Of a stretch of DNA of 64,000 nucleotides, positions 1-64,000 are shown piece by piece (within the stretch, counting starts at the first letter, position 1; every line of letters starts with the position of its first letter). Under the pieces are notes generated by a model, which did no database searches, was not told where the DNA came from, and was given only the letters and a program-made list of their open reading frames with translations. Where the stretch lies: positions 582,862-646,861 of the forward strand of contig NZ_PKOJ01000002.1 of the NCBI RefSeq assembly GCF_002860325.1, read 5' to 3'. The position numbers were made by a program, and so were the translations under genes. The DNA comes from Neptunicoccus cionae (lineage in GTDB: Bacteria; Pseudomonadota; Alphaproteobacteria; Rhodobacterales; Rhodobacteraceae).

Positions 1-704
1 TTGTTTTGCCAGCGGGCAAACTGGTTGCTCAGGTGGCCGTGCTTCTTCCAGTTGTGTTCATAAGCGCCGGACATGATCACGGCACGGGCCACCAGTTCTG
101 CATCATCCGTGACAAGGATACCACCTTCCCCCGCGTTGATCAGCTTGTAGCTCTGGAAGGAAAAACACCCCACGCGCCCGATGGTCCCGATCTTGCGCCC
201 CTTCCATGTGGTGCCAAGGGAGTGGGCCGCATCTTCGACCACGGGAATATCCCGTGCCTCACACAGCGCCATGATTGCATCCATATCCGATGTGTGGCCC
301 CGCATGTGACTGACAATCACCGCCGCAATATCACTATCAAGGCGCGTCTCGAAATCTGCCAGATCAATGCGGTAGTTCTGTCCGACTTCACAAAGGACCG
401 GTATGCAATCCGCGTGGATCACGGCAGAAGGTACTGCCGCGAAGGTAAACCCCGGAATAAGGACCCGCGCATCACGTGGCAGGCCCAGCGCCTTAAGACT
501 GAGAAACAGGGCAGCAGAACAGCTTGAAACCGCCAGAGCGTATTTCACCCCCATCTCGGCCGCAAATTCCTGCTCCAGCAGCGTCACCGGTGCATCCTGC
601 GCAGCGGTGTAACGGAACAGATCACCGGTTTGCAAAAGCCTCTCGATTTCGGCTTTGGCTGCGGCGGGGATGGGCTCGGCGTCATGCATGTTTGGCAGGG
701 TCAT
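1..704 (-). CDS. DegT/DnrJ/EryC1/StrS family aminotransferase (C-terminus off window)
   Basis: PLP-dependent sugar aminotransferase fold, usually acting on nucleotide-linked keto-sugars in cell-envelope or exopolysaccharide synthesis. I translated 234 residues by hand from the ATG to the left window edge, where the frame is still open; the family is normally 370-400 residues. The segment VVEDAAHSLG (about 154-163) supplies the Asp that contacts the PLP pyridine nitrogen. SFQSYKLINAGEGG (about 182-195) carries the Schiff-base lysine, about K187. The gene is divergent from the antiporter on its right and no sugar-pathway neighbour is visible, so the substrate cannot be named. Family call is firm; exact role is not. 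Confidence 0.85.
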   Translation of the reverse strand, partial: MTLPNMHDAEPIPAAAKAEIERLLQTGDLFRYTAAQDAPVTLLEQEFAAEMGVKYALAVSSCSAALFLSLKALGLPRDARVLIPGFTFAAVPSAVIHADCIPVLCEVGQNYRIDLADFETRLDSDIAAVIVSHMRGHTSDMDAIMALCEARDIPVVEDAAHSLGTTWKGRKIGTIGRVGCFSFQSYKLINAGEGGILVTDDAELVARAVIMSGAYEHNWKKHGHLSNQFARWQN

Positions 705-916
705 TTGTTCCGATTTCCTGAAAGTAACTTTCAGGATTGATAAAGAACCTTTGTTACAAACCCAAGACGTTTGTTTGAAAACCGGCTGACATTTGCCGCC
801 CGATGCGGACGGACACTTATGAATATGCCCGTTCCGCAACTATTTGCGGCATTTGCACTTGTTTGGACCAGCAAACCGCATACCCTAGACGAAGCGCTCT
901 AATTCACAGGAATTTT
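705..916. other. Divergent intergenic region
   Basis: The spacer between the aminotransferase and the antiporter should hold both promoters. An in-frame upstream extension of the antiporter exists but is Cys-rich, unlike the family, and has no ribosome-binding site. I see no strong operator or hairpin. Confidence 0.4.
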
Positions 917-2833
917 ATGGACAGCTTTCTCCTTCAGGCCTCGATTTATCTGGCCGCAGCCGTCGTGGCGGTGCCATTGGCAAAACGGGCCGGACTTGGC
1001 TCTATCCTCGGATATCTGGTAGCAGGTGTTCTGATCGGGCCGGTGTTCGGACTGGTGGGAAGTGAAACCAAAGATCTGCAACATTTTGCAGAATTCGGTG
1101 TGGTGATGATGCTGTTCATCGTTGGGCTGGAACTGGAACCAAAGGCGCTGTGGGACATGCGCCACCGGCTGATCGGGCTTGGCGGGCTACAAGTGGTGCT
1201 GACCACACTTGCGATCAGCGCCGCCTTCTTTTCCTTTGGCCAGCCATGGCATATTTCCGTGGCAATCGGTCTGATTTTTGCCCTGTCATCTACCGCCATC
1301 GTGGTGCAGACGCTGAACGAGAAACGCCTGATGCAGACACATGGCGGCCGTTCGGCGTTTTCGGTGCTGCTGACGCAGGATATTGCCGTGATCCCGATGC
1401 TGGCGCTGATCCCGCTGCTGGCAGTTGGCGACTTTAGCAACTTTGCCAGCCACGGAACGGACGACCACTCGGAAATGTCCCTGATTGCAGGTCTTCCTGG
1501 CTGGGGGGTAACACTGGTTACGCTTGGCGCGGTCGGTGCTGTAATCCTGTTCGGGATCTACTGTACCCGCCCGATCTTTCACTTTATCGCCAAGGCCCGG
1601 CTGCCTGAAATTTTCACCGCAGTTGCGCTTTTGCTGGTGGTGGGCATTGCTCTGCTGATGTCACTTGTCGGCCTCTCCCCCGCGCTTGGAACATTCCTTG
1701 CAGGGGTCGTGCTTGCAAACTCGGAATACCGGCACGAACTGGAAACGGATATCCAGCCCTTTAAAGGCCTGTTGCTCGGGCTGTTTTTTATAACCGTCGG
1801 CGCAGGTATCAATTTCGAAGTCCTCTGGGAGCATCTGGCGTGGATACTCGGCATGACGCTGATCATGATGGTGATCAAAGGTCTGGTGCTTGCGGGGCTC
1901 AGCGTGTTGTTCAAGTTGAAGGGGCGCGACCAATGGCTGTTCATCCTGTCGCTGGCCCAAGCCGGTGAATTCGGCTTTGTCATGCTATCCACGACCGTGC
2001 AGACCAGCGTGATCCCTTATGCACTGTCCCAGCAGCTCTTGTTGATTATCGCACTGTCCATGCTGCTGACCCCACTGCTGTTTATCGTTTATGACCATCT
2101 GTCCCGCCGGATGAAGGATGACACCCAGCACCATGAGGAAGACACAATAGACGAGGAAGGCACGGTTATTATCGTGGGCATCGGCCGGTTCGGGCAGATC
2201 GTGAACCGGCTGGCTCTGGCGACGGGGATCAAAACAGTGGTGATCGACCATAAGATCGACCAGATCGATGCAATGCGGCGCTTCGGCGTGAAAGGGTATT
2301 TCGGCGATCCTACCCGTCCCGACATGATGCACGCTGCCGGTTTGATGAGCGCAAAAATTCTGGTGGTTGCGGTGGACGATAAGGCGGCGGCAGTCAAACT
2401 GGTGGATCACGCCCGCAAGGAACGTCCGGATCTCTACATCATCGCCCGTGCCTATGACCGTGATCATGTTTACCATCTGTACCGCGCCGGAGCGGATGAG
2501 ATCATCCGCGAAACCTTTGACAGTGCAATGCGGGCCGGCAAGAAGATGCTGCAAGGTATGGGCTGGCCCGAATATGAGGCTGAACGCGCCCACGATCAGT
2601 TCTTTGAGGCAGACCGCCACGCGCTGGCCGAACTGGCAGAGCTTTGGGACCCCAACATCCCGAACGAAAAGAACGAGAAATACGTGGCCCGTGCGCGGGA
2701 GGTCAATTCGGACCTTTACACCAGTTTTCTGTCCAATCTGACCAAGATTGTAGAGAACGACGAGGAGATAGACTTTCCGCCCACCAATGAATCTGCCGAT
2801 CTGATCGCAAAAGAGGAAGCCGCCGACCGCTGA
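917..2833 (+). CDS. Kef/YbaL-type monovalent cation:proton antiporter (CPA2)
   Basis: Inner-membrane potassium (or sodium)/proton antiporter of the CPA2 family, 638 aa. Residues about 1-390 form a run of hydrophobic helices with the Na+/H+ exchanger signature. A Rossmann TrkA-N (RCK) domain starts near residue 414 with a GIGRFG nucleotide-binding loop and gates such transporters through NAD(H) or glutathione adducts. The start was placed at the ATG preceded by an AGGA ribosome-binding site; this puts the first membrane helix (LLQASIYLAAAVVAVPL) at the N-terminus as in homologues. No KefF/KefG-like ancillary gene adjoins it. Its stop codon and that of the convergent hydantoinase abut in the palindrome TGATCA. 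Confidence 0.88.
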   Translation: MDSFLLQASIYLAAAVVAVPLAKRAGLGSILGYLVAGVLIGPVFGLVGSETKDLQHFAEFGVVMMLFIVGLELEPKALWDMRHRLIGLGGLQVVLTTLAISAAFFSFGQPWHISVAIGLIFALSSTAIVVQTLNEKRLMQTHGGRSAFSVLLTQDIAVIPMLALIPLLAVGDFSNFASHGTDDHSEMSLIAGLPGWGVTLVTLGAVGAVILFGIYCTRPIFHFIAKARLPEIFTAVALLLVVGIALLMSLVGLSPALGTFLAGVVLANSEYRHELETDIQPFKGLLLGLFFITVGAGINFEVLWEHLAWILGMTLIMMVIKGLVLAGLSVLFKLKGRDQWLFILSLAQAGEFGFVMLSTTVQTSVIPYALSQQLLLIIALSMLLTPLLFIVYDHLSRRMKDDTQHHEEDTIDEEGTVIIVGIGRFGQIVNRLALATGIKTVVIDHKIDQIDAMRRFGVKGYFGDPTRPDMMHAAGLMSAKILVVAVDDKAAAVKLVDHARKERPDLYIIARAYDRDHVYHLYRAGADEIIRETFDSAMRAGKKMLQGMGWPEYEAERAHDQFFEADRHALAELAELWDPNIPNEKNEKYVARAREVNSDLYTSFLSNLTKIVENDEEIDFPPTNESADLIAKEEAADR

Positions 2834-4843
2834 TCAGGCGGCGATACGGGGCCGTCCCGATGCAATTGCGGTAAGTTCGGCCTCTACAAACACATCGCGC
2901 CCGTCGATCACCGCGTTGCGCACCTCCTGTTCGTGGTGCAGGCGGATGCCTTCCGCCCCGGCTTTGCGTGCAGCATCCATCGCAGTGTCGCCCAGACGGG
3001 TTTCCAGGGCAGACAGGGCGCGGGGCAGATCGTTGAAATCCTGCGGCCCGTCAGTGAAATGCACACGGTAGCGGTTTTCCCCGATGCTGGTGATCAGTCC
3101 GGACGAACGCATGGACACTTGTCCCACAACAGCCCCGATCGCATTGGCTACGCCTGCGTGTTCAGGCAGGATAACCGGTGTAGAGAGCCTGTCACCGACC
3201 GCGCCATAATAACTGTGGGCAGAAGCCCCGAGCCCGATTACCGGCAGGTTCAACCCCACCTTCAACGCCACCAGACCGCGGTGCGCTTGGGTGCCGCGCC
3301 GTGTTAGCACATGGCGGGCCAGTTGTTCTGGCGGAAGGCCGAAATCCGTCTCCTCTTCGGCAAAAGCGGTTTCAAGGAGCGTGTCACAGGTCTGCTGGGT
3401 GAGTTGGTCAATGATACGGCGGGCCAGCTCCGCGCCGTCCGGTGCTATCCGTTGCCCTGCCCCGTTGCGCTGCCGCGAAAACAACTCCATTCCCTGCCGT
3501 GCGGCAGTTGCATCCCAACTGTCCAGAACTCCGGTCACATGGGCTGCATCCGAAGGCGTTACTGCTGCGACCATGACCATTCCCCGCGCCACCAACCGGT
3601 CAAGTGCGGAGCCGTCCAGACGGTTTGCCAGCAGGCTGCCAATTTCCCAAGCCCGATCGCCGATCTTTTCCAGCAGGCGGGCTTCACGGGGATCAAGCCC
3701 TGCCGCAGTTTGCCCCGACAGACCCACCGGCACAACAAAACGCCCGTCATGCTCGCCGACCCGGTCTTTTATGCACTGACGCTCCAGCGCCGCTGGCACT
3801 ACGTCGGGATACTGAATCGCGGCCAGTGACAGTGGCAGCACTCTACGGGGACCAAGTTGCAACCCGCCAGCCAGCCCTTCCCGCTGCAAATGAACCTCAC
3901 TGTCTCCGCCAAGTCCGGTGGTACGCATGGCTACGGCTTCGACCATGGTGCGCAAACCGCCGACCCGCGCACCGTGGGGATCAATCATCGGGCGCCCGTC
4001 CCGCAACACAGCGACATCAGTTGTCGTACCGCCGATATCACTGACAAGCGCGTCGGATTCCCCTGTCAGCCAGCGCGCGCCGACGATACTGGCCGCCGGA
4101 CCGGAGAGGATGGTTTCTATCGGGCGCTCCCGCGCCATTTCCGCAGAGATCAATGCCCCGTCCCCCCGCACAACCATCATCGGGGCGGACACGCCGATCC
4201 CTTTAAGATAATCCTGCGTGGCGCCGATCAGATGGTCGATCATCCCGATCAGCCGCGCGTTAAGCACTGCTGTCATGGCCCGTTTCGGCCCGCCGAGCTT
4301 TGCCGACAGTTCATGGGAACAGGTCGCAGGCAATCCGGTGCGGGCGCGGATCAGCTCCCGTGCGGCGATTTCATGGGCAGGGTTACGGGTCGCAAACTGG
4401 CTGGCAATGGCAAAGCCCGTGACCGTACCGTCGAGCCCCTCCAGCGCCTGTTCCAATGCACCAAAATCAAAGGGGGCAGCTTCGCTACCTGAATGATTAT
4501 GCCCGCCGCTGATACGGATCACCGGATCGCCGCGCAGCGCCTCGTCCAATCCCTGACGGGCGACGTCTTTTTCGTCAAAGCCGATGAAGACCAGCGCAAC
4601 CCGTGCACCCTGCCCTTCCACCAACGCGTTGGTGGCCAGTGTGGTGGACAGGGACGCCAGCGCGATTTCGGACGGGGCGACAGAAGCCGCATCGAGAACC
4701 GCCTGCACCGCTTTGCCGACACCTTCAGACAGGTCATGGCGGGTGGTCAGGGATTTGGCAGAGGCAATCACCTCATCCTCGCCACGGATCAGAACCGCAT
4801 CTGTATAGGTTCCGCCTGTATCTACTCCGAGAAGAAGTGCCAT
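2834..4843 (-). CDS. Hydantoinase/oxoprolinase family protein (HyuA-like)
   Basis: Predicted cytoplasmic ATP-dependent ring-opening enzyme of the N-methylhydantoinase A / 5-oxoprolinase alpha family, 669 aa. The N-terminus has the ASKHA phosphate loop GVDTGGTYTDAVL, and a second one, SDIGGTTTDVAVL, lies near residue 270; both are hallmarks of the family. A longer frame upstream is Arg-rich and unlike the family, so I start at MALLLGVDTGG. The B subunit (HyuB) normally found next door is absent here, so the protein may work alone or with a partner elsewhere. Substrate (hydantoin, oxoproline, acetone-type carboxylation) cannot be decided from sequence. Confidence 0.85.
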   Translation of the reverse strand: MALLLGVDTGGTYTDAVLIRGEDEVIASAKSLTTRHDLSEGVGKAVQAVLDAASVAPSEIALASLSTTLATNALVEGQGARVALVFIGFDEKDVARQGLDEALRGDPVIRISGGHNHSGSEAAPFDFGALEQALEGLDGTVTGFAIASQFATRNPAHEIAARELIRARTGLPATCSHELSAKLGGPKRAMTAVLNARLIGMIDHLIGATQDYLKGIGVSAPMMVVRGDGALISAEMARERPIETILSGPAASIVGARWLTGESDALVSDIGGTTTDVAVLRDGRPMIDPHGARVGGLRTMVEAVAMRTTGLGGDSEVHLQREGLAGGLQLGPRRVLPLSLAAIQYPDVVPAALERQCIKDRVGEHDGRFVVPVGLSGQTAAGLDPREARLLEKIGDRAWEIGSLLANRLDGSALDRLVARGMVMVAAVTPSDAAHVTGVLDSWDATAARQGMELFSRQRNGAGQRIAPDGAELARRIIDQLTQQTCDTLLETAFAEEETDFGLPPEQLARHVLTRRGTQAHRGLVALKVGLNLPVIGLGASAHSYYGAVGDRLSTPVILPEHAGVANAIGAVVGQVSMRSSGLITSIGENRYRVHFTDGPQDFNDLPRALSALETRLGDTAMDAARKAGAEGIRLHHEQEVRNAVIDGRDVFVEAELTAIASGRPRIAA

Positions 4844-5028
4844 CCTGTCCGCTCCTGCTATTCTGTCACGGGTTCTAGCCCGATGCCGCCGCCACGTCAG
4901 GACAAAAAGCGACCTGCCTTGCAGGTTTCCGGCATGTCGGGGCGACCTACGCCACGTCACGGGCAGCAGGGCTTCTCTGGGCAGCGGATTTGTCGCAAAC
5001 TGCCCAAAACCCGAGTGGAGGAACCGCC

Positions 5029-5823
5029 ATGTACGAGCGTCTGGAAATCACCATCAAGGATCACGTGGCAGAAGTCATGTTGAACCGCCCCGAAAAGAAG
5101 AACGCACTTGATACGCCGTTCTTTGACGAACTCGCCGCAGCAGGGGAGGAACTGCAAGGCAACGCGGATGTGCGCGCCGTTGTGCTCTACGGGGCGGGCG
5201 GATGTTTCTGCGCCGGTATCGACACCAGCGCCCTGATGGAATTTTCCGCCAATATCGACGAAATCCGCAAGATGCTGGCCACCCCGCCGGAACACGGGCG
5301 CGGCAACCGGTTCCAGCGCCCGACAGTGGTCTGGCAGGAACTGCAAGTACCCGTAATTGCAGCGGTAGAAGGTGTCGCTTTTGGCGGCGGTATTCAACTG
5401 GCGCTGGCTGCGGATTTCCGGTTTATGGCGCCGGATGCGAAAATGTCGATCATGGAAGCGAAATGGGGCCTCGTCCCCGATATGGGGATCACCCAATGCC
5501 TGCCCCAGCTGATGCGGGCCGATCAGGCAAAAGAACTGATCATGACGGGCCGCGTGCTCGGGGCGGAAGAGGCACTGTCACTGGGGCTGGCCACATGGCT
5601 GGCAGATAATCCGCTGGAAAAGGCACGGGCCATGGCGGCGGAGCTGGCGGCGCGGTCGCCCGAAGCTGTACAGGGCAGCAAGGCGCTGGTGGATCAGGTG
5701 TGGTCCGCAGGGCGCGAGGGTCTGGCGCTGGAGGGGGAGTTGCAATCCAAGATCATCGGTTATCCGAACCAGATGGAAACCGTGATGTCACAAATGCAAA
5801 AACGCAGTCCGGTTTACAAATAA
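5029..5823 (+). CDS. Crotonase-fold enoyl-CoA hydratase/isomerase
   Basis: Crotonase superfamily enzyme, 264 aa, acting on a CoA thioester in the cytoplasm. The first oxyanion-hole segment is GGCFCAGIDTSAL and the second is GVAFGGGIQLALAADFR, both in expected positions. The active-site loop after it reads MEAKWGLVPDMG, which keeps a Glu and an Asp where hydratases and isomerases have catalytic acids. The start is the ATG behind a strong GGAGGA site. It is monocistronic between a divergent hydantoinase and a convergent AsmA gene, so the pathway is unknown; beta-oxidation or degradative isomerase are equally possible. Confidence 0.88.
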   Translation: MYERLEITIKDHVAEVMLNRPEKKNALDTPFFDELAAAGEELQGNADVRAVVLYGAGGCFCAGIDTSALMEFSANIDEIRKMLATPPEHGRGNRFQRPTVVWQELQVPVIAAVEGVAFGGGIQLALAADFRFMAPDAKMSIMEAKWGLVPDMGITQCLPQLMRADQAKELIMTGRVLGAEEALSLGLATWLADNPLEKARAMAAELAARSPEAVQGSKALVDQVWSAGREGLALEGELQSKIIGYPNQMETVMSQMQKRSPVYK

Positions 5824-5835
5824 ACCACATAACCG

Positions 5836-5863
5836 GATCAGGGGGCGGCGGCGCCCCGTGATC
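5836..5863. terminator. Hairpin between convergent genes
   Basis: A 12-bp stem with one mismatch and a 4-nt loop (left arm GATCAGGGGGCG, right arm CGCCCCGTGATC) sits between the enoyl-CoA hydratase and the AsmA gene. There is no U-tract, so it is either a weak bidirectional terminator or a transcript-end stabiliser. Confidence 0.5.
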
Positions 5864-5887
5864 ACCAATTGCAGCCCCGTTTCCGTA

Positions 5888-8227
5888 TCAGTCAAACAAC
5901 TTGCGCAGGGCGTTCCCTACTTCGTTTTCCAACTTGTCCCGCGCCTGTTCTTCCAGCGATTTCGCTGCCGCATCGTCCTCTGCGTTGCGACGTTCCAGTT
6001 CCTTGCGCAGCTTTGCCTTTAGCGCCTCTTCGGGATCTTTCAGCTTTTCCTTCACCTCTTGCAGCTTTTCCTGCGCCCGCTGTACATCGGCGTTATCCTT
6101 CAGCTTTCCATCCAGCAACAGGTTCAGCAGCTTGTCCAGATCGGGTCGGAATTTCAGGTTCTGCCAAGGGCCAGTGATCATCACAGGCACCGAAAACTCT
6201 GCATCTTCGGACAGGCGTGTCGGCGTCACCACATAATTCATCGCCTGCCCGCCAATATCGACCGATCCCTTGCCAGCGGCGCGGAACAGCGGGCTGATTA
6301 GCGACAGATCCACATTCTGCAACACGCCCTGCTCCATCGAAAACGTGCCATCCAGACTGGTAAATTCAGTTGCGCCCTCAAACCCGCCAAAGGCTGATTT
6401 CAGATTGCGCATCATCGCCGCCAGATCAATGCCCTTGATCGCGCCGTTTCCGAATTCGACCGAACCGTTCCCCGACAGAGAGGTCATGATCTGATGCACG
6501 CTCCCCCCTTGTGAACGCAGCGACAGTCTGGTGGTGCCGGTCCCGCGAAGGCGGTCCATATCAAGCAGTTGTGACAAAAGCGGTTCAAGTTCCACATCCC
6601 GCGCGGTTACATCCGTTTCAAACGCCACCGATGATCCGCCGCGCAGGGTGATGCGGCCCGATACCGCCCCGTCAAATATCCGCACATCCTGCAAATCAAG
6701 GGCAAGCAAGCCGTCCCGCAGCCGCGCATTTATCTGGGTTTTCCCCAATTGGCTGACCCCGAGATCTACGCTGGCAGCGCTCAGCGCCACGTCCGCATCA
6801 ACCATGTCGAGCCCTTGCAGCTGGATCGGCTCTTTTGACCAGCCTGAAGACGCGCTTGCACCGTTACCTGCGCCATCAGCGCCGACCGAAGCATCATCCG
6901 AGATGTAATCGGACAGATCCAGTTTTCCTGCGTTTAAGGTCGCCTCTACATACGGCGGGTTTTCCGGGCGGAAAGCGATTTCGCCCGCTACCACATTCTG
7001 GTCCAGCGTAATCTCGGCATTTTTCAAACGTGCCTTGCCGGAGGCCGCAATACGCAATTCCCCATCCAGTTTAGCCGTCTGGAATGTACCCTTTGGAGTG
7101 CCCGTTTCAACACTAGCCAGCCGCAACGCGCCGCGCAGGTCGGAAAACCGGGCCAGCGTCTGTCCCGACACCAGATTTGGTCTGGCCTGTCCGGCCCGCC
7201 CCTTGAAATCCAAATCGCCCATGCCTTGCAAAGACAGAAAGCTCTCTACGTCGAATTCGGGGGTCTCCAGCCAGCTGTCATTACCCGTCGCACTGAACCG
7301 CCCGGTCACCGGAACCTTGCCGTACATCCCTTTGAGAGCGGCTTCGCCGAATACACCGGCGCTTGAGAGAAGCAGCTTGCCCTCAAGAGACAGATCGGAC
7401 AACGCGATGATCTGCTCTGGCGCCGCCAGACCAAAACGCACGGCCGTTCCAGCCGGATCACTGACACCTGCCGTAAAAGTGGCATCTACAGTTGGAAATC
7501 CGCCGCCAAGGCCTGCCTTACCATCAAAGTTCACCGTATCCCCGCCCAATTTCAGGGTGCCGGAAACCGTCGAGATACCGTCTTCCATCAGTGCAGGCCA
7601 ATCCCCGAGAACCGCCATCACGTCGCCATCAAAGCCGTTCAGATTGCCTGAAACATCGATCCGCGCCGTAGTTTTTCCCTTGGGCAGCGACACTGTGCCG
7701 TTTATCCCGCTTAACGCGTGGCTGGTGCCCGTGCTGTGATCGCGAAAATGCACATCTCCGTTTACGATACGTCCCAGTTCGAGCGAGGGCTGCGCACTGC
7801 CGGATTGCGCCTGTGTCTCATCAGCCGCCTGCTCCGTCGAAGCGCCCGACAAATCCCAGTTCGCCCGCCCTGTTTCATCCCGTTCCAGATACACCACCGG
7901 AGAGAGGAGTTCGAAAGTTTCCACCTCCACGTTACCGCCAATCAGTGCCGATAGGTTCACACCTACTGTTGCACCCTTCGCCGAAATCATCAGCGGCTCG
8001 CTTGCCCAGTCTGCGTTGGAAACGGTAATCGCGCCGGTTTTCACCCCGAGTGTCGGAAAAAGGGTCGGGCTGAAATCCCCCGAGAGGGTAAGTTTCCGGC
8101 CTGTTTGCCGCTCCAGCTGATCAGAGGCCAGCTGCCCGATCCTGTCTGTAGGCAGGAGGAACAACAGCCCTACTGCAACGACAACACATGCGACCAGCGC
8201 AACAGCAATCCGGATCAACAAACGCAT
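5888..8227 (-). CDS. AsmA family protein
   Basis: Large AsmA/TamB-like envelope protein of 779 aa, a family implicated in outer-membrane assembly and inter-membrane phospholipid transport. One N-terminal membrane anchor (LLIRIAVALVACVVVAVGLL) is followed by long beta-rich repeats with the AsmA N-terminal segment (QTGRKLTLSGDFSPTLFPTLG). The C-terminal AsmA region near residues 580-690 includes GNGSVEFGNGAIKGIDLAAM. The last ~80 residues are a charged Lys/Glu/Arg coiled-coil-like tail. The ATG is preferred to an upstream GTG because a GGGGG element lies 5 nt before it. Confidence 0.88.
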   Translation of the reverse strand: MRLLIRIAVALVACVVVAVGLLFLLPTDRIGQLASDQLERQTGRKLTLSGDFSPTLFPTLGVKTGAITVSNADWASEPLMISAKGATVGVNLSALIGGNVEVETFELLSPVVYLERDETGRANWDLSGASTEQAADETQAQSGSAQPSLELGRIVNGDVHFRDHSTGTSHALSGINGTVSLPKGKTTARIDVSGNLNGFDGDVMAVLGDWPALMEDGISTVSGTLKLGGDTVNFDGKAGLGGGFPTVDATFTAGVSDPAGTAVRFGLAAPEQIIALSDLSLEGKLLLSSAGVFGEAALKGMYGKVPVTGRFSATGNDSWLETPEFDVESFLSLQGMGDLDFKGRAGQARPNLVSGQTLARFSDLRGALRLASVETGTPKGTFQTAKLDGELRIAASGKARLKNAEITLDQNVVAGEIAFRPENPPYVEATLNAGKLDLSDYISDDASVGADGAGNGASASSGWSKEPIQLQGLDMVDADVALSAASVDLGVSQLGKTQINARLRDGLLALDLQDVRIFDGAVSGRITLRGGSSVAFETDVTARDVELEPLLSQLLDMDRLRGTGTTRLSLRSQGGSVHQIMTSLSGNGSVEFGNGAIKGIDLAAMMRNLKSAFGGFEGATEFTSLDGTFSMEQGVLQNVDLSLISPLFRAAGKGSVDIGGQAMNYVVTPTRLSEDAEFSVPVMITGPWQNLKFRPDLDKLLNLLLDGKLKDNADVQRAQEKLQEVKEKLKDPEEALKAKLRKELERRNAEDDAAAKSLEEQARDKLENEVGNALRKLFD

Positions 8228-8399
8228 CACAACCCCCGTAAAGACTTAACCAATATGAAGCCTGTCTAGCAGTCTTGGCAAGCGGCAGACAGTGCGATTT
8301 GCTGCCAAACACACACGGACTTCAGCGAAATGTCACGTCGCAGAGAAGTTGCACAAGAAACGGGTCGCGCGGCGTTCCCGATTGCGCCATAGAAACCCA

Positions 8400-9329
8400 A
8401 TGAAAAAAATTGCACACCGTATGAACCTGCTGGAATGGTCAATGCTTGTCGGACTGTCGATCGTCTGGGGCGGCTCGTTCTTCTTTGCCGCCGTCGCCAT
8501 CGCCGAGCTTCCGGCCATGACTATCGCATTCATCCGCGTTTCTGGCGGCGCTATTATCCTGTTGCTGGCGCTACGTCTGTTAGGGATCCGTCTGCCCAGC
8601 AGCAAAACGGTTTGGCTGGCCTTTCTTGGCATGGGGCTGATGAACAATGCGATCCCCTTCAGTCTGATCTTCTGGGCACAGAGCGAACTGGCCAGCGGGG
8701 TGGCCTCTATCCTGAATGCGATGACGCCGATCTTCACTGTGATTGCAGCACATTTTCTAACTGATGACGAACACCTGTCAGCGGGACGGATTACGGGCGT
8801 CCTGCTCGGCTTTCTGGGGGTATTTATCCTGATGGGCGGCAATAGCGGAGAGAGCGGCGCGATCCTGCCCCATATCGCCGTGCTCGGCGCGGGGGTATCT
8901 TATGCGCTAGCATCGATTTTTGGTAAACGGTTCGGGCGGCTCGGCGTGCCACCACTCGCTACAGCCACAGGTCAGGTCTGTGCGTCGAGCCTGCTGCTAT
9001 TGCCGGTGGTGCTGTTCGTGGACCAACCCTGGTCCTACGGCTGGCCCTCGGGCGGAACGCTCTGGGCTTTGGCGGGGTTGGTGGTACTGTCAACGGCGGT
9101 CGGGTATTTCCTCTACTTCCGCATCCTGTCCACCGCAGGGGCCACCAACCTAGCGCTGGTTACATTCCTTATCCCGCCAAGCGCGATCCTGTTGGGCGTG
9201 CTGGTTTTGAACGAGTCCCTTGGCTGGAACCACATCGCTGGAATGGCCGTCATCGGGGTAGGTCTGGCCGCCATTGACGGCCGGGTTTTCAGGATTTTTA
9301 CAAGGAAGCGGAGACGCCCCGCGCCTTAA
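8400..9329 (+). CDS. EamA/DMT-family transporter
   Basis: Drug/metabolite transporter of the inner membrane, 309 aa, with ten predicted helices in two EamA repeats. The first opens with LVGLSIVWGGSFFFAAVAI and the second with VLGAGVSYALASIFGKRFG. Substrates in this family (amino acids, metabolites, drugs) cannot be predicted. The start is uncertain between this ATG and one seven codons downstream (MNLLEWS); neither has a strong ribosome-binding site. Its TAA overlaps the stop of mipZ on the other strand by three bases. Confidence 0.85.
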   Translation: MKKIAHRMNLLEWSMLVGLSIVWGGSFFFAAVAIAELPAMTIAFIRVSGGAIILLLALRLLGIRLPSSKTVWLAFLGMGLMNNAIPFSLIFWAQSELASGVASILNAMTPIFTVIAAHFLTDDEHLSAGRITGVLLGFLGVFILMGGNSGESGAILPHIAVLGAGVSYALASIFGKRFGRLGVPPLATATGQVCASSLLLLPVVLFVDQPWSYGWPSGGTLWALAGLVVLSTAVGYFLYFRILSTAGATNLALVTFLIPPSAILLGVLVLNESLGWNHIAGMAVIGVGLAAIDGRVFRIFTRKRRRPAP

Positions 9330-10135
9330 AAATCTACCTCGACATCGGGCAGTTTCAACTCTGCCACCAGATCGCGGACTTCCTGACGGGCGGCCACGTT
9401 CGAAATATTCAAAGAACCGCCGCCCACATCCTTGATGTCAAGAAGGGTCAGCCCGTGGGGGAACAATTCGCGGAACACAACACGGTCCGAAAAGCCCGGA
9501 GCCAGCCGGAATCCGATCCGCCGCGACAGGTCTTTCAGCGCCGCGCCAACCTTGCGCTTGTTGTGCATGTTCTGCGCGCCCACGCGGTTGCGGGTCACAA
9601 TCCAGTCAATCGGTTTTGCGCCGGTTTCAGCACGGGCCTTGCGCGCCTCCCAAACCATTTCGGAATAAACGCTCGGGCCGGTGACAGCATTGGTTTCGGG
9701 ATCAATTTTCGCCAGCAGGTCAAAATCGATGAAACTGTCATTCATCGGGGTGACGAGTGTATCGGCCATTGCATGGGCCAGTTCCGCCAGTGCCGAATGG
9801 GAACCGGCACAATCGACAACAATGAAATCGTTATCTTCATCCAGAAGGAGAATCGCCTTCTGGAAGGCCACAAGATTCGCCTCGTCGCCCGGCTCCAAAC
9901 CGAGCTCCTCGGCGGTTTTCATCTCTGCAAGCTGGGGTAGCGGAAGGGGGATTTCATTTTTCCGCACATATTCGCGGCGGTTTTCCACGTAATGGCCAAG
10001 TGTGCGCTGACGCAAATCCAGATCGACGACGCCGACCTTGAAACCGCTGCGCAACAGGGCGGTTAGAACATGCATGGCTGTGGTCGATTTGCCAGAGCCG
10101 CCTTTTTCGTTTCCGAAGACGATAATATACGCCAT
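9326..10135 (-). CDS. mipZ: MipZ division-site positioning ATPase
   Basis: ParA/MinD-type ATPase, 269 aa. In alphaproteobacteria that lack MinCDE it forms a gradient from the ParB-bound origin and inhibits FtsZ near the poles. The deviant Walker A reads NEKGGSGKSTTA (residues about 9-20). DLDLRQRTLGHY, the Walker B-like DFIVVDCAG and the MipZ-typical PMNDSFIDFDLLA segment identify the subfamily. It is monocistronic, convergent with the EamA transporter and about 230 bp from rpmE. Regulation is not visible. Confidence 0.93.
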   Translation of the reverse strand: MAYIIVFGNEKGGSGKSTTAMHVLTALLRSGFKVGVVDLDLRQRTLGHYVENRREYVRKNEIPLPLPQLAEMKTAEELGLEPGDEANLVAFQKAILLLDEDNDFIVVDCAGSHSALAELAHAMADTLVTPMNDSFIDFDLLAKIDPETNAVTGPSVYSEMVWEARKARAETGAKPIDWIVTRNRVGAQNMHNKRKVGAALKDLSRRIGFRLAPGFSDRVVFRELFPHGLTLLDIKDVGGGSLNISNVAARQEVRDLVAELKLPDVEVDF

Positions 10136-10318
10136 TGGTGTCCCCTGCCCTGATTATTGTAGAGAGATATGTTGTGTGGGCTTAGCGCGCACTATGGAGC
10201 ATGGATTATGCGAATACAATATTGTTTCCAATACAGTAACGCAGCTCTGTTGCGCAAATGCGGCCCCCGCAACACATAAACCACACTTGCCGCGCTCCGG
10301 AACAGGACGGCAGAATCA

Positions 10319-10348
10319 AAAACGCCGCCCCGAATGGAGCGGCGTTTT
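10319..10348 (-). terminator. Rho-independent terminator of rpmE
   Basis: Perfect 10-bp stem (AAAACGCCGC / GCGGCGTTTT) with a 10-nt loop, just downstream of the rpmE stop. Read on the minus strand it ends in a T-run. The A-run on the other side means it could also stop plus-strand transcription. Confidence 0.85.
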
Positions 10349-10369
10349 CGAAAATAAAACCGGAGTGGA

Positions 10370-10591
10370 TTAGAATCCCAGACCTTCGTATTTCTTTTTG
10401 AACTTGGAAACGCGACCGCCGGCATCCATCAGCTTCTGGTTCCCGCCAGTCCAGGCCGGGTGTACGGACGGATCAATATCCAGAACCAGTGTGGACCCTT
10501 CTTCACCATAGGTGGAACGGGTTTTGTATGTTGTACCGTCGGTCAGTTTGACCTCGATCATGTGGTATTCGGGGTGCAGGTCTTTTTTCAT
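10370..10591 (-). CDS. rpmE: 50S ribosomal protein bL31
   Basis: Ribosomal large-subunit protein, 73 aa from the [10 protein letters not shown] start. It carries the family segments [13 protein letters not shown] and [15 protein letters not shown]. No cysteines are present, so this is the zinc-independent (C-minus) version. An upstream in-frame extension lacks family similarity and was rejected. It has its own promoter-like sequence, is followed by a terminator and lies near the other translation genes on the same strand. Confidence 0.95.
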
Positions 10592-10692
10592 GTCTAAGCT
10601 CCAGAGTGCAGGACTGATCCGATTGCGGCCACCGTTCAGGCTTGGCAAGAGGCTCCGGTAACCGGTCGCCCTGCGTGAATTACAGAAACCGG

Positions 10693-10721
10693 CGTATAGA
10701 CCAGAAAAAGCGATCGGGCAA
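10693..10721 (-). promoter_or_regulatory. Sigma70-type promoter of rpmE
   Basis: On the minus strand TTGCCC is followed after exactly 17 nt by TATACG, about 100 bp upstream of the rpmE start. The same -10 hexamer with 17-nt spacing is seen upstream of rplS. Confidence 0.55.
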
Positions 10722-10761
10722 GCAGTTATCTTACCCTTGCTGGCATAGCGCCTCGGGCAGA

Positions 10762-11715
10762 TTAACCGCCTGCCGTTCCCTGCATCCGGGACAGGCGTAA
10801 AGCCCGCAGATCTTCTGCCGTATGCGGACGTTCGAACACGCGGGCAATTTCAAAATCCTTCTCTGCCTGCGACTTGTCCCGGTGATCGATGAAACACAAG
10901 GTTGCCCCTGCGCACCACAGGCTGAGGAACCAGACAAAACCGGCAATCGGGAACAGCACCAGCAAGGCAATCATCAGATAGGAGGACATCGTGGTCGGCG
11001 CAGTCAGCTCTTCAAGAGTGGTGACCTGCATCAAAGACAACCCGTCAAACACCGGCATCGTCAGCAGCACAAACCCGTAAACCAGCACCATTCCGGTAAC
11101 AATCGTACCCGCCACCAGCATCAGCAGGAACATCCGCAACGCCCCTGCCCCGAAGCCCCAGAAAATTTCGTAATTTCGGGCTTTCGGGCTGCACGCCGCC
11201 GCATTCGCTGCCATCGGCACCGCAAGGGAGGCATAGGCAATTTGCGACAGAATTTGCGTAACCGTCGTGTAAGTATATACCGACGGGCGCGACAGGGAGC
11301 TCTGAAGCTCTGCCATAGCAACCGGATCGCCGGTGGTCACAGCCGCAACTGCCATGTCAAAGTCGAAAATCCCCATCTGGGAAGCCACATAGAAGGCGCC
11401 AAGGGAAAGCGCGCCCACCATGGTGTTGAAGATCGCGAAAAATCTGAAGAATTTGAAGGATCGCAGGAACAGTTTACCCAAATCGGTCGGCGTGACCTCA
11501 TCCGCTACAATCAGGCCGGATCGCACATTCACAAACAGCATGAACACCATCAACGTGCCAGCGCCGAACCCCAGCAGGATCAGGAAGAGGATCGGGCTTT
11601 CAGCGAAAAAGCTGAAAACCGCATATAAAATAGCCGCCAGCAACGCCCAACAGGGCAAGGCCCGCCAGAAAATTGACAGGGACAGTGCAAAGGTGCGCAT
11701 CAGGAAGGAAAGCAT
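10762..11715 (-). CDS. Multi-pass membrane protein of unknown function
   Basis: Hydrophobic protein of 317 aa with about six to eight predicted membrane helices, for example [40 protein letters not shown] and [20 protein letters not shown]. The soluble C-terminal tail ends in [19 protein letters not shown] do not recognise a family with an assigned function. The start was chosen at MLSFLMRTF behind an AAGGATAA ribosome-binding site; the longer frame adds a non-hydrophobic leader. It lies between rplS and rpmE but has its own spacing, so membership of their operon is doubtful. Confidence 0.8.
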
Positions 11716-11855
11716 GCCGTTTATCCTTAAATCCAAATCTACCCGTCCCGTGTGACACAGGAATATGGCGGGATTTTGGAAACAACGGCGCGGGTTTGGG
11801 AAAAGTTGAAGCAGCGCGGACACAAACCGGCTTTGTTTGGTCCCCTAATACGAAA

Positions 11856-11878
11856 AGAGCGGCCCCAGGGGCCGCTCT
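11856..11878 (-). terminator. Rho-independent terminator of rplS
   Basis: Nearly uninterrupted 11-bp inverted repeat (AGAGCGGCCCC / GGGGCCGCTCT) about 20 bp after the rplS stop, followed on the minus strand by TTTTCG. Confidence 0.75.
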
Positions 11879-11899
11879 GATACTCGGGTAAAAGCGCTC

Positions 11900-12283
11900 T
11901 TACGCTTTTGCACCACCCAGCGGGCGGTAGTTTGTTTTTTCCGCGATACGTGCGGATTTACCGCGACGGGCGCGCAGGTAGTAGAGTTTCGCGCGACGCA
12001 CACGGCCACGACGGACAACTGTGATGCTGTCGATGTTGGTGGAGTGCAGCGGGAACACACGCTCTACGCCTTCACCGAAAGAAATCTTGCGCACTGTGAA
12101 TGCAGCGGCGATACCGGAGCCGCCTTTACGTGCGATGCAGACACCTTCGTAGTTCTGTACGCGGGAGCGGGTGCCCTCGGTCACTTTGTAGCCTACGCGG
12201 ATGGTGTCACCTGCTTTGAAGTCAGGGATGTCTTTGCCGAGTTCGGCAATTTGTTCAGCTTCGAGCTGTTCGATGATGTTCAT
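11900..12283 (-). CDS. rplS: 50S ribosomal protein bL19
   Basis: Large-subunit protein at the 30S-50S interface, 127 aa. Diagnostic segments are [33 protein letters not shown] and [22 protein letters not shown], shown here in parts. It lies downstream of trmD as in many bacteria, but 327 nt away and behind its own promoter-like sequence. A terminator follows it. Confidence 0.97.
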
Positions 12284-12610
12284 CGTAATGATCCTTTATG
12301 CCCGCCATTGTCTGGCGAAGTTTGATGCCTGTCCCATAGCTCTTGGTCTTCTTCCGGGTCCACCGCAGTGCCCGCCAGAGATAGGAGTGACGTTCCTTAT
12401 GAGTGTGGTCCTTGCCGTTTCCTGCAAGTGGCGGGCCGGATTGCGGGAAGAACCACAAGAGGCATCGCGACTCAAAACGGGGCAGAGCACGGGGTCGTAT
12501 AGGGCGCTTGGGGCTGTGATGCAAGGGTTTTGCAGGGCTGGGCAGGACCGGGGCATGAGTATTTGGGGAACATTGAAACCTGCCGGTCAAAGCAGCTTTG
12601 CCGCGGTACT
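12284..12610. other. Spacer and leader between trmD and rplS
   Basis: No credible gene. It contains the rplS promoter described separately and therefore a 5' leader of roughly 200 nt on the rplS transcript. I could not identify a known ribosomal-protein leader structure in it. Confidence 0.5.
12496..12524 (-). promoter_or_regulatory. Sigma70-type promoter upstream of rplS
   Basis: TTGCAT and TATACG separated by 17 nt on the minus strand, with a GC-rich spacer and a discriminator starting ACCCC. This layout resembles growth-rate-regulated promoters of Rhodobacteraceae stable-RNA genes (inference). Confidence 0.6.
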
Positions 12611-13453
12611 TTATTCCTTGTCTGTCAGGTAACGCGCCCACATATCGGGACGACGTTCCCGTGTAATCCGTTCGGACTGTTCGCGGCGCCATTTTTCCAC
12701 ATTGCCGTGATGGCCGGAGGTCAGAACTGGGGGGATACCACGCCCCTTCCATTCCGCCGGACGGGTGTATTGAGGGTGTTCGAGCAGACCGTTCGAATGG
12801 CTTTCCTCCTCGGTGGAGGCCGCATTGCCAAGCACTTCGGGCAACAGGCGCACGGTCGCATCAATCAGCGCTTGCGCAGCAATTTCCCCGCCTGTCAGCA
12901 CAAAATCCCCGAGCGAGACTTCCTGCACGTTATATTCTTCGAGCACCCGTTCATCCACGCCCTCAAAACGGCCGCACAAAAGGGTCATGCCTTCAGCCTT
13001 GGAAAACTGCTGTGCCATGGCTTGTGTAAAGGGTTTGCCCCGTGGGGACAGGTAGATGACCGGCCAGCGGCTCTGATCCACCGGCGTGCCCGGACGGGCC
13101 GCATCAAACGCCTGCCCGACCACATCCGCCTTCAGGACCATGCCCGCGCCGCCACCGGCTGGCGTGTCATCCACATCCTTGTGTTTGCCGGTTCCAAACT
13201 GGCGCAGATCTATTGGCTCCAAAGCCCATTTTCCCTCTTGCAGGGCTTTGCCGGTCAGGGATTGCCCAAGCACGCCGGGAAACGCACCGGGGAAAAGGGT
13301 GATGACCTTCGCCCGCCAGGCACCTGCAATGTCAGGCGTGTCGGACATCAATTCCCGTGGTTTGAGAGAGGGGCGCACGGCAAGACGCCCGTGTGAACGG
13401 GTCAGGCTGCGGGTTTTCATCCCGTGGGACAAAGGTTTCTTTTCATCGGACAT
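12611..13453 (-). CDS. trmD: tRNA (guanine-37-N1)-methyltransferase TrmD
   Basis: SPOUT methyltransferase that makes m1G37 in tRNAs reading CNN codons and so prevents +1 frameshifting. The trefoil-knot AdoMet site is visible as YLSPRGKPFTQ, LLCGRFEGVDERV and SLGDFVLTGGE, and the catalytic Asp lies in DDTPAGGGAGMV. The protein is 280 aa with an N-terminal extension of about 35 residues before the canonical MSDTPDIAGAW; that inner Met is a possible alternative start. Neither start has a convincing ribosome-binding site. It sits 32 bp downstream of the phosphotransferase in the rimM transcript. Confidence 0.95.
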   Translation of the reverse strand: MSDEKKPLSHGMKTRSLTRSHGRLAVRPSLKPRELMSDTPDIAGAWRAKVITLFPGAFPGVLGQSLTGKALQEGKWALEPIDLRQFGTGKHKDVDDTPAGGGAGMVLKADVVGQAFDAARPGTPVDQSRWPVIYLSPRGKPFTQAMAQQFSKAEGMTLLCGRFEGVDERVLEEYNVQEVSLGDFVLTGGEIAAQALIDATVRLLPEVLGNAASTEEESHSNGLLEHPQYTRPAEWKGRGIPPVLTSGHHGNVEKWRREQSERITRERRPDMWARYLTDKE

Positions 13454-13485
13454 GGGGGCGGATTAATCCGTTCTGCCGCTTTTGT

Positions 13486-14445
13486 CTATCGGCTGTCTTT
13501 CCGGTTGTTCACATAGGCGCGCAACGCTGCTACCAGATTTTCTGTCTGGGCCTCTGTCCCATTGCTGCCCATCAGCCGCCTTCCCAGTTCCAAGCCGTAG
13601 AAAAACCGCAGAACGGGGCCGCTGTCGAACTCCGGCAGAGGACCGAACCCCTCTAATATGGCATCAAGATCGGGTTGCGGCACCCATCCGCCCTGAGGCC
13701 GCCGGTAACTTTGCGCCTGAGCAAGAAACCGCGCCAGATCCTTTGTCACGGCCAGTTCGTGGCGGTTTTCGATGTCGATGCCTGTCATTATCGGGCCGTC
13801 GCAGATCAGGTTCAAGGCGGCGAAATCGCCGTGGGTACGGGCCACCTGTACAGGCTTTCCCATCAGGTTCGGGGCCTGCTCACGCAATCGCGCTTTCAGA
13901 CGGTTTATTAGCGGTGCATATGCGCTGCCTTGCGGCGGCGCAATCCGCTTGATCCATTTCCACGGACCAAATCCGGCAGTGCTGCGACTGTCGCTGGTAT
14001 AAAGCGCGAGCCATTGCCCCGCCTGACGCAGCTTTTGCGCCCGTGCGGCAGGGATGGCCTGCTCCAGAATTGTGTCGAGCCTCTCTCCGGCCTGATAGGC
14101 CCGAAAGGTGAGCGGTTTTTGCGGCAGAAACTGCTTTGGCTCGCAGACCTGCAGCAATCCGCTGCCCATAATCGCGTGACGCGATGCCAGTTCCTGATGC
14201 ACCTGCGCAGCCCGTGCAATGCCGTCCAGCCCGGTAAAATGTTTGATAATCAGCGGTGCCCCATCCAGATGCGCCAGAAACACGCTGCGATCCTCTGCAA
14301 TCCGCAGGCAATCCGCTACCACCAGCCCGCCCAGCGCAGGTTCACCCTCCAGCAGATCATTCAGATCGGCAAAAGCGGCGGTCTCCCGCGCGTGCTTTCG
14401 GCTCCAGCGCGCCAGAGCGTCCGGTGCAGCGGGATCAGCCGCCAT
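13486..14445 (-). CDS. APH-like phosphotransferase
   Basis: Protein-kinase-like fold of the aminoglycoside/choline phosphotransferase superfamily, 319 aa. The catalytic loop [14 protein letters not shown] (His-Gly-Asp ... Asn) and the metal-binding segment GIDIENRHE are visible near residues 210-235. A candidate phosphate-binding Lys lies in [10 protein letters not shown] near residue 68. Its start overlaps the end of rimM by 11 nt and trmD follows after 32 bp, so it is embedded in the tRNA/ribosome-maturation transcript. The natural substrate is unknown; drug resistance is not implied. Confidence 0.8.
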
Positions 14446-14950
14446 CTATCGCCCCTTCCGGCGGATCAACGACGATCCGGCCGGATGTCATATCTACAGT
14501 TGGCACAATTTCGCGGGTAAAAGGTAGCAGGGCATCGCCCCCCGAAGTCAGACGCACCTCAATGATGTCCCCTGCCCCGTGGTCATGCACTGCCCGAACC
14601 TTGCCGAGCGTCTCGCCGCCTGTGTCGACCACAACCATTCCAATCAGGTCGGAGTAGTAATACTCGTCATCCGGCAGGTTCGGCAGCGCACTGCGGGGTA
14701 CAAACAACCGCACACCGCGCAGCGCGTCGGCTTCGTCCTTGAAGCGGATCCCCTTGATCCGCGCGGCAAAGCCACCCTTGACCGGACGGGTGACGGTCAG
14801 ATCAAAGGTCTGGCTGCCATCCTCAGAGCTGAGCAGGCCGTAACTGCCCACATCTTCGGGTTGGGCGCAAAAGGATTTGATCCGCACCTCCCCTTTCACT
14901 CCGAAAGCTCCCATTATCGCCGCTACGCAGATGGTATCGTTTTTTGCCAA
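14435..14950 (-). CDS. rimM: 16S rRNA processing protein RimM
   Basis: 30S maturation factor that binds uS19, 171 aa. An N-terminal RimM beta-barrel ([19 protein letters not shown]) is followed by a PRC-like barrel with [14 protein letters not shown] and [17 protein letters not shown]. It is the first gene of the rimM - phosphotransferase - trmD set, overlaps the next start, and diverges from the GAF kinase. Length and motifs are ordinary for the family. Confidence 0.96.
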
Positions 14951-15276
14951 GTTCCGGCCCCAGTCTATCCGTCTGATTTCCGCACCCGCCTTGTTGCGGT
15001 TTGCATCCTTTCCAAGTAACCCGCCAAAGCTCCAATGAAAAGATGTTCGATACCCTCCTTTTCACCCACTACGCCAAAATTCCCGAAACAAGCGGCTGAA
15101 AACACTGTCAGACCGGCGTGCACTTTACTTGGGGTTTCTCCCCATTTCCTTTATATTGACAGGACAACCAAGTTCTGGTGGTCTCTATTTACTGATGAAG
15201 TTACAATCTATTACCCGTAATCCGTGCTAACACACAGCTGCGGCTGTTCAACGACGACCGGAGTGGAACTCTCGCT
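14951..15276. other. Divergent intergenic region rimM / GAF kinase
   Basis: 326 nt without a credible gene. It is AT-richer than the flanks toward the kinase. TTGACA occurs about 120 nt before the kinase, but no well-spaced -10 partner was found. Confidence 0.4.
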
Positions 15277-16467
15277 TTGACTTCACCTTCCCTGACACAC
15301 GACTTTCAGGATGATATTGACGAAATCGCCCGCAGTACGCTCGTTCCGAATCTGCTGGAAACAGTCACGCTCGTAACTGGTATGGGGTTCGCCGCGGTAG
15401 CGCGGGTCACGGACTCCCGTTGGGTCACGTGCCGCACAGTAGATAAAATCAACTTCGGGCTAACCCCCGGAGATGAATTGGACGTCGAAACAACGCTTTG
15501 TCACGAAGTCCGTATGGCTAACGCGGAAATCGTGATTGATGATGTTCAAAACGACCCGCAGTATTGTACTCATCACACGCCTGAAATTTACAACATTCAG
15601 AGCTATATTTCGATCCCGATCTACAAGCTGGACGGCTCCTTCTTCGGAACGCTTTGCGCGATTGATCCCGCACCGCGAAAGTTAAAGGACGATCAGGTGC
15701 TGGGGATGTTCCGCCTGTTTGCCAAAATGATCGGGGACAGTCTGGAAACCGCAGAGCGCTTGCAAGAAAGCGAAACGGCTGTCGAGAAAGAACGCGAACT
15801 GGCAGAAATCCAGCAGCAGTTCATCGCAATTCTGGCCCACGACCTGCGCAATCCGGTCAACGCGCTAGAGGCTGGCCTACGGCTTCTGGGACGCAGGCAA
15901 CTGGATGCGAGATCCGAGAGCATCGTCAGCCTCATGCAGGCCTCTATCAACCGGATGGGCAATCTGATCGAAAACCTTTTGGATCACGCAAGAGAGCGTC
16001 AGGACGGCGGGATCATCATCGAGCGGAATGCAGATGAACCCCTTGAACCTGTTATCCAGCAAATCGTTTCGGAAATCAGGGCAGTATCCCCCGAACATAT
16101 GATCGAATGTAAAATTGACCTACCACAGAATGTTAATTGTGACAGGGAGCGTATCGCCCAGATGTTGTCAAACCTGCTGGGCAACGCGGTGACACACGGC
16201 GCCAAGGGCCGGACCATTCAAGTGAACGCCCGAAGCGAAGACGGGCAGTTCAAACTTTCTGTCAGAAACGAGGGTGATATGATCCCGCCAGAGCACGTCG
16301 GGAATCTGTTTCTTCCATTCCAGCAAGGAAATAGCAGCAACAAACGCAGCGGGCTGGGTTTGGGACTGCATATCGCCTCGGGAATTGCAGAGGCTCATGG
16401 CGGCAGGCTCTCGGTGCGTTCAGACCCTGACAGCACAGAGTTTACTTTTACCATGCCGCAGCCCTGA
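15277..16467 (+). CDS. GAF-domain sensor histidine kinase
   Basis: Soluble two-component sensor, 396 aa. A GAF domain covers about residues 15-155 (ending with YISIPIY ... FFGTLCAIDP). A HisKA dimerisation domain has H-box FIAILAHDLRNPVNAL near residue 184. The HATPase_c domain shows the N-box NLLGNAVTHGAKG, a G1-like VRNEGDMIPP and G2 GLGLGLHIASGIAEAHGG. No membrane segment is present, so the signal is probably intracellular. The start codon is TTG with a GAGTGGA site upstream. No response regulator lies next to it, so its partner is encoded elsewhere. Confidence 0.87.
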   Translation: MTSPSLTHDFQDDIDEIARSTLVPNLLETVTLVTGMGFAAVARVTDSRWVTCRTVDKINFGLTPGDELDVETTLCHEVRMANAEIVIDDVQNDPQYCTHHTPEIYNIQSYISIPIYKLDGSFFGTLCAIDPAPRKLKDDQVLGMFRLFAKMIGDSLETAERLQESETAVEKERELAEIQQQFIAILAHDLRNPVNALEAGLRLLGRRQLDARSESIVSLMQASINRMGNLIENLLDHARERQDGGIIIERNADEPLEPVIQQIVSEIRAVSPEHMIECKIDLPQNVNCDRERIAQMLSNLLGNAVTHGAKGRTIQVNARSEDGQFKLSVRNEGDMIPPEHVGNLFLPFQQGNSSNKRSGLGLGLHIASGIAEAHGGRLSVRSDPDSTEFTFTMPQP

Positions 16468-16727
16468 TCCGGCACCCGCTTTTGAGGGAAAGAAACAGGT
16501 GACAGGCTGGCGATGCGGTGCTACATCTTTTGCATCAACCAAGAGGTGCCGCATGAATTGTTGGAAAATCAAGAAGGCCGGAAAAATCCTATAGCCCCTT
16601 GATGCGGGCATTTTTCCGTCCGTCCTCAATCAGCCACGTTGTTGTCTTGGCCCCTTCGGCCATATCCTGACATTCCCTGTCTTTATTTGCCCGTGGCACA
16701 ATTCTCTTTGTCTGTTGGAATTCTGTT

Positions 16728-18563
16728 ATGTACCGTTTTTTTGAATCTATCGTCGATCCGTTTGCCAATCGGGATCTCGGCACCCCGCCCCGTAATATCT
16801 GGGCATTCATCCGCAGCGAACTGCGCCCCTTCAACCGGCTTTTGCCATGGCTGCTGATTGGCGGGCTGGTGGTGGCCCTGCTGGAAACCTGGCTGATCAG
16901 CTATAGCGGCCAGATCATCGACTATGTAAACCAGACCGATGGTGATGCGCTTTGGGGGCGCTATGGTCTGGAACTGATGGCGGTGGCAGCCCTGTTGCTG
17001 TTCGGGCGGCCGCTGGCTTTCTTTCTGAACGGGGTCTTGCAGCATCAGGCCCTGTCAAGCGCCATGCGCGATCAGGTACGCTGGCGGGCCCACACCCACA
17101 TGCTGGGTCAGAGCCGCGAGTTCTTTCACAATGATTTTGCTGGCAGACTGGCCAACCGCGTGATGCAGATCGGCCCAGCGGTCGAGGACAATGTCTATAC
17201 CTTCTTCGAAGCAGTCTGGTTCGTGTCGATCTACTTCGTCAGTGCATTGTGGATCATGTCCTCGGTAACGCCGGCCCTTGCCCTGCCGATGCTGCTCTGG
17301 CTTTGTGCTTTTGTCGTTTACATCGTTCACATGGGGCGCAAGATTTCCAAAGCCTCCGAAGATATGTCGCGCACCCGATCGATGGTCACAGCGCGGGTGG
17401 TGGATGCCTATACCAACATCGAGAGCGTCAAACTGTTTTCGGGCGACAGCCGAGAAAAAGATTTTGCCTTGCAGGCCGCCCGGGCCGACCGCGAGAGGTT
17501 CATGCTCTTCCTGCGGCTCTGGACCCGTATCCGGCTGGATCTGGGTATCCTTACGGGCATCCTGATCGCAGGAGTGGTCGGGTTGTCGCTCTACTACTGG
17601 CGCAGCGGTGCTGTGAGCGTGGGCGAATTAAGCGCCGTCACCGCACTGGTGATGCGCCTGTCTGCCATGACGGCTTGGATCATGTGGGTTTCCACGCTGC
17701 TGTTTGAAAACGCAGGAAAAATCCACGAAAGCATGGACTCCATCGCCAAAGAGCACACCGTCACCGACAGCGACAAAGCCCCCGAACTGCATGTCAGCAA
17801 GGGGGAGATCAGACTGATTGACGTGGCCCACCATTACGGACGGGGTGAAGGCGGGTTGAACGGTATCAACCTAACCATCGCGGCAGGTGAAAAAGTCGGT
17901 CTCGTCGGGCGCTCCGGCGCGGGGAAAACCACGCTTGTAAACCTGCTGCTGCGCTTTATGGACCCTGAATCGGGGCGGATTGAAATTGACGGGCAGGATA
18001 TTTCCAAAGTGCAACAAGAAAGCCTGCGCCGCGCCATTGGTATGGTCACGCAGGAACCCGGCCTGATGCACCGCTCTGTGCGCGACAACATCGTGCTGGG
18101 CGCACCGGATGCGACAGAGGCAGATATCGAACGCGCCGTCATCCGTGCCGATGCCGCCCAGTTCATCCCCGATCTCGAAGATCCGAAAGGACGGCGCGGG
18201 ATGGAGGCTTTCGTCGGGGAACGGGGCGTGAAACTGTCGGGCGGGCAACGCCAGCGGATTGCGCTTGCGCGTGTTGTGCTCAAAGACGCGCCGATTCTGG
18301 TCTTGGACGAAGCCACAAGCGCGCTAGATAGTGAAAGCGAAGCCGTCATCCAGAATGCCCTTTCCGGTGTGATGGAAGGCAAAACCGTCATCGCCATCGC
18401 CCACCGCCTGTCCACCATCGCGCGGATGGACCGGATCGTGGTTCTGGACGACGGACAGATTGCCGAGATCGGGACACATGCCGAACTGCTGGCCAAAGGC
18501 GGGCTTTACGCCGGTTTCTGGTCCCGCCAATCGGGTGAAATGTTGGGACTGGACACAGAATGA
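16728..18563 (+). CDS. ABC exporter, fused membrane and ATPase domains (first half-transporter)
   Basis: Type IV ABC exporter half (MsbA/MdlB-like), 611 aa. Six helices occupy about residues 35-320, then an ATPase domain. The ATPase has Walker A GRSGAGKTTLVN, signature LSGGQRQRIALAR, Walker B ILVLDEATSALD and H-loop AIAHRLSTIA, so the site appears catalytically complete. It overlaps the next half-transporter by 4 nt (ATGA) and the two are alike in length and motifs, so they very probably form a heterodimer. The exported substrate (lipid, peptide or drug) is not evident. Confidence 0.9.
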   Translation: MYRFFESIVDPFANRDLGTPPRNIWAFIRSELRPFNRLLPWLLIGGLVVALLETWLISYSGQIIDYVNQTDGDALWGRYGLELMAVAALLLFGRPLAFFLNGVLQHQALSSAMRDQVRWRAHTHMLGQSREFFHNDFAGRLANRVMQIGPAVEDNVYTFFEAVWFVSIYFVSALWIMSSVTPALALPMLLWLCAFVVYIVHMGRKISKASEDMSRTRSMVTARVVDAYTNIESVKLFSGDSREKDFALQAARADRERFMLFLRLWTRIRLDLGILTGILIAGVVGLSLYYWRSGAVSVGELSAVTALVMRLSAMTAWIMWVSTLLFENAGKIHESMDSIAKEHTVTDSDKAPELHVSKGEIRLIDVAHHYGRGEGGLNGINLTIAAGEKVGLVGRSGAGKTTLVNLLLRFMDPESGRIEIDGQDISKVQQESLRRAIGMVTQEPGLMHRSVRDNIVLGAPDATEADIERAVIRADAAQFIPDLEDPKGRRGMEAFVGERGVKLSGGQRQRIALARVVLKDAPILVLDEATSALDSESEAVIQNALSGVMEGKTVIAIAHRLSTIARMDRIVVLDDGQIAEIGTHAELLAKGGLYAGFWSRQSGEMLGLDTE

Positions 18564-20374
18564 GACGCTTTGCAGGATTGATAGATGCCTTTGCACGGGC
18601 CGAAGGACCACCGCCGCAAACGCTCGGGGCGTTTTTTCGCTGGGCGCTGAGCGGGGCCTTCGGCTGGCTGGCGGTGGCGGGGCTGCTATCTGCCTTTGTC
18701 GGCACACTGGAAGTGGTGACTGCGATCCTGCTGGGCAAAGTGATCGACGCGGCCCTTCTCAGCGGGCCGGATGTGTTCTGGGACCAGAACCTGATGCTGC
18801 TGGTGCTTGCTGCCGGTTTCTTCCTGATCCTGCGCCCGTTGGCCTTTGGCGCATCTTCAACCGCCAATTCCGTGCTGGTGGCCCCGAACGTGAACCCGCT
18901 GGTGCTGACCCGCCTGCACCGCTGGACACTGGGGCAGACCGTCAGCTTCTTTGACGATGATTTCGCAGGCCGCATTGCCCAGAAACAGATGCAGGCGGCC
19001 CGCGCCATGACGGATGTGGCGGTCGAAGTCATCAACGTGGTGTTCTTCGCGCTCGCCTCGCTGGTCGGGTCGGTGCTGTTGCTGACCTCTATCAATGGCA
19101 CCGTTGCAATGGCGCTGGCGGTCTGGCTGCTGGTCTATTTGTTGCTGATCCGCTGGTTCATGCCCCGTATCCGCGAACGTTCCAAGGCACGGGCAGGCAC
19201 GCGGGCCATGGTGTCCGGTCAGGTGGTAGATACGATCACCAATATTAAAACCGTCAAACTCTTCGCCCATGCGGATCACGAAGACCGCGCCGCCATTGGC
19301 GCCATTTCGGAGTTCCGCGACCGCGCGCTTGATTTCGGCATCCTTTCTGCCGGTTTCCGACTGACTCTGATGATGGTGGCCGGACTTCTGCCGGTTGCCC
19401 TGATCGGCGGCACGCTCTGGCTCTGGTCCCGCGGGCTGGCCTCTCCGGGTGACATCGCCGCCGCGGGCACGATTTCCATCCGTATCGCGCAGATGACCGG
19501 CTGGGTCAGCTTCACCCTGATGGCGATCTGGGCCAATGTCGGAGAGGTCGAGGACGGCATGCGCACCCTGACCCCGCGCCACCGTCTGGATCAGCCCAAT
19601 GCCCCCAAGGGGCTGGACGGGCGCAAGGAAATCACCTTCGATCACGTCAGTTTCGGCTACGGTCGGGACGGCAACGGCATCGAGGACATCAACCTGACAA
19701 TCAAACCGGGCGAAAAAATCGGCATCGTCGGCGCGTCAGGTGCAGGGAAATCCACCCTCGTCGCCCTGTTGCTGCGACTTTACGACGTGGAAAAAGGCGC
19801 GATCCGTATTGGCGGGCAGGACATCCGCGAGGTGAGCGAGGAAGACCTGCGCCGCCAGATCGGTATGGTCACGCAGGACACCGCAATGTTCAACCGCTCG
19901 TCCCGCGACAACATCCTTTACGGTCGCCCTGATGCCACAGAAGACGACCTCATCGCCGCTGCCAAACGTGCCGAGGCCCATGACTTCATTCTCGGGCTGG
20001 AAGACCACAAGGGCCGCCGTGGCTACGATGCCCATCTCGGGGAACGCGGTGTCAAACTCTCCGGCGGCCAGCGCCAGCGGATTGCGCTCGCCCGTGCCAT
20101 CCTGAAGGATGCGCCGATACTGGTGCTGGACGAGGCCACCTCTGCGCTTGATTCCGAAGTGGAAGCCGCCATTCAAACAGCGCTCGATCAGGTGGTGGAG
20201 GGCAAAACCGTGCTCGCCATCGCGCACCGCCTGTCCACCATCGCGCGGATGGACCGGATTGTAGTGCTGGACGCAGGCCGGATCGTAGAGAGCGGCACCC
20301 ACGAAGAACTGCTCGACCTCAACGGCCATTACGCCGGATTCTGGTCGCGCCAGACCGACGGTTTCGCCGCCTGA
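18560..20374 (+). CDS. ABC exporter, fused membrane and ATPase domains (second half-transporter)
   Basis: Partner half-transporter, 604 aa, with six helices then an ATPase domain. Walker A is GASGAGKSTLVA, the signature LSGGQRQRIALARAI, Walker B ILVLDEATSALD and the H-loop IAHRLSTIA. Unlike many heterodimeric exporters neither half shows an obviously degenerate catalytic Glu. Translation is coupled through the ATGA overlap. Expression probably starts upstream of the first half; the pair is transcribed against the ribosomal cluster, which suggests later insertion between rimM and bluB. Confidence 0.9.
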   Translation: MRRFAGLIDAFARAEGPPPQTLGAFFRWALSGAFGWLAVAGLLSAFVGTLEVVTAILLGKVIDAALLSGPDVFWDQNLMLLVLAAGFFLILRPLAFGASSTANSVLVAPNVNPLVLTRLHRWTLGQTVSFFDDDFAGRIAQKQMQAARAMTDVAVEVINVVFFALASLVGSVLLLTSINGTVAMALAVWLLVYLLLIRWFMPRIRERSKARAGTRAMVSGQVVDTITNIKTVKLFAHADHEDRAAIGAISEFRDRALDFGILSAGFRLTLMMVAGLLPVALIGGTLWLWSRGLASPGDIAAAGTISIRIAQMTGWVSFTLMAIWANVGEVEDGMRTLTPRHRLDQPNAPKGLDGRKEITFDHVSFGYGRDGNGIEDINLTIKPGEKIGIVGASGAGKSTLVALLLRLYDVEKGAIRIGGQDIREVSEEDLRRQIGMVTQDTAMFNRSSRDNILYGRPDATEDDLIAAAKRAEAHDFILGLEDHKGRRGYDAHLGERGVKLSGGQRQRIALARAILKDAPILVLDEATSALDSEVEAAIQTALDQVVEGKTVLAIAHRLSTIARMDRIVVLDAGRIVESGTHEELLDLNGHYAGFWSRQTDGFAA

Positions 20375-20416
20375 TAGGGATTTACGCTCTTTTTGGGGGA
20401 AAATATCCCGGGGTTT

Positions 20417-20433
20417 CAGGGGCAGCGCCCCTG
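20417..20433. repeat. Small GC-rich hairpin repeat-like element
   Basis: CAGGGGC and GCCCCTG separated by 3 nt, preceded by AAAATATCCCGGGG. It lies between the convergent ABC exporter and bluB. This composition resembles intergenic hairpins dispersed in Rhodobacteraceae genomes (recollection, unverified). It could terminate both genes, but no U-tract follows. Confidence 0.4.
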
Positions 20434-20444
20434 ATCCTGTGCGC

Positions 20445-21074
20445 CTAGCGGGAAATCACGTCAACGGTTTCCGTCCGCTCTTCCCAGCCTTTGGCTTCCA
20501 GTTCCGGTTGCAGGCTTTCCTCGGTCGGGTAGCCGACACACAGATAGGCCACCAGAGACCAGCTTTCCGGCACGCCAAGATCCGCGCGCAACTGGTTTGC
20601 ATCCAGAATGGATACCCAGCCGACCCCCAGACCATAGGCCCGTGCCACCAGCCAGAAAGACATGATGGCCGAAACCACGGAATAGCGGCGGGTTTCTGTC
20701 ATGGTTGCAGCGCCAAGGCCGGAACCTTTCTCCGTTTCCTCGTCACAAAAGATCGCAAATTGAACGGGGGCTTCTTTCATACCGGCCAGCTTCAGGCTGG
20801 CATAGGTTTTCGCCTTGTCACCGGAATATCCAGCAAGGGCTGCATCATTCTGGATTTGGAAATTTTCATAGGCTTTGGCTCGTGCCGCCTCGGATTCCAG
20901 GCTGACAATGCGCCAGGGTTCGGACAGGCCGACGGAAGGGGACAGGCGAAACGCGTCCAGACATTCGGCAAGGCTGTCTTGGGGAACAGGGGTGGTTTTG
21001 AAGTGGCGCACATCGCGGCGCCACTTCAACAGATTTACAAACTCGGACCGGAACTCTGCGGTAAATTTATGCAT
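20445..21074 (-). CDS. bluB: 5,6-dimethylbenzimidazole synthase BluB
   Basis: Flavin-destroying nitroreductase-fold enzyme, 209 aa, that turns reduced FMN and oxygen into the lower ligand of vitamin B12. The BluB-type opening WRRDVRHFKTTPV supplies FMN phosphate contacts. SVGLSEPWRIV and the segment AYGLGVGWVSILD, typical of BluB rather than general nitroreductases, follow. The true start is MHKFTAEFR; an upstream frame reads back through the Ala/Lys-rich tail of rpsP and is spurious. It begins 22 bp after rpsP on the same strand and is probably cotranscribed. No other cobalamin gene is nearby. Confidence 0.88.
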   Translation of the reverse strand: MHKFTAEFRSEFVNLLKWRRDVRHFKTTPVPQDSLAECLDAFRLSPSVGLSEPWRIVSLESEAARAKAYENFQIQNDAALAGYSGDKAKTYASLKLAGMKEAPVQFAIFCDEETEKGSGLGAATMTETRRYSVVSAIMSFWLVARAYGLGVGWVSILDANQLRADLGVPESWSLVAYLCVGYPTEESLQPELEAKGWEERTETVDVISR

Positions 21075-21096
21075 TTCGATCCGTTCCGTGTTTGGT

Positions 21097-21498
21097 TTAT
21101 TCAGCAGCAGCTTCTTCGCTAGGAGCTTCTTCTGCAGGTGCAGCAGCGGCTTCTTTGGCAGCAGCTTCTTTAGCGGCTTTCTCTTCGGCGCGCTCAACAG
21201 CTTTTTTGCCTGGCTTGGCTTTTTTCAGGTTGGCGCGCTCTTTCTTCTCAACAACGCCGGCAGCTTCCAGAAAACGGGAAACACGGTCTGTTGGCTGTGC
21301 GCCTTCGCCGAGCCAGTACTGAACGCGTTCCATGTCCAGTTGAACGCGGTTTTCGTCGTCTTTGGCCAGCAGCGGGTTGTATGTGCCGAGTTTTTCAACG
21401 TAGCGGCCATCGCGTGGCATACGTGTGTCGGCTGCAACAACACGGTAGAAAGGGCGTTTCTTGGAACCGCCGCGGGCCAGTCTGATCTTCATTGCCAT
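21097..21498 (-). CDS. rpsP: 30S ribosomal protein bS16
   Basis: Small-subunit protein needed for 30S assembly, 133 aa. The conserved core is [20 protein letters not shown] and [13 protein letters not shown]. The C-terminus carries an Ala/Glu/Lys-rich tail of about 45 residues, common in Rhodobacteraceae bS16. It follows the chorismate mutase gene by 60 bp in the ffh transcript and precedes bluB. Confidence 0.97.
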
Positions 21499-21558
21499 GG
21501 GTGTATCTCCTTTAGATGGCGTGGTCGGGGGGCGCTCGTCCCACCCTACATTCGGGAA

Positions 21559-21870
21559 TTAGGATTGATGTTGTTTGTGGTGCTGGATGACTTCGCTGAT
21601 GATGAAGTTCAGGAACTTCTTGGCGAATTCGGGATCAAGATCCGCCTCGCGGGCCAGACGTTCCAGACGGTCTATCTGGCTGGCTTCACGGGTTGGATCA
21701 GATGGCGGGAGGTCATGGGCAGCTTTCAGCTTTCCCACGGCCTGTGTGTGTTTGAACCGCTCGCCCAGAGTATAGACAAGGATCGCATCCAGACGGTCGA
21801 TACTGGCGCGGTGTTCCTTTAGAAGCTCTGCAGCTTTTTCAACGGCGGTGTTGTCTGCACCGGTGCTCAT
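21559..21870 (-). CDS. Chorismate mutase (AroQ type)
   Basis: Small all-helical chorismate mutase, 103 aa, converting chorismate to prephenate at the branch to Phe and Tyr. Helix 1 (HRASIDRLDAILVYTLGERF) provides the first active-site Arg and the LGERFKHTQAVGKLKA segment the Arg/Lys pair. The later FAKKFLNFIISEVI helix matches the AroQ C-terminus. The start was set at MSTGADN because it overlaps the end of the acetyltransferase by 4 nt (ATGA). Its position between ffh and rpsP is a lineage-typical arrangement. Confidence 0.88.
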   Translation of the reverse strand: MSTGADNTAVEKAAELLKEHRASIDRLDAILVYTLGERFKHTQAVGKLKAAHDLPPSDPTREASQIDRLERLAREADLDPEFAKKFLNFIISEVIQHHKQHQS

Positions 21871-22391
21871 CGGGCGTACTCCGGTGTCGGGTAACGGTAG
21901 ATATGGTCTTCGCCCATATGCGGGTTGTGATAGGCCTTCTCGAAAGTGCCGCCCATCCGTTCCGCCAGCGCAATCGAACGCGCATTTCCCGGCACAATAT
22001 GGGACGACAGGGTTTTGAAGCCCAAATCCTCGAATGCCCACTGGCGGGCCCGCTCTGCGCCTTCGCGCGCGATTCCACGGCCTTCAAACGCTTCGAACAG
22101 GGCATAGCCCAGTTCCGGTTCCGGCCAGCCTTCGGGGTTCCAGATGCCGGTCAGACCCGCAACCGCGCCGCTGGCTTTTTCCACGATGGAAAAATAACCG
22201 TAACCGTGGATGTGCCAGTGGCCCACATTGGTCGCAAACCAGCGCCATGCCTCATCCCGTTTCAGGCGACCGCCAAAACCCACACAATGTTCGGAATCAT
22301 AGAAGGCAGCCAGCGGTTCGAAATCCGCGACCTGTGGTCCACGCAGGACCAACCGTTCTGTTTCCAGTGTGGGGGCGTTTGTCAGGGTCAT
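21867..22391 (-). CDS. GNAT-family N-acetyltransferase (RimJ/RimL-like)
   Basis: Acetyl-CoA-dependent acetyltransferase, 174 aa, cytoplasmic. The opening TLETERLVLRGPQ and the acetyl-CoA loop region ELGYALFEAFEGRGIAREG define the RimJ-like GNAT group. SSHIVPGNARSIALAERMG is the usual C-terminal motif. It overlaps ffh upstream and chorismate mutase downstream by 4 nt each, so all three are translationally coupled. The acceptor is unknown; the location next to ribosomal genes makes a ribosomal-protein N-terminus a reasonable guess. Confidence 0.85.
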   Translation of the reverse strand: MTLTNAPTLETERLVLRGPQVADFEPLAAFYDSEHCVGFGGRLKRDEAWRWFATNVGHWHIHGYGYFSIVEKASGAVAGLTGIWNPEGWPEPELGYALFEAFEGRGIAREGAERARQWAFEDLGFKTLSSHIVPGNARSIALAERMGGTFEKAYHNPHMGEDHIYRYPTPEYAR

Positions 22392-23902
22392 TTTTTCTTC
22401 CCGAAACCGGACAGACCGGGGGGCAGTTGCAAACCGCCGCCGCCCAGACCGGGCAGGCCACCGGGCAGCTTGCCGCCCAGTTTCTTCGCCGCGGCTTCAA
22501 GCTGTTTGGGATCCATATCTGCGGGCATTCCGCCGGGCAGGCCACCGCCCTTGCCCATCATGCCCTTCATGGCCTGTTTCATCATGCCGCCTTTGCCCAT
22601 CTTACCCATCTTCTTCATCATGTCGGCCATCTGCCGGTGCATCTTGAGAAGTTTGTTCAGATCAGACACTTCCATGCCTGCCCCGCGCGCAATCCGCTTT
22701 TTACGGCTGGCTTGCAGGATCGCAGGGTTGGCGCGTTCCTTTTTGGTCATGGACTGGATCAGGGCGACCTGACGTTTCAGCACAGAGTCGTCAAAACCGG
22801 CGTCTTCCACCTGTTTTGCCATTTTCTTCATGCCCGGCATCATCCCCATGATGCCTTCCATGCCGCCCATTTTCTGCATCTGCTCCAGTTGGCCTTTCAG
22901 GTCGTTCATGTTGAACTGACCTTTGACGAACCGTTTCATCATCTTTTCGGCCTGTTCGGCCTCGATGGTTTCCTGCGCCTTTTCCACAAGACTGACGATA
23001 TCGCCCATGCCAAGGATGCGGCCCGCGATGCGCTCGGGGTGGAATTCCTCCAGCGCGTCCATTTTTTCGCCAAGGCCGACGAATTTGATCGGCTTGCCGG
23101 TCACAGCTTTCATAGATAGCGCCGCACCGCCGCGCCCGTCCCCGTCCATACGGGTCAGCACCACGCCGGACACGCCGATCTTGTCGTCGAACTCTGTCGC
23201 GACATTCACCGCGTCCTGACCTGTCAGCCCGTCAACCACCAGCAGGGTTTCCCGCGGCTTGGTCACATCGCGCACATCAGCGGCCTGCTGGATCAGTTCC
23301 TGATCAATATGCAGGCGGCCAGCCGTGTCGAGCATGTAAACGTCATAGCCACCCAAGGTCGCCTGCTGCTTGGCCCGTTTGGCAATCTGTACAGGCGTTT
23401 CGCCCTTTACGATCGGCAGAGTGTCAACGCCGATCTGTGTGCCCAGAATTGCAAGCTGTTCCATCGCCGCCGGACGGTTGGTATCAAGCGAGGCCATCAG
23501 CACCCGCTTCTTGTCCCGCTCTGTCAGACGCTTGGCGAGCTTCGCAGTCGTTGTGGTCTTACCCGACCCTTGCAAACCAACCATCAGGATCGGTGCAGGG
23601 GCGTTGTCAATTTTCAACTGGCCCGCGTTGGCATCGTCACCGGCAAGGAAATGCACCATCTCGTCGTGCACGACCTTGACGACCTGCTGACCCGGCGTCA
23701 CCGATTTGGTTACGTTCTGCCCTGTCGCCTTTTCCTGCACAGCCTTGATAAAGTCACGGGCCACCGGCAGGGAAACATCGGCTTCCAGCAGGGCCACACG
23801 TACTTCGCGCAGGGCGGTGGACACATCAGCGTCAGACAGCGCACCCTGTTTGGTCAGCTTGTCTAAAACGCCAGAGAGGCGGTCGGAGAGACTTTCGAAC
23901 AT
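22388..23902 (-). CDS. ffh: Signal recognition particle GTPase Ffh
   Basis: SRP54-type GTPase, 504 aa, that binds signal peptides and 4.5S RNA and targets ribosomes to FtsY and the translocon. The NG domain has G1 GLQGSGKTTTTAKLA, DTAGRLHIDQELI and the G4 region TRMDGDGRGGAALS. The C-terminal M domain is Met-rich and ends in a long Gly/Met/Lys tail. It heads the ffh - GNAT - chorismate mutase - rpsP - bluB transcript. No SRP RNA gene was recognised nearby. Confidence 0.96.
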   Translation of the reverse strand: MFESLSDRLSGVLDKLTKQGALSDADVSTALREVRVALLEADVSLPVARDFIKAVQEKATGQNVTKSVTPGQQVVKVVHDEMVHFLAGDDANAGQLKIDNAPAPILMVGLQGSGKTTTTAKLAKRLTERDKKRVLMASLDTNRPAAMEQLAILGTQIGVDTLPIVKGETPVQIAKRAKQQATLGGYDVYMLDTAGRLHIDQELIQQAADVRDVTKPRETLLVVDGLTGQDAVNVATEFDDKIGVSGVVLTRMDGDGRGGAALSMKAVTGKPIKFVGLGEKMDALEEFHPERIAGRILGMGDIVSLVEKAQETIEAEQAEKMMKRFVKGQFNMNDLKGQLEQMQKMGGMEGIMGMMPGMKKMAKQVEDAGFDDSVLKRQVALIQSMTKKERANPAILQASRKKRIARGAGMEVSDLNKLLKMHRQMADMMKKMGKMGKGGMMKQAMKGMMGKGGGLPGGMPADMDPKQLEAAAKKLGGKLPGGLPGLGGGGLQLPPGLSGFGKKK

Positions 23903-24076
23903 GGCCTTGGCGTCCTTTCAGTTAACGCGGTTGCAGTCTATGTAAGCAGCCTCCTGATATTCCCAGTCCCAGAACGCCCTTGCCCATACGACAAAATCAC
24001 CCGTGGGCGAAACTCGCTGACGGGTGGCGATCCTGAGACCGGAAGGCTGGTGCTTCCAATGGATAAAGCAGCGTTT

Positions 24077-24094
24077 AGGGGGCCGAAGCCCCCT
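24077..24094 (-). terminator. Hairpin after azoR
   Basis: GGGGGC and GCCCCC with a 4-nt loop (TTCG on the minus strand), 8 bp beyond the azoR stop. The stem is strong but the following sequence is only weakly T-rich. Confidence 0.55.
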
Positions 24095-24101
24095 TGTCAA
24101 G

Positions 24102-24689
24102 TTATGCTGCCAAAGCGTCGATTGCGGCTTCGGCCTTGGGCACAACAGTGTCGGAATTGGCCACCAACGAGGCAGCGTCGATGAAGGTCACATCCGTGAT
24201 ACCGACAAAGCCGAGCACGGTGGTCACAAACGGTGTGGCGTGATCCGCCGCGCTGCCGATAGGAACACCGCCGGTAGCAACGATAACAACCGCACGCTTG
24301 CCTTCCAGCAGCCCCTTTGCACCTTCGTCAGTATAGGCAAAAGTTTCACCGTTACGGGCGATCAGGTCTACCCAGGCCTTGAAACTGGCAGGAACACCGA
24401 AGTTGTACATGGGAAGGCCAATAACAATTGTATCAGCTTCTTTAAGCTCTGCGATCAGCGTGTCGGACAGCTCCAATGCGGCAGTTTGCTCGGCAGTGCG
24501 GGCATCTGCTGGTGTCCAGTTGGCGTTCAGCCATTGTTCATCTACCGAAGGAACGGCTGCGGACAGATCACGTTCGATCACCCGGGTGTCTGCGCCTGAC
24601 AGTTTTGCAACGGCGCGGTCCACCAAAGGGCGCGAGGCGCTGGCGGTGATTCGAGCGGATGCATTGATTTTCAGGATTGTGTTAGTCAT
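24102..24689 (-). CDS. azoR: FMN-dependent NADH:azo/quinone oxidoreductase AzoR
   Basis: Flavodoxin-fold homodimeric oxidoreductase, 195 aa, reducing quinones (and azo dyes) by two electrons, probably for detoxification. The N-terminal phosphate-binding segment is KINASARITASASRPLVDR. The flavin loop is GLPMYNFGVPASFKAWVD, and ATGGVPIGSAADHATP is the usual third FMN contact. It is monocistronic and divergent from an EamA exporter. Confidence 0.9.
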   Translation of the reverse strand: MTNTILKINASARITASASRPLVDRAVAKLSGADTRVIERDLSAAVPSVDEQWLNANWTPADARTAEQTAALELSDTLIAELKEADTIVIGLPMYNFGVPASFKAWVDLIARNGETFAYTDEGAKGLLEGKRAVVIVATGGVPIGSAADHATPFVTTVLGFVGITDVTFIDAASLVANSDTVVPKAEAAIDALAA

Positions 24690-24846
24690 GGTAAGTCTCC
24701 AAATTCTGTTACCCGAGACTTAAGCCCCAAAGAGACCGGACATAAGCCCGCGCTTTGGCAAAGCATTGTTCCACGATTAGCAACACTGCAAAGATTGCGC
24801 ACGCGACTTCAGATTGCCAACCCGCTGTGATGGGGTAAGAAGAAGT

Positions 24847-25749
24847 ATGACAATAGCAAGCATCCCTGCGCAGGCAGCCCAAAGGCGCGGCCATCTGGCC
24901 ATGCTAACCTTCTCCGTCCTTGTTGCAGGTTCGTTCCCGCTGGGCGTGCGGATCGCCCATCTGGTAGACCCGCTGTCCCTGACCGCCCTGCGGTTTGTGC
25001 TGGCCTCGATCGTTGTAGGGGCGTTTACCGGACTTGGCCCGGGACTCAAAGGCTCGGACCTGAAGGCGCCATGGCGTTACGTTCTGCTCGGCGGGATATT
25101 CTCGGTTTACTTCGTGCTTATGTTTGAAGCGCTCAAAACCGCCTCTTCGGTTTCAACAGCCGCAATTTTCACCCTGACTCCGATACTGTCAGCAATATTC
25201 GGCTATATCCTGTTGCGCCAGATCACCACCCGCTGGATGACCCTTGCACTGGTTGTGGGGGGCAGCGGCGCGGTCTGGGTGATTTTCCGCGGCGATTTGA
25301 ACGCCTTGTTGCGTTTTGACGTTGGACGCGGCGAGATTATCTTCTTCACCGGCTGCATCGCCCATGCGTTTTACACCCCGCTCGTGCGCCGCCTGAACCG
25401 CGGAGAGCATCCGGCCGTCTTCACACTTGGTACTCTGATCGCGGGCGGTATCATCCTGCTTGCACTGTCCTTCCGCGATCTTGCAGTCGTAGACTGGGCC
25501 GCCCTGCCCCCGATTTTCTGGATCGGGCTGGCCTATCTGTCGATCAGTTCTACGGCAATAACCTTCTTTCTGGTGCAGTATGCTACCCTGTCCCTGCCTT
25601 CGGCCAAAGTCATGGCCTATACCTATCTCACTCCAAGCTGGGTGATCGTCTGGGAACTGGCGCTTGGCGGTGGCGTACCGTCACCCGTGATCTTGATCGG
25701 GGTCGCTGGAACAGTGCTGGCCCTGTTCATGCTGCTACAGGACAGATAG
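24847..25749 (+). CDS. EamA/DMT-family transporter
   Basis: Ten-helix drug/metabolite transporter of the inner membrane, 300 aa, with two EamA repeats (LTFSVLVAGSFPLGVRIAHL and EIIFFTGCIAHAFYTPLVRR). The start was taken at MTIASIPAQ, which follows an AAGAAG site; an upstream GTG/ATG option adds an unlikely leader. It is divergent from azoR and convergent with the ArsR regulator 6 bp away. Substrate unknown. Confidence 0.86.
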   Translation: MTIASIPAQAAQRRGHLAMLTFSVLVAGSFPLGVRIAHLVDPLSLTALRFVLASIVVGAFTGLGPGLKGSDLKAPWRYVLLGGIFSVYFVLMFEALKTASSVSTAAIFTLTPILSAIFGYILLRQITTRWMTLALVVGGSGAVWVIFRGDLNALLRFDVGRGEIIFFTGCIAHAFYTPLVRRLNRGEHPAVFTLGTLIAGGIILLALSFRDLAVVDWAALPPIFWIGLAYLSISSTAITFFLVQYATLSLPSAKVMAYTYLTPSWVIVWELALGGGVPSPVILIGVAGTVLALFMLLQDR

Positions 25750-25755
25750 ACGCGA

Positions 25756-26088
25756 TCATTCCGTCGCAATGGTCTCGGATGCAAGAAACCTTTCGAACTG
25801 GTCGAGGTTGACCGCTTCGAACTGTCCGAAGCCTTCCATCCAGACCGAAGCCTCCCGCAACGCTTCGGGCACCAGTTTGCACCACTTCACCCGTCCCCGC
25901 CGTTCCTGTTCGATCAAGCCCGCACGGGTCAGAATTTGCAGATGTTTCGAAATCGCAGCCAGAGACATCTCGAATGGCTCCGCGACATCCGTCACTGCCA
26001 TATCATCCTCAAGCAAGAGGCTGAGAATCGCCCGACGGGTCGGATCGGACAAAGCAGAGAAGACAAGATCGAGCGAAGTTGAAGCCAT
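25756..26088 (-). CDS. ArsR-family transcriptional regulator
   Basis: Winged-helix repressor of 110 aa. The DNA-binding region is FSALSDPTRRAILSLLL, then FEMSLAAISKHLQIL as recognition helix, then RRGRVKWCKLVPEAL as wing. There is no metal-binding CxC motif; a single Cys in the wing means metal sensing is unlikely. It resembles the SdpR/activator-like subgroup often paired with SRPBCC genes, but no such partner is adjacent. It converges with the EamA gene, so its target is not obvious. Confidence 0.85.
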   Translation of the reverse strand: MASTSLDLVFSALSDPTRRAILSLLLEDDMAVTDVAEPFEMSLAAISKHLQILTRAGLIEQERRGRVKWCKLVPEALREASVWMEGFGQFEAVNLDQFERFLASETIATE

Positions 26089-26231
26089 ACTCCAGCCCTA
26101 GCGGCACCGCCCCTGCGTGGTCAAGCTGTCATGAACACGCAACAAAGGGCCGATCCCCTTGTTTTTAAGCCCCTTCGCAGGACCGGACAAAAGAAAGTGC
26201 AAAAGAGCGCAAATAACCGTCAATTCCCCGC

Positions 26232-26260
26232 TTGACGCCTGCCGTTCCTTTGCCTAAACA
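26232..26260 (+). promoter_or_regulatory. Promoter of tRNA-Met
   Basis: TTGACG, a 17-nt spacer and TAAACA, ending 12 nt before the tRNA 5' end. Spacing and position are ideal for a sigma70 promoter. Confidence 0.6.
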
Positions 26261-26272
26261 GCGCCACGGTAC

Positions 26273-26349
26273 GGCGGGGTAGCTCAGGTGGTTAGAGCAG
26301 CGGAATCATAATCCGCGTGTCGGGGGTTCAAGTCCCTCTCCCGCTACCA
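26273..26349 (+). tRNA. tRNA-Met(CAT), elongator type
   Basis: Full cloverleaf by eye. The acceptor GGCGGGG pairs with TCCCGCT; the D-stem is GCTC/GAGC. The anticodon stem GCGGA/TCCGC holds loop ATCATAA with CAT, the T-stem is GGGGG/CCCTC, and CCA is encoded. The anticodon stem lacks the three G:C pairs of initiator tRNA. Ile2 (lysidine) cannot be fully excluded. Its 3' flank is an old integration site. Confidence 0.93.
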
Positions 26350-26378
26350 ACACTTTCAATGACTTAGGAAGATCAGCC

Positions 26379-26394
26379 GCCGAAACGTTTCGGC
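26379..26394. repeat. 16-bp perfect palindrome after tRNA-Met
   Basis: GCCGAAACGTTTCGGC, followed by two close copies of CAGTTGGGA. It lies between tRNA-Met and the integrase remnant, so it may be a terminator for the tRNA or a leftover of the lost element's attachment region. Confidence 0.5.
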
Positions 26395-26404
26395 AGTTGG
26401 GACG

Positions 26405-26593
26405 TCAGTTGGGAGAATTTCCTGAATTTGCGTATGTCTCCAGTTTGTGAATCGCAGACCGCCCCAGAGCAGAATCCCTACTCAAATAGTGCGCATCCAA
26501 GATCGCAGTCACCTGGCTAAGACGGTGACCGGTTATGGCAGCAATCTCGGGAACGGAACAATTCGCAATAGCCAGGTGTGCAGCTGCGGCTCC
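26405..26593 (-). pseudogene. Tyrosine integrase remnant (C-terminal ~60 residues)
   Basis: The frame keeps a recognisable phage-integrase C-terminus: a Leu/Ala-rich helix, CSVPEIAAITGH (the GH box) and ILDAHYLSRD with the nucleophilic Tyr. The HxxR box and everything before it are gone; the reading frame simply runs on into the tail of terC. Its position about 55 bp from the 3' end of tRNA-Met marks a former island whose bulk was deleted. No function is expected. Confidence 0.72.
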
Positions 26594-26600
26594 ATTGCAT

Positions 26601-27398
26601 TCACATATCCTGACTTTTAGGCTGCGAAGTTGATCGCGCCCGTGCGCGCTGGTTCCGTCGTGCAAACATGTTCAGTGCCTCCACAAACGCTGCAAACGCC
26701 ATGGCCGCGTAGATATAGCCCTTTGGCACGTGCCGTCCGAACCCGTCGGCGATCAGCACCATCCCGATCATCAGCAAAAATGCTAGTGCGAGCATGATAA
26801 CCGTCGGATTGTCGTGAACAAATCGTGTGACCGGACCAGCGGCAAGGAACATGATACCTACGGCAACGATAACAGCGGCATACATCACCGCGATGACTTC
26901 CGTCATGCCGATAGCAGTAAGAATACTGTCCACAGAGAATACCACATCAAGCGCCACGATCTGCACGATTACAGTGCCAAGCGCCGCTGTCGCCCCCGAG
27001 GTAAAAACAGATTCCGCCGGTTGGGGCTGAACCTTCTGATGAATCTCACTGGTTGCTTTCCACACCAGAAACATTCCACCGCCAATAAGGATCAGATCCC
27101 GCCACGAGAAAGCTGTTTCAAAGGTCGGCTCGCCGTGAGCCCCCAAGGGGCCGGAAATCCCAAGATCAAAGACCGGCTCTTTCAGTCCCACAATCCATGC
27201 AATCATCCCAAGCAAGAGCAGTCTGAGCACAAGAGCCAACGCAATGCCGACCTGACGGGCACGGGTGCGAGCGGGTTCGGGTAACTTGTTGGCGACAATC
27301 GAGATGAAAATCAGGTTGTCGATCCCGAGCACGATTTCCATTGTCGCAAGTGCGAAAAAAGCGGCCCAAATTTCGGGGGAAAGCAAAAGTTCTGACAT
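26601..27398 (-). CDS. TerC-family integral membrane protein
   Basis: Membrane protein of 265 aa with about seven helices, of the TerC/Alx family linked to manganese export and metal homeostasis. Diagnostic acidic motifs are MEIVLGIDNLIFISI in helix 2 and ALDVVFSVDSILTAIGM in a later helix. The start is MSELLLSPE. The last 20 residues are a basic and polar tail; because the gene abuts an integrase remnant, this tail may have been altered by the old insertion (inference). Gene is monocistronic. Confidence 0.88.
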   Translation of the reverse strand: MSELLLSPEIWAAFFALATMEIVLGIDNLIFISIVANKLPEPARTRARQVGIALALVLRLLLLGMIAWIVGLKEPVFDLGISGPLGAHGEPTFETAFSWRDLILIGGGMFLVWKATSEIHQKVQPQPAESVFTSGATAALGTVIVQIVALDVVFSVDSILTAIGMTEVIAVMYAAVIVAVGIMFLAAGPVTRFVHDNPTVIMLALAFLLMIGMVLIADGFGRHVPKGYIYAAMAFAAFVEALNMFARRNQRARARSTSQPKSQDM

Positions 27399-27638
27399 GT
27401 TGAAGCCCCAATTCCTTATCAAATGGTTTGCAAACTGGCAGGACGCTGCCGCAGCCTTGGATTAGCATTTGATCTAAAGATATACTTAAAGGCAAATCCG
27501 GCAACTTCAGGGCAGCCCCTTAAACGATGCTTTTGTGAAACCAGCCGGCTTCCTCGTCTGTCTCCTGTTAAGGATCAGGCCAGCCTCAGTCACCTTTGGG
27601 AAGGCACTCGTTGAAGGATGAAGCCGGCCCGGACAATC

Positions 27639-30600
27639 CTAGCTTAACACACGCGCCGGTTCGTTTACCTCTGATCGAAGCCTGCGCGCCGCCGCACCGG
27701 GAGCAGTGCCCCAAATGGCAATCCAGCGGTAGAAGATCGGTGTCAGGAACAATGTGAATACGGTTGCAAATCCCAAGCCACCAACAATTACCCAGCCCAC
27801 AGCAATACGGGCCTCGGCTCCGGCTCCGGAAGTCAGGATCAGGGGCACACCGCCAAAGACTGTGGAAACCATCGTCATCATCACCGGGCGGATGCGAAGG
27901 CGCAATGCGCTTCGGATCGCACTGTCGATATCCTCGCCCGCTTCGCGCAACTGGTTTGCAAACTCGACGATTAGGATGCCGTTTTTCGCCATGACCCCGA
28001 TCAGCATAACAAGACCGATCTGACTGTAGTAGTTTAGCGATCCGCCGGTCATCGAAATAGCCAGAAGCGCTGCGGCGAGTCCGAAAGGCACTGTCATTAT
28101 GATAACAACCGCGCTGGCGAAACTCTCAAACTGGGCGGCCAGTACCAGAAGCACGACGATCAGAGCCACCCCGAAAACCGCATAAATCCCCCCCTGAGAG
28201 TCATCAAGCGTCGCGGCTTCACCGGTGAAAGTAATGACCATTCCGTCCGGCAGAATTTCGTCGGCGATAGCAAGCAAACGGTCCATCGCAGTCGACAGGT
28301 CAACATCTGCGCCAAGGTTCGCCTGCATCGACACAGATAATGCGCCCCCCAAACGTTCTATCTGCGCATCGCTGACCACTGTCTCAAGTGAAGCCACGGC
28401 AGACAACGGTATATACGTTCCGTTGTCGAGACGAAGTGACATTGATGCGATGTCAGAAGGATCGTCGATCGGCGGACCGCCGGGAACGACGTTGACGTCT
28501 ATTTCCACGTCATCAGAAAAGACGCTGACGGCGATATCGCCCTGAACCATCGCACTCACAAGAGAAGTCACGTCGGACTTGTTAAGCCCCATGTCGCTTG
28601 CGGCGCTATCATCCACCTTCACTTCCAGTTGTGCATTAACGCTGTTGTTGGAAAGCTGCGGATTAACGAAAGTATCGTCCTGCGACATGGCCGCAGCAAG
28701 ACGGTTGGCGGCTTGGGTAATATCCGCCAGTCTGGTGCCACTCACAGCGAAACTCAATCCGCTGCCTGCACCACGAATGTTGAGGCTATTGGTAGAGCGG
28801 GCACTTACCTGCACCCCCGGGACCGAACCCAGACGGCCGCTGATCTGCGCGATCAACTCCTGCTGGGTAAAGTCGCGCTCGGACCAGTTTGGCAGGCGCG
28901 CGATAATGAAGGCACTTGTCCCACCGCGCACACCAATAATGCTTTGTACCGTTTCGATCTGCCCGCTTTCCCGATAGGGCGCGAGAATTTCCTCGACCAA
29001 CAGAACCTGACTATCAAGGTAATCGATTGTCGTGTCCGACGCCCCGCGCGCCTGCACCAGAAAGAAACCACGATCCTCTTGTGGCGTGACACTGGAAGGC
29101 AAGGTTGTCGCTGCGCCCATGGCGATCATCGCAAAACCGACGGCTGTGGACAAAACCAGTAACGGCGTGCGGATGGCAAAATCCATGACGCGGTCAAAGC
29201 TGCGCGCCAGCACCCCCGGCGCGCCCTGCTTTGCGCTTGCCTGCGTCTTGCCCGGATCCAGAAGTGCTGAAAGCACCGGCGCGAGGGTCAGTGCGGTGAT
29301 CGACGAAAGAGTTACGGCGAAAGCCAGAACAAAGCCGAACTCTGAAAAGACGCCGCCCGCCTGCCCCGGCAAAAATGAAATCGGAATAAAGACAGCGGCG
29401 AGCGTGGCGGTCGTTGAAATAACGGCAAAGAAAACTTCATTGGTCCCCGAAGCAGCCGCAGCAAACGCCCCCATACCGGACTTGCGCTTTCGCACGATAT
29501 TTTCGACGACAACGATCGCGTCATCCACAACCATCCCTGTAGCCAGAACCAGTGCCAGAAGGCTTATTGTGTTGACAGAGAACCCCGTCAGCCAGATCGC
29601 GGCAAGCGTGCCGATCAGGGCCACAGGGATCGTGACAGCAGGGATCAAGGTTGCCCGCGGAGACCGCAGGAACAAAAAGATCACGGCGATTACAATGCCG
29701 GTAGCCATAAGAATGGATTTGACGACCTCGTTAATCGATCCCTCAATGAAGATGCCGTCGTTTGAGGTAATCAGAAGCTGGACACCTGCGGGCAACTGAT
29801 CGCGCAGTTCTTCGACCGCGACCCCCACATCGCGCGAGATGTCCAACGTGTTCCCAACCGACTGTCGTGTGATATCAAGACCCACCGCAGTTTCCCCGTT
29901 CACACGGGTGTAGACGCTCGTGTCTTCGGGGATCAGTTGGACAAATGCAACATCGGCGATCTGGGTCGTGTCGTTGACCGGCATCTGATTGATGGTGTCC
30001 ACGGTGACGTCTTCATTTCCAACGCGCAATGAAAGGGTTTGGGATTCGCTTGAGAGAGAGCCAAGGGCAGTATCGTCACGCAACTGGACAAGCGCGTTGG
30101 AAACATCAAAGATCGTCAGGCCACGGCTTAACAAAGAGGGTAAACTCACCGCCACCCGAAACTCGTTGGCGCGCTCGCCCCGTATCGTTACCTCGGCAAT
30201 CCCGTCGATCAGAGAAAGGCGTTCGTACACCGTTTCTTCGGCAATCTGGGTCAGTGTGTCGATGCTCGCATCCCCCAAAAGGGCAAGGCGAATGATCGCA
30301 TCGGCGTTACTGTCGCTTTTTGTTACGGTCGGATCCTCGATATCGTCGGGCAGAGACCGGAGCGTGCCAGACACGATCTCACGTGCTTCATTGGCGGCCA
30401 CGTCAACATCCGTACCTTCTGACAGATCGATTGTGATACGGCTGGAACCCAAGCTGGAAGTCGACTCAATGAATGACATTCCTTCGAGCGCACTTAGCGC
30501 GTCTTCGAGTACCTGTGTCACCTCGGTATCCACAGTACTCGCCACTGCGCCTTCATAGGTGGTCCTGACAGAAATCACAGGGTTGTCCACATCCGGCATT

Positions 30601-30734
30601 TCGCGAATATCTACACTGCTCAGCGCAGCTAAACCTGCGATGATAATAAGCAGGTTCAAAACAATCCCGAAGATCGGGCGTGCAACAAATACATCGGCGA
30701 AACCGGTTTTATGTGCGCTCTTTTCGAAACTCAT
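27639..30734 (-). CDS. RND efflux transporter permease
   Basis: Resistance-nodulation-division inner-membrane pump, 1031 aa and so full length, driven by proton entry. It opens with VARPIFGIVLNLLIIIAGLA. The proton-relay Asp pair lies in TGMVVDDAIVVVENI of helix 4. A second helical block near residues 850-1000 mirrors the first. It is the second gene of an adaptor - permease pair overlapping by 4 nt. No outer-membrane TolC-type partner or regulator adjoins, so a shared channel is assumed. It looks closer to the MexF/AcrB drug group than to heavy-metal CusA types. Confidence 0.92.
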   Translation of the reverse strand: MSFEKSAHKTGFADVFVARPIFGIVLNLLIIIAGLAALSSVDIREMPDVDNPVISVRTTYEGAVASTVDTEVTQVLEDALSALEGMSFIESTSSLGSSRITIDLSEGTDVDVAANEAREIVSGTLRSLPDDIEDPTVTKSDSNADAIIRLALLGDASIDTLTQIAEETVYERLSLIDGIAEVTIRGERANEFRVAVSLPSLLSRGLTIFDVSNALVQLRDDTALGSLSSESQTLSLRVGNEDVTVDTINQMPVNDTTQIADVAFVQLIPEDTSVYTRVNGETAVGLDITRQSVGNTLDISRDVGVAVEELRDQLPAGVQLLITSNDGIFIEGSINEVVKSILMATGIVIAVIFLFLRSPRATLIPAVTIPVALIGTLAAIWLTGFSVNTISLLALVLATGMVVDDAIVVVENIVRKRKSGMGAFAAAASGTNEVFFAVISTTATLAAVFIPISFLPGQAGGVFSEFGFVLAFAVTLSSITALTLAPVLSALLDPGKTQASAKQGAPGVLARSFDRVMDFAIRTPLLVLSTAVGFAMIAMGAATTLPSSVTPQEDRGFFLVQARGASDTTIDYLDSQVLLVEEILAPYRESGQIETVQSIIGVRGGTSAFIIARLPNWSERDFTQQELIAQISGRLGSVPGVQVSARSTNSLNIRGAGSGLSFAVSGTRLADITQAANRLAAAMSQDDTFVNPQLSNNSVNAQLEVKVDDSAASDMGLNKSDVTSLVSAMVQGDIAVSVFSDDVEIDVNVVPGGPPIDDPSDIASMSLRLDNGTYIPLSAVASLETVVSDAQIERLGGALSVSMQANLGADVDLSTAMDRLLAIADEILPDGMVITFTGEAATLDDSQGGIYAVFGVALIVVLLVLAAQFESFASAVVIIMTVPFGLAAALLAISMTGGSLNYYSQIGLVMLIGVMAKNGILIVEFANQLREAGEDIDSAIRSALRLRIRPVMMTMVSTVFGGVPLILTSGAGAEARIAVGWVIVGGLGFATVFTLFLTPIFYRWIAIWGTAPGAAARRLRSEVNEPARVLS

Positions 30735-31855
30735 GCACCCAGACCTTTACGAGATCCAGCCGTGGTGACCGGCACCCCTTCGCGAAGCTTCGAAGCCCCT
30801 TCGACAGCGATCTGGGCACCCAAAGGGGTGTCCGTTTCGACCCAGACCTGATCGCCCTCCCGATAGCGGATTGTAACAGGAACGCGGCGCGCACTATCGT
30901 CTTTGACAACCCAGATGCCTGCACCGCTCCGGTCCCACGTGATGGCTGTGGCGGGCACGACAGGCAGAGGCGGAGTTTCGTCCGTCATGCGGATCACAAA
31001 GGTCATGCCGGCAAGCAGCAAACCCTCTGAATTGTCGATTTCCGCCTCGACCGTCGCGCTACGGGTCACACTGTCGAGCCGACTGTCAAAAGCTATGATT
31101 TCACCTTCAAAGAGATGCCCTGCATAGGTCGGTGTCGAGACCAGAACCGGTTTGCCCTCTGCCAGCAGACCGATGGAGCGTTCCGGCACCTCGAATGTGG
31201 CGAGCAAGCTGGAAGTATCGTCAATCGTAACAATGGCTTCACCGCTTGACAGGCGGTCTCCTACATTCACGTCGCTAAGCCCCAACCGGCCCGAAATCGG
31301 TGCTGTAATCGTAAGATCGTCCAAAGCGACCTCGGCAAGGCCCACATTTGCTTCGGCAAGTCGCAGCGCCACGCGCGCTTCAGACAAGGCGACGTCGGTA
31401 ACGACCGAGCTGCCGTTCTTGCGCAGCCCCTCATAACGGGTAACGGTGTCCTGCGCCTGATCGCGGCTCGCCTCGGCAATCTTCAACGCCAGCTGTTCCG
31501 TGCGGTCATCCAAACGCAAAAGGAAATCGCCCTTCTCCACCATCCGGTTGGCCTGAAGTGCAGTTTCGACCACTTCGCCAGCATCACTGGCCGTCACCTC
31601 GGTACGATTTATCGAGACGGCACTGCCGACTGTCCGCAAGACGAGCGTATAAGCCCGCTCTTCCAGAGGAGCGAGAACAACAGTCGTCGCACGGTTCCTT
31701 CCCCTTGGCCCCGGTCTGGCCCCTTCGGGCGCGCGCGCCGTTTCTGTTGGAGTGTCGTTCCAGATTCGGGTGATCTGCTGGGGCAGGCCAAAGGAAATGC
31801 CATAGGCAACCGCCAGAATGGCGAGTGACAAAAAGGCGAAAAATAACTTCTTCAA
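30731..31855 (-). CDS. RND efflux periplasmic adaptor (membrane-fusion protein)
   Basis: HlyD-like adaptor bridging the RND pump and an outer-membrane channel, 374 aa. The N-terminal anchor is LFFAFLSLAILAVAYGISFG. A barrel-sandwich (lipoyl-like) domain surrounds an alpha-helical hairpin: VVETALQANRMVEKGDFLL on one side and TAPISGRLGLSDVNVGDRL on the other. Beta-barrel and membrane-proximal regions follow. Its stop overlaps the permease start (ATGA), so the two are cotranslated. A Pro/Arg-rich linker follows the anchor. Confidence 0.9.
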   Translation of the reverse strand: MKKLFFAFLSLAILAVAYGISFGLPQQITRIWNDTPTETARAPEGARPGPRGRNRATTVVLAPLEERAYTLVLRTVGSAVSINRTEVTASDAGEVVETALQANRMVEKGDFLLRLDDRTEQLALKIAEASRDQAQDTVTRYEGLRKNGSSVVTDVALSEARVALRLAEANVGLAEVALDDLTITAPISGRLGLSDVNVGDRLSSGEAIVTIDDTSSLLATFEVPERSIGLLAEGKPVLVSTPTYAGHLFEGEIIAFDSRLDSVTRSATVEAEIDNSEGLLLAGMTFVIRMTDETPPLPVVPATAITWDRSGAGIWVVKDDSARRVPVTIRYREGDQVWVETDTPLGAQIAVEGASKLREGVPVTTAGSRKGLGA

Positions 31856-32049
31856 AGTCTCATGGCTCCTGAAAGACGCAGTCTGCTGTTCCGGTTCTTC
31901 ATGATACGGATGGCAAACGGTGTTCCGTCGCTGGATTTGAACTTTTTTTGTTTATTTTCGAAAAAGATTTGCAGGTTAAAATTGGAACCGGAGAACCCGA
32001 TACAGTTAACTGTTCGTCCTTCCAGCGGCCCTAAAAAAAGGGCTTCATT

Positions 32050-32760
32050 TCAGGCATGAAACAGAGTCCCGACATAATACGCAATCATAGCCGCAGCCCC
32101 CCCGATCAGCAGGGTCTCCAAAGCAGATCGCCACCACGGGCTGAGGGACCAGTGGCTTTTCAATGCTCCGATGACAAGAAACGTCAGCATCGTCATAACG
32201 GCCGAGATCGTGAACGCATTGTTCAAGCCGAGAATGAATGGAAACAACGGCACAATACCAGCGAGCAGGAAAGCAATGAAGGTGGTGGCGGCGGATTTAA
32301 CAGGGTGGGGATCAATACTGCTTAGCCCGTATTCCCCTTCCATCATCAGGGCAATCCAGTTTTCGCGGTTGCTTGTAATTTGCAATGCCGCTTGGTCAAG
32401 CACGTCGCCGGACAGGCCCTTCTGTTCCAGTATCTCGCGAACCTCCAGCAGTTCACCTTCGGGAAAACGGCTGATGTGGCTCTCTTCTATGCTGCGCAGA
32501 CGGCGCATGTCGTCAAACTCTGCTTTGGTACCGGAATAGTTTGCAGCCGCCATGGAAAACCCGTCGGCCAGAACATTGGCAACGCCCAAAGCGATGATGA
32601 TAAAAGGCGATAACCCCGCCCCTGCTACCCCGGCCACAATGGCGAAGGTTGTGACTGCCCCGTCAATTGCACCGTAAACCGCATCCCGCAATATGCCCCG
32701 TCCGGGGGGCGCACCAATACGCGCTGCGATGTCGGCTTGCGTATGGCTGTGATCTGACAT
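32050..32760 (-). CDS. VIT1/CCC1-family ion transporter
   Basis: Membrane protein of 236 aa, five helices, of the vacuolar iron transporter family that moves Fe2+ or Mn2+ out of the cytoplasm. Motifs are DAVYGAIDGAVTTFAIVAG in helix 1 and ANVLADGFSMAAANYSGTKA in helix 2. The central soluble segment with Glu-rich ISRFPEGELLEVREIL is the metal-binding domain position. It precedes the RND adaptor by about 195 bp on the same strand; a functional link is not obvious. Confidence 0.87.
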   Translation of the reverse strand: MSDHSHTQADIAARIGAPPGRGILRDAVYGAIDGAVTTFAIVAGVAGAGLSPFIIIALGVANVLADGFSMAAANYSGTKAEFDDMRRLRSIEESHISRFPEGELLEVREILEQKGLSGDVLDQAALQITSNRENWIALMMEGEYGLSSIDPHPVKSAATTFIAFLLAGIVPLFPFILGLNNAFTISAVMTMLTFLVIGALKSHWSLSPWWRSALETLLIGGAAAMIAYYVGTLFHA

Positions 32761-32831
32761 CCGGCCCCCTCTTCATTAACTTCTGGCGGCGCCGTGAAAG
32801 TGCTGTCAGCCCGTCGGCATCTCTCGCCGCT

Positions 32832-33632
32832 TCAGGCGACCAACCCCAGTTCCGCATCACTCGCTGATGTTGAATACTTGTCTTTCGGGGGCCACGGGCG
32901 CGCCTGCCACGGGGGATCGAAAGCAAAGCTTGAAACCTTCCGCCCCTCAACCAGTGCCCCGTTGCCGGCACCAAGCGCGTAATCATAGTACAGCTTTACA
33001 ATTTCTTCCTTGCTCACCTGCTTGGTTGCGTCATGGGCCATACAAGCCTCTTTCCACTGCCGGACCCGTGCATAGTCCGGCGTGTCCGGAAGTTCGAAAT
33101 CTTCATAATAGTCAAGGAACCAAAACCGCTTGAACATCGGTGTAAACACCGCTTCGGCCAGTCCGAAACTGTCAAACAGGAATGGCCCTTCGGTGCTATG
33201 GGCCTTCAGGAAATCATCCATCGAACGATAAAGGCTCAACAGTTTTTCTAGATGGCTTCCGCGCTGGTCGGGGTCACGGTTCATAACGAACATATATCCC
33301 GCCATGGTAAACGGCCCTTCCTGTGCAACCAGCATGGATTCAATCGCGTGCTCGGCCGGATCGCTACGCCGCAAGGACGGGCCCTCTATCACTTCATCGA
33401 GATATCGCAGGATCACGAGACTTTCCTTAAGGATCGTCCCGTCCGGTGTTTCCAACACTGGCAAGGCCGTTGTGCCCCGCGTTTTAGCAAGCAATTCAGG
33501 ATCGCGCGGTTTGGTAATATCAACCACGCGGAACTCTACCGCGTCTTCCTGCCCGCGAAGGGCCAGCAGGATCTCCAGCCTTTGGGAAAACGGGCAAACC
33601 GGAATGTGATAAACGATGTGTTTGTCGGGCAT
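32832..33632 (-). CDS. Glutathione S-transferase family protein
   Basis: Cytosolic GST-fold protein, 266 aa. The thioredoxin-like N-terminus shows CPFSQRLEILLALRG (Cys/Ser-type active site) and the cis-Pro segment TTALPVLETPDG. GTILKESLVILRYLDE contacts glutathione. The helical C-terminal domain covers about 100-250. The start behind GAGGAG with 7-nt spacing is preferred over a Met five codons upstream. It diverges from a TetR gene that may regulate it (inference). Confidence 0.85.
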   Translation of the reverse strand: MPDKHIVYHIPVCPFSQRLEILLALRGQEDAVEFRVVDITKPRDPELLAKTRGTTALPVLETPDGTILKESLVILRYLDEVIEGPSLRRSDPAEHAIESMLVAQEGPFTMAGYMFVMNRDPDQRGSHLEKLLSLYRSMDDFLKAHSTEGPFLFDSFGLAEAVFTPMFKRFWFLDYYEDFELPDTPDYARVRQWKEACMAHDATKQVSKEEIVKLYYDYALGAGNGALVEGRKVSSFAFDPPWQARPWPPKDKYSTSASDAELGLVA

Positions 33633-34042
33633 GAGATGACTCCTCAACCGGCACGGGCAGTCCGGTACTCTCGTTGTGAAATGACATTTCAGGGCCCCCG
33701 AAGCGGGAACCGAACCAATTGCAACAATAGTCTATCCTCGCAAGAACGGCTCCACCAAGACAAATTTCTCCCTTCTTCAGGGTGCAACATCTTGGCTCGT
33801 CCAAGCAAATCATGTGGCCAAACGGTAACTTCAGGTGTTGCAGATCGGCAAAATTCCAAAAAAATCGACAAGAAACGTTCATTTCTCACACTGCAATATC
33901 TTGATTAAAAACAACTTTCAATTTTAAGGTGAAAACATTGTTTATTTTTCTGGACATACGTTCAGTGGCAGTGATCAAATGGCGGACGAGCCGTTTAACC
34001 GGTCTGCGGGAAAAGGCCCACCAAGGAAAGGATTTGAAACAA
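33633..34042. other. Divergent region between GST and TetR genes
   Basis: 410 nt, AT-rich toward the TetR side, with no credible gene; an upstream in-frame extension of the TetR gene is Arg-rich and atypical. It probably holds both promoters. I found no clear palindromic operator. Confidence 0.45.
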
Positions 34043-34657
34043 ATGATTCAGCTCGCGAAGATAAGCCGTCTCGCTGAAAAAGCAGAAGCCAGATCCTGCC
34101 GGCGGGCGTATAAAAAGGATCAGCTTGCCGATCACGCGATCGAGACGCTGAAAACTCTGGGTTACGCGCACACCAGCCTGCGGGATATCGCAGAGGCTTC
34201 GAATGTTGCCGTTGGCACATTGCATTATTACTTTGAGGACCGCGCCGATCTGATCAGCTATTGTGTGCGCCGATACAAAATCGCCTTCATTGCCGAGATG
34301 AACAGCATCCTCCAGACAGACTTGGAGCCGGAACGGATTGTGACACATTTTGTTCACGGCCTTTCATTGTCGATCCGGCGAGAGGCGGAAACCCACCGGC
34401 TCTGGTATGACATCCGCGCGCAAGGGATGTTTGATCCTGCGTTTATGGGAGTGGTAGAAAGTATAGAGAACGACCTGACCGAACTTGTCGCCGGACTACT
34501 TTCGCGATTGAATCTGCCGGTGGAACAGGCCGGACCCGTCTACCTCGTACTAGACGCAACCTTCCGGTATCACTTGCAAAAGCATCTCGCCGGAGCCCCA
34601 GACGCACCAGAAAACTTTGAACGGCAAACTCTTGCCCTGCTCTCAAAACTGATCTGA
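34043..34657 (+). CDS. TetR-family transcriptional regulator
   Basis: TetR repressor, 204 aa. The N-terminal helix-turn-helix region contains YAHTSLRDIAEASNVAVGTL followed by HYYFEDRADLISYC, the family's recognition-helix signature. The HTH sits near residues 35-75 because a basic leader of about 25 residues (KISRLAEKAEARSCRRAYKK) precedes it. The start behind AAGGA is the best of several. The ligand domain is unassignable. It diverges from the GST gene and its end nearly touches the end of another TetR gene. Confidence 0.82.
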   Translation: MIQLAKISRLAEKAEARSCRRAYKKDQLADHAIETLKTLGYAHTSLRDIAEASNVAVGTLHYYFEDRADLISYCVRRYKIAFIAEMNSILQTDLEPERIVTHFVHGLSLSIRREAETHRLWYDIRAQGMFDPAFMGVVESIENDLTELVAGLLSRLNLPVEQAGPVYLVLDATFRYHLQKHLAGAPDAPENFERQTLALLSKLI

Positions 34658-34660
34658 AAG

Positions 34661-35266
34661 TCAGGACATTTCCGCTTGGCGCATATCCTCGATCTCGCGG
34701 GCCATATCCTCGGCAAGTTCCTCAAATGCCGCAGCTTCCATCTCTTGATGCAAAGCCAGCCGCAAGGCTGTAACATTGGCTTGAAAACGGCGGGCCAAAC
34801 GGTTTGCATCCAACGCGTTTGAAAGTTCTTTGCAAGATTGCGCCGCACGAAAGGCAGCGGCAAATTCGTTATGCATTTCAGTCAGATACTCCTGCGTCGC
34901 AGCAGCAATGGCAGGTTCCGTGCTGCGGGTATCCACCAGCGTCTTTGTCAACATACAAGCCTGCCGCGCCCTGTCACCCGGAGCCAGTCTTGCGAAAGAG
35001 CGCAAGTAATCCGCCAGCGCTGCGAGCGGTGACTCTGCCTTGTCCATGATATCCCGCATTCTGGCACGCGACGCGTTGAAATAGCGTTCCAATGCCAGCA
35101 AATACAGGTTTTCTTTGGATGAAAAGGCGGCATAAATGCTGCCCGGCTTCATACTCAAGGTCTTTTCGAGATCTTTCAGAGAGGTTGCGTGAAACCCTTT
35201 TTCCCAAAACAGGGCCAGAGCGGACTCCAGCGCTGCTTCACGATCATAAGGAGCCGCGCGCGCCAT
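34661..35266 (-). CDS. TetR-family transcriptional regulator
   Basis: TetR repressor, 201 aa. The HTH spans residues about 10-50: AALESALALFWEKGFHATSL, then DLEKTLSMKPGSIYAAFSSK with the GSIYAAF recognition helix of the AcrR/NemR-like subgroup. The start was placed at MARAAPYDREA; the much longer upstream frame is an antisense reading of the preceding gene. It lies 1 nt after the DsbA-like gene, so the two form an operon. Its likely targets include that operon and the twin TTTGAG-type palindromes upstream of the CMD gene (inference). Confidence 0.85.
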   Translation of the reverse strand: MARAAPYDREAALESALALFWEKGFHATSLKDLEKTLSMKPGSIYAAFSSKENLYLLALERYFNASRARMRDIMDKAESPLAALADYLRSFARLAPGDRARQACMLTKTLVDTRSTEPAIAAATQEYLTEMHNEFAAAFRAAQSCKELSNALDANRLARRFQANVTALRLALHQEMEAAAFEELAEDMAREIEDMRQAEMS

Positions 35267-35267
35267 G

Positions 35268-35912
35268 TCAGACGGTCTCGCCGGCCAGATGGCGCAGCAC
35301 GTTGGTGTAGTTTTCAACCCCTTGCGCACCGGTGACAAGGTGCTTGCGATTGAAGACCATCGCCGGAACGCCGCGAATGCCCTGTTGCACCCAGAACTGT
35401 TCCAGTTCCCGCACTGTAGACGCATAACGCTGATCCGCCAAAACCGCGACGGCTTCTTCGCGATCCAGCCCGATCTCGCTGGCCACATCCGCCAGTACGC
35501 CGTCGTCGGACAGATTGCGACGATGGGTGAAATGGGCGTCAAACAGCGCCATTTTCAGATCGTGTTTGCGGCCTTGGGTTTCTGCCCAATGCAGCAGTTG
35601 ATGGGTGTTGAACGTGTTATGCATTCGCATGTCTTGTGCGAAATTGAAGGTAAACCCCAGATCCGCGCCAAGTTTGGTCATTTGCTGGCGGCTCTGTTCC
35701 GATTGTTCGGGCGTCGAGCCGTATTTCTCGACGATATGCTCGCGCATATTCTGGCCTTCTGCTGGCATTTCAGGGTTCAACTCGAACGGATGCCAGTGGA
35801 TTTCATGATCGATTCCGGCGTTTTCCAACGCCTGCGCTAACTGGCGGTATCCGATAATGCACCAAGGGCACATCACGTCGGAGATTATATCGATGCGGAG
35901 CGGATCAGTCAT
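35268..35912 (-). CDS. DsbA-family (FrnE-like) oxidoreductase
   Basis: Thioredoxin-fold protein with helical insertion, 214 aa, of the FrnE / 2-hydroxychromene-2-carboxylate isomerase group. The active site CPWC is in DIISDVMCPWCIIGYRQL at about residues 13-16, and the cis-Pro segment is GIRGVPAMVFNRK. No signal peptide, so it acts in the cytoplasm, unlike periplasmic DsbA. An AAAGGA site precedes the chosen ATG. Operon with the TetR gene suggests a stress-inducible thiol function. Confidence 0.87.
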   Translation of the reverse strand: MTDPLRIDIISDVMCPWCIIGYRQLAQALENAGIDHEIHWHPFELNPEMPAEGQNMREHIVEKYGSTPEQSEQSRQQMTKLGADLGFTFNFAQDMRMHNTFNTHQLLHWAETQGRKHDLKMALFDAHFTHRRNLSDDGVLADVASEIGLDREEAVAVLADQRYASTVRELEQFWVQQGIRGVPAMVFNRKHLVTGAQGVENYTNVLRHLAGETV

Positions 35913-36024
35913 GACGTGTCCTTTCAAGAATTTGGTCCCGCACTGTGTAGACGAGTGCGCAAAGGGCAGCAACACGGCCGCCCTGTGTTTACTTCTGTAA
36001 GATAGCGGTCACAGGACCGCTGTC

Positions 36025-36064
36025 AAAAACAACCCTGCGACGCGGGAGGAACGCCGCAGGGTTG
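36025..36064 (-). terminator. Rho-independent terminator of the CMD/AhpD-like gene
   Basis: Perfect 10-bp stem (CAACCCTGCG / CGCAGGGTTG) with a 15-nt loop, followed on the minus strand by TTTTTG. It lies 8 bp beyond the stop codon. Confidence 0.88.
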
Positions 36065-36071
36065 AACCGGT

Positions 36072-36638
36072 TTATTCCGCTGCAACTTTGCTACGGGACC
36101 ATTCAAATTTGCGGAACACTTCGTCCACAGGTGTTTTGGCGAAGTGGTTCACATAGTTGGACATCACCTTCTGTGCTGCACCCAGAATAACTTCGAGGAT
36201 GTTGGTTGTGGTGAAGCCAGCGTCAAGGAAAGCTTGCGTATCGGCATCATCCACAAAACCGCGGTTGCGGATTACCAGCAGCGTAAAGGTGCGCAGGGCT
36301 TCCAGTTTGGCGGTCGGCAGCGGTGTTTCGTTGCGCAGGGCTTCGGTGATGGCGTCATCCACCTTCATCATTTTGGCAATACCAGTGTGGGCCGGCACAC
36401 AGTAGTGGCATTCGTGCTCTACGTTGATGGTCTGCCAGACAACTGTTTTCTCTTCATCTGTCAGGCTTGTCGCCATGAACTGGGCGTGAGCAACCTGATA
36501 GGCTTCAAGCAGTTGCGGCGCATCGGCCATTGTACCGTGCAGGCCCGGAATACGGCCATTCGCTTTGTAGGATTTTTCCAGCAGCGGTTTGCCGGCTTCA
36601 GGTGCGGATTCGATTGTGTGGATTTTAAATTCGGCCAT
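36072..36638 (-). CDS. Carboxymuconolactone decarboxylase/AhpD-like protein
   Basis: All-helical CMD-family protein, 188 aa, probably a cytosolic peroxidase-associated or thiol-redox protein. The AhpD-type motif ECHYCVPAHTG gives a CxxC plus His, which suggests alkylhydroperoxidase-like chemistry rather than lactone decarboxylation. GAGGAA precedes the ATG. It is transcribed from a region with two TetR-type palindromes and ends at a good terminator, so it is a single regulated gene. Confidence 0.86.
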   Translation of the reverse strand: MAEFKIHTIESAPEAGKPLLEKSYKANGRIPGLHGTMADAPQLLEAYQVAHAQFMATSLTDEEKTVVWQTINVEHECHYCVPAHTGIAKMMKVDDAITEALRNETPLPTAKLEALRTFTLLVIRNRGFVDDADTQAFLDAGFTTTNILEVILGAAQKVMSNYVNHFAKTPVDEVFRKFEWSRSKVAAE

Positions 36639-36724
36639 GGGGCGTTCCTCTTTTCGTTTTTCTGTACCCGAACACGGGCAGGTCTGTGCTCCCCCGCTTT
36701 GGGGTTGCACAAACAGATAACACA

Positions 36725-36767
36725 TTTGAGCGATCACTCAATAGTGTATTTGAGCAATCACTCAAAT
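36725..36767. promoter_or_regulatory. Tandem TetR-type operators
   Basis: Two near-identical palindromes lie 24 bp apart centre to centre: TTTGAGCGATCACTCAA and ATTTGAGCAATCACTCAAAT. The shared core is TTTGAGC-R-ATCACTCAA. They sit in the 238-bp gap between the divergent CMD and FAD-binding genes. The layout suits a repressor dimer pair covering the promoter; a nearby TetR product is the natural candidate. Confidence 0.75.
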
Positions 36768-36876
36768 GTGAGCATAACGGCCTCACTGGACAATTTCCGG
36801 TAGCACGCCACATTCTTTCCCAATCTGACCGGCGCCGCGGTTCGATGTGCCCGACTTACAAACCTAGGATGTTTTC

Positions 36877-38532
36877 ATGACACTTAAGACTGACAAGATT
36901 CGCATCGCATTGATCGGGGCCGGCCCGCGCGGGCTGGGCGCGCTGGAGGCACTGGTGGCGCGGGTCAAAAACAGCGACATAACGCTCGACCTGACATTAT
37001 TTGACGACTTGCAACTCCCCGGTGCCGGTCCGAACTTTGATCCGGCCCAGACTCCCCACAGCATCTTGAACATTCCCTTACGGGAGGTGGATATTCCGCC
37101 TGCACTCTCCCTGCCCTGCGGAGATTTTGCCAAATGGCAGGCCCATCGGGGTCACGGCGACACCGAAAGGTTTCCACCGCGTGCCGAACTCGGAGCGTAT
37201 CTTATGGCGCGGTTTCGGGATCTGACCCGTTCCAGCGGCGTGAACATAAAAGTAACGGCGCTGAAAACCAAAGCCTCGCGGCTGGATCGTGCCGATGCGG
37301 GCTGGCAGATCAGGGCAGGTGATGAAACTTTCGGTCCTTTCGACGAAGTACTGCTCATTCCCGGCCAACCCCTTACCCCGCCGGACGAACAATGGGCGCG
37401 GTGGATCGAGCACGCGGAGGACACAGGAGCTTGCGTAATTAACGCCTACCCCGACCGGCTGTTGTTGGCAGCAGCAGAAAGCTGGGCCGGACGAAAAGTC
37501 GGAATTCGCGGATTGGGTTTATCCACCTGCGATGTGATGCGCTTCCTGACGGTTGGTCTCGGCGGCCGCTTTGAAGCAGGGACGTACCACCCCTCCGGCA
37601 AGGAACCGGCCATGATCTATGCGTTTTCCCTGAACGGACAGCCCCCCTTTCCCAAACCCGTAGACTCCACGCAGGACAAGAAATTCGACCCGACGCCTGA
37701 AGAAGTCGAGCAGTTTGAAATTGCCGTACAAGAAGCTGTTGCGCAGGAGCCGGACCGCGCCCTTACCCCCATTTGCGAGGCATTGCTTCCCCCTGTCGTT
37801 CGGATCGGCAAAGCACTGGAGGCAGGGTTTGATGAACAGGCGGTAAAGGAGTGGCTTCAGACCGAGCAAAGCTCTCCGGGTGAGCAAGAGAACGACAGCC
37901 CGGAAGAAGCCCTGAAACACGGCATTGCCATGGCCGAAGGGAGTGCACCTCCGACAGTGGGCTACTGCGTCGGACAGGTCTGGCGCAAGATACAGAACGA
38001 GTTACGCGCAAATTTCAATTCCGCCCAGATGGAAGCCGACACAGCCCGAACAATCGTCGGCTTTGACGAGGGATTGAAGCGTTACTCCTACGGTCCGCCT
38101 TTGCGCTCTTCCAGAGAGCTTCTGGCCTTGTTAGAGGCCGGTCTGGTCAGCCTGCGCGTGGTCGACGACCCCGATATCGAGTTGATCGACGGCGGATGGC
38201 ATCTGGAGGAACATGACGCAGAGGCGAATGTCTCGGTCATGATTGACGCAGTTCTACCGCCCCCGTCGCTGGACGCTGTTTCGGACGGGCTCTTCGAGCA
38301 ACTGAAATCGGAAGGCGCCCTGTGTCCTCGTTACGAAGGCTCCGGAGCAGCGACAGCCCCTGACGGGCAGGTTATTGACCGTGATGGAAACTTGCGGAAC
38401 GGCCTCTCCATGCTTGGACGTCTGGCTCTTGGTAGCGTCATTGCCGCCGATTCCATCCATGACTGTTTCGGCGCTTCCTCGGAACGTTGGGCGGATGGTG
38501 TGCTGGACCGCAAGGGCTATAACCAAGGCTAG
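36877..38532 (+). CDS. FAD/NAD(P)-binding protein
   Basis: Cytoplasmic flavoprotein-like protein of 551 aa with an N-terminal Rossmann motif IGAGPRGLGALEAL (about 13-26). It has the FAD/NAD(P)-binding family (HcaD/YdhS-like) segments HSILNIPLREVDIPP and FPPRAELGAYLMARFRDL. A second nucleotide-binding region, GIRGLGLSTCDVMRFLT, lies near 210. The reaction is unknown. It diverges from the CMD gene across the twin operators and so may share its regulator. It is convergent with a hybrid kinase; a hairpin lies between. Confidence 0.8.
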   Translation: MTLKTDKIRIALIGAGPRGLGALEALVARVKNSDITLDLTLFDDLQLPGAGPNFDPAQTPHSILNIPLREVDIPPALSLPCGDFAKWQAHRGHGDTERFPPRAELGAYLMARFRDLTRSSGVNIKVTALKTKASRLDRADAGWQIRAGDETFGPFDEVLLIPGQPLTPPDEQWARWIEHAEDTGACVINAYPDRLLLAAAESWAGRKVGIRGLGLSTCDVMRFLTVGLGGRFEAGTYHPSGKEPAMIYAFSLNGQPPFPKPVDSTQDKKFDPTPEEVEQFEIAVQEAVAQEPDRALTPICEALLPPVVRIGKALEAGFDEQAVKEWLQTEQSSPGEQENDSPEEALKHGIAMAEGSAPPTVGYCVGQVWRKIQNELRANFNSAQMEADTARTIVGFDEGLKRYSYGPPLRSSRELLALLEAGLVSLRVVDDPDIELIDGGWHLEEHDAEANVSVMIDAVLPPPSLDAVSDGLFEQLKSEGALCPRYEGSGAATAPDGQVIDRDGNLRNGLSMLGRLALGSVIAADSIHDCFGASSERWADGVLDRKGYNQG

Positions 38533-38547
38533 GATTATTCATACTGC

Positions 38548-38581
38548 AAAGCAGCAGCGGTTATTCCGCCGCCGCTGCTTT
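38548..38581. terminator. Hairpin between convergent genes
   Basis: AAAGCAGCAGCGG and CCGCCGCTGCTTT form a 13-bp stem with one mismatch and an 8-nt loop. It overlaps the last codons of the kinase gene (Lys-Ala-Ala-Ala-Ala-Glu end) and could terminate the FAD-binding gene's transcript. Confidence 0.5.
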
Positions 38582-41488
38582 GTTCAGCAATCCTTCCAGC
38601 GCCTCGCGCAATTGGGTTTCCTGAAACGGTTTTGTAAGCACCAAACAGTTGCCCAACACCTCAGCTGCCGGCACCTCTACACCGCCTGTTGCAAAGACGA
38701 CGGGCAGATCCGGAAAACCCGCACGGGCCTGCGTTGCGAGTTCCTCGCCTGATTGTCCCGGTAGGCCGACATCCGTTACCAGTGCGTTAACGTTCTGTTC
38801 CTGTAACACCTGCAGAGCATCGGCCCCGTTGGTCGCCTCAAACACTGTGTAACCGGCCTCCCGCAGACCTTCTGCAATGTCAGTCAGGATCAGGAAGTCA
38901 TCCTCGCAGACCAGAATGGAATAGTCGCTTGCAGTGCCGCCCTGTTCGACCCGTTCGCCCGCAGTTGCGCTGCCCTGCGAAGGCTCCGCTTCCTGCACTT
39001 TGTCCCGCGTTTCGGTCTGATCCGTTTCGGGCGGATAGGCCGCGTCGAGCACCTGACGGATTTTTCGCTGCAATTCCGACTGGGTGTAGGGCTTGCTCAA
39101 CAATTGCACGCCTTCATCCAGGCGACCGTCATGCACAATGGCATCCTGCACATAGCCGGATGTGAACAGAACAGGCATATCCGGCCGGATTTCCTGAATC
39201 TGCTTGGCCAGTTCCTGCCCGTTGGTTTTTCCGGGCATCACCACATCAGTGAACAAGAGGTCAATGTTGTGAATGCGGTCCAGAATGGTCAGCGCCTCAT
39301 CCGCATCTGCGGCGGGCAACACCCCGTAGCCTAGATCCTCAAGCATCAATCGGGCCGTTTCGCGGACTTCGTCGTCATCCTCGACCATCAAAATGGTTTC
39401 GGTCCCGTACATTACCCTTTCGGCATCCGTCAGATTTCCGCTCTGCACCTCTTTCAAAGTGCGTGGCAGATAGATGTTAATGACCGTTCCACTGCCGACA
39501 GCGCTGGTAATGGTAATATGCCCACCCGACTGCTTGGCAAAGCCGTAGACCATCGAAAGCCCCAGACCTGTGCCGTGGCCGTCTTCCTTCGTGGTGAAAA
39601 ACGGTTCGAAGATTTTTTCGACAATTTCCGGCGGCATCCCGCAGCCGGTATCGCGTACTGAAATCGCCACATACTGGCCGGCGTCCACAACCGGATGGGA
39701 AGCCGCATATTTTTCGTCAAATTCCGCATTGGCAAGTTCGATGGTCAGACATCCCTGCCCGTCCATCGCGTCCCGTGCGTTGATCGCAAGGTTCAGCAAT
39801 GCGTTTTCCATATTGTTGGGGTCAATGTTGGTGTTCCACAACCCGTCCGGAACGATCGTTACCAACTCGACCCCTTCGCCCACGGCACTGCCCAGAATAT
39901 CGGTGTTTTCCGCCAGCAGATCCGCCAGATTGAGAGGTACAGGCGACAACGGTTGTTTGCGGGCAAACGACAGCAATTGAGAGGCCAGCATCGCCCCGCG
40001 CGACACACTTTTAGTGGCCTGCTCCAGACGTTCCTGTGCCGGCGATCCCTCTTCTATTTCGCGAGAGATCATTTGCAAATTTCCAGTAACTACCTGAAGA
40101 AGGTTGTTGAAATCATGGGCAATCCCCCCTGCCAGCCCGCCGATCGCTTCCATTTTCTGACTTTGACGCAACGTGGCGTGCAGTTCTTCCAGTTCGCGGT
40201 TACGCCGCGCCACGCGGGTTTCCAGAGTCGCATTCAGCCGCTCGATCTGCTCTTCAGAGGTTTTGCGTTCCTCAATGTCGGTATTGGTCCCAACCCAACC
40301 GCTCAGCGAGCCGTCATCGGCCCGTAACAGGGAAGCGCGTACAATGTGCCAGCGATAACTGCCGTCAGCCTTGCGAATACGAAATTCAGTCTCGTAATTG
40401 ACTTCGTTTTCAATCGAATAGGTCCATGCCGCAACTGCGATGTCTACATCGTCAGGATGCACAACTTTGACCCAGTTTGGTCCGTAAAGGGTTCCTTCTG
40501 TCTCACCGGTAAATTCATACGTGCGGTCGTTCAGCCAGTTAAGACTACCGTCCTTGTCCGCGGTCCACACATGGTTTGGCATGGACTGCGCCATGGTGCG
40601 AAATTTCTCGCGGGTTGCCGCCAGATTGGCTTCGGCGGTCTTTTGGCGGGTTACATCATGTCCCTGCACAAAGATACCGGTGACGTTGCCGTCAGCGTCT
40701 TTCAGCGGGTGGAACATGAAATCTACGTAAAACTTTTCGGGTTCGGCATCTGGAGTTGCCTGAAGCGTGGCAGGCATCCCCTTGAAGGAAACCGGCTCTC
40801 CGGAAGTGTAAACCTGATCCAGAAGTTCAAAGAATCCCTGTCCGGCGATATCAGGCAGTGCCTCGCGGACGGTCAGACCGATAATCTCCCTCTGGCCAAT
40901 CAGGTCGATATAAGTCCTGTTGGCCATTTTAAATACATGATCCGGCCCATCCAGAACCGCCATAAAACTAGGCGCCTGATCAAATGTCGACTTGAAGAAC
41001 TCTGTCATCGTCTCCAGAGCGAGGTTCTTGTTAGCCACCGCCTCTGCCCGCTCGATCATGGCGACCCGTTCCCGCAGGTATTCGATCCCGCCGCCATCTT
41101 CACCGCGGTAAATTCCCGTCACATCCATTGTATTTTGCAGGATATATTCGACACTGCCATCCGCTCCTAAAATCGGCGTGTGGGTGGCGCTCCAGTAGCG
41201 GTCTTCAACCGTTCCGTCTGCATTTTCGATAGGATATGGAATAAGTGGCAGATGGTCCGGTTCTCCGGTTTCAAAAACCTTGCGAAACGATCCGCGCAAC
41301 ATTTTATCGGATACAGAATCCTCCGGTGCGGGAAATTCATCCGTCATCCGGCGTCCGATCAGCCGGTCGCGGGTCCGACCTGTCACTCTCAGATAGGCCT
41401 CATTCGCCCAAACCATGCGAAGATCCGTGTCAACCAGTACATATGGTGACAAGGCGGAAGCAAAAATTGCGTCCAGATTGATTTGCAT
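38561..41488 (-). CDS. Hybrid PAS-sensor histidine kinase with two receiver domains
   Basis: Soluble hybrid kinase, 975 aa. At least three PAS domains span about 5-420, with PAC-like ends such as [15 protein letters not shown]. The HisKA H-box [18 protein letters not shown] is near 457. HATPase_c ([30 protein letters not shown]) follows. Then come a receiver with acidic EDDDEV and phospho-acceptor in [11 protein letters not shown], and a second with CEDDF and [11 protein letters not shown]. No membrane helices. An upstream TTG start was rejected because the chosen ATG has a GGAG site. It is a typical CckA-like architecture, but the N-terminus differs from CckA. Confidence 0.88.
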
Positions 41489-41780
41489 TCCGGCAACTCC
41501 GTCAGTCAAAATATATTCGGGCTCAAAAATATCGTCAAATCAGCCGCTTGAGCAAAAAGTACAGGGCTGGTCGGGACACTTGCAAACCACAGAACCAAAC
41601 TTCGATTTAGATCATTTTTGCACCGATTCAAATACTCTGTATCATCCTGCGTGCGAATGTGTTTGCCCTCTAAACTTCCGCCGCTAACTTCCATGTGTAG
41701 AAACAATTTTACGGCTGGCTTTCTGGTACGCGGATTTACCCGTCGATCCGGCGCGGGGCACATTCGGAGACGCACAGAGA

Positions 41781-43037
41781 ATGAAAACACGATTTATCCA
41801 TTCGGTTCTGCAACTGCGCAAACGACTGTGGTTCAAGCCACTGGTCTACTGCCTTATCGCGGTTTCAGCAGCCTTGTTCGCCCAGTTTGCTGACAGGCTA
41901 CCTTTTAGCAAGGAACTGCCTGAAATTACATCCGGCACGATTGAAACCCTGCTGACTATCATCTCGTCATCCATGCTGGCGGTTGCCACATTTGCAGTTG
42001 GCTCGATGCTGTCTTCCTATTCCTCCGCCAGTCAGGCAGCGACTCCCCGCGCATTCACCCTGGTGCTTGAGGATGATGTCTCGAAAACCGCACTCAGCAG
42101 CTTTATCGGCGCTTTCATTTTCAGCATCGTATCTATTGTAGCTCTGAAGACGGGGTTTTACGGCCGAGGCGGGTTGTTTGTCCTGTTCATGCTAACGCTG
42201 ACGATTTTCGCTTGGGTGATCCTGACTTTCGTGCGCTGGGTTGACAACATCGCGCGCCTCGGACGGTTAGGTACCACAATTGAAAAAGCCGAGCGTGCAA
42301 CAAGGCAAAGTCTCGAAAAGCATCAGAAAGCGCCTTTCATGGGTGGCGTGGAGCATACAGTCAAGAACACACTTCACGGGGTCAAGATTTACTGTGACGA
42401 GGTCGGATATGTGCAGTATGTTAACATGCACGCATTGCAGGACCTTGCAGAAGAACATGATTTCCGCTTGATGATCGCCGCACCCGCTGGTCGTTTTCTG
42501 GCGCCTGACCGTCCTATCGTTGTGCTCGACACGCTTGATCCTCCCGATCCGGACATAGTCACCGAAATTCAGGAAGCTTTTGTTATCGGCGCAAACCGCA
42601 CCTTTGATGAAGATCCCCGCTTCGGCGTGGTCGTCCTTGCCGAAATCGCCGCTCGGGCACTCTCCCCTGCGGTGAACGATCCTGGAACAGCTATCGTTAT
42701 TATCGGCAGCTTTGTGCGGCTGTTTGCGAAATGGGTTGAAGCAGGGGCACAACAGGAAAAACCGGAAGTCACTTACAACCGGATCATTGTTCCGGCCCTT
42801 GAACTGGCGGAATTGTTCGACGATGCGTTCACACCCATTGCACGGGACGGTGCCGGCACGGTTGAGGTTGGCATCCGCCTGCAAAAAGCGTTCCTTTCGA
42901 TTTCCGCACTGGACTACCCCGGAATGAATGTAGAGGCCCGCCGACATTCCAGACTTGCGCTGGAAAGGGCAAAACACAAACTTCCGATTCAAGAGGATCT
43001 GGATCGGGTAGAGCAAATTGCCTCCCAGATCGGGTGA
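41781..43037 (+). CDS. DUF2254 membrane protein
   Basis: Protein of 418 aa matching the DUF2254 family by its four N-terminal helices (about residues 18-160) and the segments LEDDVSKTALSSFIGAFIFS and ARALSPAVNDPGTAIVIIGS. The soluble C-terminal half may face the cytoplasm. Function of the family is not established. It sits alone between two sensor-kinase genes on opposite strands; no shared operon is evident. Confidence 0.85.
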   Translation: MKTRFIHSVLQLRKRLWFKPLVYCLIAVSAALFAQFADRLPFSKELPEITSGTIETLLTIISSSMLAVATFAVGSMLSSYSSASQAATPRAFTLVLEDDVSKTALSSFIGAFIFSIVSIVALKTGFYGRGGLFVLFMLTLTIFAWVILTFVRWVDNIARLGRLGTTIEKAERATRQSLEKHQKAPFMGGVEHTVKNTLHGVKIYCDEVGYVQYVNMHALQDLAEEHDFRLMIAAPAGRFLAPDRPIVVLDTLDPPDPDIVTEIQEAFVIGANRTFDEDPRFGVVVLAEIAARALSPAVNDPGTAIVIIGSFVRLFAKWVEAGAQQEKPEVTYNRIIVPALELAELFDDAFTPIARDGAGTVEVGIRLQKAFLSISALDYPGMNVEARRHSRLALERAKHKLPIQEDLDRVEQIASQIG

Positions 43038-43278
43038 ACCACTCTACGCGCAAGACAGTAAAAAATATCCTATAGTTGCGCTATTAAGGTAAAAACCTCT
43101 TAAAATTGTGTGACATACAATCCCCGCAAGTGATACAAACTTACCCTGCACGTCACTTTCCACCTGCCAGACAAGCATAATTTCGCTTATCCTCTGGAAA
43201 GATAAAATGTGTGTCCGGCTGGCGGCTGCGTTTACGCAACACTGGTAAAAGGGCACCGGATTAGTGGGCAGATCGGGT

Positions 43279-45717
43279 ATGATTTCAAAACGAGGTTCGT
43301 TTTGGTTGCAATGTGTGGTTATCGGGTTCTGCCTGTTAGCCTCGGCATTGGCCACCGTCACTGTTAAGCGCATCGCAGACCATAAGTCCGAAGAGAACTT
43401 CTCTGTAATCATAGAACAGGCCGTCACGTCCTTGCGTCGCACCAGAGAAATCTACGAGCGCACCCTGGGCGGACTCGCAGGACTGTTCATTGCCTCGGAC
43501 AATATCAGCTATGTAGAGATGGACGACTACGCCAGCGCAATCAACATCCGCGAAAACCAATCGGGTATTAACGCTATCGGCTTCGCCTCTCATCCGTCAC
43601 CGGATTCAGACAGCTTGATCGTACAGCGTATCCGCCCCCGTACGCCTGGCGACTCTGTAATCGGCACCGACTTCAACCAGTATCCGGACGTCATTGCCGC
43701 CGCAAAGAAATCCCGCGAGTCCGGTCAACTGACACTCGTTCCCAATATCGAACTACCCATTGACGGGGAACTGGTGAGCAAGGGTATCATCTTGCGTCCG
43801 GTAACGCGGAGCGCGAGAAACGAAACGGACGGCACACTCCGCCCGGCTGAATTTCTTGGCTATGTCTTTGCAATTATGGATATGGACAGCGCTTTTGATA
43901 CGCTTTCCCCAGCGCAGAATGAACTGGTGGAACTACGCGTCTGGTTTACCAAGGGCAACACAGACGCACCACCCCTTTATCAGAACATAACCGATGCACA
44001 GGCCAATCCAGCCCCCAAGTTCCAAAGGGTCATGCAGGTTGAAGGCTTTGGCCAGCCGATGCGCCTGCAATGGAACGGCTCGAGTAAATTCGATTACATC
44101 CAGCCTTTCCGTGCCCATTGGATACTGCTGGCACTGTGTCTTTCTCTCACAGCGCTGATTTTCATGATTTTGCGTTTCATGAACCGGCGCGAACGCACGA
44201 TTACCCGGCTTGTCGAGGAAAAGTCCAACGAACTGGCTACACGGGAAACGGAACGGCGATCTATTATTGAAAACGCAATGCTGGCAATTGTTTCGACCGA
44301 TGCCGATGGCCGGATCCTTCAGGTAAATGATGCAGCGCAGACCCTGTTGCTAACCCCCAAGACCGTTGGACTGGAAACACGTAACATTGCCGAGGTCCTG
44401 CCTGGCCTTGACCCGCGCGAACCGGACTCCCGTTTCAAACTGACCCTGCCGGCTACGGAATACAGCAACGGCGAGACCATTCTGGAGGTGGAGAAAAACA
44501 CCTGGCTGACTTCAGGAAGCGAAATCCGTGTGACGCTGCTGATGCGGGACATCACCAAACGGGAACGGCAGGCCCGCCAGATCGCAAAAATGGAAGAACG
44601 CTGGAACCTTGCCCTTATCGGCGCACAAATCGGCGTCTTCGATATCGACCTCGAAAAGAACACATCTGTGGTTTCAAAGATGTGGCGTATGATGATGAAC
44701 ATCACCAGTTCGAGCGACCCGTCCGATCCGTATAAAGACCTGCTGGATCACATCCATCCGGACGATCGCGCGAACCTGATAAAGGCACATCGCGCCTGTA
44801 TTGACGGCGACACAGATCGGGCCGAAGCCCGTTTCCGTGTCTCTGACAGCGGATCTGATTGGCGCTGGATCCAGTCTGACGCCGTCGTTGTGGAATGGGA
44901 CGATGACGGACAGGCCCTTCGCATGATTGGCACGCAGGTCGATATCACAGACCGAATCCGCGTGGAGCGGATGAAACAGGATTTTGTTGCTACCGTCAGC
45001 CACGAACTGCGCACACCACTGACATCAATCAAAGGGTCGCTGGGTCTTCTGGAAGCCCAACTGAAGGACACGCAACTCCCTGTTGCAAGCAGGCTGGTAG
45101 AAATCGCGCAATCAAACTCCGAACGGCTGTATAATCTGGTCAACGACATTCTGGACATGGAGAAGATGAACGCAGGCCAGATGCAGATCGACGCCAAGGA
45201 AGAATGTCTCAGCAAGCTTCTGGTACTCGTCTCCGATCAGATCGCCCCTTATGCCGCACAATGCGGTGTCGGGCTGGATGTTTCGATCCCGAAAGGGAAC
45301 TACCGTATCTGGACCGATCAGAAGCGGATCATTCAGGTTCTCACCAACCTGCTGTCCAACGCCTGCAAATTCTCTGACAAGGGAACGCGGGTCAGGTTGA
45401 GCGCTCAGCTGTTATCAGGTGAGGTCCGCATTGCCGTGACCAACTTCGGACCGGGCATTCCCGAAGAGTTCCACAACCGGATCTTCCAGCCCTTTGCGCA
45501 GGCCGATACGAAAGCCAATAAAAAGAAGGTCGGCACCGGACTCGGCTTGAACATCTCCCGTCATCTGGTGGAATCCATGGGCGGAACTATCGGGTTCAAG
45601 AGCATTCCAAATGAAAAGACAATATTCTGGTTCACCTGCCCGCTTGCCGATGACACTGATACAGGCGGTGACGAGCCGGGAACCGAAGACATCGACCAAC
45701 TGCGCGCAGTATCCTAA
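43279..45717 (+). CDS. CHASE-domain membrane sensor histidine kinase
   Basis: Membrane kinase of about 812 aa. A first helix near residues 8-28 and a second near 283-305 enclose a periplasmic CHASE sensor domain (GINAIGFASHPSPDSD, GQLTLVPNIELPIDGE) that binds a small ligand. Two PAS domains follow, then HisKA with H-box TVSHELRTPLTSIKGSLG near 572 and HATPase_c with NLLSNACKFSDKG and GTGLGLNISRHLVESMGG. No receiver domain and no adjacent response regulator. A GTG five codons upstream is an alternative start. Confidence 0.87.
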   Translation: MISKRGSFWLQCVVIGFCLLASALATVTVKRIADHKSEENFSVIIEQAVTSLRRTREIYERTLGGLAGLFIASDNISYVEMDDYASAINIRENQSGINAIGFASHPSPDSDSLIVQRIRPRTPGDSVIGTDFNQYPDVIAAAKKSRESGQLTLVPNIELPIDGELVSKGIILRPVTRSARNETDGTLRPAEFLGYVFAIMDMDSAFDTLSPAQNELVELRVWFTKGNTDAPPLYQNITDAQANPAPKFQRVMQVEGFGQPMRLQWNGSSKFDYIQPFRAHWILLALCLSLTALIFMILRFMNRRERTITRLVEEKSNELATRETERRSIIENAMLAIVSTDADGRILQVNDAAQTLLLTPKTVGLETRNIAEVLPGLDPREPDSRFKLTLPATEYSNGETILEVEKNTWLTSGSEIRVTLLMRDITKRERQARQIAKMEERWNLALIGAQIGVFDIDLEKNTSVVSKMWRMMMNITSSSDPSDPYKDLLDHIHPDDRANLIKAHRACIDGDTDRAEARFRVSDSGSDWRWIQSDAVVVEWDDDGQALRMIGTQVDITDRIRVERMKQDFVATVSHELRTPLTSIKGSLGLLEAQLKDTQLPVASRLVEIAQSNSERLYNLVNDILDMEKMNAGQMQIDAKEECLSKLLVLVSDQIAPYAAQCGVGLDVSIPKGNYRIWTDQKRIIQVLTNLLSNACKFSDKGTRVRLSAQLLSGEVRIAVTNFGPGIPEEFHNRIFQPFAQADTKANKKKVGTGLGLNISRHLVESMGGTIGFKSIPNEKTIFWFTCPLADDTDTGGDEPGTEDIDQLRAVS

Positions 45718-45758
45718 AGAAAACAGGTTGTCGGGTGTAGCTACCGCCCCAAGGCAGT

Positions 45759-46649
45759 TCAGTCATACCGCTCGGGTGAGAGCATCATGACGTTGTCCAT
45801 CCGTTCGATATAATAGAGATCGTCTTCGTAGTTCTCTGTCATACCTTCAGTCAATTCCTCGGGCCAGTGAAGTTCATCGTTGAACCCCTGTGAGCTTGGG
45901 AATTTTCTATCAAAAGCGCGGCTCAGTTTTTCGAACTCTGCCCGCGTCCCCACGGGATGTTCTTCCAGGTAGGAATGCATCAGAATTGCCCCGCGCAAGG
46001 ACAGGCCAGTGTTCACCGGCACGCTGCTCCCCACCAGAAGTTCGCGGTTTGGTATACCCGTCAGGGCCTGCGCAACATCCCGCCACATGAAAGGATAATC
46101 CTCATAGCGCCAAACAGTGATCGGTAGTTCGGTCTTCTTTAACTGCACACGGTGCAGATAATCCGACCAGCGCAACCCCTGCAGGTTCGCATCCGCGACG
46201 AAGTCTTCGAACGACAGGCCCGGATTGTGCCGCATACCCGCACAATAACAGGACGGCACGAAACTGGCAGGATTACGCAGACCGACGAAAACCCGAAGCG
46301 GAGCCCCGTCAAGAACGTTCAGAATCCGCGACATCGTCGTAGCAATGCGGGGATAGAAATATTCCTTCCCGACAGGCCGCATCAATGTTCCCGAAATACT
46401 CGGATCAATCATGACCACGCGACGATAGTCTTTATCTCCGGTTAAGGCGGAAACCAGTTCGCCTTTCACCTCGGCTGAAGAAACCCCGCTGCTGATCTGC
46501 TTGATCGCCCTTGCAAAAGCCCGCTCAGCCTGATCGGCCAGCGGCACGCAAATCCCTTCGGACTGCAACAGATCACGGTTCTGCCAGAGTATCTTGCGGA
46601 GGTGTTGCGTTGCGCTCCGGTGCACGCCGATGTGAAGTCTGAAATCCAT
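45759..46649 (-). CDS. Sulfotransferase-like P-loop protein
   Basis: Protein of 296 aa whose start LHIGVHRSATQHLRKILWQN resembles the PAPS-binding 5'-phosphosulfate loop of sulfotransferase-like proteins (usually HIG.HKTGTT.LQ). The key Lys and the Thr pair are replaced here by Arg-Ser-Ala, so activity is uncertain. A second PAPS-like segment, RVFVGLRNPASFVPSCYC, matches the usual R..S/RNP box. The start was fixed at MDFRLHIGV; the frame continues upstream but is then antisense to the permease gene. Carbohydrate or cell-surface sulfation is a guess. Confidence 0.68.
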   Translation of the reverse strand: MDFRLHIGVHRSATQHLRKILWQNRDLLQSEGICVPLADQAERAFARAIKQISSGVSSAEVKGELVSALTGDKDYRRVVMIDPSISGTLMRPVGKEYFYPRIATTMSRILNVLDGAPLRVFVGLRNPASFVPSCYCAGMRHNPGLSFEDFVADANLQGLRWSDYLHRVQLKKTELPITVWRYEDYPFMWRDVAQALTGIPNRELLVGSSVPVNTGLSLRGAILMHSYLEEHPVGTRAEFEKLSRAFDRKFPSSQGFNDELHWPEELTEGMTENYEDDLYYIERMDNVMMLSPERYD

Positions 46650-46704
46650 TGACTGCCTGTTACACGTGTAGACACCGAAATAGCTTTGGTTTAAGCGCGG
46701 ATCA

Positions 46705-48369
46705 ATGGTTGAAACATCAGATATAGCGCCTGTCACTTCTGCGCCACGGCGCAGACGGTACAGTCCGGACGGCTGGACGCTGCTGGGGCTTGGTATCGCC
46801 GTGCTCGTTATTTTGCCGGTCGCCACGGTTTTCTGGCTCGCGCTCTTCCCGCGCGAAAACATATGGCCGCATTTGCTGGCAACCACCCTCCCCCGATACC
46901 TGACAAATTCAATTGTCATGATGGCTGGCGTCGGGTTGCTGGCCGGTGTGGTCGGGACGCTGTCAGCATGGCTGGTCGTGATGTACAGATTTCCTGGGCG
47001 CAACATCCTGCAATGGGCTTTGCTGCTGCCTTTGTCGATCCCCGCCTATATTGCCGCCTTTGCAGTGGTCGACTTCCTTGAATATGCGGGGCCGCTGCAA
47101 ACAGGCCTGCGCGCGCTGCTCGGGTGGGCGACACCAAGGGACTATATGTTCCCCGAAATCCGTTCTCGCGGCATTGCCATTGTCGTTCTGGCTGGCGCCC
47201 TCTACCCTTACGTTTACTTCCTTACCCGCAGTGTCTTTCGCACCCAGTCCGGCGCGGCGATAGAAGTCTCCCGCGCCCTAGGGTGTGGACCTGTAGCGAG
47301 CTTTCTAAGGGTCGGCCTCCCTCTGGCCCGTCCTGCTATCGCGGCCGGTGTGGCCATCGTAATGATGGAAACCCTGAACGAATTCGGCGCGATGGAATTC
47401 TTCGCTGTGCAAACCCTGACCACCGGCATCTTTACCGTCTGGCTGGAGGCCAGCAACGCCGGCGGTGCAGCGCAACTGGCTTGTGTCATTCTTGTTTTTG
47501 TAACGGTCCTTGTTCTCCTTGAAAAACTTTCCCGCCGCCGGATCAAGTTTCACGAGACGGCCCGAAACATGCGCCCCCCGGAACGCCAACAACTGCGTGC
47601 CACCAAAGCTTTTGCCGCATCCCTTTTTTGCACCCTTCCCGTTCTGGTCGGTTTCATCCTGCCGCTGGCGATCCTAGCGGACCACGCTTTCGGGCGTGCC
47701 AAACTCTGGAGCGACCCGGCCCTCTGGCAGGCGACCCTGAGAACAGTTCTCATCGCAGGCGGTGCTGCAACCATTACGGTCATCGCAGGCATTCTGCTGG
47801 TTTTCAGCGTTCGCCTGTTCCGTCACAACGGCCTGAGCCGCATTCTTCCCGTCACCACGATCGGCTATGCAGCGCCCGGAGCGGTCCTTGGTCTCGGGTT
47901 CCTGATCCCGCTTTCCATGCTCGACCACCGCGTTGCCGATGGCATTCTCTGGCTTACCGGTTTTGATCCGGGCTTGTTGCTCGTCGGGTCTGTCGGAGCT
48001 GTCATGCTGGCCTATTGCGTTCGCTTCTTTGCCATTGCCGTAGGCACCATAGATGCCGCATTCACCAAAATCTCTCCTTCCCTTGGCATGGCTTCCCGCT
48101 CGCTCGGGCAATCCCCGCGTCAGACATTGCTACGGCTCTACGCTCCCATGATAAAGGGAGCGGTTGCCACCGCAGCCCTTCTGATATTCGTGGACAGCGT
48201 GAAGGAACTGCCAGCAACTTTACTACTTTATTCCAAGACAACACTCGCCACCTCCGTCTATCAACACGCCTCGCTCGAAGACATCGAAGGCGCGGCACCA
48301 GCCGCGTTGGTTATCGTCCTGATAAGCCTGATCGCGGTGGCAATTGTGAGCCTGACAAACAAAGATTAA
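46705..48369 (+). CDS. Fe3+-type ABC transporter permease (FbpB-like)
   Basis: Inner-membrane permease of 554 aa with two fused six-helix halves, as in FbpB/SfuB/HitB iron(III) importers. Each half has an EAA loop for the ATPase: EVSRALGCGPVASFLRVGLP in the first and SRSLGQSPRQTLLRLYAPM in the second. The periplasmic binding protein and the ATPase that normally flank it are absent on both sides: a sulfotransferase-like gene lies upstream and tRNA-Thr downstream. They may be elsewhere, or the locus may have been rearranged. Confidence 0.88.
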   Translation: MVETSDIAPVTSAPRRRRYSPDGWTLLGLGIAVLVILPVATVFWLALFPRENIWPHLLATTLPRYLTNSIVMMAGVGLLAGVVGTLSAWLVVMYRFPGRNILQWALLLPLSIPAYIAAFAVVDFLEYAGPLQTGLRALLGWATPRDYMFPEIRSRGIAIVVLAGALYPYVYFLTRSVFRTQSGAAIEVSRALGCGPVASFLRVGLPLARPAIAAGVAIVMMETLNEFGAMEFFAVQTLTTGIFTVWLEASNAGGAAQLACVILVFVTVLVLLEKLSRRRIKFHETARNMRPPERQQLRATKAFAASLFCTLPVLVGFILPLAILADHAFGRAKLWSDPALWQATLRTVLIAGGAATITVIAGILLVFSVRLFRHNGLSRILPVTTIGYAAPGAVLGLGFLIPLSMLDHRVADGILWLTGFDPGLLLVGSVGAVMLAYCVRFFAIAVGTIDAAFTKISPSLGMASRSLGQSPRQTLLRLYAPMIKGAVATAALLIFVDSVKELPATLLLYSKTTLATSVYQHASLEDIEGAAPAALVIVLISLIAVAIVSLTNKD

Positions 48370-48397
48370 TTTTTTGCAAACCGTCGCAAAAAACCTC

Positions 48398-48426
48398 TTG
48401 CATTCCCCCTCATCTTGCCTCAAAAG
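48398..48426 (+). promoter_or_regulatory. Candidate promoter of tRNA-Thr
   Basis: TTGCAT followed after 17 nt by CAAAAG, ending about 10 nt before the tRNA. The -35 is good and matches the one upstream of rplS; the -10 is poor. Confidence 0.4.
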
Positions 48427-48436
48427 CCCCCCCAGT

Positions 48437-48512
48437 GCCCCTATAGCTCAGCTGGTAGAGCAACTGATTTGTAATCAGTAGGTCCGCGGTTCGAGTCCGT
48501 GTGGGGGCACCA
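48437..48512 (+). tRNA. tRNA-Thr(TGT), element integration site
   Basis: Cloverleaf by eye: acceptor GCCCCTA with TGGGGGC, D-stem GCTC/GAGC, anticodon stem ACTGA/TCAGT around TTTGTAA (anticodon TGT), then the T-arm and encoded CCA. The 3' 46 nt are repeated exactly at the far end of the integrated element. The element therefore restores an intact tRNA gene at this end. Confidence 0.95.
48467..48512 (+). repeat. attL core (46-bp direct repeat within tRNA-Thr)
   Basis: Identical over 46 bases to the copy near the right end. It begins inside the anticodon stem-loop and ends with the encoded CCA. Sequences outside the 46 bases differ on both sides. Confidence 0.93.
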
Positions 48513-48584
48513 CTTAAACACCAGCTAAACGCCGAGTTTCAAAGCAATTACCTCAATGAAATGAGGTGCTTGCGCAATCTGTGG

Positions 48585-48613
48585 TTGGGTTTGAGTTTGG
48601 TTAGAACATAACA
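48585..48613 (+). promoter_or_regulatory. Candidate integrase promoter
   Basis: TTGGGT, 17-nt spacer, ATAACA. The transcription start would fall inside the palindromic motif that follows, so binding there could block it. Confidence 0.4.
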
Positions 48614-48617
48614 TGAA

Positions 48618-48644
48618 CCTTGTAACGCGAAGGCCATTACAAGG
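48618..48644. promoter_or_regulatory. Element operator, copy 1 (in front of the integrase)
   Basis: Inverted repeat CCTTGTAA ... TTACAAGG. The core CTTGTAACGC-N8-TTACAAG recurs with identical spacing upstream of the packaging operon. Its right arm contributes the AAGGA ribosome-binding site of the integrase, so bound repressor would cover both the start of transcription and the translation signal. Confidence 0.72.
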
Positions 48645-48653
48645 ATTTCAAAA

Positions 48654-49898
48654 ATGCCCCATATCAAATTCACCGACACCAACGTCGGCGCGATTCCGAC
48701 GCCGGACAAGACTGTCTGGTACACAGACCCTGAGCAGAAAGGCTTGCGCCTTTGTGTGACAAAGACCGGCGTTAAGACTTGGTACGTCAACAAGTGGGAT
48801 CCGACGGCGAACAAAGTGCGCTCGGTCAAGCTCGCCCAATGGGCGTCGAAGGTGACGCACTGCAAATGGGCGAAGGATCAGCGCGGCCTTGTCGCGCATG
48901 GCATCGTGTCGGGCGACGTCTTGAACAAGGCGGAGACACGGGCGAAGGCGGCGGTCGAGCGTGCCAACGCGCTGCCGACGTTTCGCGAGGCGCTTGAACA
49001 ATTCATCGAACACCGCACGACCAGCAGGCAATCGGGCAAGGCGCGGATGATGGAGGCAACGGCCAAGGACTACCGCGCGACGTTCAACAAGCATCTGGCG
49101 CAATGGGCGGACGTGCATGTGGACAGGTTGCCGATTCTTGAGATCAATCAATACTTGAATGCGGTGCAGATCACGCGCCCGAACGCCGCCCACGTCGCGG
49201 CAACTGTGGCCGGGGCCACGGTTCGCTTCATCAACAAGCTCTGCGCCCTTGCTCTGCCGATCCCGTCGCTGCTGGAAGGCACCAAGATGCGGTCGTGCGT
49301 CGAGACAGGCAAACTAGACATGCAAGTCCCATGGGTGGACCGTTGGGACGAGATCGAAGAAATTCCGAATGAGCATATCCGCCTGTGTTGGAAGATCACT
49401 TGGTACACGGGCTTCCGAGGCCGTGGGCTGCGCGCTTTGACTTGGGACCAGATTGATCTCGACGACGGTGTTGTGACCTTCGACAGGCTCAAGCGTCAGG
49501 AGGTTGAGCGCACCATCGTTCTCGCGGACGATGTGGTCAGGTTGTTTAAACGCCTTCACGAAATTCGCTATGATGACTGTGAATGGGTGTTCCCGTCGCG
49601 TGTCGTGCGCCGGGAAACGCGCGGCCACTTGGACGTGCTGGACAAACTGCCTCTGACGAAGCCGGGTGACATGCGCCATTTCTGGATGACCGTTGCGCGG
49701 GAGGTAGCCCCGCGTCACGTTCACAGGTGGCTGGCACAGCAGACCATGACCGACAATGACCTGCGGATGCTCGGCCATTATGGCGAACCGACGTATGAGG
49801 AACAGAAGGCAGCGGCCAATGCGATTGCGGCGGCGATCAGCAAGCGGATTCAGGCAGCACCTTCTTCCGTTGTTGAATTGCGCCGAAACACCGCCTAA
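48654..49898 (+). CDS. Tyrosine site-specific integrase
   Basis: Phage-type integrase, 414 aa, that would recombine the tRNA-Thr sites. A DUF4102-like N-terminal part (about 1-60) precedes the SAM-like core-binding domain (about 105-200) and the catalytic domain. Catalytic residues visible are Arg in TGFRGRGLRAL (about R255), a beta-hairpin Lys (about K280), Arg in GDMRHFW (about R341), the GH pair in LGHYG (about H375) and nucleophile Tyr in PTYEEQ (about Y381). The His normally opening the HxxR box is Gly/Pro here. It reads away from attL, 141 bp from the tRNA. Confidence 0.9.
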   Translation: MPHIKFTDTNVGAIPTPDKTVWYTDPEQKGLRLCVTKTGVKTWYVNKWDPTANKVRSVKLAQWASKVTHCKWAKDQRGLVAHGIVSGDVLNKAETRAKAAVERANALPTFREALEQFIEHRTTSRQSGKARMMEATAKDYRATFNKHLAQWADVHVDRLPILEINQYLNAVQITRPNAAHVAATVAGATVRFINKLCALALPIPSLLEGTKMRSCVETGKLDMQVPWVDRWDEIEEIPNEHIRLCWKITWYTGFRGRGLRALTWDQIDLDDGVVTFDRLKRQEVERTIVLADDVVRLFKRLHEIRYDDCEWVFPSRVVRRETRGHLDVLDKLPLTKPGDMRHFWMTVAREVAPRHVHRWLAQQTMTDNDLRMLGHYGEPTYEEQKAAANAIAAAISKRIQAAPSSVVELRRNTA

Positions 49899-50039
49899 AT
49901 TGAACGCATCAATACCTCCATGCCTATAGGTAGTGACCCGGATAGGTGTGAGACCGACGCGTGAGAGTAGTGGCATTTCCACTCAGGAAGCGGGAGACGC
50001 GGTTCGGTCATGTGGGTTCCCATCACAGGACCTATATTC

Positions 50040-50276
50040 ATGACCATTGACCAAATCGCGTCACAAATCGACTCTCTCCGGGCGGACTTGATCCGTTCAA
50101 ATCCACCACTGATAATGACCAGCGCCGAAGCCGCCGAGTTTCTTGGCGTGTCAGATGAAACGATGCTTCGCTGGCGCAAAGACGGTTTCGGGCCGTCATA
50201 TTCACAGCCCAATTGCCGAATTGTGCGATACCTTCGCGACGACGTGGTCGCATGGCTCGAGGAGAATCGGTGTTGA
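50040..50276 (+). CDS. Excisionase/AlpA-like helix-turn-helix protein
   Basis: Small MerR-like DNA-binding protein of 78 aa. The HTH_17 signature is MTSAEAAEFLGVSDETMLRWRKDGFGPSY followed by a CRIVRYLRDDVVAWLEE wing, given here as a description of about residues 26-76. Such proteins act as recombination directionality factors or as activators of integrase or packaging genes in satellites. The start behind an AGGA site is preferred over a Met ten codons earlier. Its end overlaps the next gene, so the two are coupled. Confidence 0.82.
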   Translation: MTIDQIASQIDSLRADLIRSNPPLIMTSAEAAEFLGVSDETMLRWRKDGFGPSYSQPNCRIVRYLRDDVVAWLEENRC

Positions 50277-51472
50277 AGTATCAGGAGGCAAAACAAGACG
50301 TCGAGCAATTCACCGACGGCGACGACGTGCTGCGGGTGTTTCGCGGGTCGATCACAAAAGCAGTTGAGGCGGGGCAAAAGTTCGCACTGGACCATCCGCG
50401 CATCCAGAAGAAAGTGACATACGAGACACTACGGGCCGGGTTGAAAGGTGAAACGGTGCGTGTCCCGACATTTGAGACGTTGGTCGATTTGCATTGTGCC
50501 ATCGACGAGGAGCCACGGGCATACTGTGAACCTCCCGCGATCCCTGAGACATTCGACGAGTTCAGGAAGGTGGCGCTCGAATACGCCTCCAACGTCTGGT
50601 GGTATGAAACCCTCGGTCTGGCCGATTTGGTCAGGCCCGCGTCATGGCAGGCGCAGCTTTCACGCGAAGGCACACCCAGAGCATGGCCGCAGGTCCGCGA
50701 ACGCGCGGTAGAATGGCGTGAAAAAGCTCTGAAAGCCCTTGACGCTTGGGAGCATCGACTGCGCGAGAAGAAACACGCGCGGGAGATGATAGATACTTGG
50801 GTCAAGGATGTGCTCGACAAGGAAGGCGAAATCGCGGCAAGGGCCGAGTTCAAGCGTCTCAAGCAATATGACTTCATCGAGTATTCTGGGCACAATTCGT
50901 TTGACCCGGCCAAACCAGATCAAGAGCAATTCACATTCACGGAAATGGAAGAGAGCGATTGGTTGCCCGAGTATCAGGAGCGGCTGGAAGCCGGTTGGTC
51001 GCGTTATCGCCCTGACGACCCAAAACCTGATCGAATAAGTCGGCGACTGGGAGTTGCAAACTTCTGTGACGACTATCTGGTGACAGCATGGGCGGCAGAT
51101 TGTGAGTTCGAACGCCACGAGGCATGGGACCCGTTTTTGCGGTGCTTGTCGGGACCGGAGCGCGTTGTCAGGATCAAAGTAAAGCGCGATGCCCGCCACG
51201 CATTGGAAGGCGAAGAAATCCTGCGCGACAAGACCAAGAAGTACTTCGATGGTCGTCGCGTTGACGAATATGCAGAATACGTCTGGCGGTGGCGCGATGC
51301 GGACGAGCTAGACACACGCGTCGATGCGGAAGTCAGAGATAAAGCGATCAAGCTCGGATTTGCCATGGTTGATGGCACTGTGGAAACGCCCCGTGAACTG
51401 CTCAGGGATGTTGTGCAGCCGATTGAGCAGGACGATCCACAGTGCCCAAGAGGGCCTTACACGATTAGCTGA
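50270..51472 (+). CDS. Unknown element protein, 400 aa
   Basis: I do not recognise this protein. It is charged and Trp-rich, without membrane helices or signal peptide. Helical segments such as ERAVEWREKALKALDAWEHR and CFDDYL-like acidic stretches (residues about 285-295) are visible, and the end is compact (PIEQDDPQCPRGPYTIS). No Walker, HTH, nuclease or primase motif is evident. The start is GTG, 7 nt inside the upstream gene and behind AGGAG; TTG one codon later is equally possible. Position between the excisionase-like gene and the control region would suit a replication or regulatory role, but nothing in the sequence proves it. Confidence 0.75.
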   Translation: MLKYQEAKQDVEQFTDGDDVLRVFRGSITKAVEAGQKFALDHPRIQKKVTYETLRAGLKGETVRVPTFETLVDLHCAIDEEPRAYCEPPAIPETFDEFRKVALEYASNVWWYETLGLADLVRPASWQAQLSREGTPRAWPQVRERAVEWREKALKALDAWEHRLREKKHAREMIDTWVKDVLDKEGEIAARAEFKRLKQYDFIEYSGHNSFDPAKPDQEQFTFTEMEESDWLPEYQERLEAGWSRYRPDDPKPDRISRRLGVANFCDDYLVTAWAADCEFERHEAWDPFLRCLSGPERVVRIKVKRDARHALEGEEILRDKTKKYFDGRRVDEYAEYVWRWRDADELDTRVDAEVRDKAIKLGFAMVDGTVETPRELLRDVVQPIEQDDPQCPRGPYTIS

Positions 51473-51656
51473 TAGCGTCGAGGCGCAGCATGGCGGCACG
51501 CGCCGTTGCGCCTCGGACATTGTTCGAAATCCAAGCGCGCACAAGCTGCGGGCGTTTTTGGGGCTTGGAATGCTGGAAGCGTGATTGCGCGTCATCAATC
51601 ACCTCGTCGAGGTATTCAGCCATGTGCGGTGTGCGCGGTGGGAAGTCAAAAGGCAT
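51465..51656 (-). CDS. Small hypothetical protein, 63 aa
   Basis: Minus-strand frame overlapping the end of the convergent 400-aa gene by 8 nt. The ATG is preceded by AAGGA with 8-nt spacing, which also sets it ahead of an upstream Met that has no room for a ribosome-binding site. Composition is credible for a small cytoplasmic protein, with RPHMAEYLDEVIDDAQSRFQ-like acidic then basic segments (residues about 8-30) and a C-terminal RGATARAAMLRLDAIS. No family recognised. Confidence 0.45.
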   Translation of the reverse strand: MPFDFPPRTPHMAEYLDEVIDDAQSRFQHSKPQKRPQLVRAWISNNVRGATARAAMLRLDAIS

Positions 51657-51860
51657 TCGGGTCATCCTTCTTGATTGGGTTCGGGAACGTCAGACGTGCT
51701 CTCCGTTGCGGTGTTGATGCGTGGCATCATACAGGCAGCGGGCGGCGGCATGCGACTGTAATGGCAGGTAACGATAAGGGAGTTATAGGTGCAGGGGCGT
51801 TGAGGCAGGACGCTCGGTATTCTTGATGCGTCTATTCGCGCGCGCACACATATCTGTAAT

Positions 51861-51902
51861 AAAATAATGATGCACTTAGGCGGTCATTCGCATCATTATT
51901 TT
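51861..51902. repeat. 13-bp inverted repeat, candidate origin or bidirectional regulatory site
   Basis: AAAATAATGATGC and GCATCATTATTTT are perfect arms with a 16-nt spacer. The repeat is strikingly AT-rich in a GC-rich element and lies between CGCGCGCGCACACATAT on the left and ATATACGCACGCGCGCGC on the right, alternating tracts able to adopt unusual DNA structure. No initiator protein is recognised to pair with it. Confidence 0.6.
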
Positions 51903-51994
51903 CTTGCATATACGCACGCGCGCGCAATGCAGTGCATCACTGTCGCCCTGTCTCCTGTCAGAAAGACGTCCCCTTGAGGCGTCTCTCAAGCCCA

Positions 51995-52011
51995 ACTGAT
52001 AGGCTATCAGT
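51995..52011. promoter_or_regulatory. 17-nt palindrome
   Basis: ACTGATAG-G-CTATCAGT, perfect 8-bp arms around one base, about 50 bp left of the second element operator. Size and symmetry fit a dimeric regulator site. Confidence 0.5.
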
Positions 52012-52062
52012 GGGTCCAGTGCGCCAACTCATTGAACTGCAAGTATCATTCTGCATTCGCGA

Positions 52063-52087
52063 CTTGTAACGCACCGCATGTTACAAG
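52063..52087. promoter_or_regulatory. Element operator, copy 2 (upstream of the packaging operon)
   Basis: CTTGTAACGC-N8-TTACAAG, matching copy 1 in both arms, in the extra CGC and in the 8-nt spacer length while the spacer sequence differs. That pattern indicates selection on a protein-binding site rather than a simple duplication. Confidence 0.72.
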
Positions 52088-52447
52088 GTTTTCGTCGAAT
52101 TAGCCTCGACCACCCCCTTTCTGTGCCGTCAATCCCCGGACCCGGGCGCATTTGGAAGATCACAAATCCACGATTTTCCCACCGCGCTCGCACCACGCAT
52201 ATCCCCTTTGCTCTGCCACCGCATCGAAGCCCCAGCGAAACCGCCCAAGCAACGCGTTCCTGCACATGCGCCCCACCATGATGCCCGCCACCCCACAACC
52301 GCCCGTCTCTGACGCGCTCTGCAAGCCTGCGCGAACCGCCCAAACGCGCCACCTGCTTTTCGCGGTTCGCTACCTGAAACTCCGGGAACGCCCGCCGAGC
52401 GTTCCTGATATGTTCCCGTCACGCGCTAGCCGCAAGAAGGAGACATT

Positions 52448-52858
52448 ATGCAAATCACCGCCACACTCGACGGCTCGACCGCGACCATCGCGACGAACCA
52501 TTGCGGCATCTCCACCTCCATGAGCGTCACAGACGCCGCAAACCTCGCCAAAGACCTCGCCGCGTTCACTGATCCCGACGCGCCTTCGGTCGACCGTTCA
52601 ACTCCAGTCGTCCGCAACCTCAAGCAGCCTCCATTTTGGGGGCCAGCTTATTGGGGGCCCGGTTCATTCCCCGGCTACCCGTTGCCTGAAATGCCCCATC
52701 CTGGCTTCTACCGCGATGGTTCGGCTCATGTGTCTTCGCGAGGCTACTGGCTCGATGCCACGGACGACGGGGTGCGCATCACCGACCCTGCAACCAACGG
52801 CAAGCTGACAATCCCGCGCGACCAGATTGCCGCCGTGATTGCCGGTCTCAACGCCTAA
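52448..52858 (+). CDS. Unknown element protein, 136 aa
   Basis: First gene of the packaging-type operon, with an excellent AAGGAG ribosome-binding site. The N-terminal ~45 residues resemble a small beta/alpha unit (TATLDGSTATIATNHCGIST). The middle is Pro/Gly/Trp-rich (PPFWGPAYWGPGSFPGYPL) and the end returns to a small folded unit (ITDPATNGKLTIPRDQIAAV). I recognise no family and predict no membrane segment. A role in the particle or in regulation is possible from context only. Confidence 0.75.
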   Translation: MQITATLDGSTATIATNHCGISTSMSVTDAANLAKDLAAFTDPDAPSVDRSTPVVRNLKQPPFWGPAYWGPGSFPGYPLPEMPHPGFYRDGSAHVSSRGYWLDATDDGVRITDPATNGKLTIPRDQIAAVIAGLNA

Positions 52859-52876
52859 ACCGAGAAAGAAGATCGA

Positions 52877-53149
52877 ATGCCCCTGCACGTCACAATCCAG
52901 CCGACGCCTCACGGTTCCCGCCTCTTGGGCGAAGACATTCACACGGCCTTCCACATGGATGTGCCGCTGCCCCCTGATGACCTCCATCAACTGATCATCG
53001 CCGCCGCGAAATCCGACGACCTGCATCCGCGCGCCGAACTCATGGGCGTGATCGCTGATCGAACACCCGAAGGCGTCCGCATCCGCGTTGTCGCCAATGC
53101 GGCCCACTTCGACATTCCTTGGCCCCTGATCGTGCGAGGCATCAAGTGA
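52877..53149 (+). CDS. Unknown element protein, 90 aa
   Basis: Small protein with an AAGAAG site before its ATG. It has alternating beta-strand-like segments (GVIADRTPEGVRIRVVANAA) and a short helix (DDLHQLIIAAAKSDDL). Its stop overlaps the GTG start of the portal-like gene (GTGA), so translation of the two is coupled. No family recognised. Confidence 0.72.
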   Translation: MPLHVTIQPTPHGSRLLGEDIHTAFHMDVPLPPDDLHQLIIAAAKSDDLHPRAELMGVIADRTPEGVRIRVVANAAHFDIPWPLIVRGIK

Positions 53150-54528
53150 CCAAGATCAAGCACCGCACCTACCAAGAGCAGCGCCAAGCCTATGACAAAA
53201 TCCGCGATGTGATTGCGGGCGAAGACCGGCTGAAAAAAGCGGATGCTCGATATCTCCCTGAGCCAGAAGGAATGACAACCGCCCAATACACCCGCTATGT
53301 GCAAGGGTCGTCCTTCTATGCGGTCGCCGAGCGCACTTTGCGCGGCATGGTCGGTGCGGTGACGCGCAATGCCCCGGTCTTGGAATTGCCCGACCGCATC
53401 GCAGGGATGCGTGACGCGGCAACCTTCGAGGGGCATTCGCTCGACGTGCTTCTAGAAAGCGCCCTGCGCGAAGTCTTGTCCCTCGGCAGGTTTGCGATGC
53501 TGCTCGACTACCCGACCGACGGCGCGGCCCCCGGCTCTGCGCCGTTCATTTCCACTTTCGACGCAGAGTCGATCTTGGACTGGAAAGAGGAACTTGTCGG
53601 CGGGCGTCAAAAGCTGACCTACCTGCGTCTGCACGAAACCAACCACGACCTCGAAGACACGGGCGTCGAACAACACCTCGTCCTGACACTTGATCCCGCC
53701 TACACGGTCATACGCTACCACGTCAAATCGCAGCGCAACGGCCCTGACCTTCAAACGGTCGAAGAGGTGCAAGTCGGCGAAGACATCACGCCGACAATCG
53801 ACGGCTCGCCCATGTTCGACATTCCGGCGGTGATCGTGTCGCCCTACAACCTGAAAGCGGATGTTGAAAAGCCGCCCTTCCTTGACCTCGTGAACGTCAA
53901 CCTCGCGCACTGGCGCGTGAGTGCTGACTATTACTGGTCGCTCTACCTGACGTCTCAGCCGACGCCTTGGGTCGCCGGGGCGCTCAACGAGAAGAACAAG
54001 CCGAGGCAAATCGGCAGCGGCGCGTTCTGGGTTCTGCCTCAGGGGGCGCAAGCGGGAATGCTCGAATTTACTGGCGCAGGCATCGCCGCGCAAAAGACCG
54101 CTCTCGACGATCTGACGGCCCAAATGGCGACGCTTGGCGCACGGATGGTCTACGACGGCAAAGGCCGCAACGAGACCACCGACACGGCCCGTCTGCGTCA
54201 CCGCTCCGAACTGTCCCTGCTTCACAGCAGCGTCAACATGGTCGAAGCCGGTCTGACGAAACTCCTGCGCCTTGCCGCTGAGTGGACGCGTCCCGGCACC
54301 GCAGATGATGTTGTCTTCAAACTGCACCGCGACTTCGTGACCGCCCAGATGGACCCGGCCATTCTCACGGCCCTGCTCAGGGCATACACCGCTGGCGCGA
54401 TCTCGCACGATACCTTCCTAATGAACCTGAAGAAGGGCGAATTGATGGACGTGAACCGCGCCCTCGTCGATGAACGCGACCTGATCGAGGAGGACGATAA
54501 CGTGTTGCCCATGCCTGGGGTGGCGTGA
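53146..54528 (+). CDS. Phage portal-like protein (DUF4055 type)
   Basis: Protein of 460 aa resembling DUF4055 phage portal-type proteins, which form the dodecameric DNA entry ring of a capsid. Supporting segments are TYQEQRQAYDKIRDVIAGED at the start and MTTAQYTRYVQGSSFYAVAE, then the middle DLVNVNLAHWRVSADYYWSL. FWVLPQGAQAGMLEFTGAGI and the following helical stem/crown regions complete the portal-like pattern. The start is GTG with a GAGG site and a GTGA overlap. It lies upstream of the terminase genes, reversed from the usual terminase-then-portal order. Confidence 0.68.
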   Translation: MTKIKHRTYQEQRQAYDKIRDVIAGEDRLKKADARYLPEPEGMTTAQYTRYVQGSSFYAVAERTLRGMVGAVTRNAPVLELPDRIAGMRDAATFEGHSLDVLLESALREVLSLGRFAMLLDYPTDGAAPGSAPFISTFDAESILDWKEELVGGRQKLTYLRLHETNHDLEDTGVEQHLVLTLDPAYTVIRYHVKSQRNGPDLQTVEEVQVGEDITPTIDGSPMFDIPAVIVSPYNLKADVEKPPFLDLVNVNLAHWRVSADYYWSLYLTSQPTPWVAGALNEKNKPRQIGSGAFWVLPQGAQAGMLEFTGAGIAAQKTALDDLTAQMATLGARMVYDGKGRNETTDTARLRHRSELSLLHSSVNMVEAGLTKLLRLAAEWTRPGTADDVVFKLHRDFVTAQMDPAILTALLRAYTAGAISHDTFLMNLKKGELMDVNRALVDERDLIEEDDNVLPMPGVA

Positions 54529-55142
54529 TGCTCACAGACCCCGATTTTGGCCAGCACAATTCGCGAACGCCGCCTGAAGAACTCCTGATCTTTGCTGTCC
54601 TGTCTCGTGCGATCTTGGACCTGTTTGGCCCCACCACTCTGGCGTCCAATCAGGCTGAGGGGAAAAAGTCGCGATACGAAGCCATGCGGTTTCTGACAGA
54701 CCATTCGGGCGCGTGGGCGAAGCGGCGAACCGAGCTTTGCGACGCCATCGGTTTCAACGGTGACGACGTTCGGGCGCGTGTCATCCGCGTTCTCGAAGGC
54801 GACACAAAGGCTCTCGACCACTACGAGGGGCGTGGCTCTCTGAACCATGTCGAAGAGGCCCGCGAACTGTGGGAGCGTGAGAAAGACGCGCGGGCGCGAC
54901 CCCCTGCCAAACGACGCAAGGAACCGAAGCGAGAAGGCGTTCGCTACATGGAGGCACGTCCCAAGGTCATGGCGCTTCTGGATCGACCACGCACCGTAGA
55001 GGAACTGTCTGACGAAACCGGATTCTCCGACGGCGTGATCCGCACCGTACTGAACAAGGCGATTGAGAAAGGCACCGCCGAGAAGAACGGCCCTGAATAC
55101 CGAGGACTACCTGATACTTCGGTTGCGGCAGCGGCGGCGTAG
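54528..55142 (+). CDS. Element protein with C-terminal winged-helix-like domain
   Basis: Protein of 204 aa overlapping the portal-like gene by one base. The N-terminal helical half (EELLIFAVLSRAILDLFGP) resembles small phage regulatory or structural proteins. A basic linker (PAKRRKEPKREGVRYMEARP) joins it to a winged-helix-like unit near 150-195 (MALLDRPRTVEELSDETGFS, then DGVIRTVLNKAIEKGTA). Binding of DNA is therefore likely. A GTG one codon earlier is an alternative start. Function unknown. Confidence 0.72.
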   Translation: MLTDPDFGQHNSRTPPEELLIFAVLSRAILDLFGPTTLASNQAEGKKSRYEAMRFLTDHSGAWAKRRTELCDAIGFNGDDVRARVIRVLEGDTKALDHYEGRGSLNHVEEARELWEREKDARARPPAKRRKEPKREGVRYMEARPKVMALLDRPRTVEELSDETGFSDGVIRTVLNKAIEKGTAEKNGPEYRGLPDTSVAAAAA

Positions 55143-55203
55143 CACCGATATTCGATCTACAGAACGCGAGTTAGGCTCAACTTTCTGGTCTTGTGATGGA
55201 AAC

Positions 55204-55229
55204 GGGGCGGGTTGGGCATGACCCGCCCC
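55204..55229 (+). repeat. Hairpin upstream of the scaffold-like gene
   Basis: GGGGCGGGT and ACCCGCCCC, perfect 9-bp arms with an 8-nt loop, no U-tract. It may be a leaky terminator or an mRNA-stabilising element setting higher levels of the following genes. Confidence 0.55.
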
Positions 55230-55247
55230 AATCACGAGGAACCAGAA

Positions 55248-55616
55248 ATGGCCGACGAAAACGACAAGCAAGCAGAAGCCCTAATTGCCGCACTCGCACC
55301 GAAAATCGCAGAGGCGATCCTTCCCCAAATCACGGAATCCGTTGAAACCCAAATGAAGGGTCTCAAGGACAAGAACGACGAGCTTCTGGACAAGCTCGCG
55401 AAGCAGAAAGCGGACGACAACCACAGCAAGCTGCTCGCCGCCGCTGAAAGCCAGTACCAAGCCCGCCTTGACGGCGACGGCGTGTATCAGGGGCGCAAAC
55501 CCGGCGACTCGATCAAGATCAAGAAGTCCGATGCGCGAAACGTGAAGGCGTACCGCGACGCCAAGGCTCTGGCCGAAAAACAGGGCGTGCCGCTTGAGAT
55601 CGTGGCCAATGACTAA
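55248..55616 (+). CDS. Scaffold-like coiled-coil protein
   Basis: Acidic, Ala/Glu/Lys-rich protein of 122 aa with a strong central coiled coil (LKDKNDELLDKLAKQKADDN) and a more ordered end (YQGRKPGDSIKIKKSDARNV). Size and composition recall phage scaffolding or head-completion factors, but this is inference from context. GAGGA precedes the ATG. Its end overlaps the TerS-like gene by 8 nt. Confidence 0.65.
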   Translation: MADENDKQAEALIAALAPKIAEAILPQITESVETQMKGLKDKNDELLDKLAKQKADDNHSKLLAAAESQYQARLDGDGVYQGRKPGDSIKIKKSDARNVKAYRDAKALAEKQGVPLEIVAND

Positions 55617-56271
55617 GGTCACTCTGGTGCCCGGAAAGGGGCCGGTGGAGACCCCACGCAAGAAGCCCGGACCGCCCAAAGGCACGCCGCGAAAGAAAAC
55701 CCAGCCGCACAAAATGGCGGTGCTCCCGGATGCAAAACGGGAGCATTACACGCGGGAGATCGTTCTCGGGCGCATGTCGATGTTTCAGGCGGGCAAAGAG
55801 CTTGGAATTTCTGATACGTCGGTTGCGCGGTATATCACCCAACTCCCCGAAGAGGAAAAACTGGCGATCCTCGCGACCGCAATGCACGACGCCAAAGTCA
55901 AAACGGCGATGCAGCACGCGGCCATCGTCAATGAGTTTGGCGAGGACACCGACAAAGACCTCAAATGGGTTCTGCGTGAGCTAAAAGCCCTTCTGGAATC
56001 CGCTAAGGGCGACGAAGACCGCATGATGCAGTTGGGCGCGCTGAAAGAGCTTCGTCAGAGCCTCATGTCGCTGGCCGACCTGCATGGCAAGCTGAACAAG
56101 AAGATGGACATCCACCTGAACCTGAACGAAAGCCCTCAATTCATCCAGTTGCGTTCGATAATCCTGAAAGTGCTCAACAACCACCCCGCCGCGAAGCACG
56201 AATTTCTGAACGAGATGGACGCTATGGGGGTCATTCAGGAACCTGTCCTTGTCGATGATCGGAGGCCGTGA
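55609..56271 (+). CDS. Terminase small subunit-like protein
   Basis: Protein of 220 aa with a basic, Pro/Lys-rich arm at the start, an HTH near 55-80 (GRMSMFQAGKELGISDTSVA) and a long helical oligomerisation segment (LKWVLRELKALLESAKGDED). That layout is typical of TerS proteins that recognise pac/cos DNA. It lies just upstream of the large terminase genes, which supports the call. Sequence similarity to a specific TerS family is not claimed. Confidence 0.68.
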   Translation: MTKVTLVPGKGPVETPRKKPGPPKGTPRKKTQPHKMAVLPDAKREHYTREIVLGRMSMFQAGKELGISDTSVARYITQLPEEEKLAILATAMHDAKVKTAMQHAAIVNEFGEDTDKDLKWVLRELKALLESAKGDEDRMMQLGALKELRQSLMSLADLHGKLNKKMDIHLNLNESPQFIQLRSIILKVLNNHPAAKHEFLNEMDAMGVIQEPVLVDDRRP

Positions 56272-56459
56272 TGCCGTCTCAAGTCGCAAAAGCCGCCGTT
56301 GGGATCGTGAACCAACTCGAAAAGGTCGATCTCGAAAGCCCCAGCGATATGCGCGAACAGTTCGAGTCTGCGCCGCCCATCGTCGTCAAACTCCTGTCCG
56401 AATTGGCCGCGCGCCGGATGCTGAAACCAGCGACACAGTGGCCGGGGCAAAACCGATGA
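56271..56459 (+). CDS. Small element protein between TerS and TerL
   Basis: 62-aa helical protein (SQVAKAAVGIVNQLEKVDLE ... LLSELAARRMLKPATQWPG). Its ATG overlaps the TerS stop by one base and has GGAGG 5 nt upstream; its stop overlaps the TerL ATPase start (ATGA). Such tight coupling argues it is real. No family recognised. Confidence 0.7.
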   Translation: MPSQVAKAAVGIVNQLEKVDLESPSDMREQFESAPPIVVKLLSELAARRMLKPATQWPGQNR

Positions 56460-57232
56460 TCCACGACCCGCACCTTCTGTCCTTCCTGCAAGGCCTGACG
56501 GTCAGCCTCGATCCTGTCGAACGGTTCCGTCTGGCTATCGGTGAGCCTGATCCTTGGCAACGAACGCTGCTGTCCACCGATCCGCGTTTAAACGAGGCGG
56601 ACAGAATGGTCCTCGCCTTGTGCGGGCGGCAGTCAGGCAAATCGACCTCTGCGGGTGGTCTCGGCTATGACGATTTCTCTCAGGGCAAGACGGTGATCCT
56701 GACCGCTCCCAGCCTGCGGCAATCGACAGAATTGTTCCGTCGGATTTTGGAATTCAAGAACACCGATCCATTCTGCCCGCCCATCGTGCGCCAGACGCAG
56801 ACGGAACTTGAGGCGCACCCATCGCACGGCGGGCGGATCATCGTTGTTCCTGCAACCGACCAAGCGCGCGGGATGACGGCGGACACGATCATTGCCGACG
56901 AGGCCTGTTTCCTCGACGACGATGCTCTGACGGCCTTCTTCCCAATGAGGCGCGAAACCGGGCGCATTTTCCTTCTGTCCACTCCGAACCTGCGCACCGG
57001 CTATTTCTACGAGACATGGACAGGTGACAAACAGGTGCGCCGCATCATGGCGCGCTCCATCGACATCCCCCGGCGCGCGGCGCAAGTCGCCTTCGACAAA
57101 GCAACCATGTCCGACACCACCTTCCGGCGCGAACACCTGTGCGAGTTTGTTGGCTCCGGCACGCCCCTCCTGTCTTGGGACACGCTCGAAAACTCAAGCA
57201 ACCCGAACATCAACGCATTGGAGCTGTCATGA
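56456..57232 (+). CDS. Large terminase, ATPase half (split TerL)
   Basis: Packaging motor ATPase, 258 aa. Walker A is CGRQSGKST (residues 56-64), Walker B with catalytic Glu is DTIIADEAC near 146-154, and the coupling motif is LLSTPN. It stops exactly where other large terminases continue into the nuclease: the next gene begins inside its stop codon (ATGA) in another frame and encodes that nuclease. Together the two make about 497 aa, normal for one TerL. Possible single-polypeptide production by -1 frameshifting is not excluded, though no classic slippery heptamer was seen. Confidence 0.85.
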   Translation: MIHDPHLLSFLQGLTVSLDPVERFRLAIGEPDPWQRTLLSTDPRLNEADRMVLALCGRQSGKSTSAGGLGYDDFSQGKTVILTAPSLRQSTELFRRILEFKNTDPFCPPIVRQTQTELEAHPSHGGRIIVVPATDQARGMTADTIIADEACFLDDDALTAFFPMRRETGRIFLLSTPNLRTGYFYETWTGDKQVRRIMARSIDIPRRAAQVAFDKATMSDTTFRREHLCEFVGSGTPLLSWDTLENSSNPNINALELS

Positions 57233-57948
57233 CCCCAGACAACCCGCCTAAGTATGAATTCCTGAAAGACGGACGCGTTGTCCTGCCATCGAACGCCGAC
57301 CCCGCGGCCTTTGGGACGGTCGTTCACGGCTGGCTGAAACATCATGTGGGCATGGATTTGGGGCGCAACGACCCGTCGGCAATCGTGGTAATCCGCGACG
57401 AATGCTATCCGCAATTCACGGGTCGAGGGTTCGAGCAAGAACTTGGCCCGCGCAAATGCACCGTCGTCTTTCAAGAGACGATCCAGCTTTACTCCTACAC
57501 CGACCTTGCCGATTTCCTCGCGCGGCGTCTAAACCAAATTCCGCACTGGTCCCTCGCCATCGACGCATCAGGCTTGGGCGCACCTTTCTCCTCGACCTTG
57601 GACAATGCAGGGATCGAACACCACGCCGTCGTCATGACCGCAGGCGCGAACATGTCCCGCAGCGGCAAGGACGTGAAAATCGCGAAAACGATGCTTCTGG
57701 AGAATATGGCCGTCGGCCTTGAGACGGGCGCACTGACCGTCGCCCACGATCTTGAAGGCAAGCAAGACTTGCTGAATGAGATCGCAAGCTTTGAACTCGC
57801 CAGCACGTCTTCGGGCAATCTCGTGTTGCAGGGTGGTGGAAAAGGCCACCACGCCGACCGGGCCATCGCAACAGCCCTCGCATACCTGTCTGCAACTCAT
57901 CTCGAAACGACCCTCAGCGGCTCGTATCGGCTGCACGGCTGGGCGTAG
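57229..57948 (+). CDS. Large terminase, nuclease half (split TerL)
   Basis: RNase H-like terminase nuclease, 239 aa. The three metal-binding acids are in place: Asp43 in GMDLGRNDPSAIVV, Asp112 in AIDASGLGAPF and Asp210 in HHADRAIATALAYL. It would cut concatemeric DNA at the start and end of packaging. Translation is coupled to the ATPase half through ATGA. An upstream in-frame start would overlap the ATPase gene by 30 codons and is less likely. All catalytic residues survive, so the split looks functional rather than decayed. Confidence 0.83.
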   Translation: MTPDNPPKYEFLKDGRVVLPSNADPAAFGTVVHGWLKHHVGMDLGRNDPSAIVVIRDECYPQFTGRGFEQELGPRKCTVVFQETIQLYSYTDLADFLARRLNQIPHWSLAIDASGLGAPFSSTLDNAGIEHHAVVMTAGANMSRSGKDVKIAKTMLLENMAVGLETGALTVAHDLEGKQDLLNEIASFELASTSSGNLVLQGGGKGHHADRAIATALAYLSATHLETTLSGSYRLHGWA

Positions 57949-57989
57949 CTACACCGACGCGAAAATCGCGCAGGTGTAACTAGACAGTG

Positions 57990-58427
57990 TCAGAAGTTTT
58001 CGGGAGGGAAAGCGTACTGAATTTGGAAGGCTGGCGACACCCAAGGTCCAACGCCACGCCCCTCGCGTTTTCGTACCCCGTGCGAGTAGCATGTGTGCCG
58101 GACGCGCTTCGACAATTTGTGCCTCTCTCGCACGCGTTCCCAAGCTTCTTCTGATAGTTCCGACTTAAAGAAATGGAAACGCGATTCTAGCGTCACAGGC
58201 CCAACTTCTTCGCAACCATATAGGAAAACCCGCCCGTCTTCTTCAGAAACGTTGCCAGACATAATCTGGCGATAATTGGGTCGTTTAGCTTTTCGTCCCA
58301 TTGAAAGTAACTCCTTTCCGGTGTTGTCACCTTGGCGATGGCGATCAGATGAAAGGAGAAGGTACCAGCCATCAATGGAACCAACGCCGTATTCGCCGCG
58401 CATTGCGCAGCAGAATTCGCATGTCAT
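57990..58427 (-). CDS. Cys-containing hypothetical protein, 145 aa
   Basis: Minus-strand gene between the terminase and cargo operons, with GGTGG 6 nt before the ATG. It starts MTCEFCCAMRGEYGVGS, a CxxCC cluster that could bind metal. A basic patch (MGRKAKRPNYRQIMSGN) follows, then a structured middle (GRVFLYGCEEVGPVTLESRF) and an Arg-rich helix (EEAWERVRERHKLSKRVRH). No family recognised. It is divergent from the helicase and could be its regulator or a separate cargo gene. Confidence 0.55.
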   Translation of the reverse strand: MTCEFCCAMRGEYGVGSIDGWYLLLSSDRHRQGDNTGKELLSMGRKAKRPNYRQIMSGNVSEEDGRVFLYGCEEVGPVTLESRFHFFKSELSEEAWERVRERHKLSKRVRHTCYSHGVRKREGRGVGPWVSPAFQIQYAFPPENF

Positions 58428-58781
58428 GATTTCCACCGTTGATTGTTGCGAGCAGAGGGCGCACCCATGTGACCGCAGGTTACATGATACTCAAAGTGAG
58501 AGCTGGGAGTCAATATTTAAGTACTTGAAAACAAGCACGTTTAAACGCCCCCGTTTAAACGTGAGCAGAGCGCATAACCCGCGATCTCATCGTGCTCGCT
58601 GCAAACGCCCGGGTCGATGTGCTTTGAGGTCGACGAGTGACCCCATCGGTAGGCGAGGCTGCCGGTCAACCAACTTCAAGTTCTCATCAGAGAGACCACT
58701 TTCGGTTGTGGATTCGTGTTTGCTTCACCCACGCATGTAAGCTAGCGTGCAGGTAAAAAGAAATGATGAGGTTTGCAAAAA
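58428..58781. other. Divergent control region of the cargo block
   Basis: 354 nt between the Cys-containing gene and the helicase. It includes the 12-bp inverted repeat listed next. Composition shifts here from the GC-rich packaging module to the AT-richer cargo. No other gene is credible. Confidence 0.55.
58536..58563. repeat. Perfect 12-bp inverted repeat with CCCC loop
   Basis: CACGTTTAAACG and CGTTTAAACGTG. Each arm itself contains the 8-bp palindrome GTTTAAAC, giving two identical sites in mirror arrangement about 220 bp before the helicase. It could be a paired operator or a strong hairpin. Confidence 0.7.
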
Positions 58782-61370
58782 ATGGCTTTTAAAACCGGTA
58801 CTTCCGCAATGACAGCGACTGCGACCCCGGCAGATCATTTTAAGACACTAACGAAGCGGCAGTACCCAGATGTAATGCCTCATCAAAAGGATATTCTTGA
58901 AACCTATGCTTCGGAATTCTCGGAGAAAGCCGATGTAGCGTTGCAACTCCCCACCGGAAGCGGGAAAACCCTTGTTGGTCTCTTGATCGCCGATTGGAGA
59001 CGGCAAAAATTTGGCGAACGCGCTGTATACCTCTGCCCGACCAGACAACTAGTCAGTCAAACAGTCAATCAAGCCATCAACCGCTACGGGATCGATGTCG
59101 TTGATCTTTCAGGTAGTAAAAAGAACTTTACGCCAGCTGACAAAACAGCGTTCCTGACAGGCACAAAGTTAGCGATTAGCACATATTCTGGTTTATTTAA
59201 CACGCACCCATTCTTTGAAGATCCCGATTTGATTATCGTTGATGATGCACATGCCGCGGAAAACTACATCGCAAATATGTGGTCTCTAGAAATTGCGGCA
59301 GGCACCCCGCTGCATTCAGCGATGGCAGAATTTTTGAGGCCACATATTGAACCGCAAGATCATTCTCGGCTTACAGGAGACTGGATAGGGTCAGCCGATA
59401 GCACCTGGATAGAAAAGCTTTCCACCCCTTTGGTCTCCAAGCTCGAGACGAGCTTTTCTGATATAATAGATGGTCACGCGGACATTGATAATGATCCAGA
59501 GTTGTATTTTAAATGGTCGCTACTGCGGGGACACTTGGATGCATGCCACGTTTATTTAGGATCGCGAGAAATCCTAATTCGCCCGCTGATCCCGCCTACA
59601 TCGATGCACCCTCCTTTTGCCAATGCCACCCAAAGGATATTCATGTCTGCTACTTTGGGAAAGGGAGGGGATCTCGAAAGGCTTACTGGCCGTAAGTCAA
59701 TAGACCGCCTCAAAGCTCCAGATGGTTTTCAAAGTGCAGGTGTTGGTCGGAGGTTTTTCATTTTCCCAGGGTTGTCATTGACAGGAAGTGATACTGATGG
59801 GCTGAGACTCAGCATGCAACAACGCGCAGGAAGATCGCTAATTCTTACCCCCTCTGTTGCGCAAGCTAACGCTCATACCGCATTGGTAGATGAGCACCTT
59901 AGTGGTTACCAAGTCTTTGATAAAGATGATATAGAATTGGACAAACAGCCGTTCGTTGCTTCCGCCAAGGCTGTCGCAATTCTGGCAAATCGTTTTGATG
60001 GTATCGATTTCCCTGGGGATGAATGTCGTCTCCTATGTGTGGACGGGCTTCCAAAAGCAATGAACGCTCAAGAGCGGTTTATCATGTCGAAGATGGGCGC
60101 AACCGCACTATTCAATGAAAGAATACAAACTAGAATCCTTCAAGCTGTTGGTCGCTGTACCCGGGCACTGCAAGATCGCTCCGCCGTATTCATCACCGGC
60201 GTAGAGCTTGTCGATTTTCTCGCTGATAGTCGAAAGTGGATGTATTTTCACCCTGAACTGCAAGCTGAATTAGCTTTCGGATTGAACCAGTCAACCAACG
60301 TGACCGCCCAAGATATCTATGAAAATTTCGAGATGTTTATGAACAACGATGCAGACTGGTCTGGAGCCGACGGCATGATCAGAAATTCAATAAGCAGCTT
60401 TGTTCAAGCAGATTTTCCAGCAATGGAAGAGCTTTCTTTAGTTGCTAAACACGAGGTGGCTTACCAAGAGGCTGTTTGGAACAAGAACTTCAACGGCGCA
60501 CTAGCTGAGGCAAAGAATGTGTTGTCACAGCTGCAGCATCCTGACTTACGTGGGTATCGCGCTCTCTGGCATTATTTGGCGGGGTCATCAGCCCTTAAGC
60601 TGTCAGGAACTAATACTGACGCACAGGCTGTTGCCGCTAGGCTGCAATTTTCAAAATCCCGCAGTGCGGCGCCTTCGGTTTCTTGGCTAAATGCCTTGGT
60701 GCGCGATGTGAGTGGTCTTGAGGACGATGTGGGTCCACATCAAAATACCGAGGTTCTGAAACAAGTTGAAGCGCTTGAACAGCAATTTCTCACAATGGGC
60801 ACGGTCAACAACATCAAGTTTGAGAAAAGGGTGGCGCAGGCTTTGGCAGAGCTCGACAGTGCAAATACATTTGAAGCGGGTCAAGTCAGCCTTGGAATCT
60901 TGCTTGGTTTTAGTGCCGGAAATGACGAATCCGACGCCGCACCAGACCCTTGGTGGCTAGGCGACACATTGGGAGTTGTATTCGAAGCCCATGCCGACGG
61001 AACTGAAACTACAGTATTTGGCGCCAACAAAGCGCGCCAAGCAGCCAGTCACCCGAAATGGATAAAGGCGAATGTGCCGGGCGTAGGTGATGCCGAAATT
61101 TCACCAGTTCTGGTGACGCCATGTACCAGTGCGAAGTCAGGGGCAGAGCCGCATCTCGACGATGTTGGGTATTGGAAGCTAAGTTCGTTCCGGACTTGGG
61201 CCTTGCGGGCGACCGATGTGTTACGTGAACTAAAAGGCACCTTCCCCGGTGAAGGCGATCTCTTATGGAGAGATGAGGCCGTACAGAAGCTGGTGAATGA
61301 AGGTCTCACACTAGAAGCCATTATCGCTGATCGACCAGCGGCATCCGCAGCTATGCAGATTGTAGCTTAA
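58782..61370 (+). CDS. SF2 DEAD/DEAH-like helicase with possible C-terminal nuclease
   Basis: Protein of 862 aa. Motif I is LPTGSGKT (56-63), motif II DDAH (154-157) as in XPD/DinG-like enzymes, motif III MSATL (about 288-292), motif V NRFDGIDFPGDE and motif VI QAVGRCTR (454-461). All helicase motifs are intact. The C-terminal ~300 residues are unassigned. Near 723-740 the segment WLGDTLGVVFEAHADG followed by ARQAASHPKWIKAN resembles a PD-(D/E)xK core with His in place of the usual Lys (inference). The ATG behind GAGG is preferred to a TTG three codons earlier. First gene of the cargo block. Confidence 0.82.
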   Translation: MAFKTGTSAMTATATPADHFKTLTKRQYPDVMPHQKDILETYASEFSEKADVALQLPTGSGKTLVGLLIADWRRQKFGERAVYLCPTRQLVSQTVNQAINRYGIDVVDLSGSKKNFTPADKTAFLTGTKLAISTYSGLFNTHPFFEDPDLIIVDDAHAAENYIANMWSLEIAAGTPLHSAMAEFLRPHIEPQDHSRLTGDWIGSADSTWIEKLSTPLVSKLETSFSDIIDGHADIDNDPELYFKWSLLRGHLDACHVYLGSREILIRPLIPPTSMHPPFANATQRIFMSATLGKGGDLERLTGRKSIDRLKAPDGFQSAGVGRRFFIFPGLSLTGSDTDGLRLSMQQRAGRSLILTPSVAQANAHTALVDEHLSGYQVFDKDDIELDKQPFVASAKAVAILANRFDGIDFPGDECRLLCVDGLPKAMNAQERFIMSKMGATALFNERIQTRILQAVGRCTRALQDRSAVFITGVELVDFLADSRKWMYFHPELQAELAFGLNQSTNVTAQDIYENFEMFMNNDADWSGADGMIRNSISSFVQADFPAMEELSLVAKHEVAYQEAVWNKNFNGALAEAKNVLSQLQHPDLRGYRALWHYLAGSSALKLSGTNTDAQAVAARLQFSKSRSAAPSVSWLNALVRDVSGLEDDVGPHQNTEVLKQVEALEQQFLTMGTVNNIKFEKRVAQALAELDSANTFEAGQVSLGILLGFSAGNDESDAAPDPWWLGDTLGVVFEAHADGTETTVFGANKARQAASHPKWIKANVPGVGDAEISPVLVTPCTSAKSGAEPHLDDVGYWKLSSFRTWALRATDVLRELKGTFPGEGDLLWRDEAVQKLVNEGLTLEAIIADRPAASAAMQIVA

Positions 61371-61467
61371 GGCTGGGTGTGTGACCGATTTAGCCAATTT
61401 TGTTGCCTTAATGTTCCGCAGCACTTAGACAAGAGTATAACCTCTTAAACACGAAATCATTGATCCT

Positions 61468-62244
61468 ATGGCCGAAACTCAAATTGAATGGACCGATGCG
61501 ACATGGAACCCGGTTGCGGGCTGCTCGATCATGTCTGCTGGATGCACCAATTGTTATGCCATGACCATGGCAAAACGGTTGGAGGCAATGGGTGTGGACA
61601 AATATAAAGGTCTCACGAGGAAGTCTGGCAAACGGACCATCTGGAACGGCGTCGTCCACGAAGACTACAAATCGCTAGACATCCCCAAGAGGTGGCGCAA
61701 GCCGCGGAAGATATTTGTAAATTCCATGAGCGACCTCTTCCATCCAAATGTGTCGGAAGCATTTGTGGCCAAGGTGTGGGAGGTCATGCAAGCCACGCCA
61801 CATCACCACTATCAAATTCTCACCAAACGCCCCGATAGAATGGCCGACATATTGTCACGCATTTGTCCCACGCCGTTAAAAAATGTTTGGCTCGGAACAA
61901 GCGTCGAAGGAAAAGCTGTTGTTCATAGAATTGGTGAGCTCAGGGCTGTTCCAGCATCAATCCGCTTCATTTCGTTCGAACCGCTGATTGATAGCGTTGG
62001 GGATATCGATCTGACTGGGGTTGATTGGGCAATCGTCGGTGGGGAAAGCGGCAAAGACGCTCGCCCCATTAAAGAGCTTTGGATCGATGATATCCATCGC
62101 GCTTGCCGATTGTATGAGACGGCCTTTTTCTTCAAGCAGTGGGGCACTTGGGGGAAAGATAACAAGAAACGCTCAAAGAAATTGAATGGCCGCGATTACC
62201 GAGGGCAAACTTGGGATGAAATGCCATCTCAAGCTCAACTATAG
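61468..62244 (+). CDS. DUF5131 (Gp37/Gp68) three-Cys-motif protein
   Basis: Protein of 258 aa of the phage Gp37/Gp68 (PF07505) family. It opens IEWTDATWNPVAGCSIMSAG and continues CTNCYAMTMAKRLEAMG, giving Cys19, Cys26 and Cys29 (CX6CX2C), a radical-SAM-like iron-sulfur cluster motif. Further family blocks are FVNSMSDLFHPNVSEAFV, ILTKRPDRMADIL, NVWLGTSVEG, IRFISFEPLIDSVGDIDL and VGGESGKDARPI. The biochemical activity of the family is not established to my knowledge. It is followed by its usual partner TcmP. Confidence 0.9.
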   Translation: MAETQIEWTDATWNPVAGCSIMSAGCTNCYAMTMAKRLEAMGVDKYKGLTRKSGKRTIWNGVVHEDYKSLDIPKRWRKPRKIFVNSMSDLFHPNVSEAFVAKVWEVMQATPHHHYQILTKRPDRMADILSRICPTPLKNVWLGTSVEGKAVVHRIGELRAVPASIRFISFEPLIDSVGDIDLTGVDWAIVGGESGKDARPIKELWIDDIHRACRLYETAFFFKQWGTWGKDNKKRSKKLNGRDYRGQTWDEMPSQAQL

Positions 62245-62317
62245 GAATTGTTTTTGCTTTCATTTCCTCGTTCTATTTTCATCCTCAAAGAAAATAATAT
62301 TAGACAGATGGTGACGC

Positions 62318-63577
62318 GTGTCTAAAAAGCAAAATTTCAAATGGAAGATTGGCGCGCCGCTTCCCGGCATTGAAGCTCACACAGAGCGGAAACTCGAAGT
62401 CATCGAGCAGTATCTGGACGTTTACTTTGACACTGTAACTGCGAACCGCCGCATGGAAACACTCAGAATAACTATTGTCGATGGGTTTTGCGGTGGCGGA
62501 CTTTATCAAAAAGGTCGTGAAACGAGATATGGCAGCCCCTTTGCACTGCTAAATGCGGTAGAAAAGGCGAAAATTAGGGTCAATGCCGAGCGGCGCAAGC
62601 CTTTGGAAATTGTAGCGCACTTCTATTTTAGTGATGCAAATTCTTTGCATATGGCAGCCTTGCGCGATGAATTGTCTAAGAGTAAATTTTCAGAACAGTT
62701 AGACGAAAGCATTATCCTTCAAACCGGAGAGTTTGAAAATCTACTCCCAAAAGTGATTGCGGATATCAAGAGGCGCCAACGGCAAGGGCGAAGCTTCTTT
62801 GTCCTAGACCAATGGGGATACGTTGACGTTCCAGTTAATTGCCTTCAACAGATTTTCTCTAGCTTGGATAAGCCGGAGGCCATTCTAACTTTTTCGATAG
62901 ATGCGTTGTTAAACTACCTACGAACGGATGGTAGCGGTTTGGAGGGGCTGCGACAGTTTGGTATCTCGGAAGAATTCGTTTCCACTTGGCAGTCGCTTAA
63001 GGACGATGAGCAATTCGGTCGGGCAACCGCTCAGAGAACAATAATGGAGAACCTTCGCAGAAACAGTGGTGCGCACTTTTTCACCCCCTTCATGATGTAT
63101 TCCAAAACTGACAAACGTTGGATGTTGCTAGCACACCTTTCAAAGCACCAAGCCGCCCGAGACAAAATGCTTTCAGTACATTGGGATAAGCAAAATCACT
63201 TCCGGCATATTGGAAAAGGGAGCCTGTTTGAGCTTGGGTTCGACCATCGTCTAATTGAAAGCAAAGATTCCTTGTTTTCGTTTCGTGAGGATGACGAGAT
63301 TACTCTGTTGGGTGAATTGGAGAATGAGCTCCCAACCCGCGTCATGGACAACATGACTGAGGACATCCTCGCTGTCGAGCAGTTGCTATCTCAGATCGGC
63401 AATCTTACCGCTGCTCAAAACGATATGATCTTCAAAGTGCTTCAGAAGCTTGCTTCCGAGGGAGAAATTGAAGTTGAGAAGAAGGCTGGAGGTAGGAAGA
63501 AAGCTAGCACAAAGATTGAGGTGTCCGACATCTTAGTTCGACCGAGCCAGAGAATGCTGTTCACGAACTTTAGTTAA
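62318..63577 (+). CDS. tcmP: Three-Cys-motif partner protein TcmP
   Basis: Protein of 419 aa of the TcmP family, defined by its co-occurrence with three-Cys-motif proteins. A Rossmann methyltransferase-like motif I is TIVDGFCGGGLYQ (VDGFCGGG at 54-61), and the catalytic-like loop LDQWGYVDVPV (from 163) replaces the usual DPxG/DPPY form. The C-terminal part looks like a winged helix (IFKVLQKLASEGEIEVEKKA). Start codon is GTG. It follows the DUF5131 gene by 73 bp and is the last gene before attR. Confidence 0.87.
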   Translation: MSKKQNFKWKIGAPLPGIEAHTERKLEVIEQYLDVYFDTVTANRRMETLRITIVDGFCGGGLYQKGRETRYGSPFALLNAVEKAKIRVNAERRKPLEIVAHFYFSDANSLHMAALRDELSKSKFSEQLDESIILQTGEFENLLPKVIADIKRRQRQGRSFFVLDQWGYVDVPVNCLQQIFSSLDKPEAILTFSIDALLNYLRTDGSGLEGLRQFGISEEFVSTWQSLKDDEQFGRATAQRTIMENLRRNSGAHFFTPFMMYSKTDKRWMLLAHLSKHQAARDKMLSVHWDKQNHFRHIGKGSLFELGFDHRLIESKDSLFSFREDDEITLLGELENELPTRVMDNMTEDILAVEQLLSQIGNLTAAQNDMIFKVLQKLASEGEIEVEKKAGGRKKASTKIEVSDILVRPSQRMLFTNFS

Positions 63578-63850
63578 CAACCGGAATTTGGCATATTCGG
63601 TCCCAAAAGAGTCCGTGATCAAAGGTGGTCGGCGTCCCTTTACAAAACGAATGAGTCAGTCTTCTGCGCTCCTCTCGAGTGCAGTATAAGCCTGCGATAT
63701 TATCGATGGGAGTAGTTAATAATTGGTGTGGAATGTCATCATGGGCTTGTTGGCCGCTGCTCCAAGCGACCCTTGTGACATCCTTGTAATGCCCGACGCG
63801 CGTCCGGAAAAACACTGGTCTTCCAAGTATGTTAGCGTCTAGCCCAAGGC

Positions 63851-63896
63851 ATTTGTAATCAGTAGGTCCGCGGTTCGAGTCCGTGTGGGGGCACCA
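63851..63896 (+). repeat. attR core (46-bp direct repeat of the tRNA-Thr 3' half)
   Basis: Exact copy of the 3' 46 nt of tRNA-Thr, including CCA but lacking the 5' half, so it is not a functional tRNA. It closes the integrated element. The ~270 nt between TcmP and this site contain no credible gene. Confidence 0.93.
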
Positions 63897-63919
63897 TTTA
63901 AAACCCATATGACTGTGCA

Positions 63920-64000
63920 AGTTGAGCTACCCCCCGAAATTCGGACAGTGACGCAAGCTACGATTTGCAGTCTGCTGATCTTCGACGAGAAGGAGATCAG
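63920..64000. mobile_element. Possible insertion-sequence end
   Basis: Just outside attR the sequence TGAGCTACCCCCCGAAATTC, continuing GGACAGT, and a downstream GAGAAGGAGATCAG resembling a leader and ribosome-binding site, recall the ends of IS3-type elements with a transposase OrfA beginning beyond the window. Resemblance is from memory and the second end is not in view. Confidence 0.3.

What the first reader, a model, noticed from the sequence alone, without database searches (positions are those of the whole stretch)
58782..63577. Helicase - DUF5131 - TcmP cargo cassette: candidate defence system in a satellite-like element
Three same-strand genes at the attR end of the element combine an SF2 helicase with a possible nuclease tail, a three-Cys (iron-sulfur/radical-SAM-like) Gp37/Gp68 protein and its methyltransferase-fold partner TcmP. 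The cargo position next to attR is where satellites and prophages usually carry anti-phage or inter-element systems. The DUF5131-TcmP pairing is a known co-occurrence. I do not know of a characterised system joining it to this helicase, so function is open.
Basis: partly seen in the sequence, partly recalled or inferred. Interest (0 to 1): 0.82.

Follow-up and report, generated by a model that had tools for sequence, protein, structure and literature searches.

The report
Two phage-defence modules in one element
A mobile element inserted at a tRNA gene carries a relative of the anti-phage nuclease Hna next to a two-gene pair (DUF5131-TcmP) that is predicted to modify nucleic acid; the two likely serve as exchangeable phage-defence cargo, and genes of the same two families also sit beside the original Hna gene of Sinorhizobium.

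Summary
The three genes are real and correctly placed. The helicase is a full-length relative of Hna, the single-gene abortive-infection helicase-nuclease of Sinorhizobium meliloti (PADLOC PDC-S28). It belongs to a sister subfamily whose nuclease lysine has moved from the ExK motif to the following helix: 84 of 84 scored homologues carry exactly one of the two lysines. DUF5131 has a conserved three-cysteine triad and a predicted radical-SAM fold; TcmP a predicted methyltransferase fold (nearest RlmJ). DUF5131 lies beside TcmP in 28 of 29 TcmP loci, but only 2 of the best 80 helicase loci carry TcmP nearby. These are therefore most likely two modules, not one three-gene system. Two results keep a link open: the founding hna locus on pSymA also has DUF5131-TcmP beside hna, and in a sister element helicase and DUF5131 share a recently exchanged block (dS 0.26 and 0.18, against 0.7-1.7 for backbone genes). 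Relatives of the element (portal 71-97% identical) carry other systems (DNA methyltransferase/restriction genes, DruA) in the same slot, so it is a cargo bay. Anti-phage activity, trigger and the pair's substrate are untested.

The parts
48437..48512 (+). tRNA-Thr(TGT); its 3' part is attL
48654..49898 (+). tyrosine integrase
   Evidence: Pfam PF00589, PHROG 1
50010..50276 (+). AlpA/excisionase-like HTH protein
   Evidence: PHROG 66
53119..54528 (+). portal protein (DUF4055)
55594..56271 (+). unnamed gene in the place of a small terminase subunit (name is a guess from position)
   Evidence: no family match; dN/dS 0.075 against sister element
56456..57232 (+). large terminase, ATPase half
   Evidence: PHROG 7579 and 2 (run on the longer ORF from 56249); start inferred from the 258-aa homologues
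57229..57948 (+). separate ORF after the terminase ATPase (ATGA overlap), possibly its nuclease half
   Evidence: PHROG 27743, unknown function; nuclease role inferred from position
58660..61603 (+). block of raised identity (93.6% over 2,946 nt) shared with the sister element on pSC52_1: helicase plus 5' end of DUF5131
58782..61370 (+). Hna-family SF2 helicase-nuclease, 862 aa (PADLOC PDC-S28)
60942..60947 (+). P721-D722 of the PD-(D/E)XK motif
   Evidence: P and D in 84 of 85 aligned homologues, 1 gap
60984..60992 (+). E735-A736-H737: the ExK position, Lys replaced by His
   Evidence: aligned with E727-x-K729 of S. meliloti Hna
61029..61031 (+). K750, the lysine in the following helix (labelled K746 in earlier scripts and notes; number checked)
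61468..62244 (+). DUF5131 (Gp37/Gp68) radical-SAM-like protein, 258 aa
   Evidence: Pfam PF07505; fold
61522..61554 (+). three-Cys motif C19-x6-C26-x2-C29
   Evidence: invariant in 22 aligned proteins
62318..63577 (+). TcmP, long form, 419 aa (GTG start): methyltransferase domain plus C-terminal wHTH
   Evidence: TIGR04474, PF22560, fold
62480..62500 (+). SAM-binding motif DGFCGGG (D55-G61)
   Evidence: D55, F57, G59, G61 invariant in 16 aligned TcmP
63840..63907 (.). attR, copy of the tRNA-Thr 3' end

Best explanation
The finding is two modules side by side in the attR-end cargo slot of a tRNA-integrated element: a full-length relative of the anti-phage nuclease Hna, which would likely abort infection by chewing single-stranded DNA, and a DUF5131-TcmP pair predicted to be a radical-SAM enzyme and a methyltransferase acting on nucleic acid. 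Module 1 (inferred from S. meliloti Hna biochemistry): the protein would sit in an ATP-bound inactive state until phage single-stranded DNA or a phage SSB releases it, then digest 3' single-stranded ends until phage replication and the cell fail. Its active site would be P721-D722 / E735 plus K750, the lysine having moved from the ExK position to the next helix. Module 2 (inferred from folds and conserved motifs): DUF5131 would use a [4Fe-4S] cluster held by C19, C26 and C29 for radical chemistry on a base or nucleotide, and TcmP would methylate the same substrate, most likely RNA because its closest fold is RlmJ. The modules would work independently and be carried together because the slot next to attR accumulates exchangeable defence genes.
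Against: Identity to S. meliloti Hna is only about 22-24%, and the residue whose loss kills its nuclease (K729) is H737 here. The dimer-loop residues T30/D31/P34 are not matched in the window protein (the alignment there is uncertain), so the ATP/dimer gating may not carry over. The Foldseek E-value for DUF5131 did not pass 0.001 (best 2.1e-3). By Foldseek the first match of TcmP is Trm1, not RlmJ. TcmP motif IV reads DQWG, not the DPPY that I recall for RlmJ-type enzymes, so it may not methylate as RlmJ does. Helicase and DUF5131 sit in one exchanged block, and hna and DUF5131-TcmP are neighbours again at the founding locus, both of which favour a link between the modules. I know of no phage experiment on either window module.
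Confidence: 0.66

Rival explanations
1. The three genes are one system: the DUF5131-TcmP pair makes a mark or modified nucleotide that triggers Hna or protects the host from it.
For: Helicase and DUF5131 fall in one exchanged block in the sister element. In S. meliloti and R. rhizogenes hna lies next to DUF5131-TcmP-long-TcmP-short, and NolR raises hna and the adjacent tcmP together (PMC12445080 Table 1, passages). TcmP lies 0.5 kb from the helicase in one planctomycete (L091) and the pair 3.8 kb away in Jannaschia.
Against: 78 of 80 helicase loci lack both genes in the flanks held (best 80 of 166; 41 of the 80 have both 10-kb flanks). A. tumefaciens pAt has DUF5131-TcmP-TcmP with no hna in the 20 kb examined. 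S. meliloti strains without pSymA, which carries the pair, regain complete resistance from hna alone (PMC12445080, passage). On holding the report against this passage I lowered this rival from 0.13 to 0.10.
Confidence: 0.1
2. DUF5131-TcmP is not defence but a nucleic-acid repair or RNA-maintenance pair that benefits the mobile element, as the likeness to spore photoproduct lyase would suggest.
For: Spore photoproduct lyase is the nearest fold of DUF5131 and RlmJ the nearest fold of TcmP.
Against: PADLOC lists the pair as phage-defence candidates (PDC-M30/M41), and three plasmid loci of the pair lie beside CBASS, Hachiman-type or restriction genes as annotated.
Confidence: 0.15
3. The helicase is nuclease-dead because ExK is ExH, and it works only as a DNA-stimulated ATPase or displaces phage proteins.
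For: H737 replaces the residue equivalent to K729, whose alanine change abolishes Hna nuclease.
Against: The loss is matched every time by a lysine in the next helix: 77 with helix Lys, 7 with ExK, none with both or neither. This migration is described for other PD-(D/E)XK families (PMC1913061, passages).
Confidence: 0.06

Closest known systems
Hna (SMa2245, S. meliloti pSymA; PADLOC PDC-S28; PDB 10uj, 9yhn, 9ykj)
   Same: Full-length SF2 helicase followed by a PD-(D/E)XK domain; P, D and E of the active site; Q39 of the Q motif; carried on plasmids and mobile elements
   Different: About 22-24% identity; separate well-supported subfamily; catalytic lysine in the next helix instead of ExK; dimer-loop residues T30/D31/P34 not matched
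DUF5131-TcmP pair (PADLOC PDC-M30 / PDC-M41; NCBIfam TIGR04474)
   Same: Adjacent genes, three-Cys motif, methyltransferase motif I, GMT-like wHTH
   Different: Ordinary long-TcmP member; motif IV is DQWG; lies beside an Hna relative
Satellite and prophage defence hotspots (P4-like and P2-like; PMC9122126, search listing with start of abstract only)
   Same: Backbone constant, defence cargo exchanged in one slot of an integrative element
   Different: Rhodobacterales element with own portal and terminase, no recognised capsid or tail gene, integrated at tRNA-Thr or tRNA-Lys
Hachiman (HamAB)
   Same: Helicase plus nuclease logic, weak helicase similarity (23 bits)
   Different: No HamA (DUF1837) found in the cassette; nuclease fused to the helicase

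Membership tests
Hna / PDC-S28 | SF2 helicase core (Walker A, DExH, motif VI) | tested here: met
   Key residues invariant in 86 aligned proteins; Pfam DEAD and Helicase_C_2
Hna / PDC-S28 | Similarity over the whole length, nuclease domain included | tested here: met
   PADLOC model positions 13-812 of 846; tblastn over residues 7-791; C-terminal hhalign probability 99.4
Hna / PDC-S28 | PD-(D/E)XK acidic residues and one active-site lysine | tested here: met
   P721, D722, E735 and K750; exactly one lysine in 84 of 84 scored homologues
Classic (S. meliloti-type) Hna subfamily | Lysine in ExK (K729) | tested here: not met
   H737 at that position; so filed as a sister subfamily, not as classic Hna
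Hna / PDC-S28 | Single-gene abortive infection triggered by phage SSB | not testable with these tools
   Needs phage assays
DUF5131-TcmP (PDC-M30/M41) | DUF5131 and TcmP profiles, adjacent genes | tested here: met
DUF5131-TcmP (PDC-M30/M41) | Three-Cys motif and radical-SAM fold | tested here: met
NCBIfam rSAM mobile pair A (TIGR04471) | Score over the curated cut-off of 355 bits | tested here: not met
   77.3 bits
Phage satellite | Integrative element without its own capsid and tail genes | tested here: met
   Portal and terminase ATPase are the only clear particle genes among 18 element proteins compared with PHROGs; unmatched and smaller ORFs remain
Phage satellite | Packaging with help of another phage | not testable with these tools
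   -
Hachiman | HamA (DUF1837) next to HamB | tested here: not met
   DUF1837 is not among the Pfam matches of the cassette; HamB similarity only 23 bits

The most novel reading that the evidence does not exclude
Hna has overlooked partners: DUF5131-TcmP makes a nucleic-acid modification that gates Hna (trigger or self-protection), a hidden part of the founding S. meliloti locus that the window's element carries as a compact three-gene cassette with a lysine-swapped Hna nuclease.
Probability: 0.09. Interest if true: 0.78.

Novelty: new variant of a known kind. Interest (0 to 1): 0.5.

Why it matters
It turns 'a helicase of unknown function' into a member of a family with solved structures, so its predictions can be tested at once. 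The lysine swap defines a second, wide-ranging Hna subfamily with a rewired nuclease site, a natural test of which Hna features (ExK lysine, dimer loop, ATP gate) are essential. DUF5131-TcmP lies beside hna both here and at the locus where Hna was found, so the single-gene reading of Hna can be checked against a concrete alternative. The element family gives a defence cargo bay in Rhodobacterales where backbone and cargo can be told apart.

Tried and rejected
Single three-gene system: rejected as the main reading because 78 of 80 helicase loci lack both other genes. Caveats: these are the best 80 of 166 loci found, only 41 of the 80 have both 10-kb flanks, and the pattern scan favoured the window's subfamily.

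A conserved partner gene of the helicase: clustering ORFs of 100 aa or more within 4 kb in 77 of the 80 loci found no family in more than 8 loci. The top clusters read, by eye from their sequences, as type I restriction subunits and a SIR2-like protein. Three loci were left out because the longest helicase ORF was under 2,300 bases (L107, L109, L110).

TcmP-short as the true partner of hna: rejected because A. tumefaciens pAt has DUF5131-TcmP-long-TcmP-short with no hna in the 20 kb examined, and hna relatives at 63%, 63% and 54% identity have neither gene in the 14-18 kb examined (checked by profile). A 271-aa ORF directly after one of these had no NCBIfam match.

Genome-wide association: in 385 Alphaproteobacteria genomes the loose E-value 0.001 tally (185 genomes) is mostly short helicase matches. 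I counted only the six matches with E at or below 2e-98; one of them (G438) has a stop inside. One further genome (G393) has a 74-residue partial match and TcmP, on different contigs.

Searching the portal in viral contigs gave no relative. Promoter and terminator scans found no more sites than shuffles, so they say nothing on co-transcription. QatC-like similarity of a gene near the sister element was not followed. The gene name terS rests on position only. In one search the large terminase was measured from 56249, upstream of its inferred start.
Full report
What is there. The window ends in a 15.4-kb integrated element bounded by tRNA-Thr(TGT) 48437-48512 and a 68-nt copy of its 3' end at 63840-63907. 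It carries an integrase, an AlpA-like protein, a portal protein, a large terminase ATPase with a separate following ORF, several unnamed ORFs, and then the three genes of the finding. Of 18 element proteins compared with PHROGs, only the portal and terminase ATPase are clear particle genes. The helicase's best start is ATG 58782. The gaps to DUF5131 and to TcmP are 97 and 73 bp.

The helicase is an Hna relative. PADLOC names it PDC-S28, and the S. meliloti Hna protein scores 1020 bits on one of the two PDC-S28 models, so PDC-S28 is Hna. The best solved structure by sequence is Hna itself (7.8e-33, residues 43-507), and the pSymA gene aligns over residues 7-791 (E 5e-36, 23.7%). PMC13381803 (abstract and parts 1-2 of 9 of the text; passages) reports that S. 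[quoted passage not shown]

A lysine swap. The window protein aligns with Hna at P712-D713-E727 (P721, D722, E735), but K729 is H737. A lysine in the following helix, K750 (called K746 in my scripts; number checked), fills in. Among 85 homologues (77 of the 80 genome loci plus 8 others; window left out), 84 could be scored: 77 have H, Y, N or F at the ExK place and K in the helix; 7 have ExK and H, D, A or E in the helix; none has both or neither. These are sequences, not independent events. Profile-profile comparison of the C-terminal domains supports the alignment (probability 99.4, E 3.4e-20), and all eight classic Hna used there have ExK. In a quick tree of 84 helicase regions the 80 window-type rows are one starred group apart from the four classic ones, and the label needs at least 3 changes; starred branches force only 1. 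PMC1913061 (passages) describes such migration of the motif III lysine to motif IV in other PD-(D/E)XK families. In PMC13381803 the word lysine does not occur in the main text.

Are they one system? Helicase side: DUF5131 or TcmP in the flanks of 2 of 80 genome loci, the best 80 of 166 found (L041 Jannaschia aquimarina, pair 3.8 kb away on the other strand; L091 Planctomycetaceae, TcmP 0.5 kb upstream without DUF5131 found). None of the 7 viral-contig loci with long matches (of 26) and none of 8 further Alphaproteobacteria loci (5; L027-L029) carries them. By genome, 6 of 385 have full-length Hna, 29 of 385 TcmP over cut-off, and only the window's genome has both. No other gene is a steady partner either. 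S. meliloti strains without pSymA, the replicon that holds the neighbouring pair, regain complete resistance from hna alone (PMC12445080, passage). So the coupling is loose at most. It is probably still more than chance: 30 over-cut-off TcmP matches in 385 genomes of roughly 1-6 Mb each would predict about 0.03 in the 1.2 Mb of flanks (rough estimate from rounded sizes and another set of taxa).

What keeps a link open. On pSymA the original hna gene is followed by TcmP-short on the same strand, then TcmP-long and DUF5131 facing it; R. rhizogenes pC6.5b has the same order with an IS3 between the two TcmP genes. PMC12445080 (passages) lists hna and SMa2243 (TcmP) as one putative transcription unit raised by NolR; DUF5131 is not mentioned there. 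The window's sister element on plasmid pSC52_1 has the helicase 97 bp before a DUF5131 whose similarity stops after 50 codons, where annotated IS3 transposases follow. Synonymous divergence is 0.26 for the helicase and 0.18 for the DUF5131 piece, but 0.70-1.69 for the six backbone genes measured. Identity jumps near 58,660-58,680 and runs to 61,603. Helicase and DUF5131 thus fall in one exchanged block.

The slot is a cargo bay. The portal gene finds relatives of the element in four other genomes of the order sample (97, 97, 81 and 71% identity; 19 of 390 genomes have any match, the window's included). G182 has integrase, portal and terminase-region proteins 95-99% identical to the window's (DNA 92-96% in the long aligned blocks; the 50213 ORF differs, 35%), the same tRNA-Thr site and an exact 46-nt repeat at its right end. 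Its slot holds a type II cytosine methyltransferase, a GHKL ATPase and a Methyltransf_35 protein. G354 (tRNA-Lys; portal and terminase-region proteins 90-99%, integrase 67%) has a methyl-directed restriction enzyme, a DNA methyltransferase and, about 0.1 kb from the contig end, a 38-residue DUF5131 fragment. G317 (60-75%; no integrase found in the piece held) has DruA and a GHKL ATPase. G225 shows no defence gene by eye after the terminase (not scanned). With the window and pSC52_1 this makes defence-type genes in the slot of 5 of 6 elements. The six measured backbone genes have dN/dS of 0.05-0.24 against pSC52_1, so the element looks selected rather than decaying.

Literature. Searches (40 of 397 listed, mostly an unrelated abbreviation) showed no paper on the DUF5131-TcmP pair's function and none that discusses it beside hna beyond the table row in PMC12445080. 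Two Pseudomonas papers name PDC-M30 once each (listing only, not read). Sather 2023 (first Hna paper) is not held, so it may say more.

Verdict. The best reading is a lysine-swapped Hna relative and a DUF5131-TcmP pair, loaded next to each other in the defence slot of a satellite-like element. Shown: gene content, family membership, residue patterns, exchange block, cargo exchange; predicted by model: the two folds. Inferred: nuclease activity, trigger, cell death, substrate of the pair, helper dependence.

Noticed in passing
window 56456-57948: The large terminase is split into an ATPase gene and a separate following ORF joined by an ATGA overlap; the same split is seen in the relatives L018, L224, L225 and L226.
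   Followed up: partly
L225 (G354) 524-2343: An element whose portal-terminase block is 93% identical in DNA to the window's sits at tRNA-Lys instead of tRNA-Thr; its integrase is divergent in the 5' part and 91% identical at the 3' end, as if a recombination within int had changed the target site.
   Followed up: no
L024 8221-11266, L198 and L199: The founding hna neighbourhood has two TcmP genes of different type (long, PDC-M30A; short, PDC-M41A) facing each other with one DUF5131; the same trio occurs without hna on A. tumefaciens pAt (L199).
   Followed up: partly
window 51838-51925: Inverted repeat with 36-nt arms (81% complementary, 16-nt loop) with alternating GC ends, between the AlpA region and the portal; function unknown.
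   Followed up: no
window 23990-24041: Rfam match to the ffh sRNA family (60.6 bits) on the minus strand.
   Followed up: no
window 57949-58659: About 0.7 kb between the terminase ORFs and the exchanged block aligns poorly with the sister element; part of it (57992-58262) matches, at 75% identity, the right end of the G182 element just before its attR (L224 15371-15641), hinting at reshuffled cargo junctions.
   Followed up: no
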